A stretch of 51,498 bases of DNA from NCBI GenBank assembly GCA_028873795.1, contig JAPPNP010000039.1, positions 1 through 51,498 of the forward strand. The letters are read 5' to 3'. Source of the DNA: Chloroflexota bacterium. GTDB lineage: Bacteria; Chloroflexota; UBA11872. The notes beneath the pieces were generated by a model. That model searched no databases and was not told where the DNA came from. It saw only the letters and a list, made by a program, of their open reading frames with translations. Shown one piece after another: positions 1 to 51,498 of the stretch (its first letter is position 1; every line of letters starts with the position of its first letter). The position numbers and the translations under genes are program-made.

Positions 1-1668
1 GTCGAGGTCATCAAGGAAGTCACGGCCGAGATGATGATTCCGGACGGTCCGCTCACCGGCGGCACGCTGACGCTCAGCGCCAGCCGCGCCAACACGCAGG
101 ACATCTTCACGCCGCTGCGGGCCGTCAGCAGCACGCAGGGATTCGTGTTTGGCTACGTCTACGAGCCGCTGTGGATTGGCGACACTTGGGGCATGGGCGA
201 GACGCCGCAGATGACCGGCCAATGGGACAAGGCGCTAGCCAACAGCTGGGAGGAAGTTGAGCAGGACCGGTCCTACATCTTCCATCTCAACCCCGACATC
301 TGGTGGCATGACCGCACGCGCGTGGTCGATGCGGACGACGTGCTGTTCGGCATGGAGATGGCGTTCGACCCGGCCTACAACAACAACAAGCACAAGACGG
401 CTTGGGGTGATATCGAAGGTGTGAAGGCCTGGGCGGAGAACCCGACCGAGAGCATCACCGACGCCTCGGGTGTGACCAAGATCGACGAGATGACAGTCCA
501 GGTCACGATCGAGCGGCCCGACAACAACTGGTGGGCGTCCGGCAGCAAGGTCTTTGCGATGCCGCGGCACCACTTCGCGGGTCTGGACAAGGCGATCGCG
601 ACCGAAGCGCGAGCCGTTGACCTTCTGGGCAACGGCCCGATGATTTTCGAGCGCTACGTCACCCAGCAGTTTGCCGACCTCACGGCGAACAAGGACTGGG
701 CCTACGGCGCGCCGTACGTGGATGACTACGTCGTGCGCTATGGCGACGGCGCGGCGCTGGACGCGGCCACCGAGGCCAACGAGCAGCCGAACCCGATCGA
801 CTTCCACCGCGCGGCGGGCGGCATCGAAGCCTTCGCGCGCTTGGCGGCGCAAGAGCACCTGCGGCCGTTCCCGCAGCGCTCACCGTTCGCCTCCGGCGTG
901 TTCCTCAACCAGACGGCGGAGATTTTTGCCGACATGACGCTCGAGCAGCAGTCGTTGCTGATCGAGGCCATGGTGCTGGCGGTGGACCGCGAGCAGTTGA
1001 ACAACGAGCTGCACGGCGGCACGCGGTTCATCTCGGACTACATCTTCGAGCACGTGGCGCTGCTGTCGGATCCGCCCGAGGGCACCTTCCGCGACCTGGC
1101 CTACAACCCGGACGCCGCACGCGAGTTGCTGGCGGAGGCGAACTGGGACACCAACAAGGTCATCAAGTGGATGCGCTGGCGAGCGCCGGCGCCGCGTGAT
1201 CTGGCGATCAAGTCCTATTGGGACGAGGTCGGCATCCAGACCGAGTTCCTGATCATCGACGGCTCCGCCGTGATCGAGAAGCTCTACCAGGAGCGGGTGC
1301 ACGACCTGGTGTTCGCCAACATGGGTGGCGACCAGAACCCCGTGGACGCGTGCCTGCGGATCTGCAGCGACCGGCTGTATGAGTTGGGTGGCTGGAACCA
1401 CTCGAACATCAACCGGCCGTGGATCGACGAGGCATACGCGGCCATCCTGGGCGCGGCAAACGCCGAGGAGCGGCGCGAGGTCTGGCTGGAGATGGCGGCG
1501 CGGTTGCACGCGCGCGGCGAGATGGTCTACGGCCAGTTCTCGCGCGGGTCGCTGCTGAACCTGTACCACCGCCGGGTGAAGGGCGCGTTCTGGATGCAGA
1601 ACTACGCCATTCCCGTGCGGTCGCCGATCAACCTGGTGTGGATCGACCCGTACTGGGCCGAGCGGTAG
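1..1668 (+). CDS. Family 5 extracellular solute-binding protein (peptide/nickel/opine type), 5' end outside window
   Basis: The reading frame is open from base 1, so the N-terminus, with any lipoprotein signal, lies to the left; an internal ATG at 31 is unlikely to be the true start. The first residues (VEVIKEVTAE) resemble the charged repeat linker often seen after the lipobox in Chloroflexota binding proteins. The next about 545 residues have SBP_bac_5 features: a 'GGTLTLSAS' first strand, a 'YEPL' segment, and a C-terminal half with 'NPDAARELLAEANWD' and a 'EVGIQTEF' strand typical of oligopeptide-binding (DppA/OppA-like) proteins. It would bind a peptide or related solute outside the membrane for an ABC importer. 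No permease or ATPase partner follows it; the operon is probably to the left. Substrate unknown. Confidence 0.9.
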   Translation, partial: VEVIKEVTAEMMIPDGPLTGGTLTLSASRANTQDIFTPLRAVSSTQGFVFGYVYEPLWIGDTWGMGETPQMTGQWDKALANSWEEVEQDRSYIFHLNPDIWWHDRTRVVDADDVLFGMEMAFDPAYNNNKHKTAWGDIEGVKAWAENPTESITDASGVTKIDEMTVQVTIERPDNNWWASGSKVFAMPRHHFAGLDKAIATEARAVDLLGNGPMIFERYVTQQFADLTANKDWAYGAPYVDDYVVRYGDGAALDAATEANEQPNPIDFHRAAGGIEAFARLAAQEHLRPFPQRSPFASGVFLNQTAEIFADMTLEQQSLLIEAMVLAVDREQLNNELHGGTRFISDYIFEHVALLSDPPEGTFRDLAYNPDAARELLAEANWDTNKVIKWMRWRAPAPRDLAIKSYWDEVGIQTEFLIIDGSAVIEKLYQERVHDLVFANMGGDQNPVDACLRICSDRLYELGGWNHSNINRPWIDEAYAAILGAANAEERREVWLEMAARLHARGEMVYGQFSRGSLLNLYHRRVKGAFWMQNYAIPVRSPINLVWIDPYWAER

Positions 1669-1714
1669 CGCCCACCGCGACGCCCCTGCCCTGAGCAGCG
1701 GCGCCCGCGGCAAG

Positions 1715-1750
1715 CGAAGAGCCGGCGGTCGCACGACCGCCGGCTCTTCG
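1715..1750 (+). terminator. Long perfect hairpin after the binding-protein gene
   Basis: Two 17-base arms (1715-1731 and 1734-1750) are exact reverse complements with two bases between them, starting 47 bases after the stop codon. There is no T-run after the stem, so it may act as a transcript 3' end or stabiliser rather than a textbook intrinsic terminator. Confidence 0.6.
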
Positions 1751-1765
1751 GCGCTTGAACCCTCC

Positions 1766-1790
1766 GTCATTCTCGGGAAGAGGGGAATCT
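1766..1790. repeat. Degenerate copy of GTCATTC...GGAATCT dispersed repeat
   Basis: Starts GTCATTCTCGGG and ends GGGGAATCT, an imperfect palindrome related to the identical 26-base copies at 2865 and 3788 and to the copy at 34304. It lies outside genes, as do all copies seen. Confidence 0.55.
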
Positions 1791-1819
1791 AGCGGCCGCT
1801 CAACCGGGTTCGCCCACGA

Positions 1820-1847
1820 GTAGGGGCGGTTCGCGAACCGCCCTTAC
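1820..1847. repeat. REP-like 28-base palindrome, copy 1
   Basis: GTAGGGGCGGTTCG followed by its reverse complement with one mismatch in the right arm. A perfect copy is at 30141-30168. Both are intergenic and lie downstream of genes. Confidence 0.7.
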
Positions 1848-2019
1848 CTCATCTGCTCAAGGGTTTCTGTGAGGAGAAGCCAAATTCGTTGCCCCTCCGC
1901 CTGGAGGCGATCGGTTGTCGTGTCGCTGAGTCGCCCTCCTCCACCACCGCCATCATGGATAATCGCGGCATGTTTCCCGCGCCGGCTGACGGCGCGGCGC
2001 GATGAAGGAACCCGGCGAC

Positions 2020-2772
2020 ATGCACCTGGTGCGCTACGAACTCGACGGAAGCATTCGGCACGGCATCCTGGAAGACGGCTCGATCTCCGAGATCGAAGGC
2101 GATTTCTTCGGCGACCGCCGGCGCACCGGCGCGGTGGTTGCCCTGGACGCGGTTACGCTCAAGTCCCCGACCGCGCCGTCGAAGGTCATCAATGCCGCCG
2201 GCAACTACGAGAGCCACATGGCCGGCGCGCCCAAGCCGCCCCGCCCCAAGCCGTTCCTGGCCCCCAGCACGTCCGTCACGGACCCCGGGGCCAATGTCGT
2301 CATGCCGCGTGAGACGCCGGTGTCGTACGAAGGCGAAATGGCCGTCGTCATCAGCAAACGTGGCCGCCATATCGCCGAGGAGGACGTTTCGGACTACATC
2401 CTCGGCGTGTGCTGCGCCAACGACGTCAGCGCCTACGAGTGGGTCGGCGCCGACAGCGATTGGTTCCGCGGCAAGGGCACCGACACGTTCTCGCCCTTCG
2501 GCCCCTGGGTCACTCCCGGCCTGGACTACCGCGATCTGCAACTCATCACGCGCGTGAACGGCGAGGTGGTCGAAGACACCCGCACGACCAAGATGTTCTA
2601 CGGCGTCGACGAGCTGGTCAGCTACGTCTCGCGGTACATGACGATCGAGCCGGGCGACGTCTTCTTCACCGGCACCTCGGGCGAGAGCACCCCGCTCAAC
2701 GACGGCGACGTCGTGGAAGTCGAGGTCGAAGGCAACGGCGTCCTCAGCAACACCTTCGTGCTGGCGCCGTAA
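2020..2772 (+). CDS. Fumarylacetoacetate hydrolase (FAH) family protein
   Basis: Predicted 250-residue enzyme of the FAH/FAHD superfamily, which hydrolyses, decarboxylates or isomerises beta-diketone-type or 2-oxo acid substrates with a bound Mg/Mn ion. The metal-ligand pattern is visible: E104 and E106 in 'YEGEMAVVI' and D135 in 'ANDVSAYEW', followed by the family pattern 'KGTDTFSPFGPWV' and a C-terminal 'PGDVFFTGTSGE...GDVVEVEVEG'. I chose ATG 2020 because MHLVRYEL matches family N-termini and an AAGGA lies 11 bases upstream; ATG 2002 would add six residues. It is a single gene, with a PhyH-family gene convergent to it. The exact substrate cannot be read from sequence; sugar-acid or aromatic catabolism is usual for such homologues. 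Confidence 0.9.
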   Translation: MHLVRYELDGSIRHGILEDGSISEIEGDFFGDRRRTGAVVALDAVTLKSPTAPSKVINAAGNYESHMAGAPKPPRPKPFLAPSTSVTDPGANVVMPRETPVSYEGEMAVVISKRGRHIAEEDVSDYILGVCCANDVSAYEWVGADSDWFRGKGTDTFSPFGPWVTPGLDYRDLQLITRVNGEVVEDTRTTKMFYGVDELVSYVSRYMTIEPGDVFFTGTSGESTPLNDGDVVEVEVEGNGVLSNTFVLAP

Positions 2773-2800
2773 CCCGACTTCGCTCGAGCCCTTCCGCTAG

Positions 2801-2890
2801 TCCGAGCGCAGCCGTTCTGTCCTTCCGAGCGCAGCCGTTCTGTCCTTCCGAGCGCAGCGGTGCCGTCATTCCGAGCGCAGCGAGGAATCT
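2801..2890. repeat. Four-unit 23-bp tandem repeat
   Basis: Units begin with TCCGAGCGCAGC at 2801, 2824, 2847 and 2870, an exact 23-base period. The first two units are followed by the same CGTTCTGTCCT; the last unit merges into the 26-base dispersed repeat. It looks like local expansion of half of that repeat. It sits between the convergent FAH and PhyH genes. Confidence 0.8.
2865..2890. repeat. Dispersed 26-base repeat, copy A
   Basis: Begins GTCATTCCGAGCGCAGCGAG and ends GAATCT. It is identical over 26 bases to 3788-3813, and the two copies flank the PhyH gene in direct orientation. Confidence 0.8.
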
Positions 2891-2948
2891 AGAGCGCCGC
2901 GCCTCCGGCCGCACATTGGTCCCCGCTGGCATCCCCGGGCGGCTCGGA

Positions 2949-3698
2949 CTAGTCCGGCAGGCCCATCAAGGCGCGTCGCCGCGGATCGGATTGCTTGGCG
3001 ATGTAGGCGTCGGTGGACTTCATCTCCTCGTGCCCCGCGAATTCGACCTGCGACGGCTTGAACAGCAGCCAAATCACCCGGCGCGGGCGGTCCGAATCGT
3101 TCGGCGTGTTGGTGTGCCAGAGGTTCGTGTTGTTCAGCAGACAGGCGCCCGCCGGTCCGGTGGCGTGCACCATGCCGGGAAGCGCGCGCGGCTGGCCGTC
3201 GCGGTTGGCCCACGGTGGCGGTGGCTCGGCGCTCAGGTGACTTCCGGGAAGGAAGGCAGTCGCGCCGTTGGGTTCGGCGATGTCGTCCAGGAAATAGGTC
3301 AGGCGGAGGTAGGGGCCGCCGTCGCGATGCCAGAGTGTCGCCGCTCGTGAACGCGGGGCCCGGTAGTTGCCCGTCGCATCGCAACACAGCGTGGCGTCAT
3401 GCCCCAGCGCGGCCTGGACGATCGGGAGGACGGTGGGCAGGTCCATCAGGTCCTCGAATACCGGGTGCAGTTCGAACAGGCGGTTGATATCGATGGATCC
3501 CGATCCCGGAAGCGACGTCCGCCGGTAGTCCTCCACGGCCGTCGGCACATTGGCGTGATCGTGGAAGAGCCGGTCCAGGCAATCGCGAACCTGCTTCAGG
3601 CGTGTGGGAGGAAGCGCCTCGGGCACGAGCGTGAAGCCCGTGAACTCCAGACGCTTGAGGTGCAGCGCCATGGCATGGACTTCTGGAAGCGGGTCCAT
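2949..3698 (-). CDS. Phytanoyl-CoA dioxygenase (PhyH) family oxygenase
   Basis: A 249-residue member of the PhyH family of Fe(II)/2-oxoglutarate oxygenases, which hydroxylate small organic substrates. The iron triad is visible: H124 and D126 in 'WHRDGG' and a distal H195 in 'NTNLWHTNTP', with an arginine (about 206-207, 'RRVIW') placed to bind 2-oxoglutarate. ATG 3698 was chosen because GGAG lies seven bases upstream; TTG 3713 and ATG 3671 are alternatives. It is divergent from phnA across a 331-base gap. The PhyH family includes PhnY, which hydroxylates 2-aminoethylphosphonate, so a phosphonate role is possible given phnA next door. This is inference only, since PhyH proteins have many substrates. 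Confidence 0.88.
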   Translation of the reverse strand: MDPLPEVHAMALHLKRLEFTGFTLVPEALPPTRLKQVRDCLDRLFHDHANVPTAVEDYRRTSLPGSGSIDINRLFELHPVFEDLMDLPTVLPIVQAALGHDATLCCDATGNYRAPRSRAATLWHRDGGPYLRLTYFLDDIAEPNGATAFLPGSHLSAEPPPPWANRDGQPRALPGMVHATGPAGACLLNNTNLWHTNTPNDSDRPRRVIWLLFKPSQVEFAGHEEMKSTDAYIAKQSDPRRRALMGLPD

Positions 3699-4029
3699 CC
3701 CTGTACTCCACAACGGACGCTTCGCACGAGCAACGCTGCGAGAATAACGCTGCCGTGGACCGTGCTCCGAGCACGGACTCTCAAACTGTCATTCCGAGCG
3801 CAGCGAGGAATCTAAGGGGGTGGGGATACGGCGCCATGCTCTGAGATTCCTCACACGCCTCCGGATTAACATGCCAAGGGTCGAAGGCCCAGCCCACCGA
3901 CGGCATATGCTTTGACCTCGAAGTTAAACGCCGAACATGCCAAGAAACTCACCGCTTACGCCTGGGCCGCCAAGTCCAATCCTGCCGATAAACTGACCGA
4001 GAACCCGAGCACCCTACGCGAGGCTGCCG
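3699..4029. other. Divergent intergenic region between PhyH gene and phnA
   Basis: About 330 bases without a supportable gene. It contains the second identical 26-base repeat (3788-3813) and, 30 bases further, AGATTCCTCA (3843-3852), which is complementary to the end of that repeat, so a larger hairpin could form. The promoters of both flanking genes must be here; none is convincing by eye. Confidence 0.5.
3788..3813. repeat. Dispersed 26-base repeat, copy B
   Basis: Identical to 2865-2890 and in the same orientation. Confidence 0.8.
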
Positions 4030-5226
4030 TTGCCCGAATCCCAAACACCCGTGGTCGTCATTTGCGCCGACGGGACCGATCCCGCCTATGTCGACGCAGC
4101 CATCGACCACGGCTGCATGCCCACGCTCGCACGCTTCCAGCGCGAGGGCGCGTATCACCTGGTGCCGGCCGCGATTCCCTCGTTCACCAACCCCAACAAC
4201 ATGACCATCACCACCAGCCGGCCGCCGGCGGCGCACGGAATCTCCGGGAACTACTTCTACGACGCCAAGCGCGAGGTGGAGGTGATGATGGATCACCCGC
4301 GCTTCCTGCGCTGCGAATCGCTCTTCGCCCAATACGCCCACGAAGGCCGCCGCGTGGCCGCCATCACAGCCAAGGACAAGCTGCGCACCATGCTGGCCAC
4401 CGGCTGGCGCGGCATCTGCTTCTCCGGCGAGTTGGCCCACGAAACCACCGAGCATGAACACGGCATCGCCCAAATCACCCGGCGCATGGGTCAAGATAAC
4501 CCCGGCATCTACTCCGGCCACATGAGCGATTTCGTCATGGCCTGCGGCGTCTACCTAGTGCGCGAGCGCCGGGCGGACCTGCTCTATCTGTCGCTCACGG
4601 ATTTCGTGCAGCACACCTACGCGCCCGGCTCGCCCGAGGCCGACGCCTTCTACACGTCGCTCGATGGCCGCCTCGCCGAGCTCGACGCGCTCGGGGCCGT
4701 GATCCTGCTGACCGCCGACCACGGCATGAACGACAAGTGCCATCCCGACGGCACGCCCAACATCGTCTATCTGGAGACGATACTGGACGGGTCGGTGCCC
4801 GGACCGTTCCGGGTGGTGCTGCCGGTGACCGATCCACACGTGACGCACCACGCCGGCCTTGGGTCGTTTGCCACCGTCTATTTGCCGCCCGATCAGGTGG
4901 ATGCGGCGATCGAGCGTCTGCGCGACGACGCGCGCATTGACGACGCCCTGCCCCGCGGCGAGGCCGCGAGCAAGTATGAGCTCCCCGCCGACCGCATCGG
5001 CGACGTAGTCCTGCTCAGCGATCGCGGCTCCGTCTTGGGCCGAGCGCCCGGCGCGCACGATCTCTCGGTCCTCAGCGCCTCCCGCCTCCGCTCTCACGGC
5101 GGCCTGCATGAGGTGCCGGTGCCGCTCGCGTCGAATCGCCGGCTGAAACCGGATGTTGAAGCGCGAGCGGCCTCGCTGCGCAATGCCGACGCATTCCCGG
5201 TCGCAATGGACGGACTGCAAACCTAG
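4030..5226 (+). CDS. phnA: Phosphonoacetate hydrolase-like alkaline phosphatase superfamily enzyme
   Basis: A 398-residue protein of the alkaline-phosphatase/NPP superfamily, closest in pattern to phosphonoacetate hydrolase, which cleaves the C-P bond of phosphonoacetate to acetate and phosphate with two zinc ions. Visible: D14 in 'ICADGTD', nucleophile T53 in 'SFTNPNN', D191 and H195 in 'TDFVQHTYAPGS', D230 and H231 in 'TADHGMND', and a late histidine pair in 'VTHHAG' (about 273-274). The start is TTG at 4030, giving MPESQTPVVVICADG; GTG 4051 is the other option. No phnW or phosphonoacetaldehyde dehydrogenase lies beside it. The ABC exporter cluster begins 61 bases downstream and is probably a separate unit. 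Other NPP-type hydrolases remain possible, but the SFTNPNN block favours PhnA. Confidence 0.85.
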   Translation: MPESQTPVVVICADGTDPAYVDAAIDHGCMPTLARFQREGAYHLVPAAIPSFTNPNNMTITTSRPPAAHGISGNYFYDAKREVEVMMDHPRFLRCESLFAQYAHEGRRVAAITAKDKLRTMLATGWRGICFSGELAHETTEHEHGIAQITRRMGQDNPGIYSGHMSDFVMACGVYLVRERRADLLYLSLTDFVQHTYAPGSPEADAFYTSLDGRLAELDALGAVILLTADHGMNDKCHPDGTPNIVYLETILDGSVPGPFRVVLPVTDPHVTHHAGLGSFATVYLPPDQVDAAIERLRDDARIDDALPRGEAASKYELPADRIGDVVLLSDRGSVLGRAPGAHDLSVLSASRLRSHGGLHEVPVPLASNRRLKPDVEARAASLRNADAFPVAMDGLQT

Positions 5227-5287
5227 GCAGGCGCTTACCGCGTGCGCTCCGGCGGCGACCATGGCACCCTCGACCGAGGGAGGCTCG

Positions 5288-7060
5288 ATGAGCGACGCAG
5301 CGTCGGCCCAATCGCCCGGCACCGTCTGGCTCCTCCGCCGCTTGGCGGCCTACCTGCGGCCGCATTGGCGCTTGCAGGCGGGGGCGATTGTGGCATCGGT
5401 GTTCGTTGTGGCCACCTTCCTACCCTTCCCCTGGCTGACCAAGATCCTCATCGACGACGTCGTGGGGGCCGGAAACCTGGACCTGCTCGGTCCGGTGGCC
5501 GCGGGCTTGGTCGCGGCGTCCGTGGCCACGGCCGGTTTCCTTCTGGCGTCCAACTATCTGTTCACCACTGCCGGCGAGCAGGCGATCAACGACCTCCGCA
5601 CGCGCCTCATGGACCACACGCTGCGGCTGCCGCTCGCCTATTTCCGGCGTCAACGGACCGGCGAGGTCGTGGCCCACTTCACCACCGACTCCGTCGCGGT
5701 CACGGGCGTCTTTCGCGCGGCGTTCGGCGCCGGCCCCGCCGCCGTGATCGAGCTGGCCGTCATGCTGCTGGTGATCGGGCTCATCGACTGGCGCTTGGTC
5801 CTGGTGTCGCTTGGCGTCGTCCCGCTCCAAATGCTGTTGCCGGCGCTGCTCGGCGGCCCGCAACGCCGGGCCGGTGAGCGACAGCAGACGGCCATGGCCG
5901 CGCTTGGCGGGCTATCCACCGAGTTGGTCGCCGGCGCCCGCGAGATCAGGGCCTTTAACCGGCAGGGGTGGGCGGCGAGCCGCCTGGCAGACGATTTGCA
6001 CCGGCTGTTTAGCGCTCGCCTGCGTGCGGCGGCATTGCTGCAGACTCGGCTCTTCGTCGGCCTCATCGCCCATCTGATTCGGGTGGCGATCTTTGCGGTC
6101 CTGGCTGGGGCCATCCTCGGCGGTGAGATCGAGCTTGGCGTGATGTTCGCGTTGGCCCAGTACATGGCGTATTTCCTGGGTCCGGCATACGTGCTGATGG
6201 GCGCTTACGCCGAGACCCAGCACGCCCTGGGCGCCGCGGGACGGCTGTTCGCGTTCCTCGACGCGCCCACAGAGTCGGCGAAACCGGACGCCGCGCGCGG
6301 CCTGCCGGATATCCGTGGCGAGATTTACTTCGAGCACGTCAACGCCGCCTACGAGAGCGGCGCGCCCGTGATCCACGACGTGAGCTTCACGGCGCCCGCC
6401 GGTCGGACCACGGCCTTGGTCGGTCCCAGCGGCTCCGGCAAGACCACCATCGCGAACCTGCTGCTGCGCTTCCTGGATCCGAGCGGCGGGCGCATCCTCG
6501 TGGATGGACATGACCTGGCCACGGTCACCGCGGCCGAGTTGCGGCGCCACGTGGGCGTCGTGTTCCAGGACCCGGTGCTCTTCGCCGACACGGTGGCCGA
6601 CAACATCAGGTTTGGCCGCGACGATATCTCGGAGGCGCGGGTCGTCGAGGCGGCCACCATCGCGAATGCGCACGATTTCATATCGGCCATGCCGCAGGGC
6701 TACGCGACCCAGATCGGCGAACGTGGCTTGCGACTCTCCGGCGGGCAGGCGCAGCGCATCGCGATTGCCCGGGCCATCGCCGCCGACCCGCGGGTCCTCG
6801 TCCTCGACGAGGCCACCTCGGCGCTCGATGCCGAGGCCGAACGCCTGGTGCAAGCGGCCTTGGAGCGGGCCGCCAAGGACCGCACCATGCTGGTGATCGC
6901 GCACCGGCTGGCCACCGTGCGCGGCGCGGACCGCATCGTCGTGCTCGACGCGGGCAAGGTCGTGGATACCGATCGGCACGACGAGCTTTACGGCCGTTGT
7001 GATCTTTACCGCGAGCTCTGCGACCTGCAGATGACTTCCGACGGAACGGTGAATCCATGA
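5288..7060 (+). CDS. ABC exporter half-transporter A (fused TMD-NBD)
   Basis: 590 residues: an N-terminal six-helix exporter domain (about 30-320) and a C-terminal ATPase domain. Walker A GPSGSGKTT (about 379), signature LSGGQAQR (about 483), Walker B 'VLVLDEATSALD' (about 503) and H-loop 'AHRLATV' are all intact. ATG 5288 (MSDAAS) is chosen because GGGAGG precedes it by five bases; the frame is open further upstream but would overlap phnA. The stop overlaps the start of the next gene as ATGA, indicating translational coupling, so A and B probably form a heterodimer. It resembles MsbA/LmrA/BmrA-type lipid, drug or peptide exporters; the substrate cannot be told. It resembles the gene at 8961 more than its direct neighbour. 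Confidence 0.93.
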   Translation: MSDAASAQSPGTVWLLRRLAAYLRPHWRLQAGAIVASVFVVATFLPFPWLTKILIDDVVGAGNLDLLGPVAAGLVAASVATAGFLLASNYLFTTAGEQAINDLRTRLMDHTLRLPLAYFRRQRTGEVVAHFTTDSVAVTGVFRAAFGAGPAAVIELAVMLLVIGLIDWRLVLVSLGVVPLQMLLPALLGGPQRRAGERQQTAMAALGGLSTELVAGAREIRAFNRQGWAASRLADDLHRLFSARLRAAALLQTRLFVGLIAHLIRVAIFAVLAGAILGGEIELGVMFALAQYMAYFLGPAYVLMGAYAETQHALGAAGRLFAFLDAPTESAKPDAARGLPDIRGEIYFEHVNAAYESGAPVIHDVSFTAPAGRTTALVGPSGSGKTTIANLLLRFLDPSGGRILVDGHDLATVTAAELRRHVGVVFQDPVLFADTVADNIRFGRDDISEARVVEAATIANAHDFISAMPQGYATQIGERGLRLSGGQAQRIAIARAIAADPRVLVLDEATSALDAEAERLVQAALERAAKDRTMLVIAHRLATVRGADRIVVLDAGKVVDTDRHDELYGRCDLYRELCDLQMTSDGTVNP

Positions 7061-8847
7061 GCCCGATGGCAGCCGCGATGGCCCCGAGTGAGACCGCCGG
7101 CGTCCCGGGCGCCTGGTCCACGTTCCGGCGCCTACTGGGCTATGCCCGCCCGTACTGGCTGACAGGCGCGCTTGCGACGCTGGCAGCTGCCGCCGCCTCG
7201 GCATTTGTGCTCGCTCGTCCCTGGCTAATCAAGCTGCTGGTCGACGATGTCTTCGGCCAGGCAAATGAGGCGCTGCTGGCGCCGGTGCTCGTCGCCATGT
7301 TCGCGCTGGAGGCAGTCGTTGTCGGGCTGGAATACGCCGCCGAGTACGGCTACGCCCGCGTGGGCGAGCGTGCCATGAACTACCTGCGAACCGACATCCT
7401 GCACCACACGCATCGCCTACCGTTGATCAGCTTGCGTCGGCATCGGACCGGTGAAGTTGTGGCGCATTTCACTTCCGACGCCACCGCGATTGGCGGGGTC
7501 TACCAGCGCGTGTTTTCGGAAGGCGCCATTTCGAGCCTTCGCGTGCTGGCGGTCGTGGCCATCATCTTCGCGGTGGACTGGCGCTTCGGCCTCCTTGCCG
7601 CGGCCTTGATCCCGTTCTACGCCTTTCTGCCGGTGCTGATGCAAGGCAGGGTGCAAGGCGCCAGCCAACGCGTCCAGGACGCCATGGCCGACCTGTCGGC
7701 GCTGCTCACCGAGTTCGTTGGGGGCGCCCGCGACCTCAAGGCCTTCAATCGCGAGGATTGGGCCGGCCGGCGTCTGCGCGTCGCGGCGCGCCGGCTGTGG
7801 CGCGGGCGCCTGCGCCTGGTCGTGGTGCAAGGCATCGCCCTGGTCCAGACGGTCGCCTACTGGGGCTCGTTTGCGGCGATCTGGGTCGTGCTGGCCCGCC
7901 CGGCGGTCGAGGGCCAGATCACCTTGGGACTCGTATTGGCGCTGAGCTTTTACTTCCTGATGCTCGAGACGCCGTCGCGCCTCATCGTGTCCGCATACGT
8001 CGAGATCCAGACGGCGCTGGGAGCTGCGCGTCGCGTCTTCGCCTTCCTGGACACTCCTGAGGAGCCGAGTGGGGCCGCGGCCGCGTCGCCGCCGATCCGT
8101 GACGGTGAGGTGCGCTTCGAGCGTGTCACCTTCGGCTACACCGAAGCCCAGCCGGTCTTGCGCGAGGTCAGCTTCCACGCCACGCGCGGCACGACCCTTG
8201 CGGTCGTGGGACCGAGTGGCGCCGGCAAGACGACGCTGATCAACCTGCTGCTCCGCTTTGTCGATCCGGCGTCCGGTCGGATCACCGTTGACGGCCACGA
8301 CACCGGCGCCCTTGATCCCACGGCGCTGCGCGGAGCGTTCGGGGTCGTGTTTCAGGACCCCATGCTGTTCGAGGGCGCCATCGGCGAGAACATTCGCTTT
8401 GGCCGCGAGGAGCTAACCGATGCGCAGGTCGAGCGGGCGGCCGTCATTGCCAACGCCCACGACTTCATCACCGCCACCGAGCACGGCTACGCGACCCGCA
8501 TCGGGGAGCGCGGCCTGCGACTCTCGGGCGGGCAGGCGCAACGGGTCGCGATTGCCCGCGCCATCGCCGCCGACCCGCGCATTCTCGTCCTCGACGAGGC
8601 CACCTCGGCGCTGGACGCCGAGTCCGAACGGCTCGCGCAGGAGGCGCTCGAGCGCGCAGCCGCAGGCCGTACGACCATCGTCATCGCCCACCGGCTGGCC
8701 ACGGTGCGCCGCGCGGATTCAATCGTGGTTCTCGACGAGGGCCGGGTGCTCGATATCGGCCGGCACGAGGAGCTCTACGACCGGTGCGAGCTCTATCGGC
8801 GGCTCTGCGACTTGCAATTCCTAAAGCCGGACGCTGCCACGGCATAG
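7057..8847 (+). CDS. ABC exporter half-transporter B (fused TMD-NBD)
   Basis: 596 residues, TMD then NBD. Walker A GPSGAGKTT (about 386), signature LSGGQAQR (about 489), Walker B with catalytic glutamate in 'LVLDEATSALD' and 'AHRLATVRRAD' are intact, so neither ATP site of an A/B dimer looks degenerate. It starts four bases inside the stop of half-transporter A. The N-terminal 'RPWLIKLLVDDVFGQ' and C-terminal 'YRRLCDLQFL' match the gene at 10715 rather than A, supporting an A-B-A'-B' arrangement. Downstream is a 113-base gap before the second pair. Substrate unknown. Confidence 0.93.
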   Translation: MSPMAAAMAPSETAGVPGAWSTFRRLLGYARPYWLTGALATLAAAAASAFVLARPWLIKLLVDDVFGQANEALLAPVLVAMFALEAVVVGLEYAAEYGYARVGERAMNYLRTDILHHTHRLPLISLRRHRTGEVVAHFTSDATAIGGVYQRVFSEGAISSLRVLAVVAIIFAVDWRFGLLAAALIPFYAFLPVLMQGRVQGASQRVQDAMADLSALLTEFVGGARDLKAFNREDWAGRRLRVAARRLWRGRLRLVVVQGIALVQTVAYWGSFAAIWVVLARPAVEGQITLGLVLALSFYFLMLETPSRLIVSAYVEIQTALGAARRVFAFLDTPEEPSGAAAASPPIRDGEVRFERVTFGYTEAQPVLREVSFHATRGTTLAVVGPSGAGKTTLINLLLRFVDPASGRITVDGHDTGALDPTALRGAFGVVFQDPMLFEGAIGENIRFGREELTDAQVERAAVIANAHDFITATEHGYATRIGERGLRLSGGQAQRVAIARAIAADPRILVLDEATSALDAESERLAQEALERAAAGRTTIVIAHRLATVRRADSIVVLDEGRVLDIGRHEELYDRCELYRRLCDLQFLKPDAATA

Positions 8848-8960
8848 CCCGAGCCATCTGCTAACCTCTCGCTCCGCCGTCTCGGGCACGCCGCAGAAAC
8901 GGCCGACGCAGACGTTGGGTGCGGTCTAGCTTGACCGTCCTGGCGGTCTCAGCGACTCAC

Positions 8961-10718
8961 ATGGAAGCCTCAGCACTCAGCACTGCAACGACCGTCCGCC
9001 GTTTGGCTGCCTATTTGCGGCCGCACTGGCGGGCACAGGTTGGCGCCATCGTCGCCTCATTGCTCGTGGTGGCCGCGGGGATTCCCGTCCCGTTGCTGAC
9101 CAAGGCGCTCGTCGACGACGTCGCGACCGACGGCAGGCTGGACTTGCTGCCGCTGGTGCTGGCCGCAATCGGCATCTTGGCGGTCTTGACAGCCGCCCTG
9201 TCGATTCTGAGTAGCTATCTCTTTACCCGCGCCGGCGCCCGCGCCGTCAACGTGCTGCGGGCGCACCTCATGCGGCACCTGTTTCGTCTGCCGCTGACGT
9301 ATTTCCGGCGGCACCGTCGGGGCGAGGTCGTTACCCATTTCACCTCCGACGCCGAGGCGGTCGCGACCGCATACCACAAGTCATACGGTCAGGGCGCCGC
9401 GTCGGCCGTACAGCTTGTGGTGGTGGTCGTGGTCATCGCCGTCTTTGACTGGCGGTTCGGAATCGCTGCGGCGGCGATCGTTCCGGTCTACATGCTCATA
9501 CCCTGGATGAACCGGCGGCATCAGGCCCGCGCGAGCCGGCGTATGCAGGACGCGACCGGTCACCTCGGCGGACTGTCGACGGAGCTCGTCACCGGCACGC
9601 GGGACCTCCGGGCGTTCAACGCGGAAGCTTGGTCTCTGCAGCGCCTGCGCCGATCCCTGCGCGAGGTGTTGCGCGCCGGAATCTATCAGGGGACCGTGAC
9701 CGGTTGGTCCTACGCACTCAATGCCGTCCTCTGGTTGATTCACGCGGGGATCTTCGCCGTGTTGGCTGAGGGCATCTTTCAGGGCACGGTCACCATCGGC
9801 TTCGCGCTCGCCATGGTTGGCTACTTTGCGTGGTTGGACATGTCGGTGTTTCCACTTACGGCCGCCTACGTTGAACTACAGAACGCTGTGGGCGCGGCCG
9901 GGCGGTTGTTTCGCTTCATTGATACCTCGGGTGAGCCGGCCACGGCTCCAGGCTCATCGGAGCTCTCCGTGCCGCGTGGTGAGGTTGAATTTCGAGACGT
10001 CGGCGTGGCCTTCGACTCTGGCCCGAATGTGCTCAAGGACGTGTCCTTCAAGGCGCGCGCCGGTGAGGTGACGGCTCTCGTCGGGCCGACGGGCGCCGGA
10101 AAGTCCACGGCCATACATGCGCTGTTGGGCTTCGTGCGGCCCCAGGAAGGCTCCATCACCATTGACGGGCGTGACATCTCGGAAGTCGGCCCAACGCAGG
10201 TGCGGCGCCATGTGGGCGTCGTGTTCCAGGACCCCGCACTCTTCACGGGCTCGATCGGCGAGAACATCAGCTTCGGCCGCGGGGACATCGATTCCGCGCG
10301 CGTTGAGGCAGCCGCACGTGTCGCCCACGCTGCGGAATTCATCGAGGAGTTGCCGAGTCGCTTCGAGACCATCCTCGGCGAACGCGGGCTTGGCTTGTCG
10401 GGCGGCCAGGCGCAACGGATCGCCATCGCGCGCGCCATCGCGCCCGATCCCAGAATCCTGGTCCTTGACGAGGCGACCTCGTCGCTCGACGCCGAGGCTG
10501 AACGCGGAGTGATGGCCGCGATGTCTGCGGGGATGAGCGGGCGGACCACAATCGTGATCGCCCATCGGCTGGCTACCGTCCGTCAGGCAGACGCCATCGT
10601 CGTGCTCGACGCTGGTGGAGTTCTTGACCGCGGTCGACATGACGAGCTCTATCGACGCTGTGGCCTGTATCGCAACCTGTGCGATCTGCAGATGGAGCAG
10701 ACGGCGGACGTGCCATGA
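8961..10718 (+). CDS. ABC exporter half-transporter A' (fused TMD-NBD)
   Basis: 585 residues from ATG 8961 (MEASALST); GTG 8919 would add 14 residues. I prefer the ATG because the distance to the shared 'RRLAAYLRPHWR' block then matches half-transporter A. Walker A is GPTGAGKST (about 375), signature LSGGQAQR (about 480), Walker B 'LVLDEATSSLD', H-loop 'AHRLATV'. The tail 'LYRNLCDLQM' matches A ('LYRELCDLQM'). Its stop overlaps the next start as ATGA, exactly as in the first pair. No clear Shine-Dalgarno is seen before either start, so the 113-base gap may hold a promoter or the gene may be reached by read-through. Confidence 0.92.
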   Translation: MEASALSTATTVRRLAAYLRPHWRAQVGAIVASLLVVAAGIPVPLLTKALVDDVATDGRLDLLPLVLAAIGILAVLTAALSILSSYLFTRAGARAVNVLRAHLMRHLFRLPLTYFRRHRRGEVVTHFTSDAEAVATAYHKSYGQGAASAVQLVVVVVVIAVFDWRFGIAAAAIVPVYMLIPWMNRRHQARASRRMQDATGHLGGLSTELVTGTRDLRAFNAEAWSLQRLRRSLREVLRAGIYQGTVTGWSYALNAVLWLIHAGIFAVLAEGIFQGTVTIGFALAMVGYFAWLDMSVFPLTAAYVELQNAVGAAGRLFRFIDTSGEPATAPGSSELSVPRGEVEFRDVGVAFDSGPNVLKDVSFKARAGEVTALVGPTGAGKSTAIHALLGFVRPQEGSITIDGRDISEVGPTQVRRHVGVVFQDPALFTGSIGENISFGRGDIDSARVEAAARVAHAAEFIEELPSRFETILGERGLGLSGGQAQRIAIARAIAPDPRILVLDEATSSLDAEAERGVMAAMSAGMSGRTTIVIAHRLATVRQADAIVVLDAGGVLDRGRHDELYRRCGLYRNLCDLQMEQTADVP

Positions 10719-12511
10719 GCACTTCGCGGGCAGCCGATCAGGTTGCGCGTCGGATGACGCCAGAGCCTTCGGACATGGAGGTGGCGAAGCGTCTTTGGGG
10801 CTACATGCGGCCGAGCGCGTGGGAATACGCCGTTGCCATTGGGGCAACGCTCGGCAACTCGGTGATCTGGATCGTGCGCCCGTGGCTGTTGCACCTCATC
10901 ATCGACGATGTGTTTGGGCAAGGGAATCGTGGACTGCTGGTGCCGGTGCTGGTCGCACTCGGCGCAGTCGGCGTTGTCACGGCCATTAATGCGACGGTCG
11001 GCCACTGGTTTCATGAACGCGCGGCGCAGGGCGCGATGGTCGGGCTCCGCTCCGATGTATTGCGGCACGCCCAGCGGATGCCGCTCGGCGATGTCCGCGC
11101 CCGCCGGACGGGCGAAATCGCGGCGCACCTGACATCCGACGCCACAGTCATCGGCCGTGTCTATCTGGCCTTCGTCTCCCTGGTGTTCGCCCAAGCGTTT
11201 CGACTGCCGGCTTATCTGGCGATCATGTTTGCCATCGACTGGCGCCTAGGCGCCATCGCGGTCAGCTCGCTACCCATCCATGCGCTGATGGCAACGAGGC
11301 TTCGCGGCACGATCCGGTCGGCCAGCGGGCGCGTGCAGGACGCCGTTGGGCGGCTGTCGGCTGTGCTCACCGACATGGTCGGGGGTGTGCGCGACATCAA
11401 GGCCGCGAATCGCCAAACCTGGGCAGGCGAGCGTGTCGCCGCGGAGGCGGATGGGTTGTGGCGAGCGCAGGTCGGGCTGTCCCTGGTCGAGAGCCTGCGA
11501 TGGGTGCCGAATCTCTTGTATTGGGGGATCTACATGGCGATCTGGGCCGTGCTCGCGGGGTCCGTGGTGGATGGGGCGGTGCAGCTGGGAATGCTCGTTG
11601 CCGCCGGCCAGTACATGCTTCAGCTCGGTGCACCGGTAGGCAACGCCGTGTCCGACCTCTCCCACATGCAAATTGCAGCCGGGGCCGCGCGCCGCGTCTT
11701 CGGGTTTCTCGACACCGGTCCCAAGCCAATGGCGACCGCCACTGCGGCCCGGCCCATTGGTCAACGCGGCGAGGTTCGCTTCGAGGGAGTGTCGTTCGCC
11801 TATGCCGACGGCGAGCCGGTGTTGCGCGACGTGAGCTTTCGCGCCAACCCGGGAGAATCCGTTGCGGTGGTCGGTCCCAGCGGCGCGGGAAAGACGACGC
11901 TCACCAGCCTCGTGCTGCGGTTCTATGAGCCCACCAGCGGCCGCATCCGCATCGATGGAACCGACATCGCCGGGGTCGACGCATCGGTCGTGCGTGAGCG
12001 GCTCGGCGTCGTCTTTCAGGATTCCGTGCTGTTCGACGGATCGATCGAGCAGAACATTCGGCTGGGGCGGGACGAGATCAGCAGCGAACGCATGGTCGAG
12101 GCCGCGACGATCGCCAACGCGCACGACTTCATCACCGAAACCGAGGACGGCTACGACACGCACATCGGTGAGCGTGGGTTGCGCCTGTCGGGCGGGCAGA
12201 TTCAACGGGTGGCCATTGCACGGGCCATTCTCAGCGACCCGCCCATGTTGATCCTCGATGAAGCCACGTCGTCGCTCGATGCCGAGTCCGAGCGGCTGGT
12301 GCAGGACGCGCTGGCCCGCGCCTCGCACGGTCGGACGAGCATCGTCATCGCCCATCGGCTGGCCACGGTGCGCCGCGCGGATGCGATCGTGGTGCTGGAC
12401 GAGGGCCGCGTGATCGACACTGGCCGGCACGAGGAGCTCTACGAGCGCTGCGATCTCTACCGGCGGCTGTGCGACCTGCAATTCCTGCAGCCCGACACCG
12501 CCGAGGATTAG
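10715..12511 (+). CDS. ABC exporter half-transporter B' (fused TMD-NBD)
   Basis: 598 residues from ATG 10715, which overlaps the stop of A' by four bases; the frame is open about 36 bases further back, but the coupled start mirrors the first pair. Walker A GPSGAGKTT (about 387), signature LSGGQIQR (about 490, a mild variant), Walker B 'LILDEATSSLD', and 'AHRLATVRRAD' are present. 'RPWLLHLIIDDVFGQGN' and 'YRRLCDLQFLQPD' pair it with half-transporter B. It is likely the partner of A' in a second heterodimeric exporter. Nothing in the cluster (no regulator, biosynthetic gene or membrane-fusion protein) identifies the cargo. Confidence 0.93.
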   Translation: MSTSRAADQVARRMTPEPSDMEVAKRLWGYMRPSAWEYAVAIGATLGNSVIWIVRPWLLHLIIDDVFGQGNRGLLVPVLVALGAVGVVTAINATVGHWFHERAAQGAMVGLRSDVLRHAQRMPLGDVRARRTGEIAAHLTSDATVIGRVYLAFVSLVFAQAFRLPAYLAIMFAIDWRLGAIAVSSLPIHALMATRLRGTIRSASGRVQDAVGRLSAVLTDMVGGVRDIKAANRQTWAGERVAAEADGLWRAQVGLSLVESLRWVPNLLYWGIYMAIWAVLAGSVVDGAVQLGMLVAAGQYMLQLGAPVGNAVSDLSHMQIAAGAARRVFGFLDTGPKPMATATAARPIGQRGEVRFEGVSFAYADGEPVLRDVSFRANPGESVAVVGPSGAGKTTLTSLVLRFYEPTSGRIRIDGTDIAGVDASVVRERLGVVFQDSVLFDGSIEQNIRLGRDEISSERMVEAATIANAHDFITETEDGYDTHIGERGLRLSGGQIQRVAIARAILSDPPMLILDEATSSLDAESERLVQDALARASHGRTSIVIAHRLATVRRADAIVVLDEGRVIDTGRHEELYERCDLYRRLCDLQFLQPDTAED

Positions 12512-12624
12512 CCCAAGGGCTCTCGTGGCCGGATCGGTGCCGATGCGATCAGCGCAATGAGGGCCTGCGGACGTTCGCCTTGGGACAATAGAGGTAAGGT
12601 ACCCAGAACGAGCCCGACCTAGTG

Positions 12625-14070
12625 ATGCAACCGTTGGACTTCGGCGCCCAAAAGCAACTCTTCATCGACGACCTGATCATCGACGAGGCTGTCGGCGTCA
12701 CGCGGAGCCTCAATCAGCCCGCCAAATACGTGGGCAATCCCGTCATGATCCCGATCTATCCCTGGGAGGGCCGTCTCGAGCTGTTCGGCACCGTCTGGCG
12801 CGAACCCGACGGCGGTTTCCGCATGTGGTATCAGGGCATGGGCGGCATGGGCGTCGCCCGCATGGGCCTGGATTTGACGGGCACGCACCTGGAGGACCTC
12901 AACTTCGACATGAGGAACCTCCAATACAGCATCTGTTACGCCACCTCGCACGACGGCGTCCACTGGGAACGACCCAACCTTGGATTGATCGAATTCGACG
13001 GCGCCACGGACAACAACATCGTGATTGCGAACGCGGCCTTCGCCAACGTGATCGAGGACACTCGCGACTCGGACCCGAACCGGCGCTACAAGTCGCTCTT
13101 CTTCGAGGATCAGGACTGGGCGGCGCTGGGCTCGCTCCACATCGACCAGGGCGTTTCGGTGGCCTTCTCGCCCGACGGGCTGCGCTGGACCAAGCACCCC
13201 GGCAACCCCGTGATCACCAGGTCCAGCGACAGCCACACGCTCTTCGGCTGGGATGACCTGCACGGCTGCTACGTGGCCTACGCGCGACCGACCATGCGCG
13301 AGGGCAATATGACCCGCCGCATCGGCCGCTGCGTGAGCGACGACTTCGTGAACTGGACCGACCCCGAAGACGTGCTGGCGCCGGATGAGCAAGACCCTCC
13401 CGCGGTGGAGTTCTACGGCATGCCGGTGTTCCGCTATCAGGGCCACTACCTGGGCCTGCTGTACGTCTTTCACACACGGCCCGAAGAGCCCATCCAGCGC
13501 AACTTCCGCAACTTCGGCCCCATCGACGTCCAGCTCGCCTCAAGTCGGGACGGGATCAATTGGGACCGGGCCGGCGATCGGCAGCCGTTCATTCCCAACG
13601 GCCCGCCGGGCAGCATCGACGCCGGCGAGATATTCGTCGCGCGCGGCCCCGTGGCTGTGGACGACGAGCTGTGGTTCTACTACTCGCCCAGCGCAACGGA
13701 GCACGGCGTCACCGGACGCAGCGGACCGATCTGCTTGGCCAAGCTGCGGATGGATGGCTTCGTGTCGGTGGACGGCGGCGACGAGACCGGCACGCTGGTC
13801 ACCACGGCATTCGTTTGCGACGGCGGTCCACTGACCATCAACGCTTCCGCGCGCGGAGGCCTCGTCGGCGTCGCGGTCCTCGACGAGAGCGGCACCCAGC
13901 ACCGCGGATACTCCCGGCACGAGTGCGCTCTATTCGACGGCGATTCGATCCGCCACCGGATGACCTGGCAGGAGAAGCGCACGCTGGACGAGCTAAAGGG
14001 GCAGCACATCCGCCTCAAGTTCTACCTGCGAAACGCCAAGCTCTTCGCCTTCACCGTCGGCGGGGAGTAG
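12625..14070 (+). CDS. Glycoside hydrolase family 32/43-like five-bladed propeller protein
   Basis: A 481-residue soluble protein with propeller blades recognisable from repeated signatures: 'YATSHDGVHWERP', 'VAFSPDGLRWTKHPGNPV', 'RIGRCVSDDFVNWTDPE' and 'LASSRDGINWDR', each a strand-turn with a D-G/F-x-W motif, and an opening 'FIDDLIIDE'. Such proteins are often annotated as hypothetical glycosyl hydrolases in Planctomycetes and related environmental genomes. The C-terminal about 130 residues look like a beta-sandwich. No signal peptide is seen, so it may be cytoplasmic. ATG 12625 is preferred over the adjacent GTG 12622. A role in sugar release is plausible, but the catalytic acids cannot be assigned from sequence alone. 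It stands alone between the ABC cluster and the low-GC island. Confidence 0.75.
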   Translation: MQPLDFGAQKQLFIDDLIIDEAVGVTRSLNQPAKYVGNPVMIPIYPWEGRLELFGTVWREPDGGFRMWYQGMGGMGVARMGLDLTGTHLEDLNFDMRNLQYSICYATSHDGVHWERPNLGLIEFDGATDNNIVIANAAFANVIEDTRDSDPNRRYKSLFFEDQDWAALGSLHIDQGVSVAFSPDGLRWTKHPGNPVITRSSDSHTLFGWDDLHGCYVAYARPTMREGNMTRRIGRCVSDDFVNWTDPEDVLAPDEQDPPAVEFYGMPVFRYQGHYLGLLYVFHTRPEEPIQRNFRNFGPIDVQLASSRDGINWDRAGDRQPFIPNGPPGSIDAGEIFVARGPVAVDDELWFYYSPSATEHGVTGRSGPICLAKLRMDGFVSVDGGDETGTLVTTAFVCDGGPLTINASARGGLVGVAVLDESGTQHRGYSRHECALFDGDSIRHRMTWQEKRTLDELKGQHIRLKFYLRNAKLFAFTVGGE

Positions 14071-14636
14071 CCGTCTACAAGCCGCGCGCCGCTAGTGCGC
14101 GGCGGTTTCTACGCGCCCGATCGCTCCGCCAGCAGTTCGAGCGCACGATCGGCGATGGTGGCGACGATTTCGGACGGGGCGGTTGAACCCAGACTGCTCG
14201 ATGAATCTGACTTTCGACGTTACTGCGCTTGCCGATGGTGTCCCCTTTTCGAGTAGCCTGCTTGAGGCCGAATGACTCCCAGGCACCGAAGGCCGACTGA
14301 TGTCCCCGGAGAAAAGGATCGTTCTACGCCCGCGGTGTCGCGACACGCGCTCGACAGCGACTATGGTTGCCGCGTCTGGCTCAGGTCAGGCCGCCGGTGC
14401 CTGCAAGATCGGCTCGCAATTGGGGCGTGATACCGTGGCCTGACGCGCAATTCCACCTTTGGCAAGGATTTGGCTACGTGGGGAATCCGCGTCGGTGGGT
14501 GAGCGAGGCAAGGAAGATGACTGCTCACGTTGAAATCTACAGATTCGCTGCACCATCACTATGGCCGCAAACGGAGCCAGTCCTTGCCGGATCGAGTTTC
14601 CGACTCGCAACTATCGACTAAGCGATCTGGGTACTG
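14071..14636. other. Gene-poor left flank of the low-GC island
   Basis: 566 bases with no credible intact gene. The first part carries the relic of a creatininase C-terminus (14109-14171). From about 14190 the base composition drifts toward that of the island. A short open frame at 14367-14621 has no recognisable features. The promoter of the three-gene cassette probably lies in the last 200 bases. Confidence 0.5.
14109..14171 (-). pseudogene. Relic: C-terminal end of a creatininase-family gene
   Basis: On the minus strand, 20 codons read EIVATIADRALELLAERSGA and then TAG. The intact creatininase at 19128-19817 ends with EIVATIADRALKLLGQES. The match begins abruptly at the glutamate, and nothing upstream of it on this strand resembles the rest of that enzyme. 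At DNA level 18 bases (14155-14172) are identical to 19183-19200 in the same orientation. It is therefore a truncated paralogue or duplication scar at the left edge of the island. Confidence 0.75.
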
Positions 14637-15599
14637 ATGCCAAGTTACTCTGGAGATACGCTTGACGATGTGATGAAAACATCCATTACAGACATTATCT
14701 CTCATGGTAGCGAAATCCACCCGACGAGAGGTCGCGCCAAAGAGTTGGAAGGTGTACTGCTCGAGATCTGCAATCCACTCGCGCGTATCAGCCGGACGGA
14801 GACAAGGGGAAAGCCTTTCAGTTGTATTGGTGAGCTGATTTGGTATTTGTCAGGATCGGATGAGCTCGATTTGATTGCATATTATCTGCCATATTATCAG
14901 CACTATCAATCTACCCATATCGACCAGTCGTACTTCGGGGCATATGGCCCTAGGCTATTCAATTGGCGTGATATAGATCAGTTCAGTAATGCAACAAATA
15001 TTCTGAAATCAAACAAATGGTCTCGGCGAGCAGTCATTCAGATTTTTGATGCAGCGGATGCATCTGGATTGCACAGGGATGTCCCATGTACATGCACACT
15101 GCAATTCCTGGTTCGGGAGAATAGGCTAAATTTGATTGTCAACATGCGGTCGAACGATGCCTTCCTTGGTTTGCCTCACGATGTATTCTGCTTTACCATG
15201 CTTCAAGAGATTATGGCACGAACTTTGGAATGCGAGCTTGGTCAATATAGACACTTTGTTGGAAGCTTGCACCTATACTGTAGGAATGAGTCTAGAGCTC
15301 GGAGTTTTCTTGATGAGGGATGGCAGTCGACTCGGGCAGCAATGCCGCCGATGCCGGCGTGTAATCCTTGGGAATCGATAGCGAATCTTCTTGTCGTAGA
15401 AAGGCAAATCCGGCGTGGTGAGGTGCTTGATCCAGGAGTTCTGTCGAGTCTGGATCCCTATTGGGCTGATTTGGTTCGCCTACTATTGATATTCCGGAAT
15501 TTGAAATGTGCAGAAAAGGAGGGAGTGATTCATCTAAAAGAGGAAATGACTTCCCGGGTCTACGATTCATTTATTGACGACAGAATCGCCCGACTATGA
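14637..15599 (+). CDS. Thymidylate-synthase-fold enzyme, predicted cytosine-nucleotide-type (N-to-D) variant
   Basis: 320 residues with the thymidylate synthase / pyrimidine hydroxymethylase catalytic framework: E66 in 'GELIWYL', arginine pair R130-R131 in 'SRRAVIQIF', nucleophile C151 in 'VPCTCTLQF', R171-S172-x-D174 in 'MRSNDAFLGLP', and H212/Y214 in 'LHLY'. The position after 'LGLP', where ThyA has F-N and the asparagine reads uracil, is H181-D182. Aspartate there is the known hallmark of dCMP and CMP hydroxymethylases (T4 gp42, MilA), so I infer a cytosine nucleotide substrate. The histidine that normally follows the catalytic cysteine is threonine. The C-terminal about 100 residues diverge from ThyA. 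ATG 14637 is the only good start. The stop overlaps the next gene as ATGA. Not the housekeeping ThyA. Confidence 0.8.
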   Translation: MPSYSGDTLDDVMKTSITDIISHGSEIHPTRGRAKELEGVLLEICNPLARISRTETRGKPFSCIGELIWYLSGSDELDLIAYYLPYYQHYQSTHIDQSYFGAYGPRLFNWRDIDQFSNATNILKSNKWSRRAVIQIFDAADASGLHRDVPCTCTLQFLVRENRLNLIVNMRSNDAFLGLPHDVFCFTMLQEIMARTLECELGQYRHFVGSLHLYCRNESRARSFLDEGWQSTRAAMPPMPACNPWESIANLLVVERQIRRGEVLDPGVLSSLDPYWADLVRLLLIFRNLKCAEKEGVIHLKEEMTSRVYDSFIDDRIARL

Positions 15600-16462
15600 A
15601 GGGCGCGTCGTTTTGGAGTGAGCGGCAATATAAGAGTGAAATCGATGATGAAGGTGTGTTAAATGGAATAATCGCCATGTTGATCGATCGGGTGGACCAC
15701 AGCGATGTGGCTGGTAATGCTTGTATATCGTGGAGTAGTCCCGTGCCGTGTTTTGGCGATGCGGAAAGATCCCGCGTAGCAACTTTGGGATTGAATCCTA
15801 GTAATCGGGAGTTCGAGGACGAATTGGGCAATGAGCTCACGGGCCCTGAACGACGCTTTCACACTCTCAGGTCCCTTGGATTGGATTCTTGGCTCGATGC
15901 TGATTCGCGCCATTTCGATCTGATGGTGGAAACCTGTCGAAGATATTTCTCAACTAACCCCTATGATCTGTGGTTTCGCAAGCTAGATCTTGTGCTGGAA
16001 GGGGCAAACGTGTCCTACTACGATCCAGTGCATATGGCCTGTCATTTGGATCTGGTTCCGTTTGCCACGTACAGTAAGTGGTCTGGGTTATCGACTCAAA
16101 TCAGTTCAAGTCTCATAACTGGCTTTGGGGACGTATTGGGGTTGGTGCTACGCGCCTCGACGATTCAGGTACTGATTCTGAACGGGATGTCAGTGATTCG
16201 CGGATTTCAAGAGTTTACCGGTGTTGAGCTTGAAGCCGAAGAGGCTCCTGCCTGGACATTGTCTCGTCGTTCACGGCGCGCTGTGACTGGTATTGCGTAT
16301 ACAGGCCAGGTGGATCGCGTTGGGGGCATCGGTCTCGATCGAGAGGTCAGGGTTTTAGGATTCAATCACAATCTCCAAGGCAGCTTTGGAGTGAGTCGCG
16401 ATACTACTGACGCAATTCGTTCTTGGATTGCCGATGAATGTCGTCACGTGGCATGGTTATAG
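15596..16462 (+). CDS. Uracil-DNA-glycosylase-like fold protein of the cassette
   Basis: 288 residues, low GC, starting within the stop of the thymidylate-synthase-like gene. I do not recognise a named family with certainty. The layout suggests the UDG superfamily: a first-strand motif 'ATLGLNPSNREF' (about 62-73; compare GINPG in MUG), a middle 'HLDLVPFATYSKW' (150-162), a strand 'VLILNG' (about 192-197) and a late 'GFNHNLQGSFGVS' (255-267), placed where UDGs have their HPSP-type loop. The classical catalytic Asp/Asn after the first motif is not clear. A role in handling a modified base or nucleotide is inferred from these motifs and the neighbours. It overlaps the third cassette gene by 25 bases, so the three are likely co-translated. 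Confidence 0.55.
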   Translation: MKGASFWSERQYKSEIDDEGVLNGIIAMLIDRVDHSDVAGNACISWSSPVPCFGDAERSRVATLGLNPSNREFEDELGNELTGPERRFHTLRSLGLDSWLDADSRHFDLMVETCRRYFSTNPYDLWFRKLDLVLEGANVSYYDPVHMACHLDLVPFATYSKWSGLSTQISSSLITGFGDVLGLVLRASTIQVLILNGMSVIRGFQEFTGVELEAEEAPAWTLSRRSRRAVTGIAYTGQVDRVGGIGLDREVRVLGFNHNLQGSFGVSRDTTDAIRSWIADECRHVAWL

Positions 16463-17385
16463 CAACAAGGCGGGACGTGGCTGCACGGTTTTGTGAAAGT
16501 CTTGATGCTTGCGATCCTCAGGTCGTCCGACTCCCGGGGATTCGTGATACAGGTGTGAGGGAAAGCCTGGGTATGCAGCTTGCTGAAAGCGTGCGGAGAG
16601 TACAGTATGTCGAGGTCATCGCAGAGCGCGATATAAGTTCGCGTCGATGTGACCCAGATGATGTGATGTTTGATCCGGTAAGGGCGGCGATAGTATGTCG
16701 ACGTCAGGGCATGTTCGACGAGGCATGTTGGTTGGTGTTCTTGTTTGTCCACTTTGGGAGGCACGTACGTTGGGGCTGGTCGTATGCGCGGGCCGTGTAT
16801 GGACGTTGTGGAGATGGAAGACGGTGGGATTGGCAGTCAACGAGTGCCGACCCGGCAGCTTTCCGCGCGTGGCTCGGGGCGAACCAAGACTCGGTGCGGA
16901 CGTACAATGGCGGAGGAGGGTTTGGAAATCATCGAAAATACGAGAGCCTTGACGCGCACTCGAACAGGGGGACGGGAGCAGCGGTTGAGACTTATGTGCA
17001 GTGGGTAGTGCGATGGCATGGTCATAGAGCACTGTTTCAGCAGGCAGTAGATTCGGCTGGCGGTGACAAAGGTGTGGCATTCGATTCTCTCTATCAGAGT
17101 ATGGATGGAGTTATTAGCTTTGGGCGGATGGCTAAGTTTGACTACCTTTGCATGCTGGGAAAGCTACATCTTGCTTGTGTCGAGCCTGCATCGCCCTATA
17201 TTCAATCTTCAACGGGGCCGCTGTATGGTGCTCGGCTGCTGTTTGGTTCAGAGTTGAGTCCTGGACAGTTGAACGAGATGACCGCGAGGCTCGCGACACA
17301 CTTGGGAGTCGGAATGCAAGTTCTGGAGGATGCGCTGTGCAACTGGCAAAAGAGCCCTGAGTGCTTCACTCCGTTTCGGGGATAG
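16438..17385 (+). CDS. Alpha-glutamyl/putrescinyl thymine pyrophosphorylase-like protein (clade 3 type)
   Basis: 315 residues. Conserved-looking blocks are 'LFVHFGRHVRWGW' (102-114), 'GFGNHRKYESLD' (161-172), 'KFDYLCMLGKL' (233-243) and 'GPLYGARLLFG' (260-270). I recall these from the bacterial protein group annotated as alpha-glutamyl/putrescinyl thymine pyrophosphorylase clade 3, related to phage enzymes that activate 5-hydroxymethyl pyrimidines in DNA for hypermodification. Family assignment is from memory and needs a profile search. ATG 16438 overlaps the previous gene by 25 bases; ATG 16453 (overlap 10) is also possible. It ends eight bases before the convergent antitoxin gene. With a hydroxymethylase-like and a UDG-like partner it could act on a hydroxymethylated base or nucleotide. 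Confidence 0.65.
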   Translation: MSSRGMVIATRRDVAARFCESLDACDPQVVRLPGIRDTGVRESLGMQLAESVRRVQYVEVIAERDISSRRCDPDDVMFDPVRAAIVCRRQGMFDEACWLVFLFVHFGRHVRWGWSYARAVYGRCGDGRRWDWQSTSADPAAFRAWLGANQDSVRTYNGGGGFGNHRKYESLDAHSNRGTGAAVETYVQWVVRWHGHRALFQQAVDSAGGDKGVAFDSLYQSMDGVISFGRMAKFDYLCMLGKLHLACVEPASPYIQSSTGPLYGARLLFGSELSPGQLNEMTARLATHLGVGMQVLEDALCNWQKSPECFTPFRG

Positions 17386-17393
17386 TCGACAAT

Positions 17394-18503
17394 TCAATCC
17401 TGCCATTGAAAGCGTCGTTTGAGGTTGTTCATGCGATGGTATCCGAGGCGGCCAGCATGTTGAAGCTGTCCGACTACAATTCCCGGCGAGATTCCGGCAT
17501 CGTGGGCGAGCCGGATGATCGAACGTGGCGTCAGGGGGATTGTTGAGAGGTCTCTCTGAAAGCTGTCGGGAATCAGAACGCGAGCCGCAAACTCATTCGC
17601 AGAGTCCTCGTTGGTCGACGGAGATTGCTCCAGCCCTTCGAGAATCCAATCGCCGCCCGAGTCTGGAGTGTCTGAAGTTGATGGGGGTGATTGATGCAGC
17701 ACCAAGTGTGCGGCTTCATGAAAGAATGTAAACCAGAAGTGGTCGTCGGAAAGGTACCGAAAGCTGAGTTGCAATATGGCCTTGCGCGGAGAGATGAATC
17801 TAGTGGCGCCGCTCGCACGACATCCGCTAGGGCATCGGACCACTACTACTGCGACCCCATTCGCCGCACAAATATCAACTAGCCTCGGAAGGAATCGTGC
17901 CGGGTCCTTCTGCCTAGTGAGGTTTCGAATCTCACGGAGCGAGCTCTGGAAGCCACGTGGATTCCAAGACGCGCAGGGGATTTCTTTTGCTTCGATTTCC
18001 CCTTGGCGGAGCCATGCAGCAACAGATGCAGGTCGTGAGTCAATGCTTGGAGAAGTGCGAAAGGCAGACATTGCCTGAGAACCGTGATAGTAGTTATTCC
18101 ATTGTGAGAGACTTGTCATTCCAAAGAATCTTAGACAAGTGGATAGTTCATCAGATGGGGATGGGGGAGGAGTGATCCATCCGAACCTGACCATATCGCT
18201 GAGAGGCAGTTCCCGAATCCAATCTACACCGGAACCTTCGGCCAACCGCTTAGTATCTTGACGATACTGAATGTCGCGGGACATCCAAAAGCTCACTGAA
18301 GCTCCGAGCACCGCTGTGATCCGTCGTGCGAGGCTAATCGTGATTGTGGTGCGCCCGTTGAGTAAGTCGTCGGTGTCTGACGGGGAAAGGCACGTGAGAT
18401 TTTCAAAATCCGCCCTTGAGATCTGACGCTCATTGAGAATATCCAATATGGTGTCGCCAGGTGATGATGCCCAATTCGGCCGGAATGGTTGAATGTTACT
18501 CAC
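17394..18503 (-). CDS. higA: HigA-family antitoxin with XRE helix-turn-helix and ImmA/IrrE zinc protease domain
   Basis: 369 residues. The N-terminus is a HigA-type helix-turn-helix (about 10-80: 'PGDTILDILNERQISRADF', 'SLARRITAVLGASVSFW'), which would bind the toxin-antitoxin promoter. The C-terminal half is an ImmA/IrrE metallopeptidase domain with HEAAH (262-266) and a downstream E304 in 'NEFAARVLIP'. The tail 'ISPGIVVGQLQHAGRLGY' is typical of this two-domain antitoxin class. The start is GTG 18503 with AGGAG seven bases upstream. It overlaps the end of the toxin gene by eight bases. Toxin-first order is characteristic of hig systems. Lower GC than the genome. It lies tail to tail with the base-modification-like cassette, perhaps stabilising it. 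Confidence 0.88.
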   Translation of the reverse strand: MSNIQPFRPNWASSPGDTILDILNERQISRADFENLTCLSPSDTDDLLNGRTTITISLARRITAVLGASVSFWMSRDIQYRQDTKRLAEGSGVDWIRELPLSDMVRFGWITPPPSPSDELSTCLRFFGMTSLSQWNNYYHGSQAMSAFRTSPSIDSRPASVAAWLRQGEIEAKEIPCASWNPRGFQSSLREIRNLTRQKDPARFLPRLVDICAANGVAVVVVRCPSGCRASGATRFISPRKAILQLSFRYLSDDHFWFTFFHEAAHLVLHQSPPSTSDTPDSGGDWILEGLEQSPSTNEDSANEFAARVLIPDSFQRDLSTIPLTPRSIIRLAHDAGISPGIVVGQLQHAGRLGYHRMNNLKRRFQWQD

Positions 18504-18825
18504 ATACGACTCCTAATTGAATCAGCTGAAGTCGGATAACTTGTTGCCAGTCTACCGTGCCTTGCGGTGTAAGAGGATTCTGGGGATGATTTGGCGCGAG
18601 GAGAAGTTGATGACAGTTTGTTAGATCGATTACAAGAAATTCAATTTCGTCGCCAGCTACGATTCGAGGATTGCCAACTAACAGGTCATCGATTCCTGAT
18701 GCAGCCCGAATGTCTGCCAATCGGTGTCGCAATGTCCTAGCCACAGGTGGTGGTAGGTCCCTCGCAGCGTGTTCGGGGATTTCGCATAGACAGCGGAGAT
18801 ACTTTGAGGCGAAGGCAAGTTCCAT
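18496..18825 (-). CDS. higB: HigB/RelE-type toxin (killer protein family)
   Basis: 109 residues starting 'MELAFASKYLRCLCE', with 'RTLRHRLADIRAA', 'VGNPR' and the ending 'DWQQVIRLQLIQLGV', the pattern of the RelE/ParE-superfamily toxins paired with ImmA-containing HigA antitoxins. Members cut mRNA on the ribosome or otherwise block translation. The usual basic catalytic residues are hard to place and 'GDEIEF' replaces a more basic strand, so activity may be reduced. It is the first gene of the pair, and the antitoxin start overlaps its stop. The promoter is presumably within 18826-18950. Confidence 0.82.
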   Translation of the reverse strand: MELAFASKYLRCLCEIPEHAARDLPPPVARTLRHRLADIRAASGIDDLLVGNPRIVAGDEIEFLVIDLTNCHQLLLAPNHPQNPLTPQGTVDWQQVIRLQLIQLGVVCE

Positions 18826-19127
18826 ACTCGATGGATTCCAGAGGTCGCGGTGCTCTAAAGATCATCTGTCAAGCGAGGATTGATGGCCCGCGAGGCTAGC
18901 TACGATAAGTAGGCTATCGCGAGTAGTGTAGGGGGGTGTGACGGATGGTGCAAGCGCCAACTGAGACACAACTTAAAGGCTCTCTTGGCAACCTGTGGCG
19001 AGTGTGGCGGCAGATGGTCTCGTGGTGTGACTGGTCCTTGTCGTGCATGTAGCCGGTTGCTTCGCGCGCTTTGCAAGCGCGCATTGCGGCGATCTGCCTG
19101 AATCCCGTGTCCTGCGACGAGAGTGGA
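18826..19127. other. Right flank of the island, no gene seen
   Basis: 302 bases with no supportable gene. It should contain the promoter for the toxin-antitoxin pair (minus strand). A palindrome, GCGCGC arms around TTTGCAA, lies at 19064-19082; it resembles a tRNA anticodon arm but no complete tRNA can be folded around it. GC returns to the genome level near 19050. Confidence 0.45.
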
Positions 19128-19817
19128 TTACGGGTCCGTTCGTTGTGATTCTTGGCCGAGCAGCTTGAGCGCGCGGTCTGCAATGGTGGCGACGATTTCG
19201 TCGAACGCCGCCGCGCCCATCTCGCGTGAGGCCGTCTCAACCGGATTCAATCCGAGAATGCCCTGCGCCTCCAGGTCCAGATCGGACCGGACCTTGGTCA
19301 GGTCGACGAGGTCCGGGTCCACGTGACAGAGGACGCTGGTTTCCCATTTCGCCGCGTGGTCGAAGGGATACTCCTCGTCGTCGATTGCCGCATTGTCGGG
19401 CAGGATCCAGAGCGAGATTCCCGCGGCGTCGGCGGCCGGGCGCGCGCCGCGTTCCAGCGCGGCCAGGTGATCGGGGTTCCCGTGGCCCGAGATGATCACC
19501 ACCACGGCGAAGCCCTCCTCCGCCAGCTGCGCCACGTATTCGTGCGCCAAGGATTCGAGCGTGGCGGCCGAAATCTCGATTGTGTGACCGAAGCCGGCTT
19601 GAGGTTTCATCGTCCCGTGTCCGCAATACAGCGTCGGCAGCGAGATGGCGCCGATGCGGTCGGCCACGGCGTCGGCGAAGGCGGCGGCCTTCAATCCGTC
19701 GAGGCCGATTGCCGCGTGATAGCCGTGCCACTCCAGGGCGCCCCACGGGAGCACCGCCACGGGCACTTTGGCGCGAATGGCCTCGATTTCGTCCGGTCGC
19801 AAGCGTTCGTATTTCAT
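19128..19817 (-). CDS. Creatininase family amidohydrolase
   Basis: 229 residues of the creatininase/MftE/FAPy-deformylase superfamily, which open cyclic amides or hydrolyse small amides with two metal ions. The N-terminal block 'PWGALEWHGYHAAIGLD' supplies E29, H31, H34 and D40; 'SGHGNPDHL' (H112) and 'AKWETS' complete the family pattern. ATG 19817 is supported by GGAGG eight bases upstream; the frame continues upstream, but only into the divergent gene's leader. It is divergent from the RraA-like gene, and the two probably share regulation. Its 3' end is the sequence also found as a relic at 14109, so the low-GC island sits directly at its tail. Substrate unknown: creatinine-like cyclic amides or other amides. 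Confidence 0.87.
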   Translation of the reverse strand: MKYERLRPDEIEAIRAKVPVAVLPWGALEWHGYHAAIGLDGLKAAAFADAVADRIGAISLPTLYCGHGTMKPQAGFGHTIEISAATLESLAHEYVAQLAEEGFAVVVIISGHGNPDHLAALERGARPAADAAGISLWILPDNAAIDDEEYPFDHAAKWETSVLCHVDPDLVDLTKVRSDLDLEAQGILGLNPVETASREMGAAAFDEIVATIADRALKLLGQESQRTDP

Positions 19818-19959
19818 GGTGCGGCCTCCGGCTCCGGCGGCGGGCCGGGAGCGTATCAGAACTACGGCATGGAACTGCCAAGCGCCGTACTTGCGCGCCG
19901 CCGCCGCCGTGCGTAGGTTCGGGGATTCACCGCACCCGCACCACGATTCGAGCGAAGCC
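19818..19959. promoter_or_regulatory. Divergent promoter region for creatininase and RraA-like genes
   Basis: A 142-base gap separates two start codons pointing away from each other, so both promoters must be inside or reach into it. It contains a GC-rich run (CGGCGGCGGGCCGGG) and no obvious consensus box; no regulator gene is adjacent. Confidence 0.45.
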
Positions 19960-20634
19960 ATGACCGAGCTGGATCCGGCGATCCTCGACGGCCTGCTGGA
20001 GTACGACACCCCGACCATCTGCAACGCCATCGAAGAGATGGAGGTGCGCGACCCGGTCGACGGCTACATGGGCTGGGACGTTCGCTGCATGTACCCGGAC
20101 CTTGGCCGCATGGTGGGCTATGCCGTCACGGCGACGGGCCGCAGCACCGTGCCCGGATCGCCGCAGAAAGGCGACGGATTTCCCCAGTGGTTCGAGCTGG
20201 TCGAGAAGTCTCCCAAGCCGGCGGTGCTCGTGTTGAAGGACGTGGGCCCCGACCGCTACCGTTCCGCCCATTGCGGCGACGTGATGGTCACGATTTCGCT
20301 GGCCTTGGGCGCCATTGGGCTGGTGACCGACGGCGGAGTGCGCGACTTCGAGACCGTGCATGAGCTCGGCTTTCGCTACTTCGCCTCGGGCCTGGTGGCC
20401 GCGCATGGCACGCCCGAAATCGTGCAGGCCGGGCTGGACGTCACCATCAGCGGCACACTCGTGCGCACCGGCGACATCATCCACGCCGACGTCAACGGGG
20501 TCGCCGTGCTGCCGCCGGAGCATTGCGCCGAAATCCTGGAGCGTTGTCCCGGTGTGCTCGAAATCGAGGAGCGTCGTCGCGACCTGGCGAACTCCCCCGG
20601 ATTCAAGGCCGCGGACCTGCGGAATATGCCCTAG
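19960..20634 (+). CDS. RraA-like / HMG aldolase family protein
   Basis: 224 residues of the RraA fold, which includes 4-hydroxy-4-methyl-2-oxoglutarate aldolase and oxaloacetate decarboxylase as well as the RNase E inhibitor RraA. The aldolase signature 'GLVTDGGVRDFETV' carries D124, R128 and D129, the divalent-metal and pyruvate site; 'CGDVMV' (105-110) and 'ISGTLVRTGDIIHAD' follow the family. Catabolic members use these residues, so an aldolase or decarboxylase role is more likely than RNase E control. ATG 19960 is chosen because the open upstream frame would cover the divergent promoter. Often found beside dehydrogenases and transporters for sugar acids, as here. Confidence 0.88.
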   Translation: MTELDPAILDGLLEYDTPTICNAIEEMEVRDPVDGYMGWDVRCMYPDLGRMVGYAVTATGRSTVPGSPQKGDGFPQWFELVEKSPKPAVLVLKDVGPDRYRSAHCGDVMVTISLALGAIGLVTDGGVRDFETVHELGFRYFASGLVAAHGTPEIVQAGLDVTISGTLVRTGDIIHADVNGVAVLPPEHCAEILERCPGVLEIEERRRDLANSPGFKAADLRNMP

Positions 20635-20647
20635 GCGCGCTCGACGG

Positions 20648-21586
20648 TCAGCCTTCCAACAGCCGCCCGCGAATCCGCAGGAACCAGAACACGAAGAACG
20701 CCGTGATCAGCAAGATCATCACGGCGGACGCGGCCGAGATGCCGAAATTGAAGCCGATGAACGCCTCGCGATAGGTGAGCAGCGGCAGCACCATCGTCGT
20801 ATCGCCAGGGCCGCCGCCGGTCGTCAGGAACGGCAGATCCCAATTGCGGAAGGTATAGATCGTGTCCAGCAGCAGGATCGTGAGGATCGTGGGCCCCATG
20901 GCTGGCAGCGTGATGTGGCGAAAGCGCCGCCAGCGCCCGGCGCCGTCAACCGAGGCCGCTTCGTAGTGGTCCTTGGGAATGCTCTGCAAGCCCGCCAGCC
21001 ACATGATCATGGTCAGGGGATAGCCGCCCCACCCGTTGGTGGCGATGAGCGCGGGCATGGCCAGCTTGAAATCGCCAAACCACTCCGGGGGCGGGCAGCA
21101 CTCCACGATGCCGAGGGTCCGCAGCATGCTGTTGAACCCGCCGCGATGGTCGAGCAGCAGCACCCAGGTGATGGCGACAACCGCCGGGATGATCAGCCAC
21201 GGCGTGATGAAGATGGCCCGGAAGAAGGTGCGCAGCGACCCGCGCATGCGTGACGTGAGCAGCAGCGCCAGGCCGCCGCCCACGATCTGATGAATGATCA
21301 GGCTGGCACCCACGAATATGATCGAGTTCATCAGCGCGATCCAAAACAGCTCCTTCTGAAACAGGTCGGCGTAGTTCTCGAAGCCGACGAACCGCTCCCC
21401 GACGCGTGCGAACAAGTCTTGGAACAGGCTCATGTGGAACATGCGGCCCATGGGAAAGACCATCAAGACCGCCATCACCAGGATTGCCGGAGCGACGAAG
21501 GCATAGGGCATGAGCGCCCGCCGCAATGACCCGCGTCGCCTCGGGGCAGTGCCGCCTGACGTCGACGGGGCTACCGAGTCGGCCAT
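20648..21586 (-). CDS. Sugar ABC transporter permease, MalF/UgpA type
   Basis: 312 residues with six predicted membrane helices after a basic N-terminus. The cytoplasmic EAA loop 'EAASVDGAGRWRRFRHITLP' (about 205-225), which docks the ATPase, is intact. It pairs with the permease at 23116 and the binding protein at 21693 to form a CUT1-type importer for oligosaccharides, glycerol-phosphates or polyols. On this strand it is the last of the three genes, 106 bases after the binding-protein gene, with an imperfect hairpin in that gap. No ATPase gene is present; a shared MsmK-like ATPase elsewhere is likely. Confidence 0.92.
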   Translation of the reverse strand: MADSVAPSTSGGTAPRRRGSLRRALMPYAFVAPAILVMAVLMVFPMGRMFHMSLFQDLFARVGERFVGFENYADLFQKELFWIALMNSIIFVGASLIIHQIVGGGLALLLTSRMRGSLRTFFRAIFITPWLIIPAVVAITWVLLLDHRGGFNSMLRTLGIVECCPPPEWFGDFKLAMPALIATNGWGGYPLTMIMWLAGLQSIPKDHYEAASVDGAGRWRRFRHITLPAMGPTILTILLLDTIYTFRNWDLPFLTTGGGPGDTTMVLPLLTYREAFIGFNFGISAASAVMILLITAFFVFWFLRIRGRLLEG

Positions 21587-21626
21587 AGCGAGAGCTAGGT
21601 CCTCAAGGCTTTCGCGCTCGGCTCAC

Positions 21627-21661
21627 TTGGGGAGCGCGGGCCGAAGCCCGCGCCCCCAAGA
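21627..21661 (-). terminator. Imperfect hairpin between binding-protein and permease genes
   Basis: Arms CTTGGGGAGCGCGGGC and GCCCGCGCCCCCAAG pair with one bulged base around CGAA. Lying in the 106-base gap after the binding-protein gene, it could stabilise or partly terminate the message so that binding protein is made in excess over permease, as is usual for such operons. Confidence 0.5.
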
Positions 21662-21692
21662 GCCGCACTCGCTGCCACAGCGAGCGAACGGC

Positions 21693-23015
21693 CTAGCCGC
21701 TGACCGATTCGTTCCATTCCGCCTCGGTGCGGTCCAGGACCTCCTGATACGAGGCCGTACCGTTGATGGCGTCGTGAATGTGGCGCACGAAGATCAGGCG
21801 CTCATCACCCAGGCCCTCGTGGCCCTGCGCGCCATCGAAGGTGGCCCACTTGATCGCCTCGCTCACCAGACCGCTCATCTTGCCCTCGGCGTAGGTCGGC
21901 GACGCGTTCTTGTTGGCCGGAACCTGGTTCCCCAGACCGGCAAGCAGGGTATTGCCCTCCACGCCGGCGATCCACGCCAAAAAGTCGAAGGCTTCCTGCG
22001 GGTGCTCGGTGCGGTCGGCAATGCTGTTGCGCCAGCCGAAGGTGAATCCGGCCCGCTTTGCGGGACCTTCCAGCGGCGGACCGACGAAGAAACTGAGATC
22101 TTCGCGGCTCAAATAGCCGTTGAAGTGCGCCGAGTTGTCGTAGAACATGCCGCTCAAGCCTGAGCCGAAGTTCTCGATCAGCGTTTGCTCGGTGCCGTTC
22201 AGGCTGCCCGGCGCGACCATGCCCTCCTTGAGCTCCATGTCGAGCACGTAGCTCAGGGCCGCCAGGCCCTCCGAGGTATTGGCTTCGAAGCTGAGGTCGT
22301 CGTCGTTCTCCACCTCGCCGCCCGCTTGCCAGATCTGCGGATACAGGTGGCTGTAGACCTGCGGATTCTCCAAACTCCAGGCGTGCGAGATGCCGTATTG
22401 GCCCGCGTCCGGGTTTGTGACCTGCTTGCCGATCTCGATGTGCTCGTCCCAGGTTTGCGGCGGCCCGTCCACGCCCGCCGCCTCGAACGTGCCCTCGTTG
22501 TAGTGGGTAAGCCCGGCGATCGTGGACATCGGCACGACGATGATCTTGTCCTCAATCCGGTTCTTGAGCGGCTCCGCGTACTCCGACCAGTCGAAGTTTG
22601 CGGCGTTGGACATGCTCTCGACTTCCCGAATCATGCCCTGGTCCCAGAAGTCGCCGAGCTGCCAGAAGCCGATCTGGATGCAGTCCGGCAGCGCCCCGGC
22701 GGCGTGCAAGGTGATCATCTTGTCCTGGGCCTGGCTGAATCCAAGGTTCTGGGGCTCCACTTGGATATGGGGTACGGCTGCGTGGAAGGCGTCCAGAATC
22801 TGAGCGGCCTCGGCTTCGCCGACCTCAGAAAACGCCCAGTTCAGATACTCGATCGTGACGGTTTCCCGTTCCCCACCGTCCATGGCGGCGGTCGTGGTCG
22901 TGGTCTCGGCCTCGTCCTCGCCACAGGCCGCCAGCAGCGACGCGGCGGTGGCGCCGACGGCCACGCCAAAGCCGGCAGCCATCAACGACCGCCGACTGAA
23001 TTTGCGTGAATTCAT
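21693..23015 (-). CDS. Family 1 extracellular solute-binding lipoprotein (sugar importer)
   Basis: 440 residues. The N-terminus 'NSRKFSRRSLMAAGFG...LLAACGED' is a lipoprotein signal with a twin-arginine-like RR and lipobox LAAC, followed by an acidic and threonine-rich linker. The mature part is a family 1 sugar-binding protein: 'EYLNWAF', 'FHAAVPHIQVEPQ', 'TWDEHIEIGKQV' and 'EAFDFLAWIAG'. ATG 23015 is fixed by a strong AGGAGGTG five bases upstream; a longer open frame is ignored. It lies between the two permease genes and would capture the substrate outside the membrane. Substrate not determinable by eye; neighbours suggest a sugar or sugar-acid conjugate. Confidence 0.93.
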   Translation of the reverse strand: MNSRKFSRRSLMAAGFGVAVGATAASLLAACGEDEAETTTTTAAMDGGERETVTIEYLNWAFSEVGEAEAAQILDAFHAAVPHIQVEPQNLGFSQAQDKMITLHAAGALPDCIQIGFWQLGDFWDQGMIREVESMSNAANFDWSEYAEPLKNRIEDKIIVVPMSTIAGLTHYNEGTFEAAGVDGPPQTWDEHIEIGKQVTNPDAGQYGISHAWSLENPQVYSHLYPQIWQAGGEVENDDDLSFEANTSEGLAALSYVLDMELKEGMVAPGSLNGTEQTLIENFGSGLSGMFYDNSAHFNGYLSREDLSFFVGPPLEGPAKRAGFTFGWRNSIADRTEHPQEAFDFLAWIAGVEGNTLLAGLGNQVPANKNASPTYAEGKMSGLVSEAIKWATFDGAQGHEGLGDERLIFVRHIHDAINGTASYQEVLDRTEAEWNESVSG

Positions 23016-23115
23016 ATACACCTCCTGTCCGTCGTGGTTTCGGGCGCCCGGCCCGCGGAGCCGAGCACCGCAGTCGATCAGCGTTGCTCGATACGCCACC
23101 TCCTCCCCTGCACGG

Positions 23116-24018
23116 CTACTGCTTGACGGCGCCGAGGGTCAGCCCCGACACCAAATACCGCTGTGCCAACGCATAGAGCACGAGCAGTGGAATGCTGGCG
23201 AGCACCGACGCGGCCAGCATCTGATGCCAGTCCACGTTTTGCTGTCCGATGAGCGTGACGATGCCGAGCGGGATGGTGCGCATGTCGTCCGATACCGTGA
23301 GTTGGACGGCAAACAGCAAGTCTTGGAACGACAAGATGAAGGCGAACACCCCGGTGGCCACGATTCCCGGCAAGGCGAGGGGGCGCATGATCGTCCAGAG
23401 CATGCGCAGCCGGCCCGCGCCGTCGATGAAGGCGGACTCTTCCAGCTCGATCGGAATCGTGGCGAAGTAGGTCGTCAGCATGAGGATCGCCAGCGGCAGG
23501 GCGAACGAGGCGTAGGTGATGATCAGCGCCAAGTGGGTGTCGTAGAGCCCGAATTGCCGCACCAGGGCGAAGAACGGGATGATCATGGCCACCGGCGGAA
23601 TCTGCTGCGTCCCCACGACGAAGAACTCCAGCGCTCGCTTGCCGCGGAAGGTGAAACGAGACATGCCGTAGGCGGCAAGTGCCCCAAGGGTTACGGCGAC
23701 AAGCGTGGTTGCCCCGGCGACGAAATAGCTGTTGAGAAAGATGCGAAGCCACAGTCCGGTGCCGAAGACCTTGCCGTAGGCCTCAAGGGTCGGCGTAGGC
23801 GGCAACCACTCCGCCGGGTGCTTGAAAATCTCCCCGTTCGGTCGCAGCGAGTTGGTCACCAGCCAGAAGATCGGGTACATCACCACGGCGGCCAAGGCGA
23901 GAAGAATCAGGCTGCGGACGATGGCCTCTGGTTGGACGGGCCAGCGGCGCAGGGACCCGCGGCCGGCTAGCGGTGCCGCCCCCGCGCCGGATTGTCGAGC
24001 GACTGCATTGCGGATCAT
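23116..24018 (-). CDS. Sugar ABC transporter permease, MalG/UgpE type
   Basis: 300 residues from ATG 24018; GTG 24027 is a slightly longer alternative. Six membrane helices are predicted, the first at about 35-57 ('ILLALAAVVMYPIFWLV'), followed by the typical 'NSLRPNGEIF' and the EAA loop 'EESAFIDGAGRLRMLWTIMRP'. It ends with 'SGLTLGAVKQ', the G-A-V-K ending common in MalG-type subunits. First gene of the minus-strand importer operon (permease, binding protein, permease). The start codon is 179 bases from the divergent Gfo/Idh/MocA gene. Confidence 0.92.
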   Translation of the reverse strand: MIRNAVARQSGAGAAPLAGRGSLRRWPVQPEAIVRSLILLALAAVVMYPIFWLVTNSLRPNGEIFKHPAEWLPPTPTLEAYGKVFGTGLWLRIFLNSYFVAGATTLVAVTLGALAAYGMSRFTFRGKRALEFFVVGTQQIPPVAMIIPFFALVRQFGLYDTHLALIITYASFALPLAILMLTTYFATIPIELEESAFIDGAGRLRMLWTIMRPLALPGIVATGVFAFILSFQDLLFAVQLTVSDDMRTIPLGIVTLIGQQNVDWHQMLAASVLASIPLLVLYALAQRYLVSGLTLGAVKQ

Positions 24019-24196
24019 GGAGCGCACCCACGATCACCAAAGCTCGCCGCTGAGCCTGGGATCAAGCCCCCTGCGGACGGCGCGAGTATACGCGGGGTCC
24101 GAATTAGCCGCGAACGGGCATCTCGAGACCGAAATTGCAGCCCCGTACAATGCGGGCCCACCGTGCGGCGTGCGTGGACACCCGAGGAGTTTCACC

Positions 24197-25348
24197 ATGG
24201 CACGCAAGATCAGTGTCGGTGTCTTGGGCATTGGGACGGTCGCCGAGCTGTTCTACCTGGAAGCCATCGTCAAGCATGGTGATCGCGCCGAGCTGACGGC
24301 GCTCTGCGACGTCGTGCCGGGCCGGGCGCAGGCCGCCGCCAAAAAGTGGGGCGCCAGGGCCGCGTTCACCGACCTGGGGGAGATGCTGGCGTCGACGGAC
24401 GTCGAGGCGGTGCTGGTGCTGACCAAGCACAGCCAACACTACGACCACGCCAGGCAGGTGCTCGAAGCCGGCAGGCATCTCGGCATCGAAAAGCCCATCG
24501 CGGCGACATTCGACCAAGCGACGGAGATTGTTGAGCTTGCCGAGGCGCGAGGGCTCAAGCTGGCGGCGGCGCCGGCCATGGCCTTCGAGCCGGTGGCGCG
24601 GCGCGCCGAGGCCCTCATCCGGGACGGCGCTATCGGCCGGGTGGCCGCGATGCGCACGCACATGACTGCGAATCCCGCCGATCGTGAGACCGAGTGGCAG
24701 CGGATTGGGCCTAACCTGGCCCGCATCGACACACCCCCCACCGATCAGACGTGGATGTACCAAGCCGGGGAAGGCGGGCCGCTGTTCGACCTCACCCCAT
24801 ATCAGCTCATTCCGCCCACGCGGCTCATGGGCCCAATCAAGCGCGTGGGCGCATTCACCGGCATTGCCGTGCCCGAGCGAGTCTCCGGAAGCGGCCCCAC
24901 CAAAGGGCAGCGGTTTGCCACGACGGCCCCCGACAACGCCGTCATGCTGCTCGACTGGGGCGAGGACCGCTTCGGCATGGTGTATTCGGGATACCTGCCG
25001 GCGAATTTCCGCGGGCCGCATACCGAGTATTACGGCGACGCGGGCGTCCTCGCGGTGAACGGCGGCACGGGTGTCGATAACATTGAGCTTTACCGCACCG
25101 TCACCGGTGGCCGTGGGAGCCGTTGGGAGTCGGTGGGCGAGCCGAACGACGGCTGGGACGTGGTGGACCGCGCGGGCGCGATAACGCACCTGGTCGATTG
25201 CATCGCGGACGATGCCGAGGTGCAGCTCTCCGCGCGTCAGGCGCTGCACATCCTCGAGGTGATCGACCTGGTGAACGAGTCCAGCGCCAGAGGCCAGTTC
25301 CTACCGACGACCACAACGTTCGAGTTGCCCGGAGCACTTCCCGCCTAG
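24197..25348 (+). CDS. Gfo/Idh/MocA family oxidoreductase
   Basis: 383 residues. N-terminal Rossmann domain with 'GVLGIGTVAELF' (8-19, a variant of the GxGxxA nucleotide loop) and the family lysine in 'GIEKP' (E98-K99-P100), followed by the beta-sheet substrate domain. These enzymes oxidise or reduce sugars and related polyols with NAD(P). ATG 24197 has GAGGAG eight bases upstream; the much longer open frame before it would overlap the permease gene. It is divergent from the sugar importer and likely acts on the imported substrate. The glycine loop has T-V-A instead of G-x-A, so cofactor binding may differ slightly. Confidence 0.9.
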   Translation: MARKISVGVLGIGTVAELFYLEAIVKHGDRAELTALCDVVPGRAQAAAKKWGARAAFTDLGEMLASTDVEAVLVLTKHSQHYDHARQVLEAGRHLGIEKPIAATFDQATEIVELAEARGLKLAAAPAMAFEPVARRAEALIRDGAIGRVAAMRTHMTANPADRETEWQRIGPNLARIDTPPTDQTWMYQAGEGGPLFDLTPYQLIPPTRLMGPIKRVGAFTGIAVPERVSGSGPTKGQRFATTAPDNAVMLLDWGEDRFGMVYSGYLPANFRGPHTEYYGDAGVLAVNGGTGVDNIELYRTVTGGRGSRWESVGEPNDGWDVVDRAGAITHLVDCIADDAEVQLSARQALHILEVIDLVNESSARGQFLPTTTTFELPGALPA

Positions 25349-25372
25349 GCTGTCGGACTCAGGCACTCGGCG

Positions 25373-26113
25373 CTACGCGCGTGAGTCGTCGCGGACGTAG
25401 ACGGAAACGTGCCTGGTGCTCGACGCGTCGAACGGTGATTGACTCCAATCGGACCAGCGCGCCTGGAGGCGCAGGCCGGCGAGTTGCGCCATCAGGTCGA
25501 GCTCCGACGGCCAGGCGTAGCGGATCTGAATTGGCCGCATGTCGATTGACCCGTCGGACAGGAAGATGGTCTGAGAGGTGATGCGCTGGGTCACCGGGTC
25601 GTGCTGGGAGGCGTCCAGCCTGACGCGATCGAGGCCGACCTCTGCGGCGCTGACCGATCCGTGAAACCGCGCCGGGTCCGGCACGAATGCCTCGATCACG
25701 AACGCTCCGTCCGGCTTGAGTCGTTTCGCCACATTGCCGAAGCAGCGCACCTGGGCCGCTTGCTCCAGCAACACGAAGATCGTGTTGAAGACCACAAAGA
25801 TGAGGTCGAACGGCCCCTGGCGACCGTCGTCGGCGAAGTCGCCGATCGTGACCGGTATGGCCTCGCCGCCCGGCTTTTCCCGCAGTTTCGCCACCATGGA
25901 CTCCGAGATGTCGATGCCCTCGACGGCCGCACCCGCGGCCGCCAACGGCAGCGCGATGCGGCCTGTCCCAATCCCCAACTCAAGCGCGCGGCCTCCCTGC
26001 GCGAGGTCCGCAAGAAATGCAATGGCTGTGGGGCTGGCTCCCACGTGATGGTCGTCATAAACCTCGGCCCACCGCTCGCCGTAGGTCGCCGGGTCGATCG
26101 GTTCGTCTGCCAT
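25373..26113 (-). CDS. Class I SAM-dependent methyltransferase
   Basis: 246 residues with the SAM-binding fold: motif I 'ALELGIGTGRIA' (about 43-54), acidic end of strand 2 'GIDIS', motif II 'FDLIFVVFNTIF' and 'RLKPDGAFVIEAFVPD'. The C-terminal antiparallel strands ('HVSVYVR') fit a small-molecule methyltransferase. AGGA lies about six bases before ATG 26113. Convergent with the Gfo/Idh/MocA gene and divergent from the M19-like gene. Substrate unknown. Confidence 0.88.
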   Translation of the reverse strand: MADEPIDPATYGERWAEVYDDHHVGASPTAIAFLADLAQGGRALELGIGTGRIALPLAAAGAAVEGIDISESMVAKLREKPGGEAIPVTIGDFADDGRQGPFDLIFVVFNTIFVLLEQAAQVRCFGNVAKRLKPDGAFVIEAFVPDPARFHGSVSAAEVGLDRVRLDASQHDPVTQRITSQTIFLSDGSIDMRPIQIRYAWPSELDLMAQLAGLRLQARWSDWSQSPFDASSTRHVSVYVRDDSRA

Positions 26114-26205
26114 AGCTGTTCCTGATTATGCGGCACGCGCGGATGGCGCCTGCGTCAGTTGGGTGCGTCTGCCATGCTTAGTCGAGCGAATCGCGGAGCA
26201 CCGCC

Positions 26206-27243
26206 ATGTCAACCGATACGCCTTCCCCGCGGCCCGGCGGCACGCCGCCCGTGCTGAGCGACGGTCCGGTGGTTGACCTCCTGGGCGGCAATCTAGGCTC
26301 GGTCATTCCTCCGAGCGACGCGCCGGCGGCATACGGCGAGCATGTCAGACGCGGCGGCGTGAACGTCATCCACGTCACGCTGGGGCTCTATGCGAGGGAT
26401 ATCGAGCACTTGCTCGACGAGTTCTTCGACGCCTTCAATCTGTGCGATCAGATGGGCGAGAAGCTCATGCTCATCGAGCGCACGGCGGACATCCACGAGG
26501 CCCACGCCTCTGGAAAGCTGGGGCTGATCCTCGGATTCCAGGGGCTGGACGTTTTTCGTCACAACACTCAGTTCGTCCCGATATTCCATCGACTTGGCCT
26601 GCGCGTTGCCGCCCTCACGTACAACGAAGCCAATCAGTTGGGCGCCGGCTGCCTCGAGCCGCGAGACGACGGCCTGACGCTGCTGGGCGTCCGCATGGTT
26701 CGGGAGCTGCGCCGCGCGGGGATCGTGCTCGATCTGTCCCACGCGGGCGTCCGAACGTCGCTCGACGCCATCGAGCGTTACGACGGCCCCGTGATGTTCA
26801 CGCATTCGAACGCCCATGCCGTCACGCCCAATCCGCGCAACCTGACCGACGATCAGATCCGCGCCGCGGCCGCCAGCGGCGGCGTCGTCGGCCTGGCGTC
26901 GTATGCCCCGTTCTGCCACCAGGAGGACAAGGACACCCTGGATCTGGAGGACTTCTTCCGGCACATCGACTACGTCTGTGAGTTGGTTGGCCCGGAGCAC
27001 GCGGCCATCGGCTCGGATATCACGCCGCAATCGAAGGTGAAGTGGGAAAACGCCACCAAGCGCATGTACCCGGACATGGTCGGGCGCTACGTGCTGGAGA
27101 CCGAGTACGTGGAGGGGCTCCACACCCATGCCGAGTTCCCCGCCATTCCGGACGGTCTGCGGAAGCGTGGGTATGCGAAGGACGAGATTCAAGGCATCCT
27201 GGGAGGAAACGCCGCCCGTGTGGTTGAGCAGATCTGGGGCTAG
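26206..27243 (+). CDS. Peptidase M19 (membrane dipeptidase)-like protein with altered metal site
   Basis: 345 residues with the M19 TIM-barrel pattern: 'LTYNEANQLGAGCLEP', 'DLSHAG' (H179), 'MFTHSNAHAV' (H200), 'IGSDITP' (D271) and 'ILGGNAARV' at the end. Renal dipeptidase binds two zincs through an N-terminal HxD, a glutamate and two histidines. Here the N-terminal segment reads 'PVVDLLGGN' without HxD, and the glutamate position is Q112 in 'GFQGLD'. The two later histidines are kept. This belongs to a known bacterial subgroup with 'GFQ', and dipeptidase activity should not be assumed. GGAG seven bases before ATG 26206. Followed 41 bases later by an M24 gene, likely co-transcribed. Confidence 0.85.
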   Translation: MSTDTPSPRPGGTPPVLSDGPVVDLLGGNLGSVIPPSDAPAAYGEHVRRGGVNVIHVTLGLYARDIEHLLDEFFDAFNLCDQMGEKLMLIERTADIHEAHASGKLGLILGFQGLDVFRHNTQFVPIFHRLGLRVAALTYNEANQLGAGCLEPRDDGLTLLGVRMVRELRRAGIVLDLSHAGVRTSLDAIERYDGPVMFTHSNAHAVTPNPRNLTDDQIRAAAASGGVVGLASYAPFCHQEDKDTLDLEDFFRHIDYVCELVGPEHAAIGSDITPQSKVKWENATKRMYPDMVGRYVLETEYVEGLHTHAEFPAIPDGLRKRGYAKDEIQGILGGNAARVVEQIWG

Positions 27244-27284
27244 GCCCCCGACGGCGACCACGCGGTAGGTCCAAGGACGGTCCC

Positions 27285-28421
27285 GTGCTGCTCAATCACT
27301 CGCGCGCCATCGACGTGATGCGCGAGGCCGGGATCGACGTCCTGGTCCTGACGCAGCCCAACAACTTTCTCTATTTCTCGGACTTCACCCAGGTCAACTC
27401 GTTCTCGTTCATCGATCGTCCGGCCATCTGCCTGTTCTTTGCCGATCCCGCGATCGACCCGGTCGCGATCATTCCGCGTTGGAACTACGAGGCGTTCGTC
27501 AGGACCAGTTGGATCACCGACGTCGTGGTCTACGCCGAGCACGCCGCCGAGGGCAGCCGGGCGAAAGCCGGCGGTTGGCGACAGGCCCTGCGGACGGCGC
27601 TGACCACTCGCTCCGACGCGCGCACCCTGGGCGTGGAAGAGAAGGTGATTCCCAAGTGGATCATGGACGAGGTGATGGCGGTGTGCGCGAACCGCGCGAT
27701 TCGCGACTGCAGCGAGCTGATTCGGCGCATCCGCGCCGTCAAGACCGCCGATGAGCTGTCGCACCTGCGCGCGGCGACTCGGGTCCTGGAGACCGCCTCC
27801 GCCGATATGCTGGCGGCCGTCCGGACTGGGATCAGCGAGGCCGAGTTGGCCGCCGCCTTTCGGGCCAGCGTCGGCCGGCAGGGCGCGGAGGGCATCAAGA
27901 ATTTTGTGCTGGGATTCGGCCCGGAGAGCGTCATCACGCACAAGCTGCCCGGCAGCCGCCGGCTCGCCGCGGGTGACCTAATTCGCTTCGACCTGGGCGC
28001 GCTGGTCCACGGCTATCACGCCGACAACGCGCGCTCGTATGTGTGGGGTGAGCCCAGCCACGCGCAAGAGCGGCGCTATGCAGCGGTGCTGCAGGGACAG
28101 TCGCAGGGCGAGGCCCTGCTGCGGCCGGGCGTGACCGCAGGCGAGATCTACGCGGCCACCGTGGACGGCCTGCGGCAATGGTTGCCCGATGCACGTTTGG
28201 AGCACGTGGGTCACGGCATCGGCGTGGAGCACCACGAATGCCCGGCGCTGATCCACGGCAACGCGCAATCGCTGGAACCGAACATGGTCATCAACCTCGA
28301 GACGCTCTACCACGACGCCGAGCACGGGGCGTTTGTGGTGGAGGACACCTACCACATTACGGAGGACGGTCACGAGCGATGGACCCACCTGTCCCGAGAG
28401 CTGGGCTTGGCGGCGGCCTGA
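27285..28421 (+). CDS. M24 family metallopeptidase / creatinase-like (Xaa-Pro peptidase type)
   Basis: 378 residues with a creatinase N-terminal domain ('MREAGIDVLVLTQPNNFLY') and a pita-bread C-terminal domain. All five metal ligands are present: D236 ('RFDLGA'), D247 ('HADNARS'), H310 ('VGHGIGVEHHE'), E339 ('NLETLY') and E353 ('VVEDTY'), as in Xaa-Pro dipeptidases and aminopeptidases. Creatinases lack the metals, so the intact set favours peptidase activity. The start is GTG 27285 with AAGGA upstream. It follows the M19-like gene and precedes a membrane-protein gene by two bases, suggesting one operon for peptide or amino-acid-conjugate use. Confidence 0.9.
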   Translation: MLLNHSRAIDVMREAGIDVLVLTQPNNFLYFSDFTQVNSFSFIDRPAICLFFADPAIDPVAIIPRWNYEAFVRTSWITDVVVYAEHAAEGSRAKAGGWRQALRTALTTRSDARTLGVEEKVIPKWIMDEVMAVCANRAIRDCSELIRRIRAVKTADELSHLRAATRVLETASADMLAAVRTGISEAELAAAFRASVGRQGAEGIKNFVLGFGPESVITHKLPGSRRLAAGDLIRFDLGALVHGYHADNARSYVWGEPSHAQERRYAAVLQGQSQGEALLRPGVTAGEIYAATVDGLRQWLPDARLEHVGHGIGVEHHECPALIHGNAQSLEPNMVINLETLYHDAEHGAFVVEDTYHITEDGHERWTHLSRELGLAAA

Positions 28422-28423
28422 CG

Positions 28424-29194
28424 GTGGGCCACGTGCTGGGGTACGCGGGGTGGGCGCTCATGCAGGTCGTCCGCAACTTCGGCACGCTGGGCTTGCGCCT
28501 CAATCTCCTCTGGTTTCTTGCGGCGCTGCCCTTGCTGCCGGCCGTCGGCATTCCAGTTGCGATTGCGGTGCAGCAAGCGGCGAGCGGATTCGACGCCCCG
28601 CAAACGCCGCTGGTGTTGGCGCTCGCGCTGGTCGGCGCCACGTGCGTTGGCTGCCTGTCGGCGGGGCCGGCGACGCTGGCGCTCGTCCAGTCCGCGGTGC
28701 GATTCATCCGCGGCGAGGAGGTCGGCGCCGGTGACTTTTGGCACGCACTGCGGCGAAGTTGGCCGCGCGGGTGGCTGGTGCTCTTCGCCGACCTGGTGCT
28801 GCTCTTCGTGCTGGTCTTCGGCTTCTACTTCTACCTGAACTCGGGGCAGCTTGTCCTCCAAGTGCTGGCCTTCGTGGCGCTTTACCTGACGCTCGTTTGG
28901 ATCGGCGCGCAGGCCTATCTCTTCCCCTTGGCCATTCGCCGCGACGTCTCGGTGCCTGAGGCGTTTCTTGCCGCCTTGGTGATGGCGCTTGGCCGCGTGG
29001 GATCCTCCACCGCCTTCATTCTCATTGCCCTCGCCGCCGTTGGCGTGAGCGTCGCGTTTGTGCTCCCACTCATGGTTCTGGCGCCGGTTACCCTGGCCTT
29101 GGTCGGACATCGAATGGCGCACGACCGGTTTGGCGGGCCTCTAGGCGAAACCCTGGAGACTGAGCCCGACCATTCGCGACGCGACGATGGGTGA
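28424..29194 (+). CDS. DUF624/YesL-like integral membrane protein
   Basis: About 256 residues from GTG 28424, two bases after the previous stop; ATG 28460 would give 244. Five or six hydrophobic helices are visible, beginning 'RLNLLWFLAALPLLPAVGIPV' and ending 'AFVLPLMVLAPVTLALVGHRM'. The pattern 'NFGTLGLRLNLLW', 'SAGPATLALVQSAVRFIRGEEV' and 'DFWHALRRSW' is that of DUF624, a family often next to sugar ABC importers and polysaccharide-use genes (B. subtilis YesL). Function unknown; probably an accessory membrane protein for uptake. Position between M24 and SMP-30 genes fits a catabolic operon. Confidence 0.75.
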   Translation: MGHVLGYAGWALMQVVRNFGTLGLRLNLLWFLAALPLLPAVGIPVAIAVQQAASGFDAPQTPLVLALALVGATCVGCLSAGPATLALVQSAVRFIRGEEVGAGDFWHALRRSWPRGWLVLFADLVLLFVLVFGFYFYLNSGQLVLQVLAFVALYLTLVWIGAQAYLFPLAIRRDVSVPEAFLAALVMALGRVGSSTAFILIALAAVGVSVAFVLPLMVLAPVTLALVGHRMAHDRFGGPLGETLETEPDHSRRDDG

Positions 29195-29236
29195 GGCAGG
29201 GTCGCGGGTGCGGCCCGCAGCCGCAGGAGGTGAGCA

Positions 29237-30115
29237 ATGAGTGAGTCGACCGCGGTAGAGCTGGTGGCCGACGCGCACGCGATCGTCGGCGAGGGTCCGG
29301 TGTGGGACGCCTCCACGGGCCTCCTGGTCTGGGTCGACATCGAGGGCAAGCGCATCCACGAGTTCGACCCGGACACCGGCGTCGACCGGGAGATCGAGGT
29401 CCCGCAGTACCCCGGCGCCGTGGTGCGCCGTGCGTCCGGCGGCTATATGGCGGCGGTGACCAATGGCTTCGCGTCCGTCGACCGCGACGGCAGGTTCGAG
29501 TTGGTCGTGCCGGTCGAGGCCGACCTGTCCGAAAACCGCATGAACGATGGCAAGTGCGATCCGCAGGGCCGGTTCTGGGCCGGCACGACCCGCATGACCC
29601 ACGACGCCCCGATCGGCGTGCTCCACCGGCTGGACGCCGATCTGTCGCTGCATCCCATGGTCGACGAGCTCTGGGTGTCCAACGGGCTCGACTGGACCTT
29701 CGACGAGCGGCACATGTACTTCATCGATTCGTTCGCGGGAAGCGTGGACCTCTTCGACTTCGACGCCGCGACCGGCGATATCGCCAATCGCCGGCCGCTC
29801 ATCGACGTGCCGGAGTCATGGGGCACCCCCGACGGGATGACGCTCGACGCCGAGGGCTATCTCTGGGTGGCGTTCTGGGGCAGCAGCCGTGTGCGGCGAT
29901 TCGATCCGGAGGGTCGGTTGGACCGCGAGATCACGCTGCCGGTCACGCAGGTCACGAGCTGCGCGTTTGGCGGACCCGATCTGCGCGATCTCTACATCAC
30001 CAGCGGGGCGCGCGGTCTGGATGCCGAGGCACTCGAACGAGAACCGCACGCGGGCGGCCTGTTCCGCGCGCGGCCCGGCGTGCAGGGACGCCCGGCGTTC
30101 GAGTTCCGGGGATAG
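29237..30115 (+). CDS. SMP-30/gluconolactonase/LRE family lactonase
   Basis: 292 residues of the six-bladed SMP-30 propeller, which hydrolyses sugar lactones with one divalent metal. Metal and active-site residues are visible: E19 in 'GEGPVW', R101 and N103 in 'ENRMNDGKCDPQGRFWAGT', N149 in 'WVSNGLDW' and D199 in 'TPDGMTLD'. A near-perfect Shine-Dalgarno (GGAGGTGA) precedes ATG 29237. It ends the plus-strand catabolic run that began with the M19-like gene; with the Gfo/Idh/MocA dehydrogenase at 24197 it suggests sugar oxidation to a lactone followed by ring opening. No signal peptide. Confidence 0.92.
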   Translation: MSESTAVELVADAHAIVGEGPVWDASTGLLVWVDIEGKRIHEFDPDTGVDREIEVPQYPGAVVRRASGGYMAAVTNGFASVDRDGRFELVVPVEADLSENRMNDGKCDPQGRFWAGTTRMTHDAPIGVLHRLDADLSLHPMVDELWVSNGLDWTFDERHMYFIDSFAGSVDLFDFDAATGDIANRRPLIDVPESWGTPDGMTLDAEGYLWVAFWGSSRVRRFDPEGRLDREITLPVTQVTSCAFGGPDLRDLYITSGARGLDAEALEREPHAGGLFRARPGVQGRPAFEFRG

Positions 30116-30140
30116 CGTCCCGGGGCAGACGCAAGATCGC

Positions 30141-30168
30141 GTAGGGGCGGTTCGCGAACCGCCCCTAC
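30141..30168. repeat. REP-like 28-base palindrome, copy 2
   Basis: A perfect palindrome: GTAGGGGCGGTTCG then its exact reverse complement. It lies between the convergent SMP-30 and ABC-2 permease genes and could serve as a bidirectional transcript end. Copy 1 is at 1820-1847. Confidence 0.75.
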
Positions 30169-30216
30169 AAGGCACGCGCGGTCCATGAAGTGCGGACGCC
30201 CGCTCGACGCGCCCCG

Positions 30217-31257
30217 CTACCCGCCCTTGGCGCCGGCGACGTCCTTTCGCTGGAACAGCCAGAAGGCGAGCCCGCCGAGGATGACCGTATATGCCAGCAT
30301 CACCAGCGCGGCGGGCAGATCGTCGGGCAACGCGCCAATTCCGCCTGGTCCAAATGAAAATTCGTCGACATCCATCCATCCGCTGGCCGCGCGCCCGAGG
30401 ACAAATGTCGAGATCCCCTCGAACCAATCGAAGCTGGCCAGGATGCCAACCACAATCTGCTCGATGATGTAGTAGCCGACGCTGATCGCGATGCCCATTC
30501 CCGACGACGAGCTCAATACCGACATCAGCACGGCCAATGCCACGTACGGCAAGTAGACATAGATCAGCTTGCCGAATGAGACGGCAAGGTCGGACCACTC
30601 CCCGAAGCCGACAAGCTCGCCGCCTTCCAGCGTGAGGGATGCGATCACGCTGGCAACGCCGACGACTACCAGTACGACCACGCTCAGGCCTACGCTCACG
30701 AGTGCGGTTACGAGCGCCTTGGACGCCAGCAGCTGCCAGCGGCCGACGCCTCGAATCAGGACGGTTCGGAGGGTCCCCCAGCCGTATTCGGTCCCTGGTA
30801 TCGACGCCGCCAAGATCATCACCAGGATGACGCCGAAGAACGCCAGGGTGCTGTGCATCGACACCCTGAGGCTGTGCGGAGGCAACATCGATTGCCGGAT
30901 CGAATCGGATTGACCGATTACGGACCGGCAGTCTTCGGCAAACTCCTGCAAGTCCCTGGCGATTCTCTCGCGTTCCTCCGGCGAAAAACGCTCCAGATCT
31001 ACGGGGAGATCGCCCTCCCGCAGGTCTCCGATTTCTCCGCAGGTGAGATCGAACGTGACGCTTTCACCTGCCGTAGCCGTCGCCGCAAACAGCCTGCTCG
31101 TTTGATTGGCGGGTCCTCCGCTTTGAACAAACGCGTAGGTGCTCCAGAAGACCAGTTGCGCAATGGCGATGGCGATGAGCAGCAGCACCCACGGCATCCG
31201 ACGACGGTAGAGCTTGAACCACTCCCACCGGGTGAGGCTGAGAACGTGTCCGATCAT
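30217..31257 (-). CDS. ABC-2 type transporter permease, duplicated copy 2
   Basis: 346 residues, the same length as the permease at 31363 and clearly homologous along its full length: both begin 'MIGHVL.LTRWEWFKL', share 'EYGWGTLRTVL', 'VGVASVIASLTLEGGELVG' and end 'FQRKDVAGAKGG'. An N-terminal helix (about 20-42) is followed by an extracytoplasmic segment with an acidic stretch and two cysteines, then five or so helices. Its ATG overlaps a TGA belonging to a relic of the ATPase gene, so it still has the stop/start geometry of the original operon. It probably serves as second permease subunit with the ATPase at 32400. Substrate unknown (ABC-2 exporters move drugs, lipids, peptides or polysaccharides). 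Confidence 0.9.
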   Translation of the reverse strand: MIGHVLSLTRWEWFKLYRRRMPWVLLLIAIAIAQLVFWSTYAFVQSGGPANQTSRLFAATATAGESVTFDLTCGEIGDLREGDLPVDLERFSPEERERIARDLQEFAEDCRSVIGQSDSIRQSMLPPHSLRVSMHSTLAFFGVILVMILAASIPGTEYGWGTLRTVLIRGVGRWQLLASKALVTALVSVGLSVVVLVVVGVASVIASLTLEGGELVGFGEWSDLAVSFGKLIYVYLPYVALAVLMSVLSSSSGMGIAISVGYYIIEQIVVGILASFDWFEGISTFVLGRAASGWMDVDEFSFGPGGIGALPDDLPAALVMLAYTVILGGLAFWLFQRKDVAGAKGG

Positions 31258-31331
31258 TTGGCCTCACCCTCGTCTTCGCCGGTGAATTCGAGGGAATACT
31301 ACTCCAGGGACATCCCAAAAGGCGTGATTTC
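31254..31331 (-). pseudogene. Relic of the ABC ATPase 3' end between the two permease copies
   Basis: In the ATPase frame the minus strand reads EITPFGMSLE, a TAG stop, then YSLEFTGEDEGEAK and TGA. The intact ATPase ends EITPLQVSLEQYFLEVTGDVAGEIQ and TGA. The in-frame TAG replaces the glutamine codon, and the final TGA overlaps the permease ATG exactly as in the intact copy. It is a leftover of a tandem duplication; no reading frame remains. Confidence 0.88.
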
Positions 31332-31362
31332 CGCGAGGTGCGCCCAGACTGGCGCGGAGCCG

Positions 31363-32403
31363 TTACCCGCCCTTGGCGCCGGCGACGTCCTTGCGCTGGA
31401 ACAGCACGAAGGCGAGGCCGCCGAGGATGACGATGTAGCCCAGCATCACCATCGCGGCGGGCAGCGGGTCGGGCAGTGCGCCAACGCCTCCACCGCCAAT
31501 CGTGAACTCTCCGATTTCCAACCATCCGCTGGACGCCCGCCCGAGGACGAAGGTGGAGAAGCTCTCGAACCAGTCGAAGTTGGCCAGGATGCCCACCACG
31601 ATCGACTCAATCACGTAGTAGCCGACGCCGATCGCAATGCCCATTCCCGACGATGAGGTCAGCACCGACATCAGCACGGCCAACGCCACGTACGGCAAAT
31701 AGGCATAGATGAGCTTGCCGAAACTGATGGCAAGATCGGACCACTCTCCGGCCCCGACAAGCTCGCCGCCCTCCAGCGTGAGGGACGCGATCACGCTGGC
31801 AACGCCGACGGTTGCCAATACGGCTGCGCTCAGGCCGACGCTCGCGAGCCCGATGGCCAGCGTCTTGGCCGCCAGCAACTGCCACCGACCGACGCCCTTC
31901 ACCAGGACGGTGCGCAAGGTTCCCCAGCCGTATTCGGTTCCAGTCGTCGACGCCGCCAGAATCATCATGAGGATGACGCCGAAGAAGGCCAACGAACTGG
32001 CCAGGGCAAACAAGAGGCTGTTCGGCGGCAACAGGGCTTGCCGCATGTCGTTGGAGTCCTCGTCAACGGATTCACAGTTTTCGGCGAACTGCAGCAGGTT
32101 CCTGGCGATATTCTGCTGCTCCTCCTGAGAAAAACGCTCCATGTCCAGTGGGAGTTCGCCCTCCCGCATGTCGGCGAAATCAGCGCAAGTGAACTCAATC
32201 TCGACGGTTTCCCCAGCCGTATCGGTTGCCTCGAACGAAACGCGTGATTGGCCGGCGACCCCGCCGCTCTGGACGAAGGCATAGGTGCTCCAGAAAATGA
32301 GCTGCGAAATGGCCACGCCGATGATCAGCAGAATCCACGGCATCCGGCGGCGGTGCAGCTTAAACCACTCCCAGCGCGTGAGCCTGAGGACATGCCCAAT
32401 CAT
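31363..32403 (-). CDS. ABC-2 type transporter permease, copy 1
   Basis: 346 residues, about two thirds or more identical to the downstream copy by eye. One N-terminal helix ('ILLIIGVAISQLIFWSTYAF'), a large outside loop with a Cys-containing acidic stretch, then a cluster of helices and the 'EYGWGTLRTVLVKGVGR' amphipathic segment usual in NatB/CcmB-like ABC-2 permeases. The ATG overlaps the ATPase stop (ATGA), so translation is coupled. Start and stop are each exactly 1146 bases from those of copy 2, which defines the duplication unit. Confidence 0.92.
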   Translation of the reverse strand: MIGHVLRLTRWEWFKLHRRRMPWILLIIGVAISQLIFWSTYAFVQSGGVAGQSRVSFEATDTAGETVEIEFTCADFADMREGELPLDMERFSQEEQQNIARNLLQFAENCESVDEDSNDMRQALLPPNSLLFALASSLAFFGVILMMILAASTTGTEYGWGTLRTVLVKGVGRWQLLAAKTLAIGLASVGLSAAVLATVGVASVIASLTLEGGELVGAGEWSDLAISFGKLIYAYLPYVALAVLMSVLTSSSGMGIAIGVGYYVIESIVVGILANFDWFESFSTFVLGRASSGWLEIGEFTIGGGGVGALPDPLPAAMVMLGYIVILGGLAFVLFQRKDVAGAKGG

Positions 32404-33314
32404 TGGATCTCACCCGCGACATCGCCGGTGACTTCGAGGAAGTACTGCTCCAGCGACACTTGGAGCGGCGTGATCTCGGAGATATAGACTCCGGCCCGGC
32501 CCAGCGCCTCGCTCAGCTCCGACGTGCGGTCGTGTGGCGCCGTCACGATGAGCGCCTCGCCCTCGATCCGCACGTCCTCCACCCAATCCAGCGCCGCGAG
32601 AACTTCGACCGCCTTCGCATCCTCCGAGGTCCGCAGGCGGACCTGCTCTTGGGGGTGCAGCAGGTCGCCGACGGCGCCTTGGGCGATCACCTTGCCCTTG
32701 GACAGGATGGCCACGCTGTCGCAGATCTGCTCCACCTCGTTGAGCAGATGGCTGGAGAGCAGCACCGTGCGGTCCGAGCTTCCCAGGCTGCGAATCAGGT
32801 CGCGCACCTCGGCCATGCCGGCCGGGTCCATGCCGTTGGTCGGCTCGTCCAGGATTAACAGCTCGGGGTCGCCGAGCAGGGTGTAGGCCAAACCCAGCCG
32901 CTGCTTCATGCCCAGCGAGTAGGTCTGGAAGCGGTCGCCGGCGCGGTCCGCCAGGCCGACCTGCTCCAGGAGATCGTCCAGCTCCTTGGGCGAGCCGCGT
33001 CCGGAGATGCCCTGAAAATAGGCCAGGTTGCGGCGACCGGAGAGGTAGGGATAGAAGTACGGCTGCTCGACGATGGCGCCCACGCGATGCAGGGCCTCGG
33101 CGTGGCTCGTGCCTGAGCCCAGCAGGCTGAAGCTGCCGGAGGTTGGACGCACCAGTCCCAGCAGCATGCCGATGGTGGTGGTTTTGCCCGATCCGTTCGG
33201 CCCCAGGAGTCCGAATATGCGCCCGCGGGGCACTTCGAGCGAGAGCTGGTCCACGGCCAGGATGTGACCGTAGCGCTTCGTCAAGGCATTGGTCTGGATG
33301 ACGAAGTCGTTCAA
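32400..33314 (-). CDS. ABC-2 transporter ATP-binding protein
   Basis: 304 residues from TTG 33314 (LNDFVIQTNALTKRYG), preceded by AGGA; the frame is open to ATG 33359 and beyond, but that extension (MCRLSGYHVEPN) looks non-native. Walker A GPNGSGKTT (about 38), signature 'YSLGMKQRLG' (about 132), Walker B 'LLILDEPTNGMDP' (about 152) and H-loop 'LLSSHLLNEVE' are intact. The C-terminal about 90 residues form the small beta domain of DrrA/NatA-type exporter ATPases. First gene of the operon; drives the two duplicated permeases. Confidence 0.92.
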   Translation of the reverse strand: MNDFVIQTNALTKRYGHILAVDQLSLEVPRGRIFGLLGPNGSGKTTTIGMLLGLVRPTSGSFSLLGSGTSHAEALHRVGAIVEQPYFYPYLSGRRNLAYFQGISGRGSPKELDDLLEQVGLADRAGDRFQTYSLGMKQRLGLAYTLLGDPELLILDEPTNGMDPAGMAEVRDLIRSLGSSDRTVLLSSHLLNEVEQICDSVAILSKGKVIAQGAVGDLLHPQEQVRLRTSEDAKAVEVLAALDWVEDVRIEGEALIVTAPHDRTSELSEALGRAGVYISEITPLQVSLEQYFLEVTGDVAGEIQ

Positions 33315-33466
33315 GGCGATCCTGTTCGGTTCAACGTGATATCCGGAAAGACGGCACATAATACAGGCTCGCCGAATAGCCGTGGGAAAGACGGCCCACG
33401 CTGGCTTGGTATCTGAATGAATAGCCACGTTGGCGCCGTTGGTGGCGGGTGATTGCGCTGGTCGTC

Positions 33467-33862
33467 TTAGGCGGGCTCCTCACGCCGGACCGTGTCCACG
33501 CGGTCGATCGCTCGGTCGAATGAGGCCACCACGCCCACGCCCGTCCGCTCCGCGCTTGCCACCAGATAGGCGTCAGCGAAGTCCAGGCCATGGACCTCGT
33601 ACACCTCAACCGCGCGCAGGAGCAGCGCGCCATCAACCACGCGGATGGCGCGGAAGGCGAGCATGGCCCGCAGCGCCTCAGCGACTTGCGACCGTGGCGC
33701 CTCGTAGTACGACTCGAGGACGTACGCGACCTCAGCCAGGATGAGGTCGGAGAGGAGCAACGTGTCGGCGTGTTCGAGATAGCGAGTTGCCCTTCTCGCT
33801 TGTTTCGGGGGATCGCCGGTGAGGTGCCGGACGAGCACATTCGTGTCGAGGAATGCCGTCAT
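33467..33862 (-). CDS. PIN-domain toxin (VapC-like ribonuclease)
   Basis: 131 residues with the PIN acidic site: D6 in 'FLDTNVLV', E44 in 'LAEVAYVLE', D94 and D97 in 'LDFADAYL' and D116 in 'SFDRAID'. Such Mg-dependent RNases cut tRNA, rRNA or mRNA and stop growth when the antitoxin is lost. ATG overlaps the stop of the upstream AbrB-type antitoxin gene (ATGA). Composition is like the surrounding genome, so it is not recognisably recent. Confidence 0.9.
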   Translation of the reverse strand: MTAFLDTNVLVRHLTGDPPKQARRATRYLEHADTLLLSDLILAEVAYVLESYYEAPRSQVAEALRAMLAFRAIRVVDGALLLRAVEVYEVHGLDFADAYLVASAERTGVGVVASFDRAIDRVDTVRREEPA

Positions 33863-34107
33863 CGCCGGGAGGCGGCCCTAGCTCTTCGTGTTTCACCCAC
33901 CACGTCGTCCCACGGCGTGCCGCGCTTCGCCGCGGGCACGCTCACCGAGCCGGCCAGGTGGATCAGGTCGGGACTGCGCGCCAAGATCGCCCGCTGCCCC
34001 TCGACTCTGAAGATGACTTGGTCGCCCTCGTGGATGGAGAGCGCCTCGCGCACCGTGAGAGGAATCGTGACCTGGCCCTTCGAGCTGACACGAGCTGCGA
34101 CATCCAT
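33859..34107 (-). CDS. AbrB/SpoVT (SpoVT-MazE fold) antitoxin
   Basis: 82 residues from ATG 34107 (MDVAARVSSKGQVTIPLTVREAL), the swapped-hairpin DNA-binding motif of AbrB/MazE/VapB proteins; the C-terminal 'TPWDDVVGETRRARAASRR' would wrap the PIN toxin. A longer open frame upstream (to 34224) is repeat-rich and is not used. It is translated just ahead of, and coupled to, the PIN gene, and probably represses its own promoter through the inverted repeat at 34115-34140. Confidence 0.9.
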   Translation of the reverse strand: MDVAARVSSKGQVTIPLTVREALSIHEGDQVIFRVEGQRAILARSPDLIHLAGSVSVPAAKRGTPWDDVVGETRRARAASRR

Positions 34108-34114
34108 GTGATTG

Positions 34115-34140
34115 TCCTTACTTATCGTCGATAGTAAGGA
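34115..34140 (-). promoter_or_regulatory. Putative operator of the PIN/AbrB operon
   Basis: Arms TCCTTACT (34115-34122) and AGTAAGGA (34133-34140) are exact reverse complements around ten bases, with inner partial symmetry (TATCG/CGATA). It starts eight bases upstream of the antitoxin ATG, a normal place for toxin-antitoxin autoregulation. A TTGCCG on the minus strand just beyond could be a -35 element. Confidence 0.6.
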
Positions 34141-34183
34141 TACGGCAATTATTGAGGTCGGCGAATCCCAGGCTGCACGCGGC

Positions 34184-34224
34184 CCGGGCCACCGTGCATG
34201 CAGTCCGGGCCACCGGGCGTGCAT
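34184..34224. repeat. Short imperfect direct repeat
   Basis: CCGGGCCACC followed by GTGCATGC occurs at 34184 and again, as CCGGGCCACCGGGCGTGCAT, at 34205, 21 bases apart. Noncoding, between the AbrB operon and the second PhyH gene. Confidence 0.5.
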
Positions 34225-34303
34225 CCCGGAGCTAACGGGCCACTGCCCCTAGCGGACCGGGCTTCGCCGCTCGCCCCTCCAGGAGACCTTTGCGTAACCC
34301 TTC

Positions 34304-34328
34304 GTCATTCCCGCGAAGGCGGGAATCC
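34304..34328. repeat. Dispersed GTCATTCCCGC...GCGGGAATCC repeat
   Basis: A 25-base imperfect palindrome with arms ATTCCCGC and GCGGGAAT around GAAG (34307-34326). Same framework as the copies at 1766, 2865 and 3788, with a more symmetric centre. Confidence 0.7.
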
Positions 34329-34404
34329 ACCCTTCATTGAACCTGGGGGCGGACGGTATGCGCCCCGTCATCCCAAAGCCTGGCTGGGATTTGCAGCGGT
34401 CTCC

Positions 34405-35328
34405 CTACAGCGCGAAGGTGTCCGGGCCGGTTCGGCGCCAGTCGGGGCGGTAGCCCTCCTTGGCGTTGAATCCCATGGACGGGAACACCTGTTGCGGCGT
34501 GCGCCAGGGCCACGCCTGCCCGCCGATGACGCGGTAGTCGTCGTCCCTCCCGCACAGCCAGTAGAACATGTGCGCCACGAATATGGCCGTGCGGTGGCCG
34601 CCGTAGTAGGCGGTGTGGAAGTCAAAGTCGTCCTCCACGATCCAATCCCGCTGCGGCTCGGCCGTGCGCCAATAGTTGTACTTCAGCATCCGCCGCCGGC
34701 CGGTCGAGGTGGAGACGCCGCGCCGGTGCAGGATGCTCTGGTGGTGGATGCCGATCGTCCCGGCGGGACCTTCGAGCAGGATTCCCTGCTCCTCGAATTC
34801 GCGCTTGTTGGGTCCGATGTGGGTGCCGGGGAAGACCTCCGTGGGCCCCATCCCGGCCGGGGTGTCCTGCGGAAAGTAGAAGACTTCCAGGAAGTTGAGC
34901 TCGGGACCGAAGATGTGATCCGCGTCTTGATGCCAGCCTTGCGCGGGCATGGGGCACTCGGCCAGATGGTGACTGGTGATCACCGGCAGGCCGACGCCGG
35001 CGCCCAGAAGGGACCGCAGCGCGCCCGCGAGCTGCGGGTTCAGCAGCACGTGCTCGATGAACCACTCCTCGAGCAGGATCGAGCTGGGTTCGTGCGAGTT
35101 GCGGATGCGCTCCAACTCCTCCAACGTCAACCCCGGCGGCATCATGATGGGGTTCAGCGGAAGCTTGCCGTCCAGGTAATCGCAGCACTTCTGGTTGATC
35201 TCGTCCGACACGACGCCTTGGAGCAGCAGGTGCCCGTCGCGGCAGAAGTCGAGCACCTGGCTGTCGGTGAGGGTAGGGGCGCAGTCGAACGATCGGGCGT
35301 CGCTGTCGTACTCGATGCTGGATGGCAT
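34405..35328 (-). CDS. Phytanoyl-CoA dioxygenase (PhyH) family oxygenase
   Basis: 307 residues, longer than the PhyH protein at 2949 and not closely similar to it. The Fe(II) ligands are H133 and D135 in 'WHQDAD' and H201 in 'HHQSILHRRG', with an arginine run (about 211-213, 'GRRR') nearby for 2-oxoglutarate. 'EVFPGTHIGPNK' between them is the typical family turn. A tryptophan-rich C-terminal extension follows. No partner gene; convergent or neighbouring genes are toxin-antitoxin and tRNA. Substrate unknown. Confidence 0.88.
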   Translation of the reverse strand: MPSSIEYDSDARSFDCAPTLTDSQVLDFCRDGHLLLQGVVSDEINQKCCDYLDGKLPLNPIMMPPGLTLEELERIRNSHEPSSILLEEWFIEHVLLNPQLAGALRSLLGAGVGLPVITSHHLAECPMPAQGWHQDADHIFGPELNFLEVFYFPQDTPAGMGPTEVFPGTHIGPNKREFEEQGILLEGPAGTIGIHHQSILHRRGVSTSTGRRRMLKYNYWRTAEPQRDWIVEDDFDFHTAYYGGHRTAIFVAHMFYWLCGRDDDYRVIGGQAWPWRTPQQVFPSMGFNAKEGYRPDWRRTGPDTFAL

Positions 35329-35466
35329 GGGGGGCGCTTCCCGAGGATGCCGAGGCCGCCTATTCTATGCGGCTTCGCCCGTGGAGGGGTCCATGGCTTC
35401 AGCGGACCAGGGAGATCGTGCGCGGACGCCGAGTGCCTGGCACCGAGGACAGCCGTCGCCCAGGTT

Positions 35467-35542
35467 TGGTACCCCCGGTAGGAATCGAACCTACAACCTT
35501 CGGATTAAGAGTCCGCTGCTCTGCCAATTGAGCTACGGAGGC
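35467..35542 (-). tRNA. tRNA-Lys (anticodon CTT), CCA encoded
   Basis: The minus strand folds into a full cloverleaf: acceptor GCCTCCG paired with CGGGGGT, D-arm GCTCAATTGGCAGAGC, anticodon loop CTCTTAA with anticodon CTT, T-arm with GGTTCGATTCC, then discriminator A and an encoded CCA. 76 nucleotides including CCA. Confidence 0.95.
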
Positions 35543-35622
35543 TGGTTGCCCAGTTTACTGGCGCGTGCATCCTGGACTCAATGGTCTCCGTGGCGTCGGC
35601 GCCATCGCCTAAACTCTGTGGC

Positions 35623-36249
35623 ATGAGCGCCGACGCTCCGCAAGAGCCTCCGCAGCCGACGCCGGAAGGACGGCGCCTGCAGCTTCCTTCAGTGTCTCGA
35701 AATGCCGCGGTGATCGCCTTGGCGCTGGTGGCGCTGGCCCTTGGTGGCGCCGCTCTGGGACTGTCCATTGCCAACGGTCTGGCGGACGATGATCGCGGGC
35801 CCGTGGCATACGTGAGCCGGGTTGAGGTGGGTCGCTGGAGCGACCGGTTCGGACCCCCGTCGGGCTACAAGCCCGGCTTCGACCACCCGCCGAGCCGATT
35901 CGGGCGCGGCCCGTTCGGCAAGGACGGCTGGGATCGCAAATCCAGGGGCAAGCACGTCGAGCGTTCGCCGAGTCGAGCCGATTCCCATGCCGCCGCCGGC
36001 ATGGTGATCGCCATCGGCGAGGTCACCGGCTTATCGGTCGACGCGATCAGCGTATTCACCATTCTCGGCAACGACGTGGACATTGCTCTGCCGAGGGCCG
36101 GTCAGGCTGATGCCGTTGCCGTCGGCGGCTGGGCGGTCGTCATGGCGGAACGGACCGCCGACGGGCTGGTGGCGCGCTGGGTGACTTCGATGACGCGACC
36201 GGACGCTTTCCCGGAGCGCGCGCGGAATCGTTCCGCGGCCGCGAGCTAG
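35623..36249 (+). CDS. Hypothetical membrane-anchored protein
   Basis: 208 residues from ATG 35623; the frame opens 42 bases earlier but close to the tRNA. A proline-rich cytoplasmic N-terminus (1-22) precedes a single hydrophobic segment (about 26-48, 'AAVIALALVALALGGAALGL'). The outside part has a charged Gly/Arg/Pro-rich stretch (70-120) and a small beta-rich end ('MVIAIGEVTGLSVDAISVFTILGNDVDIAL'), perhaps an OB-like domain. I do not recognise the family. Followed 18 bases later by another membrane-protein gene, so possibly co-transcribed. Confidence 0.7.
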   Translation: MSADAPQEPPQPTPEGRRLQLPSVSRNAAVIALALVALALGGAALGLSIANGLADDDRGPVAYVSRVEVGRWSDRFGPPSGYKPGFDHPPSRFGRGPFGKDGWDRKSRGKHVERSPSRADSHAAAGMVIAIGEVTGLSVDAISVFTILGNDVDIALPRAGQADAVAVGGWAVVMAERTADGLVARWVTSMTRPDAFPERARNRSAAAS

Positions 36250-36267
36250 TCGCGGGGGCGAGTGACG

Positions 36268-36894
36268 ATGCTGCGACACATCGCCGACGTTCCGATCTAC
36301 GCGGCGATCGGCGTCGGGCCGCTGGTTGCCGGTCGCACGGTGATCGATGGATTCATGGGCGTCCAGGGCGAACCGTGGCTCGGGCGCACCTCGCTCACCA
36401 TCGAGTGGCTGGCGTTCGTGGTGCTCGGCTACTTCTTCACGCGAACGCTAATCGGGCTGTCGCTGGACTACGAGCCGTTTTGGCGGGTGCCGGGCCGCGT
36501 GAGCCAGTTTGCCGCGCTGCTCGCGGCGGAGACCTCCCGGGGGCCGTTGCATGCCCATGTGGAGCGGGCGGGGGGCGACATCTCGGCGGCCCTTCACGCC
36601 AGGACCCTGAGACGGGCCGGCATCGGAGGAGCATCGCTCGGTCGACTGCAGGCGCTGTACACCGCCTTTCGCGCGGGCTGGCTCGGGGCCGTCGTGGCGC
36701 TTGTGTGCCTGCTCGTCGAGCTCGTGCGCCGCGCGGCGAGCGGGGAAGAGGGGGCTCTGCTCATCGGAATTCTTGCGGTCGTCGCGGTGGCGGTCGTGAT
36801 CGTCGCGACGCTGGGAAGCCTGATAGTTGGCCGCGGCGTCGCCGCCGCCGCGGCTCAGGGGGTCGTGCGGCAAGCCGCCGCCGCGTCGGCCTGA
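36268..36894 (+). CDS. Hypothetical integral membrane protein
   Basis: 208 residues from ATG 36268 (GTG 36262 also possible). Hydrophobic segments at about 10-28, 45-62, 133-153 and 160-185, the last pair separated by a short charged 'RRAASGEEG' loop. A soluble arginine-rich middle region (85-130) lies between. No family recognised. Lies directly after the anchored protein at 35623. Confidence 0.7.
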   Translation: MLRHIADVPIYAAIGVGPLVAGRTVIDGFMGVQGEPWLGRTSLTIEWLAFVVLGYFFTRTLIGLSLDYEPFWRVPGRVSQFAALLAAETSRGPLHAHVERAGGDISAALHARTLRRAGIGGASLGRLQALYTAFRAGWLGAVVALVCLLVELVRRAASGEEGALLIGILAVVAVAVVIVATLGSLIVGRGVAAAAAQGVVRQAAAASA

Positions 36895-36942
36895 GCCGCC
36901 GGGGCTCCGGCGCGGAGCGATGGCGCTCCGCGCTCTCGACGG

Positions 36943-37707
36943 CTAGGCGATCGTCGGCAAATCGAGGAAATCTGCCTCGCAGTTGCGCTCGCTGGCAATG
37001 AGGTCGGCCAGCGCGCGCACGCCGAAGACCTCGGTGGCGTAGTGTCCGGCGGCGATAAAGTGGATGCCCAGCTCACGCGCCAGCATCTCCGCCGGTTCGG
37101 CCATGTCGCCGGTGAGCATGGCGTCGGCCCCAAGAGCCTGCGCCTCCTGGATAAACGACGCCCCGCCGCCACTGCACACCGCGACGCGACGAACCGAGGA
37201 CGGCCCGTGCATGAAGGTCGCGTGCGGCCGGCCGATAACGGATTCGACGCGCTCGACCAGCGCGGCCGGCGTCAGCGGTTGAGGCGCGCGGCCAATCTTG
37301 CCGATGGACTGGCCGCCGCTGGCGGCGAACGGCGTGGGCTCCGGTTCCAGCCCAAGCGCGGCCACGATTTGCGCGTTGTTGCCCAGACTGTCGTGCGCGT
37401 CGAGCGCCAGGTGGTAGGCCACGAGGCTGATATCGGCGTCGAAGAGCGCGCGCAGGCGCTCACGCATCACGCGAGTGACCACGCGGCTGTCACGGTCCCA
37501 GAAGAGCCCGTGGTGCACCACGACCAGCTGCGCCCCGACCCGCGCGGCTTGCCCAAACAGCGCCAAGCTGGAGCTGACGGCGGTGACCACACGCTCGACG
37601 CGCTCGCTGCCGACCACCTGCAAGCCCATGGGGCCAAAGTCTGGAAACGCGTCCACGTCAAGCGTGGCATCCAGAAACGCGATCAGGTCGTCGCGGCGCT
37701 CCGACAC
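36943..37707 (-). CDS. Nif3-like dinuclear metal-centre protein (DUF34)
   Basis: 254 residues from GTG 37707 (VSERRDDLIAFLDATLD); the frame is open to 37911, but that would cover the DUF5069 gene. Metal-binding motifs are 'VVVHHGLFWD' (H65, H66) near the start and 'GHYATEVFG' near the end, with 'GDMAEP' between, as in the NIF3/YbgI family once called GTP cyclohydrolase type 2. The real function is not settled; links to metal handling or metabolite repair are proposed for the family. It follows the DUF5069 gene by seven bases on the same strand. Confidence 0.9.
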   Translation of the reverse strand: MSERRDDLIAFLDATLDVDAFPDFGPMGLQVVGSERVERVVTAVSSSLALFGQAARVGAQLVVVHHGLFWDRDSRVVTRVMRERLRALFDADISLVAYHLALDAHDSLGNNAQIVAALGLEPEPTPFAASGGQSIGKIGRAPQPLTPAALVERVESVIGRPHATFMHGPSSVRRVAVCSGGGASFIQEAQALGADAMLTGDMAEPAEMLARELGIHFIAAGHYATEVFGVRALADLIASERNCEADFLDLPTIA

Positions 37708-37714
37708 CCGGCGG

Positions 37715-37969
37715 CTAGCTGACGGCCTTGCTTGCCTCGCGCACCCCGTCGACCAGCTCGGCGTCCGTGTCGCTGGCGGTGGCGATGCGCATGAACTCGT
37801 CCGCCGAGATCCCCAGTTCGCCCAGCACGCGCTTGTCGATCGGGCACGGATAGATGTAGTCGTCGATGGTCCCGTCCGCCTTGGCCCGAGCCTTGTCGGA
37901 CATGCGAGCAATCCAGGGAATGCCGCCGATGACCAGATCGCGCGATCGCGGCTGGAAGCCTTCGCTCAT
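37715..37969 (-). CDS. DUF5069-like small protein
   Basis: 84 residues from ATG 37969 (MSEGFQPRSRDLVIGGIPW). The order 'PRS..L.GI.W..R..DKARAK', 'Y.YPCPIDKRVL', 'LGISADEF' and 'TDAELV' matches DUF5069, a small helical family of unknown role widespread in environmental bacteria. Lies between the APH-like kinase and Nif3-like genes, all on one strand. Confidence 0.75.
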   Translation of the reverse strand: MSEGFQPRSRDLVIGGIPWIARMSDKARAKADGTIDDYIYPCPIDKRVLGELGISADEFMRIATASDTDAELVDGVREASKAVS

Positions 37970-37999
37970 GTGTTGACCCCCGGTGTCGTGTACCAAAGT

Positions 38000-38905
38000 C
38001 TAGACCAGGGTGGCGGCCAGGTGCGGAACGATTGATGTCCGGTCGATCAACTGACGGACGAGCGCGAGCCCCGCTGGGTGGGAAGGCTCGGCGCGCCAAA
38101 GACCGGCGGCGTCGGCCAGGGCGAGCAGCAGGGCGCTGGCCAAAAGGCGCGAGTCGTCGCACGGGTGCGGAGCGTTGACCTCCCCGGCCACGAGGGCCTG
38201 CCCGGGGCGACCGGACGTCGGATCATGGGGAAGCATCGTGGCTTTACATAACGACCAGTCGGGGAAGTCGAGTCCAAAGGCTTCCAGGTCGACGAAGGTG
38301 ATTCCGCCGGCGCCCAGGACCACGTTGCCCGGATTCAGATCGAGCGGCACCGTCCGGACGGAGGCGGAACCGATGGCGGCGGCGAGTCGTCGGATCTCCT
38401 CGACGGCTGCCTCCCATGCTGGGGCCTCCTTCTGAAGTAGGCCCGAGGCGATGACCGCCTCGGCAACCGCCGCAAGCTCCGCCTGCCGGAGGGTGCGCGC
38501 CCGCTCGATACGCGCGGGGTCCATCGCCTCGGTCCAGGCGTCGAGCGCTGTGAGCAACGCGTCCCAAGCTGCCGACACTTGCTCCCACGCGGGCCGGGGC
38601 GCCTCGCCGCGCAGCGTCTGAGCCAACGTCGGGCCGGCCATCCACTCGCGGATGATGGTCGCGTTCGCCTCGTCCACCGCCACCAGCCGCGGCACGGGCG
38701 CCCCGCCCTCGGCAAGGGCGCCGTAGGCGGCGCGTTCGGTGCGTGCGCGATCCCCGGCTTGCGGCCCATCGAACAGCTTGCAGGCGAGCAGCCGCGAACC
38801 ATCCCCTACCCGATACACCCCACGCGCCACGTGGTCAATGTGTGCTTGGTCCGCAAGGCGCACGCCCGCCGCCTGCAGGGCGGCCCGCACTCGCGGGGTG
38901 CTCAC
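38000..38905 (-). CDS. Aminoglycoside phosphotransferase (APH) family kinase-like protein
   Basis: 301 residues of the APH/choline-kinase fold. An N-lobe lysine (K43 in 'ACKLFDG'), hinge 'IIREWMAGPTL', catalytic loop 'PLDLNPGNVVL' (D189, N194) and metal motif 'FVDLEAFGLDF' (D206) are present; the usual H before D in HGDxHxxN is replaced by L, as in some metabolite kinases. Starts with GTG 38905 inside the stop of the DUF2344 gene (GTGA). Antibiotic resistance should not be assumed; phosphorylation of a small metabolite is more likely. Confidence 0.82.
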   Translation of the reverse strand: MSTPRVRAALQAAGVRLADQAHIDHVARGVYRVGDGSRLLACKLFDGPQAGDRARTERAAYGALAEGGAPVPRLVAVDEANATIIREWMAGPTLAQTLRGEAPRPAWEQVSAAWDALLTALDAWTEAMDPARIERARTLRQAELAAVAEAVIASGLLQKEAPAWEAAVEEIRRLAAAIGSASVRTVPLDLNPGNVVLGAGGITFVDLEAFGLDFPDWSLCKATMLPHDPTSGRPGQALVAGEVNAPHPCDDSRLLASALLLALADAAGLWRAEPSHPAGLALVRQLIDRTSIVPHLAATLV

Positions 38906-39543
38906 TCGGAAAGCTCGGTCTCGATCTCAGTCCTGACGACGCGGCTGAATTCGACGCCCAGCGCCGGAGCAAGATCGCGCGGCGTGACGATGGACCCGTC
39001 GCGCAGGCTCAGCCGCGCGTGCAGGCCGTCATGCGAGGCCACGGCTAGCGCGATGACTCCGGGTCGAATGTCACGCGACCGCGAGGGCCGACCTGCGCGG
39101 TCGTCGCGCTGAACCACGAACGAGTCCGCGTCGAGCAGGCGCCCGATCCGCTCGGCGAGGTCGTCCGGCGCGTCGTCCAGCTGTAGGTCGTAGGCCGCCC
39201 AGGCTGTTCCGAACTTGCGTCGCGCGACTCGGCGCACCTCGCCTACGGCCATGCCGTCGGCGGTTGCGGATGCCAGGCGATCGCGGACCGAATCCGGCGG
39301 CACATCCGCCCGCAGCGACAGCACCACGACCTCGCGCAGCCCCTCGGCGCCCACGGCCAGCGGTGGGCCGAAGGTCAGCCGCGGCTTCGGGCGAAATCCC
39401 CGGCTATAGGCCAGCGGCAAGCCGGCGCGGCGCGTGGCGCGCTCCAGGGCCCGGCGCACGTCGTGCAGCGAGAGGTAGCGGGCGTCGCCCGTCTTGGCGT
39501 AGCGGAGGAGGTAGTGGTGTTCGACGGGCGGTTCTTGTTCCAT
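38902..39543 (-). CDS. TIGR03936/DUF2344 family radical-SAM-associated protein
   Basis: 213 residues from ATG 39543 (MEQEPPVEHHYLLRYAK). The N-terminal signature 'LRYAKTGDARYLSLHDVRRALERATRRAGLPLAYSRGFRPKP' is split by the family's invariant 'GF.P.P.L.FG.PL.VG.EG' block. In most genomes the protein is encoded beside, or fused to, a TIGR03960 radical SAM protein, often next to rne/rng and ribosomal genes rplU-rpmA. None of these is present here. Function unknown; a tRNA or ribosome role is suspected for the family. Coupled to the downstream APH-like gene. Confidence 0.88.
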   Translation of the reverse strand: MEQEPPVEHHYLLRYAKTGDARYLSLHDVRRALERATRRAGLPLAYSRGFRPKPRLTFGPPLAVGAEGLREVVVLSLRADVPPDSVRDRLASATADGMAVGEVRRVARRKFGTAWAAYDLQLDDAPDDLAERIGRLLDADSFVVQRDDRAGRPSRSRDIRPGVIALAVASHDGLHARLSLRDGSIVTPRDLAPALGVEFSRVVRTEIETELSE

Positions 39544-39629
39544 GCGGCGAATTCGCGTCGCGGTCGGCCGCCTGCGCGTGCCGTGCCTTGTAGCATAGGC
39601 GCGCTGAGTCACGACGAGCGCGCGGACCA

Positions 39630-40154
39630 GTGAACGAACCGGTTCTGCTTCTCAACCAAAACTACGAACCGCTCAACGTCTGCCGCACGCGTCGCGCGAT
39701 CGTGCTGCTCAGCAAGGGCAAGGCCGAGCTGCTGGAAAACGGGCGGGCGCCGATTTACAGCGTGCGTCAGCTCTACCCGCGACCGTCCGTGATCCGCATG
39801 CTCTACCACGTCCGCCGTCCGCGCCCGACGGTGCGGCTCAGCCGACGTGAGGTGTTCGTGCGCGACCGCTATCGCTGTCAATACTGCGCCGAGACGATCC
39901 TGGAGCCGACGGTGGATCACGTGGTGCCGCGGCGCCTGGGTGGACGGCGGCGCTGGGAGAACCTGGTGACCGCGTGCCGCCGCTGCAATCTGCGCAAGGC
40001 CGGACGCACGCCGCGCGACGCGGGCATGCGCCTGCTGCGCCAGCCGCGACGCCCGAAATCGGCGATCGCCCACTTGGTCTGGCATGTCGCGGGGGACAGC
40101 GTCGACCCCACCTGGCAGCCGTACCTGCCGCAGTTGGAGTCCGCCGCCGGCTGA
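39630..40154 (+). CDS. HNH endonuclease family protein
   Basis: 174 residues from GTG 39630. N-terminal 'VLLLNQNYEPLNVC' (5-18) and the zinc-HNH module: C83 and C86 in 'CQYC', D96-H97 in 'VDHVVPRRLGG', N111 and C116/C119 in 'NLVTACRRCN'. This composition is the common stand-alone HNH protein found as a single chromosomal gene in many phyla, rather than a phage or restriction nuclease. DNA substrate unknown. Divergent from the DUF2344 gene and convergent with aconitase. Confidence 0.9.
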   Translation: MNEPVLLLNQNYEPLNVCRTRRAIVLLSKGKAELLENGRAPIYSVRQLYPRPSVIRMLYHVRRPRPTVRLSRREVFVRDRYRCQYCAETILEPTVDHVVPRRLGGRRRWENLVTACRRCNLRKAGRTPRDAGMRLLRQPRRPKSAIAHLVWHVAGDSVDPTWQPYLPQLESAAG

Positions 40155-40178
40155 CTCGCCCGCAGCCCGCAACGAGCC

Positions 40179-42470
40179 CTAGCCGGCGGCGTGCTCGCGC
40201 AACAGGTTGAGCGCCGACCCGGCCCAGAACCACTCGATCTGGTCGGCGGTCAGGGTGTGATCGAGCGTGAAGTGCTCCTGTGAGCCATCCGCATGGTCGA
40301 TGCGTGCCGCGATGGGCCGTCCGGGGGCCAGCCGATCGATGTCTTCCAGGCTCACGCGGTCGTCGGCCTGAAGGCGGTCATAGTCGGCCGGGTCGGGGAA
40401 GGTCAGCGGCAGGATTCCCTGCTTCTTGAGATTCGACTCGTGGATGCGCGCGAAGCCGCGCACGATGATGGCGCCCGAGCCCAGGAGGCGCGGCGACATG
40501 GCGGCGTGCTCGCGGCTGCTGCCTTCGCCGTAGTTCGAGTCGCCCACGGCCACCCAGGTCAGCCCGGCGGCGGCATAGCTCTTGGCGATCTGCGCCAGCG
40601 GCTCCTCGGACGCGCCGGTGAGCACGTTGCGGCCGGCGCCCGGGGCGTCGGCGAAGGCATTGTTGGCCCCGGTGAACATGTTGTCGCTGATCCGCGCGAG
40701 ATGCCCGCGGTAACGCAGCCAGGGTCCTGCCGGCGATATGGCGTCGGTGGTGCACTGCCCCACGGCCCTGAGCAACACGGGCATCGACTGGAACTGTTCG
40801 GCCGTTCGTGGGGCGAAGGGCGTCAGACGTTCCAGCCGTTCGCTGTCCGCGGCGATCGACACCTCGACCTCGGCGGCATCCGCCGGGGGCGGTACATAGC
40901 CGAAGCGTCGGCCCGTAAACCCGTCCGCCGGGACGTCCGGCGCCGGCTGCGGGGGGTCGAGCCGCAGCCCGTCGCCGTTAACGGAGTCGGTGAGCGGATT
41001 GAACGAAAGACGGCCGCTCAGCGCGAACGCCACGGTCAACTCGGGACTGGTGATGAACGCCTGCGTGTTGGGACTGCCGTCGTTGCGCCGGGGAAAGTTG
41101 CGATTGAAGGACGTGACGATGGAGTTGGTGGCCAGCGCCTTGCCGCCGGCGGCATCGGGCTCGATGTCTTCGCGGCGCCATTGGCCAATGCAGGGACCGC
41201 ACGCGTTGGCCAGCACGCTGCCGCCAATGGCCTCCAGGTCGGACAGCTGGCCGTCGCGTTCGATGGTTGCCCGCACCATCTCGGACCCCGGCGTCACCAG
41301 GAATGGCACCGAGGCCTTGAGACCGGCGGCGGCCGCCTGCCGGGCCACATCGGCGGCGCGGGTGATGTCTTCGTACGAAGAGTTGGTGCAGCTGCCCAGC
41401 AGGGCGGCGGAGATCTGCTCGGCGAAGCCTTCGGCCTCCACTTCGGCTTCCAGCGCCGAAACCGGCCGAGCGCGGTCGGGGCGGTGCGGACCCACCACGT
41501 GCGGCTCGAGCTCCGCCAGGTCGATCTCAACCACCTGCTCGTAGAACGTTGCGGGGTCGCGTTCGACCTCGGCGTCGGCGCGCAACAGGTCCTGGTTGGC
41601 GTCGGCCAGATCGGCCAGCTCGGCGCGTTCCGTCGCGCGAAGGTATGTGGCCATGCGTTCGTCGTAGGCGAATACGGACGTCGTCGCGCCCAGTTCGGCA
41701 CCCATGTTGGTGATGGTGGATTTGCCGGTGCACGCCAGCGCGCGGGTGCCGGGGCCAAAGTATTCGATGATCCGGTTCGTGCCGCCGCTGGTGGTCAAGA
41801 TGCCGGCGAGCTTGAGGATGACGTCCTTGGGCGCGGTCCAGCCGTTGAGCTCGCCGGTGAGGCGCACGCCGATGATGCGCGGTTGCAGCGTTTCCCAGGG
41901 CAGATCGACCATCACGTCCACCGCGTCCGCGCCGCCCACGCCGATCGCCAGCATCCCGAGGCCGCCGGCGTTCGGCGTGTGGGAATCGGTGCCGATGATC
42001 AGTCCGCCCGGAAACGCGTAGTTCTCCAGGATGACCTGGTGGATGATCCCAGAGCCCGGCGCCCAGAAACCAATGCCATATCGTGCGCTGACCGACTTGA
42101 GGAAGGCGTAGACCTCGTTGTTCTCGAGCAACGCCGTTTGAAGATCAGCGTCGGCGCCCACGTGCGCGCGAATCAGATGATCGCAGTGCACCGTGGTCGG
42201 CGCCGCGACCGTGTCCCGACCCGCAAGCATGAACTGCAGCAGGGCCATCTGGGCGGTGGCATCCTGCATGGCCACCCGGTCGGGACGAATCTGCAGATAG
42301 CTTTCCAGCGGCGTCAGGTCTTGGGTGGATGGATCGTCCAGGTGACCGAAGAGCAGCTTTTCGGCCAGCGTGAGCGGGCGATCGAGTCGTTCACGGACCG
42401 TGGCGAGGCGGGCGCGTGCACGCGCGTACGAATCTGCGACCAGCGCGGGGGTCGACTCGATCACCGTCAC
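40179..42470 (-). CDS. acn: Aconitate hydratase (mitochondrial-type)
   Basis: 763 residues, the size of the mitochondrial-like aconitase class. It converts citrate to isocitrate in the TCA cycle using a [4Fe-4S] cluster. The cluster cysteines are in 'LLGSCTNSSYED' (about 361) and 'NACGPCIGQW' (about 421 and 424). 'CTGKSTITNMGAELGATTS' and the C-terminal swivel domain 'GDSNYGEGSSREHAAMSPRLLG' complete the pattern. GTG 42470 has GGAGAG just upstream. A single gene, no TCA neighbours in the window. Confidence 0.97.
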   Translation of the reverse strand: MTVIESTPALVADSYARARARLATVRERLDRPLTLAEKLLFGHLDDPSTQDLTPLESYLQIRPDRVAMQDATAQMALLQFMLAGRDTVAAPTTVHCDHLIRAHVGADADLQTALLENNEVYAFLKSVSARYGIGFWAPGSGIIHQVILENYAFPGGLIIGTDSHTPNAGGLGMLAIGVGGADAVDVMVDLPWETLQPRIIGVRLTGELNGWTAPKDVILKLAGILTTSGGTNRIIEYFGPGTRALACTGKSTITNMGAELGATTSVFAYDERMATYLRATERAELADLADANQDLLRADAEVERDPATFYEQVVEIDLAELEPHVVGPHRPDRARPVSALEAEVEAEGFAEQISAALLGSCTNSSYEDITRAADVARQAAAAGLKASVPFLVTPGSEMVRATIERDGQLSDLEAIGGSVLANACGPCIGQWRREDIEPDAAGGKALATNSIVTSFNRNFPRRNDGSPNTQAFITSPELTVAFALSGRLSFNPLTDSVNGDGLRLDPPQPAPDVPADGFTGRRFGYVPPPADAAEVEVSIAADSERLERLTPFAPRTAEQFQSMPVLLRAVGQCTTDAISPAGPWLRYRGHLARISDNMFTGANNAFADAPGAGRNVLTGASEEPLAQIAKSYAAAGLTWVAVGDSNYGEGSSREHAAMSPRLLGSGAIIVRGFARIHESNLKKQGILPLTFPDPADYDRLQADDRVSLEDIDRLAPGRPIAARIDHADGSQEHFTLDHTLTADQIEWFWAGSALNLLREHAAG

Positions 42471-42583
42471 AAGGCTCTCCTCTCGGCACCTGCCCGGCAG
42501 GTGGGGGCGGACGCTCAGGCCCTATCCTTACCCAACTATCGCGCATTTGGGCGCGGTCGCGGGAAGAAGGACCACACGGCTCC

Positions 42584-43492
42584 ATGACATCGCAGCTTGC
42601 CGCGCTGGTGGCGACCGCACGTCCGGCCCAGTGGCTGAAGAACGTCGTGGTGCTGGCGCCGCTCGTCTTCGCGCAGCGGCTCACCGACGGCGGCGACGTG
42701 CTCCGTGCGCTGGCAATGTTTGCCATTTTCTGCACCTTGGCTTCCGGCGTGTACTTCGTCAACGACGCGGTCGATGCCGAGCGCGACCGTCGAAACCCTC
42801 GCAAGAAGGGTCGGCCGGTCGCCGCGGGACGGCTGAGCCGCGCCGCGGCCGTCGCCAGCGGTGCCGTATTGGCGGCGCTGGCCGTGGGACTGTCCGCGCT
42901 GCTCGGCGTCGGGGTGGTGATCGTCCTGGGCAGCTATTTCGCGCTGAACGTGGTCTACAGTCTCTGGCTCTCGCGGGTGGCATTCCTGGACGGCATGGCG
43001 GTCGCCGCCGGCTTCGTCCTGCGCGCCATTGCCGGAGCGGTCGCCATCTCGGTTCCGTTCTCCGGCTGGCTCGTCCTGTGCACGTTTCTCTTGACCCTGC
43101 TCATTTCGCTTGGCAAGCGCCGGGCGGAACTGACGCAGCCGGACGCGCGGTCCCGGGGCCTGCGGCGAACTTGGAACGACGTGCCGTCGGAAGTTGTCGA
43201 CGCCGTGATCGTCCTGGTCGGTGCGACCGTGGTCGTCTGCTATGCGATCTACAGCCTGGCGCCCGAGACGGCGGTGCAGTTCGGCGGGCGCGGGCTCGTC
43301 TTGACGGTGCCGTTCGTGCTGTACGGCATCACGCGGTTCATGCTGCGTGCGTTCAGCGGCGATGGCGTTTGGGACCCGACCACGGTCTTGCTGCGGGACC
43401 GTGGCGTGCAGGCTGCCGTTGTCGGCTGGCTGGCCGCCGCCCTGCTCATCATCTATTGGGCCGGACCGTGGCTCAGTGAGCTTATTTCGTGA
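42584..43492 (+). CDS. UbiA-family prenyltransferase (decaprenyl-phosphate phosphoribosyltransferase-like)
   Basis: 302 residues, about eight or nine membrane helices. The first aspartate motif is 'NDAVDAERDRRNPRKKGRPVAAG' split around residues 60-82 (N60, D61, D64, D68), and the second is 'FLDGMAVAAGFVLRAIAG' (about 145). The opening 'ARPAQWLKNVVVLAPLVF' matches the subgroup that transfers phosphoribose to decaprenyl phosphate for cell-wall arabinose, rather than quinone-type UbiA. The actual acceptor in this organism is unknown. ATG 42584 chosen; the upstream open frame overlaps the divergent aconitase leader. Confidence 0.85.
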   Translation: MTSQLAALVATARPAQWLKNVVVLAPLVFAQRLTDGGDVLRALAMFAIFCTLASGVYFVNDAVDAERDRRNPRKKGRPVAAGRLSRAAAVASGAVLAALAVGLSALLGVGVVIVLGSYFALNVVYSLWLSRVAFLDGMAVAAGFVLRAIAGAVAISVPFSGWLVLCTFLLTLLISLGKRRAELTQPDARSRGLRRTWNDVPSEVVDAVIVLVGATVVVCYAIYSLAPETAVQFGGRGLVLTVPFVLYGITRFMLRAFSGDGVWDPTTVLLRDRGVQAAVVGWLAAALLIIYWAGPWLSELIS

Positions 43493-43649
43493 ACCGCGGG
43501 CAATGGCGATTGCGGAATTGAGGCACACGCAGCGCGCCGCACCTCGGGTCAAGCCGTTCAGTTGCCGGATGCGCCGACGCGACTTGCGGCGTTGGCACGG
43601 ATTCGATCAATGCGTGGGTAGAATGCCGCCCGGTTCAAGCTTCGAATAG

Positions 43650-43967
43650 ATGTCCGACCCGTCACCAAGCGACCGCGCCGAAGCGTACCGCCGCGCCGCC
43701 GAGCGCGTGCGGGCGCGATTGGGCTTTGCGGGTCACGCGGCAGTCTGGGTGGCGGTGGGCATTCTCCTGCTGATCGTCAACATCATCGCGACCCCGGACT
43801 TCATTTGGTTTTTCTGGCCGGTGGCGTTCTGGCTGGTCGCCCTGGCCCTGCACGGCTGGACCGTGTTTGGTCCCGGCTTGCCCGTGATCGAGCGCTGGCG
43901 GCAGCGTGAAGCCGCCCGCGAGCTCGAGCGCATGCGGCGCCGGGACGATCAATCGGGCGACGCGTGA
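43650..43967 (+). CDS. Small 2TM-domain membrane protein
   Basis: 105 residues: a charged N-terminal helix ('EAYRRAAERVRARLGF'), two membrane helices (about 28-45 and 52-70) joined by 'TPDF', and an Arg/Glu-rich C-terminal tail. This is the layout of the 2TM domain family, sometimes attached to histidine kinases. Stand-alone here, function unknown. Its stop overlaps the start of the DUF72 gene. Confidence 0.8.
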   Translation: MSDPSPSDRAEAYRRAAERVRARLGFAGHAAVWVAVGILLLIVNIIATPDFIWFFWPVAFWLVALALHGWTVFGPGLPVIERWRQREAARELERMRRRDDQSGDA

Positions 43968-44848
43968 GCGCCACGCGCAGATTCGGTGTTCGCGGCTGGC
44001 AACGGCTGGAAGACTTCTACCCGCCGCGCGTCAAGCCGGCCGAGATGCTGAGTCACTACGCGGATGCCGCCGACGTGGTGGAAACGCCCAACACCTTCAA
44101 CGGTATCCCCAAGCCGGAGCGGCTGGCCGAGTGGGCGGAGCACGCGCCGGACGGCTTCCTATTCGACGTCATCGCCTTCGGCGGTCTGACGCTGCATCAG
44201 CGGCGGCCGGGTGATTCGGGCCCCGTCGGGCGGCGGTCGTGGCAGGAGGTTTCGGTCGTTCCGCCCGACGTGCTCTTCGACGACTTTGCCCAGGCGCTCG
44301 CACCGCTGGCGGAGGCCGGCAAGCTCGGCTGCGTGGTGCTGCAGTTTCCGTCGTGGTTCGGCGCCGGCGACGAGGCTCGCGAATACCTGGGCCATGTGAG
44401 CGGGCTTCTCCCGGAATTGCCGCTCGCGGCCGAGTTTCGGCATCCGAGTTGGGACGTGCCCAGCCAGCACGACGCGACGTTGGAGTGCCTGATCGACTTG
44501 GAAATGGCCCTGGTCGTGGCGGACTTTCCCCCCGATCGGCCCGAGGCCGGACCGCCCACCGTTGCCGTCACCACGGACCGCCTGAGCGTCGTGCGGCTTC
44601 ATGGGTGCGACGGCGACGCGTGGCGGCGCACCGAGGCCAACCCCGTCGAGCCGATCGCGCACACCTACTCCGATCAGGAGCTGGCGCCGTGGGTGCCGCG
44701 CGTGCGGGAGCTCTCGGAAGAGGCATCCGAAGTTCACGTACTCGTGGGCACCACGCCCTACGCCGAGGCGCTCGATGCCGCGAACCGCCTCAAGACGGCC
44801 ATCGCCGAAGCCGAAGAGGCCGAGGCACGTTGGGGCTACGTGCCCTAG
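43964..44848 (+). CDS. DUF72 (YecE-like) family protein
   Basis: 294 residues, a TIM-barrel fold. 'GVRGWQRLEDFYPPRV', 'YADAADVVETPNTFNGIPKPERLAEWAEHAPDGF' (split here), 'VVLQFPSWF', 'AAEFRHPSW' and 'VVRLHG' are DUF72 signatures. GTG 43964 overlaps the previous stop by four bases. The end overlaps the convergent secF stop by four bases. Function unknown; proposed to be a nucleic-acid or sugar-related enzyme but never firmly shown. Confidence 0.9.
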   Translation: MSATRRFGVRGWQRLEDFYPPRVKPAEMLSHYADAADVVETPNTFNGIPKPERLAEWAEHAPDGFLFDVIAFGGLTLHQRRPGDSGPVGRRSWQEVSVVPPDVLFDDFAQALAPLAEAGKLGCVVLQFPSWFGAGDEAREYLGHVSGLLPELPLAAEFRHPSWDVPSQHDATLECLIDLEMALVVADFPPDRPEAGPPTVAVTTDRLSVVRLHGCDGDAWRRTEANPVEPIAHTYSDQELAPWVPRVRELSEEASEVHVLVGTTPYAEALDAANRLKTAIAEAEEAEARWGYVP

Positions 44849-45786
44849 CTCGCCGTCATTCGGCGCCAGGGAATCAGCCGGCGCCATAGCCGCGGAATGT
44901 CGCGCTGCTCCCACGACGCGACCAGGCACGCCGCGTTGAAGATCGACGAGTACGTCCCGATGGCGAAGCCCAGGGACAACGCGAGCACGAAGTCGCGAAT
45001 CGTCGGTCCGCCCAAGAGCAACAGGGCGAGCAGCACCAAGAGGGCCGTGAAGGAGGTATTGAGCGATCGCGTCAGGCTTTGGTTGGCGCTGAAGTTGATG
45101 ATGTCGGCAATGCCGGGCCGCTCGTGCTCGTCCAGGTGCACGTAGTCGCGGTTCGTTTCGCGAATGCGGTCGAAGACTACGATTGAGTCGTTAACGGAGA
45201 ATCCGATCACCGTGAGCAGGGCGGTCACGAACAGGGCGTCGATCTGCACGTTGAGCGCGTGGCCCAGGATCGAGAAGACGCCAATGACGAACAGCGCGTC
45301 GTGGAGTAGTGCCACGATCGCCGCCACGCCGAAGCGGAATGAGTGCTGCATGCCGCGGAAGGCCCAGGTCACGTAGAGCAGAATCAGCCCCGAGGCCACG
45401 GCCACCGCAATGATGGCGGCGCGCGTGAGTTCTTCCCCGACTACCGGGCCGATGGCTGAGAAGCCAAGCTCTTCGACCGGCCCCATGGCCGAACTGAGGC
45501 CCGTGACCAGATCGTCCTTTTCGCCGACGTCGATCGCGCGTACGCGGAGCAGGGCATCGCTCTCGCCGGCCATCTGCACTACGACTTCGGGAAATCCGGC
45601 CCCCTGCACGGCCGACGTGACGTCCTCTTGCGTGGTCTCCGCCGCGACGCGCACCTGCAACAGCGATCCGCCCGTAAAGTCGATTCCGGGCTTCAGGCCG
45701 CCGGTCAGCAGGGCCACGATCCCGGGCGCGAGCAGCACGGTGGATACCAGATACCACCAGCCGCGGCGACCCACGATGTCAAACAT
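44845..45786 (-). CDS. secF: Protein translocase subunit SecF
   Basis: 313 residues with six membrane helices. The SecF signature 'PGIDFTGGSLLQV' follows the first helix, the middle contains 'VTSAVQGAGFPEVVVQ', and the second half has 'TVIGFSVNDSIVVFDRIRE' and 'RSLNTSFTALLVLLALLLLGG'. With SecD it forms the membrane complex that uses the proton gradient to complete protein export through SecYEG. ATG 45786 overlaps the secD stop by one base (TGATG). Confidence 0.97.
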   Translation of the reverse strand: MFDIVGRRGWWYLVSTVLLAPGIVALLTGGLKPGIDFTGGSLLQVRVAAETTQEDVTSAVQGAGFPEVVVQMAGESDALLRVRAIDVGEKDDLVTGLSSAMGPVEELGFSAIGPVVGEELTRAAIIAVAVASGLILLYVTWAFRGMQHSFRFGVAAIVALLHDALFVIGVFSILGHALNVQIDALFVTALLTVIGFSVNDSIVVFDRIRETNRDYVHLDEHERPGIADIINFSANQSLTRSLNTSFTALLVLLALLLLGGPTIRDFVLALSLGFAIGTYSSIFNAACLVASWEQRDIPRLWRRLIPWRRMTAS

Positions 45787-47141
45787 CAGACCGGGTCCTC
45801 CTCAGGAATGGGCCGCGCGCCAAACCAGCGCGGCTGGTCGACGCCCGGCACCAGCACGGCCAGCCGCAGCAGCGAGCGGCTGATCGTGATGGCCGAGAAC
45901 ATGCTCACGGCCACCCCGATGGCCAGCGTGAGCGCGAATCCTCGCACGCCACCGCTGCCGAAGCCGAAGAGCACGGCGCAGATGAGCAGCGTGGAGACGT
46001 TCGAGTCTCGGATCGACGGCCACGCGCGGTTGAAACCGGCTTCGATCGCCCGTCGCACCGCGCGACCACGGCGCACCTCTTCGCGGGTGCGTTCGAAGAT
46101 CAGGATGTTCGCGTCCACGGCCACGCCCAGCGATAGGATCACGCCGGCCACCCCAGCCAGAGTCAGTGTGACCGGGACGAGCTTGAAGATGGCGAAGACG
46201 ATCATGACGTAGGCCACGAGCGCCACCGCCGCCACGACCCCCGCCGCGCGGTAGTAGGCCACCATAAACGCCAGCACCAGCACGGCGCCCACGATGCCGG
46301 CCCGCACCGACAGCGCCAGCGACTCTTCGCCGAGTGTCGGCCGCACGGTCAGGTTCTGCACCACCTTGAGCGGCACCGGCAAGGCGCCGTATTGCAGCTG
46401 AATGGCCACCCGGCGCGCCTCGTCCGGCGTAAACGTGCCGCGGATGACGCCCTCGTCCCGAATCGGCGCCTCGATCACGGCCGAGTTGATGACGATGTCG
46501 TCAACCGTGATGGTCAGCCACTGGCCCAGGTGGGTGCTCGTGTGCCGTTCGAAATGCTCGCCGGATGACGGCTTGAGCTCGAAGGCGATCATCGACGCGC
46601 CGAGCTGATCGAACTCGACGCGCGCCGATTGCAGGTCCGCCCCGCGCAGCACGACGTCTTCCGGATCGGCGACGAAGACCTCGTCATCCGGGTAAGGTCG
46701 TGAACCCGTGTCGACGATCAGCAGCTGTCCGGTTTCGCGAAAGAGGGCGATCGCGTCGTCGAGCGGGTCCGCGCACTCCTCCTCGGCCGGATCGCAGTCC
46801 GGGTCGGGACCACCGAGGCCGGGAAGCTCCACGATCAGCCGGGTGTCGCCCTCGATTTGGATGACGGGTTCGGCGACGCCCAATGCGTTCACTCGGTTCT
46901 CGATGATCTGTCGCACGGCCTCCATTGCATCCGCGTCAACCTCCTGGTCGGGCGCGGGGTCCGCTTCGAAGCGCACGTGCAACCCGCCCTGCAGGTCCAG
47001 GCCCTGACGAAACTCCAGGTCCGAGAAGTCGCGGGTGCCGACTTGCACCGGGAATCCAGGGGAGTTCGGAACTACGATGTAGAGCGCCAGCGCGAAGATG
47101 ATCGCGATGAGCGCCAGAATCGCCAGGTGCCGGCGACGCAC
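45786..47141 (-). CDS. secD: Protein translocase subunit SecD
   Basis: 451 residues from GTG 47141. First helix 8-25, 'FRQGLDLQGGLHVRFEADP' (split in the family as G-L-D-L-x-G-G), the P1 domain with 'IIENRVNALGVAEPVIQIEG', and the C-terminal five-helix block 'VAGVILSLGVAVDANILIFERTREE' containing the conserved DANILIFER. Order secD-secF, coupled, as in most bacteria with separate subunits. yajC is not seen upstream; a VOC gene lies there. Confidence 0.97.
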   Translation of the reverse strand: MRRRHLAILALIAIIFALALYIVVPNSPGFPVQVGTRDFSDLEFRQGLDLQGGLHVRFEADPAPDQEVDADAMEAVRQIIENRVNALGVAEPVIQIEGDTRLIVELPGLGGPDPDCDPAEEECADPLDDAIALFRETGQLLIVDTGSRPYPDDEVFVADPEDVVLRGADLQSARVEFDQLGASMIAFELKPSSGEHFERHTSTHLGQWLTITVDDIVINSAVIEAPIRDEGVIRGTFTPDEARRVAIQLQYGALPVPLKVVQNLTVRPTLGEESLALSVRAGIVGAVLVLAFMVAYYRAAGVVAAVALVAYVMIVFAIFKLVPVTLTLAGVAGVILSLGVAVDANILIFERTREEVRRGRAVRRAIEAGFNRAWPSIRDSNVSTLLICAVLFGFGSGGVRGFALTLAIGVAVSMFSAITISRSLLRLAVLVPGVDQPRWFGARPIPEEDPV

Positions 47142-47192
47142 GTTAGATGCTTTGAGCGTAGGTTCGCGGCATGGCCTTGATGATACGCGGCG

Positions 47193-47561
47193 CTAGCCGA
47201 ACGTTCCGTCGTGCCGTTGGTGCAGCCAGATCGGATTGCCTTCCGGATCGGCGACCATGGCGTTGAGGCAGGCTGGGGTATCGCGTGCCTCGTGGAGAAC
47301 CTCAATGCCGCGGTCACGCGCCTCTGCCAACGCGGCGTCAACGTCGTCGACCGCCAACGCCACGAGCACTCTGGGAGGCGCAAGGCCCACATGCGCCGGC
47401 GTGACGGCCAACGTCACGGATCCCGCCTGGAATTCACGCCAATCGTCATCCTGGATTCCCGTTTCCGGTAGCCCCAGCACGTCACGGTAGAACCGCGCCG
47501 TCCGCTCGACGTCGGCGGCGACGATCCAGACGAAATCGACGCCTTTGATCTTCAGTCCCAC
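47193..47561 (-). CDS. VOC/glyoxalase family protein
   Basis: 122 residues, a single vicinal-oxygen-chelate unit of two beta-alpha-beta-beta-beta repeats: 'GVDFVWIVAADVERTARFYRDVLGLP' begins the first and 'VLVALAVDDVDAALAEARDRG' the second, with 'VADPEGNPIWLHQ' at the end. The metal ligands typical of enzymatic members are not all clear (no early H), so it may be a binding protein rather than a glyoxalase. GTG 47561, GGAG upstream. Same strand as secDF, 51 bases before it. Confidence 0.85.
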   Translation of the reverse strand: MGLKIKGVDFVWIVAADVERTARFYRDVLGLPETGIQDDDWREFQAGSVTLAVTPAHVGLAPPRVLVALAVDDVDAALAEARDRGIEVLHEARDTPACLNAMVADPEGNPIWLHQRHDGTFG

Positions 47562-47656
47562 GCTCTCCCACCGCCGTCCGCGGCCATTTCAGGTTCCCAT
47601 CATGCAGGTAGGCATTGGATGCCGTCGATGCGGCGCGTGCGGAGCCTGTTGAGGGC

Positions 47657-48442
47657 TCATGCGGCGGGCGCGGCTCGGCAGATCACCTGGCGCATTCCCC
47701 AGACGATCTCATGATCCGATGACGATTCCGCGAGCCCGTCGAGCTCACACGCGATCTCGGCGATGCTCGCCGCGGGGACGATCGCCTGTGCCGTTGGAGT
47801 TTCACGCCATACGGCGAGGTTCAGTCGAAACATCGCGGCCGCCTGCGCGGTGCTTACCGGATGCTCGACCAACTCGCTCGAAACAATGTCACCGGCGGAG
47901 TCGGCAACGGCCCGCTCCATCGTCTTTCCCGCGTAGAGCTGCCCGCCGGCGGCGTCCACGACCCTCTCGACCATTTCGAGGTAGCGCATGAATACCGGGT
48001 GCGTCGTCCAGATGTCCGAGACTTCGTCCAACAGCAGGAGACCAGACGGACGCAATTGCGACATCCAGGCGGTGAGCGCCGTCCGCGGATCCGGCAGATG
48101 CGACAGCAGGAAGTGCGAAAACAGCAAATCGGCCGGCCCGCACGGGAATGGGGTCAAGGTCACGTCGTGCTCCAGGTATTCCACGCCGGCCATTGGCTGA
48201 GCTCGCGCCATCTCGATGAACCGCTTGGACGTGTCGAGTCCAACGGTGCGCCCAGGACGTGCCGTGCCGGCCACAATGCGTGTCGTATGCCCCGGCCCAC
48301 AGCCCAGGTCGTAGGCCGACCCCGGCCGGCTCGGCGCCCGGCCGATCAGGCGCTCCATTTCCGGCTGAAAGACGTTCGCGGCGAGCCGCAGCCGCGCGGC
48401 GGCGATCTCGGAGTCCCCAAAGGCGTAGCGGCCTTCGCTCAT
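47657..48442 (-). CDS. Class I SAM-dependent methyltransferase
   Basis: 261 residues from ATG 48442 (MSEGRYAFGDSEIAAARL); the frame extends to 48508. SAM motif I 'AYDLGCGPGHTTRI' (about 43-56), strand-2 acid 'GLDTSKRFIEMA', 'ADLLFSHFLLSHLPDP' and 'LRPSGLLLLDEV'. Resembles trans-aconitate/ubiquinone-type small-molecule methyltransferases. Divergent from the histidine phosphatase gene. Substrate unknown. Confidence 0.87.
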   Translation of the reverse strand: MSEGRYAFGDSEIAAARLRLAANVFQPEMERLIGRAPSRPGSAYDLGCGPGHTTRIVAGTARPGRTVGLDTSKRFIEMARAQPMAGVEYLEHDVTLTPFPCGPADLLFSHFLLSHLPDPRTALTAWMSQLRPSGLLLLDEVSDIWTTHPVFMRYLEMVERVVDAAGGQLYAGKTMERAVADSAGDIVSSELVEHPVSTAQAAAMFRLNLAVWRETPTAQAIVPAASIAEIACELDGLAESSSDHEIVWGMRQVICRAAPAA

Positions 48443-48537
48443 GCGCCCCCGCGCCTCCGCTGCTGCCCGCCTTCGGCCACTCTGCATCTTTCTGGTCGTA
48501 AGCTCCACACCTGAGCCTGATCTCGCTGGAGCCCGCG

Positions 48538-49131
48538 GTGCGGAAGCTTGTCCTGGTGCGTCATTCGCAGCCGGAGATCGAACCCGGCGTACCGGCAGCG
48601 AAGTGGAAACTCAGCGACCTCGGACGGCGTCGCGCCGAGTCTCTCGCCGCTGGACTTCGCCACTACCGAGCCAACGCGATCTGGTCCAGTCGAGAACCCA
48701 AGGCCAAGGAGACCGCGCAGTTGATCGGCCACGCGCTCGGTCTCCCGTTTCGCGTCACGGATGGGCTCGAAGAGCACCACCGACGCAACGTGCCCTTCTT
48801 CCAAAGCACCCAAGAGTTCGAGCGAGCGGTTGAGGAGTTCTTATCCCAGCCCTGTCGGCTCGTCCTTGGCTCGGAGACAGCCACTCAGGCCCGCGACCGA
48901 GTCACCACGGCGATTGAAGCCGTGCTCGAAGGGGACAACCAGGACGCCATCGTGGTCACCCACGGCACGGTGATGGCGCTCTACCTCGCACGCATTGCCA
49001 ACGTCGAGCCCATGAGCTTTTGGCGCGAGTTGGAGACGCCGTGCTTCGTCGATGTGGAGATTCCCCAAATGCGCGTCGGCCCGATAGTGACCTGCGGTCG
49101 GGCCTCGAGATCGGTTGGCCGGAGGAGCTAG
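48538..49131 (+). CDS. Histidine phosphatase (phosphoglycerate mutase-like) family protein
   Basis: 197 residues. The phospho-histidine motif 'LVRHSQPE' (H9; the usual RHG is RHS), R52 in 'SSREPKAKETA', acid E78/E79 in 'GLEEHHRRN' and the second histidine H142 in 'VVTHGTVMALY' form the branch-1 catalytic set. Broad small-molecule phosphatase activity is the usual guess. GTG 48538. Its stop overlaps the convergent dprA stop. Confidence 0.88.
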   Translation: MRKLVLVRHSQPEIEPGVPAAKWKLSDLGRRRAESLAAGLRHYRANAIWSSREPKAKETAQLIGHALGLPFRVTDGLEEHHRRNVPFFQSTQEFERAVEEFLSQPCRLVLGSETATQARDRVTTAIEAVLEGDNQDAIVVTHGTVMALYLARIANVEPMSFWRELETPCFVDVEIPQMRVGPIVTCGRASRSVGRRS

Positions 49132-50312
49132 CCGCCGCTTCCGCCCGCTGGCTCGGGCCGCGGATGGACGTAGCGTCCGCCGCCCACGTGTCGGGCCAGG
49201 CCCTTGAGCTCCAGCATGGTGAGGATGGCCGAGACGCGGTGGGCGGGCAGTTTGGCGGTCTCCGCCATGGCGTCGATGTGCTTGGGTGACGCGTTGAGCT
49301 GATCGGCGATCGGGCGCTCGTCGGCGTCCGGCTCAACGACCGGATGCAGCGCGAGTTGGACCGGATCGACGCTGATGCCCAGCGTTTCCAGCACATCGGC
49401 GGCCGAGGTCACGGCGCGCGCCTCGCCGCGAAAGATCAGCGCGTTCGTGCCCTGGCTGCCGTTCCGAAAGATGTCGCCGGGCACCGCCATGATCTCGCGG
49501 TTGTGCTCGATGGCGTAGCGCGCGGTGATCAGCGCGCCGCTGGGAAGCGGCGCTTCGACCACGATGGTTCCCAGCACCAGCCCGCTGATGATGCGGTTGC
49601 GCTGCGGGAAGTTTTCCGCAGAGCCGCGCATCCACACGGGAAATTCCGTGACGATGGCGCCCTGCTCCGCAATCTGTCGCGCCAATGACCGGTTGGCGGC
49701 CGGATACACCGTGCCTAGCCCCGTGCCCCACACGGCGATGGTCGGTCCGCCGGCGTCGAGCGCCGCGCGGTGCGCCACGCTGTCCACACCCGATGCCATG
49801 CCGCTCACGATGGTGATCCCGCTGCCGGCCAGGTCACCGGCGAGCCGCTCCGTGACCAGCCGGGCATAGGTGCTCATGCGCCGCGTGCCCACGATCGCGA
49901 CCGCGCGGTCCGTTGCCAAGGCTTCGGCGTCCCCGCGGACGTGCAGCAGCGCCGGCGGGTCGGCGATCTCCCGCAGCCTGGCGGGGTACGCCGGGTCGTC
50001 CCAGGCGATGGCGCATCCTCCCGTTTCCTCCAGGGCCGCCAGCGCGGCCTGGGGCTCGATATCGCGGCGCGCGTCGAGGAGTTGCTCAACGACTTTGGAC
50101 TCGAGCCCGGCCCGGCGAAGCTCACCCGCGGAGGCGCCCCAGGCTTGCTCCATGCTGTCGAATGCCCGCCGCAGGGCCCAGACGGCGCCCGAACTGACCC
50201 CGCGCACGGCGTTGAGCGCGACCCAATGGGCCAGATCGTCCGGCGTGCGGCCGGTGGGCGTGGGGAACTCGTGCTCGCCCGCCGGCGGGGTCGCGGGCCG
50301 TTTGTCGCTCAC
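49128..50312 (-). CDS. dprA: DNA-processing protein DprA (Smf)
   Basis: 394 residues from GTG 50312 (VSDKRPATPPAGEHEFPT); the frame is open to 50723, but that part overlaps the divergent Gfo/Idh/MocA gene. A helical N-terminal domain is followed by the Rossmann-like DprA domain with 'VAIVGTRRMSTYA', 'SGMASGVDSVAH', 'GTGLGTVYPAANR' and 'PQRNRIISGL', then a C-terminal winged helix (about 335-385, 'RVSAILTMLELKGLARHVGGGRYV'). DprA protects incoming single-stranded DNA and loads RecA during natural transformation. It stands alone; topA or other com genes are not adjacent. Confidence 0.96.
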   Translation of the reverse strand: MSDKRPATPPAGEHEFPTPTGRTPDDLAHWVALNAVRGVSSGAVWALRRAFDSMEQAWGASAGELRRAGLESKVVEQLLDARRDIEPQAALAALEETGGCAIAWDDPAYPARLREIADPPALLHVRGDAEALATDRAVAIVGTRRMSTYARLVTERLAGDLAGSGITIVSGMASGVDSVAHRAALDAGGPTIAVWGTGLGTVYPAANRSLARQIAEQGAIVTEFPVWMRGSAENFPQRNRIISGLVLGTIVVEAPLPSGALITARYAIEHNREIMAVPGDIFRNGSQGTNALIFRGEARAVTSAADVLETLGISVDPVQLALHPVVEPDADERPIADQLNASPKHIDAMAETAKLPAHRVSAILTMLELKGLARHVGGGRYVHPRPEPAGGSGG

Positions 50313-50426
50313 GCCCGTAGCGTAGCCACGGCGTCCGGCGCGCGCGACATTCGGCCGGTGAAGCGCGCGGCCTGCCATGATGACGCCGGACGGCATTGGG
50401 CAGAGCCAAAGATGGAGCGCGGCGGA

Positions 50427-51425
50427 ATGGCGGACCAGAGCGGCAAGCTGCGGGCGGCACTGATCGGAATCGGACACGACCATGCGTGGGGCAAGGTGCA
50501 GGCCATCCGCCGCTCCAATGACATGGAGCTCGTCGGCGCCTTCGAGCCGGATGCGTCGGAGTGGGGACGACAGCAGGCGAACGATCGCTTCACGGACGTG
50601 CCGGCCTTGTCCGAGGTCGACGTGCTGCACGACGAAACGATCCGGGTGGTGTTTGTCGAGACGCTCCCGCGCCACAACCTGCGCTGGGCGCGCCGCGCGC
50701 TGGAGCACGACAAGCACATCCATATCGACAAGGCGCCGTCACCGTCACTCGCCGATCTGCGGACGGTGATGGACCTGGCCGCGGCGCGCAATCTGCACGT
50801 TCAGATGGGCTACCAGTTCCGCTACAACCCGGCGATCGAGCTGGCGTTGCGCGCCATGCGCGAGGGCTGGCTCGGCAACGTCACGCGCATCAACGTCGAC
50901 ATCCCCACCAACATCGCCAGCTACGCCGACATTCGAGCCAAGGACGGCGCGCACGCCGGCGCGTTGTTCTACCTGCTGGGATGCCATGTGCTCGACGCCG
51001 CCATGCTGTTTCTCGGCAAGCCCGCGGACGTATGGGCCAGCCACCGGCGAGACGCGCGCGGTCAGGGCGAGCCGTTTGAGGACAACTGCACGGCGGTGTT
51101 GGAATACCCCGGCGCGGTGGCGCTGCTGCAGACGTGGGTCACCGGCAACGACCCGATGCACCACCGGCGCTTCCAGGTGATCGGCGAGCGCGGCTCGGTG
51201 CTCATCGAGCCGATCGAGCCGCCGGGCGTGCGCTTGTTTCTCAGCGAAGCGCACGAGGACTTTCCGGCGGGGTGGAGCGAGCCGGCGATCCCCATGCGCC
51301 CCAGGTACGACGGCGACATTGAGAATCTGGCTGCGTGGATCCGGGGCGACCGCGATCCCGCCTATACCGCGGCGCACGACCTGGCCGTCCACGAGACGCT
51401 GCTGCGCATCTGTGGGGTCCTTTAG
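50427..51425 (+). CDS. Gfo/Idh/MocA family oxidoreductase
   Basis: 332 residues from ATG 50427 (GGAG nine bases upstream; ATG 50412 adds five). Rossmann domain 'AALIGIGHDHAWGK' (10-23), the family lysine in 'IHIDKAPS' (K102; DKAP in place of the usual EKP), and 'MGYQFRYNPAIELA'. C-terminal substrate domain with 'FYLLGCHVLDAAMLFLGKPADV', split as usual by a catalytic-type histidine. NAD(P)-dependent sugar or inositol dehydrogenase-like; exact substrate unknown. Last gene of the window; the remaining 73 bases hold nothing recognisable. Confidence 0.9.
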   Translation: MADQSGKLRAALIGIGHDHAWGKVQAIRRSNDMELVGAFEPDASEWGRQQANDRFTDVPALSEVDVLHDETIRVVFVETLPRHNLRWARRALEHDKHIHIDKAPSPSLADLRTVMDLAAARNLHVQMGYQFRYNPAIELALRAMREGWLGNVTRINVDIPTNIASYADIRAKDGAHAGALFYLLGCHVLDAAMLFLGKPADVWASHRRDARGQGEPFEDNCTAVLEYPGAVALLQTWVTGNDPMHHRRFQVIGERGSVLIEPIEPPGVRLFLSEAHEDFPAGWSEPAIPMRPRYDGDIENLAAWIRGDRDPAYTAAHDLAVHETLLRICGVL

Positions 51426-51498
51426 TCGGCCCACACGGGAAGCGCGGGCGCCCACAAGACACCCCAGGTGCGTAAGGTGTCAAGCCGCGAGCGGTGTG

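Follow-up and report, generated by a model that had tools for sequence, protein, structure and literature searches.

What role does a cluster of three overlapping genes, resembling in turn a thymidylate synthase (TS), a UDG-type protein and an aGPT-Pplase, play in the genome of a Chloroflexota bacterium? The cluster lies on a 51,498-nucleotide stretch of DNA that was analysed at full length (hereafter the window). A sequence-only reading had proposed that the trio makes, installs, senses or removes a modified pyrimidine, on the model of phage thymine hypermodification, and could serve as an anti-phage or nucleotide-modification system. Our results keep a role of modified pyrimidine in genetic conflict as the likeliest theme, but diagnostic residues point to cytosine (dCMP) rather than thymine or uracil, and the unit itself proves to be differently composed.

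The island and its conserved core

The three genes are encoded on the forward strand (14637–15599, 15596–16462 and 16438–17385), with overlaps of exactly 4 bases (ATGA, 15596–15599) and 25 bases (16438–16462) as previously read, and their low GC content and shared operon were borne out. However, the interval 14637–17385 is too short for the unit, to which two convergent reverse-strand genes at 17394–18503 and 18496–18825 also belong. These five genes, with the TS-fold, UDG-superfamily and aGPT-Pplase3 (aGPT3) genes tail to tail with genes for an XRE-M78 peptidase and a HigB-like protein, form two convergent operons and make up the entire content of a 5.03-kb island.

The island site is empty in four sister species, and the left flank is 99.3% identical to the sister-species empty site as far as position 14172. 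A fifth sister species carries a DndB-like and DNA-methyltransferase island at the same site. The island is flanked by 42-bp direct repeats sharing 86% identity: the left copy (14131–14172) is the pre-insertion 3' end of a creatininase-family gene, and the right copy (19159–19200) is the present 3' end of that gene (19128–20030, reverse strand). GC content is 0.48–0.55 over 14–19 kb versus 0.64–0.71 in the rest of the window. The empty site, the flanking repeats and the presence of aGPT3 in 4 of 400 (1%) genomes of the phylum argue for mobility of the island, and the earlier suggestion that the genes are island passengers holds.

We then compared 81 loci that were picked by gene 3 only. The TS-like gene is present at 79, the XRE-M78 gene at 80 and the HigB-like family (HMM) at 79 of them, and all gaps are contig ends except that of the TS gene in one locus (L053). 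Consequently, the convergent pair is kept at every locus without a contig-end cut, and the TS-like gene at all such loci but one. The XRE-M78 gene is convergent in 79 of 80 cases and is separated from gene 3 by a median of 2 bp. The UDG-like gene is found at 29 loci, is missing from 52 and was gained or lost 12 times along the aGPT3 tree, and was rejected as an essential member of the trio. Since it is optional, the trio is not the core; the conserved core consists of four genes, namely the TS-like and aGPT3 genes and the convergent XRE-M78 and HigB-like genes. Co-occurrence and family membership, on which the sequence-only reading had staked itself, nevertheless leave its core standing, with the TS-like and aGPT3 genes together at 79 of the 81 loci.

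The cassette is spread over many bacterial phyla, plasmids and prophage-like contigs. Its layout is the same in all 26 viral-contig loci where the contig is not cut off, and in the four plasmids whose annotation was inspected. Direct neighbours include GajB, SduA, MzaA, AbiEii and type I restriction–modification (RM) genes (a raw proximity count with no background control). These neighbours, the occurrence of the cassette in a P1-like phage-plasmid and the alternative DndB-like/methyltransferase island indicate a defence-like context. Complete natural cassettes are found, for example, in the Pantoea agglomerans phage-plasmid NZ_CP134741.1 and in P. xenovorans LB400 (L038). The gene content, the families, the convergent coupling and the horizontal movement as a unit are established by these data.

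Promoter and terminator scans gave no signal exceeding that of shuffled sequences. A search for an operator shared by the two operons found none, with a score of at least 14 at 1 of 76 loci; the mean score was 9.24 at the observed loci and 8.84 when pairs were mismatched (p 0.005 in a rank test), a small difference that is possibly a base-composition effect.

The forward-strand genes

The TS-like, UDG-like and aGPT-Pplase-like assignments of the sequence-only reading were all confirmed at the family or fold level. Gene 1 (14637–15599) encodes a TS-fold enzyme that matches Thymidylat_synt (PF00303, 1.4e-24) and whose closest solved relative is MilA (7.4e-41). In such enzymes, Asp186 of MilA and Asp179 of T4 dCMP hydroxymethylase mark cytosine, and Ser and Arg mark deoxyribose (PMC5175136, PMC6400193). 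Following these residue meanings, the diagnostic positions of the window copy are Cys151, Glu66, Asp182, Ser172, Arg130 and Asp148. Cys151 (the catalytic Cys of thymidylate synthase), Ser172, Asp182, His212 and Tyr214 are invariant in 79 of 79 homologues, and Glu66 in 77 of 77. The dUMP-selecting Asn of thymidylate synthase is missing from all 79 homologues, which have Asp182, the residue that contacts and protonates cytosine, instead. The deoxyribose-selecting pair is also present, with Ser172 throughout and Arg (66 homologues, including the window copy) or Lys (13) at position 130, whereas the ribose selectors of MilA (Ala176/Lys133) are not kept. In the homologue of the uracil-type phage PaMx11, Asn occupies the Asp182 column and the remaining diagnostic residues are unchanged. 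Gene 1 is predicted from these residues to be a dCMP 5-hydroxymethylase and, because Asp182 and Ser172 are invariant in 79 homologues, the base concerned is probably cytosine, not thymine. A housekeeping TS was ruled out by Asp182 and by the host ThyX, which supplies dTMP in a genome where gene 1 is the only PF00303 protein. A MilA-type CMP pathway is contradicted by Ser172.

Gene 2 (15596–16462) has no match in Pfam, PHROG, NCBIfam or PADLOC, and a PDB sequence search with its profile gave nothing useful. Its AlphaFold2 model (pLDDT 91) has a UDG fold and aligns with a family-4 UDG over 189 residues (Z 14.7, 3.2 Å). Motif 1 (G65-L-N67-P68-S69), in which G, N and P are invariant in 29 homologues, has the G-x-N-P pattern of MUG/TDG proteins, and a motif-2 loop (N257-H258-N259...S263) is present. 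The predicted structure places gene 2 in the UDG superfamily, in a clade without a Pfam model, with putative base excision activity.

Gene 3 (16438–17385) encodes an aGPT-Pplase3/amino-acid:DNA-transferase-like protein with an HhH DNA-glycosylase fold. It matches aGPT-Pplase3 (PF18746; 3.9e-97, 325 bits, cut-off 25) and ADDT (PF18724; 1.1e-63, 216 bits, cut-off 26.2), and the top VIA-align match of its predicted model (pLDDT 94) is the 5-PmdU glycinyltransferase 8z2n (Z 10.7, 220 residues). Foldseek alone gave no match at E < 0.001; VIA-align, Pfam and the profile comparison carry the assignment. Comparison of the aGPT3 profile with an 11-member phage alignment (hhalign) gave E 1.8e-4 and a probability of 48% in the C-terminal half; with the PaMx11 protein as the only partner, the comparison was uninformative. 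In the C-terminal segment E297-D-A-L-C301-N-W-Q-K305, E297 and C301 are present in 81 of 81 homologues and align with the invariant E243 and C247 of the phage homologues (E-x3-C motif). A PDB sequence search with the aGPT3 profile returned nothing useful, and the phage reference collection contains no aGPT3 relative at E < 1e-5.

The 5-hmdU DNA kinase (PF18723), which makes the substrate of the phage amino-acid:DNA transferase, is absent from the island, from the window's genome (96.6% complete) and from 17 of 18 other carriers; the same search was positive in the remaining carrier and in PaMx11. The phage thymine pathway is therefore not simply transferable to this cassette, and phage-like thymine or uracil chemistry was rejected on the missing kinase together with the Asp/Asn column. 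The cassette also has no kinase that raises hmdCMP to the triphosphate.

The convergent pair

The XRE-M78 gene (17394–18503, reverse strand) encodes an XRE/HigA-type HTH fused to an M78 (ImmA/IrrE) zinc peptidase (PF06114, 1.3e-08). Its zinc motif (H262-E263-x-x-H266 and E299) is kept in 79 of 79 covered homologues. The protein matches the PADLOC model PD-Lambda-2_B over residues 14–351 (1.9e-24) and HigA structures (1e-05), and also scores against capP. Directly upstream, the gene at 18496–18825 (reverse strand) encodes a small protein called HigB-like from position and weak similarity; it has no PDB or PADLOC match, and its size and position fit the A component of PD-lambda-2. Plasmid cousins of the pair are annotated as RelE/ParE toxin or killer suppression protein plus HigA, and XRE-M78 relatives on plasmids adjoin cyclase/E2/TIR and multiubiquitin/ThiF gene sets. 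We infer that the two genes form a face-to-face putative toxin–antitoxin pair.

Possible function and known systems

Taken together, we give about an even chance to a mobile anti-phage system in which a DNA modification derived from cytosine would be linked to a toxin switch resembling PD-lambda-2, the modification and toxin arms together making up one self-contained conflict system. Judging from its family and fold, gene 3 may have as its target the 5-hydroxymethyl group derived from cytosine, probably within DNA, and either replace it with a larger group or recognize such a group. Gene 2, where present, may take out an unwanted or unfinished base as a UDG-type glycosylase, and the HigB-like/XRE-M78 pair may be a switch resembling the A and B parts of PD-lambda-2. 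Growth arrest could then follow phage infection, brought on by a lack of the modification, a perturbed nucleotide pool or single-stranded DNA that the M78 peptidase senses. A more specific version, which would amount to a widespread class of bacterial immunity, is only tentatively proposed: a dCMP hydroxymethylase and a kinase-independent relative of amino-acid:DNA transferases would be tied to the switch so that lost or disturbed modified cytosine causes arrest, following RM logic with a toxin replacing the nuclease. Features that weigh against the main explanation are the lack of a 5-hmdU DNA kinase that would activate the substrate of gene 3 and of an hmdCMP kinase in the cassette, as well as the weak similarity and position behind the HigB-like assignment and the lack of a shared operator.

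The same genes could instead poison phage DNA, with hydroxymethyl-dCMP or an adduct entering it during replication, the UDG-like and HhH proteins producing abasic sites or breaks, and XRE-M78/HigB acting as an off-switch until infection. The presence of two DNA-glycosylase folds next to an enzyme that makes a modified nucleotide would suit this explanation, as would the regulator-like character of XRE-M78 (its capP score and its relatives' neighbours). It is unlikely, given that the UDG-like gene is missing from 52 loci, that gene 3 is nearest to a transferase rather than a glycosylase, that no shared operator was found and that the host would need protection. Toxin–antitoxin pairs are known to stabilize mobile DNA, plasmids carry the cassettes and the island has no other content, all of which is consistent with a HigB/HigA-type addiction module stabilizing a unit that marks host DNA without an effect on phages; yet addiction alone would not call for one and the same pair of modification genes at roughly 80 diverse loci, and the defence-gene neighbourhoods and the DndB-like/methyltransferase cargo at the same site suggest conflict, which makes this account rather improbable.

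A small-molecule pathway (mildiomycin- or bacimethrin-like), in which gene 1 produces hydroxymethyl-dCMP, the base is released by the UDG-like protein and gene 3 adds an amino acid to yield a nucleoside toxin or signal, is suggested by the kinship of gene 1 with MilA and by one locus (L016) that adds a protein weakly similar, below the cut-off, to nucleoside 2-deoxyribosyltransferases. It appears quite improbable because the Ala176/Lys133 pair is not kept, the island has no export or resistance gene and gene 3 relatives work on DNA. Least probable, and very much so, is a DNA-repair or stress-tolerance island with a damage-sensing XRE-M78 protein and no phage role: M78/IrrE peptidases take part in DNA-damage responses and two glycosylase folds are present, but a cytosine-nucleotide hydroxymethylase has no known role in repair and the distribution in the phylum is sporadic.

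If the anti-phage reading is true, bacteria across several phyla hold a mobile system in which phage-style base hypermodification chemistry is aimed at cytosine and coupled to a toxin switch. It would also provide a function for Pfam aGPT-Pplase3 and a name for an unrecognized UDG-superfamily clade, and a modified base as safety signal for a toxin–antitoxin module would become directly testable. Our literature search found no phage-challenge or chemical data on the cassette; the copy in the enterobacterial phage-plasmid makes laboratory tests practical.

Several known systems share parts of this architecture. The 2026 DefensePredictor study describes an aGPT-Pplase system as defensive by prediction alone, and its validated systems include domains of the thymidylate synthase and 5-hmdU DNA kinase types (PMC13092281). 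As far as the figure-legend text goes, that system shares with the cassette an aGPT-Pplase protein, with HTH and UDG domains named in the same legend, whereas the kinase of the validated systems is lacking here (PMC13092281). PD-lambda-2 likewise has a HigB-like gene adjoining a HigA-type Xre–peptidase fusion (PMC9519451), and its B model matches almost the full length of our protein. However, its P4-type antitoxin-like third gene (C) is not in the island, which has a convergent modification operon instead, and the HigB-like component is matched by no PADLOC model. Phage thymidine hypermodification (PaMx11, M6 and PhiW-14) also combines a TS-fold nucleotide hydroxymethylase with a protein of the amino-acid:DNA-transferase family, but the phage enzymes have Asn in place of the cytosine-type Asp, and the cassette is bacterial, has no 5-hmdU DNA kinase and carries a toxin–antitoxin pair, with the UDG-like gene as an optional addition. 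T4 dCMP hydroxymethylase and MilA have catalytic and cytosine-selecting residues in common with gene 1; MilA differs in preferring CMP, with Ala/Lys where gene 1 has Ser/Arg, and the T4 enzyme differs in serving the modification of T4's own genome.

The cassette, its distribution and its insertion site

The unit is more than the three genes proposed in the sequence-only reading and reaches into a convergent XRE-M78/HigB-like pair. The TS-like gene 1 (14637–15599; a PF00303 protein), the UDG-like gene 2 (15596–16462; from its AlphaFold2-predicted structure) and the aGPT-Pplase3/ADDT-like gene 3 (16438–17385) lie on the plus strand, and the coordinates, the overlaps (4 bases for genes 1/2, 25 for genes 2/3) and the low GC (0.48–0.55 vs. 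0.64–0.71 around) all agree with that reading. On the minus strand lie a gene for an XRE/HigA-type HTH domain fused to an M78 zinc peptidase (17394–18503) and, beside it, a putative small HigB-like gene (18496–18825). The trio thus holds as a unit only in part: genes 1 and 3 are linked, but the two convergent genes also belong, and gene 2 is accessory because the gene-3 tree shows 12 gains or losses of it.

We scanned 84,980 genomes with gene 3 alone and scored partner genes by profile HMMs in 81 loci (the window plus the 80 of 139 most similar to gene 3). In this set, the neighbourhood survey suggested earlier finds TS with gene 3 in 79/81 loci, while XRE-M78 is present in 80/81, the HigB-like gene in 79/81 and the UDG-like gene in 29/81. 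Since contig ends cut loci L078, L063 and L079, the sole true absence in the four-gene core (TS-like, gene 3, XRE-M78 and HigB-like) is TS in L053. Across this set, XRE-M78 runs opposite to gene 3 in 79 of its 80 loci, and a median of 2 bp separates it from the gene 3 stop. Hosts include Chloroflexota, Acidobacteriota, Pseudomonadota, Actinomycetota, Bacteroidota, Planctomycetota, Verrucomicrobiota and Myxococcota, and 26 IMG/VR loci have the identical layout wherever the contig is long enough. Since only the best 80 of the 139 were kept, aGPT3 proteins further removed in sequence may sit in different contexts; L135 6493–7431 (genome G314), a distant homologue, lies outside the cassette. By eye, this homologue is near cytosine-C5-methyltransferase-like and Vsr-like genes. 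Extra genes inside the cassette encode an Abi_C protein (L028 4112–4915) and a protein that resembles nucleoside 2-deoxyribosyltransferases weakly, below the cut-off (L016 8947–10019).

Gene 3 also occurs on eight plasmid records, and all four plasmids inspected (Roseomonas, Pantoea, Leptospira and Arthrobacter) carry TS, gene 3 and a convergent ImmA/IrrE gene. The Pantoea replicon is a P1-like phage-plasmid (Pantoea agglomerans NZ_CP134741.1, L139), where the cassette, with no HigB-like gene annotated, has a restriction endonuclease gene on one side and ddrA/lysis/tail genes on the other. The annotation splits gene 3 of the Leptospira plasmid into two neighbouring pieces (L140 6980–7913), so this copy may be broken.

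Within the phylum, aGPT3 is present in 4/400 genomes. Gene 3 was not found in five congeners of the window's genome, and both island flanks are present in all five. In the sister species G001, the left flank matches the window at 99.3% identity up to 14172 and runs straight on into sequence 3' of the window's right repeat. Two copies of a 42-bp direct repeat (14131–14172 and 19159–19200; 86% identical) bracket the ∼5.03-kb insert at the 3' end of a creatininase-family gene; the insert contains only the five genes and no integrase. Another sister species, G003, has a different island (L099 3588–7817) at the same site, with the same repeat; it encodes a DndB-like protein, an N6/N4 DNA methyltransferase and a 432-aa protein of no assigned family.

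Predicted functions of the trio

Residue conservation predicts that gene 1 is a dCMP 5-hydroxymethylase. Its closest solved relatives are the CMP 5-hydroxymethylases MilA (7.4e-41). In published structures, cytosine is selected by an Asp (MilA Asp186, T4 Asp179) and deoxyribose by Ser plus Arg, in place of which MilA has Ala176 and Lys133 (PMC5175136, PMC6400193). Gene 1 shares the Asp with MilA and T4 dCMP hydroxymethylase (Asp182 in 79/79 homologues) but differs from MilA in its sugar-selecting columns, with Ser172 in 79/79 and Arg130 in the window (66 Arg and 13 Lys among homologues). Cys151, His212 and Tyr214 are invariant among the 79, and position 148 is Asp or Glu in 71. Phage PaMx11, which carries the uracil-type pathway in its genome, serves as the control: its TS-like protein has Asn where gene 1 has Asp182 and is identical at the other diagnostic residues. 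Gene 1 is the genome's only PF00303 protein, and the host genome has ThyX.

AlphaFold2 models gene 3 (pLDDT 94) as all-helical, with an HhH glycosylase-type fold. In the second-look structural comparison its top match is the PaMx11 5-PmdU glycinyltransferase (8z2n; Z 10.7, 220 residues), with small Z gaps to a queuosine-salvage enzyme (Z 9.4) and 8-oxoguanine glycosylases (Z 9.3 and below). Gene 3 scores above the cut-offs of PF18746 (aGPT-Pplase3) and PF18724 (ADDT), and PaMx11 gp46 matches PF18724 at 1.6e-27. When profiles of gene 3 and of 11 phage homologues are compared, the C-terminal E-D-A-L-C-N-W of gene 3 aligns with phage E-T-[VI]-L-C-K-W, whose E and C are invariant in both groups. 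In the phage pathway, a 5-hmdU DNA kinase makes the substrate of the transferase. PaMx11 carries this kinase and an Asn-type TS, whereas the cassette has Asp182 and lacks the kinase; searches for the kinase family found no member in the window's genome and none in 17 of 18 other cassette carriers. Of the proposed link to phage thymine hypermodification, therefore, aGPT-Pplase3 family membership is confirmed but the pathway is not. C5-methyltransferases offer a precedent for direct substitution on 5-hydroxymethylcytosine without phosphorylation. Paraburkholderia xenovorans LB400 has a 5-hmdU DNA kinase elsewhere in its cassette-carrying genome (L137 6794–7885); the genes 3' of it resemble a Gabija pair by eye.

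No family model matched gene 2 in family-profile searches, and the Pfam UDG model matches 0/29 of its homologues. The UDG-like call is nevertheless upheld by the predicted fold (pLDDT 91), which matches family-4 UDG (Z 14.7 over 189 residues) and human TDG (Z 11.1). Its MUG/TDG-like motif GLNP is kept in 29/29 homologues except for the variable L66, as is NHNxxxS except for N257 (28). Small genes precede gene 2 in five loci, between the TS and UDG-like genes (directly before the latter in L018); DUF4031 is found there in the four loci tested (L018, L034, L036 and L081), with a divergent HTH gene in three of these, and L027 has ORFs alike in size at that place.

A proposed toxin arm and comparison with known defence systems

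The cassette is most likely a mobile defence-type system in which an arm for cytosine modification is combined with a toxin arm; its mechanistic order, trigger and chemistry we infer. Direct neighbours include GajB, SduA, MzaA, IetA, AbiEii and type I RM proteins, counted as presence and not as enrichment. The DefensePredictor study lists an aGPT-Pplase system among its predicted, not validated, defence systems, and thymidylate synthase and 5-hydroxymethyluracil kinase among newly validated defence domains (PMC13092281).

The M78 zinc ligands H262, E263, H266 and E299 are kept in 79/79 covered homologues. On plasmids, some relatives of the XRE-M78 protein are simply paired with a gene of RelE/ParE or killer-suppression type, and others adjoin cyclase/E2/TIR and multiubiquitin/ThiF gene sets (L143 and L144; plasmids pCMU01 and Streptomyces NZ_CP107978.1). 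From this range of partners, the module appears to be compatible with several conflict systems, which suggests a general plug-in switch.

The PADLOC PD-Lambda-2_B model covers XRE-M78 residues 14–351 at 1.9e-24, matching this protein to the Xre-peptidase (B) of PD-lambda-2. In that system, B is toxic alone, A rescues and defence needs a third gene (PMC9519451). The cassette has a modification operon instead, which by analogy may take the place of the third component.
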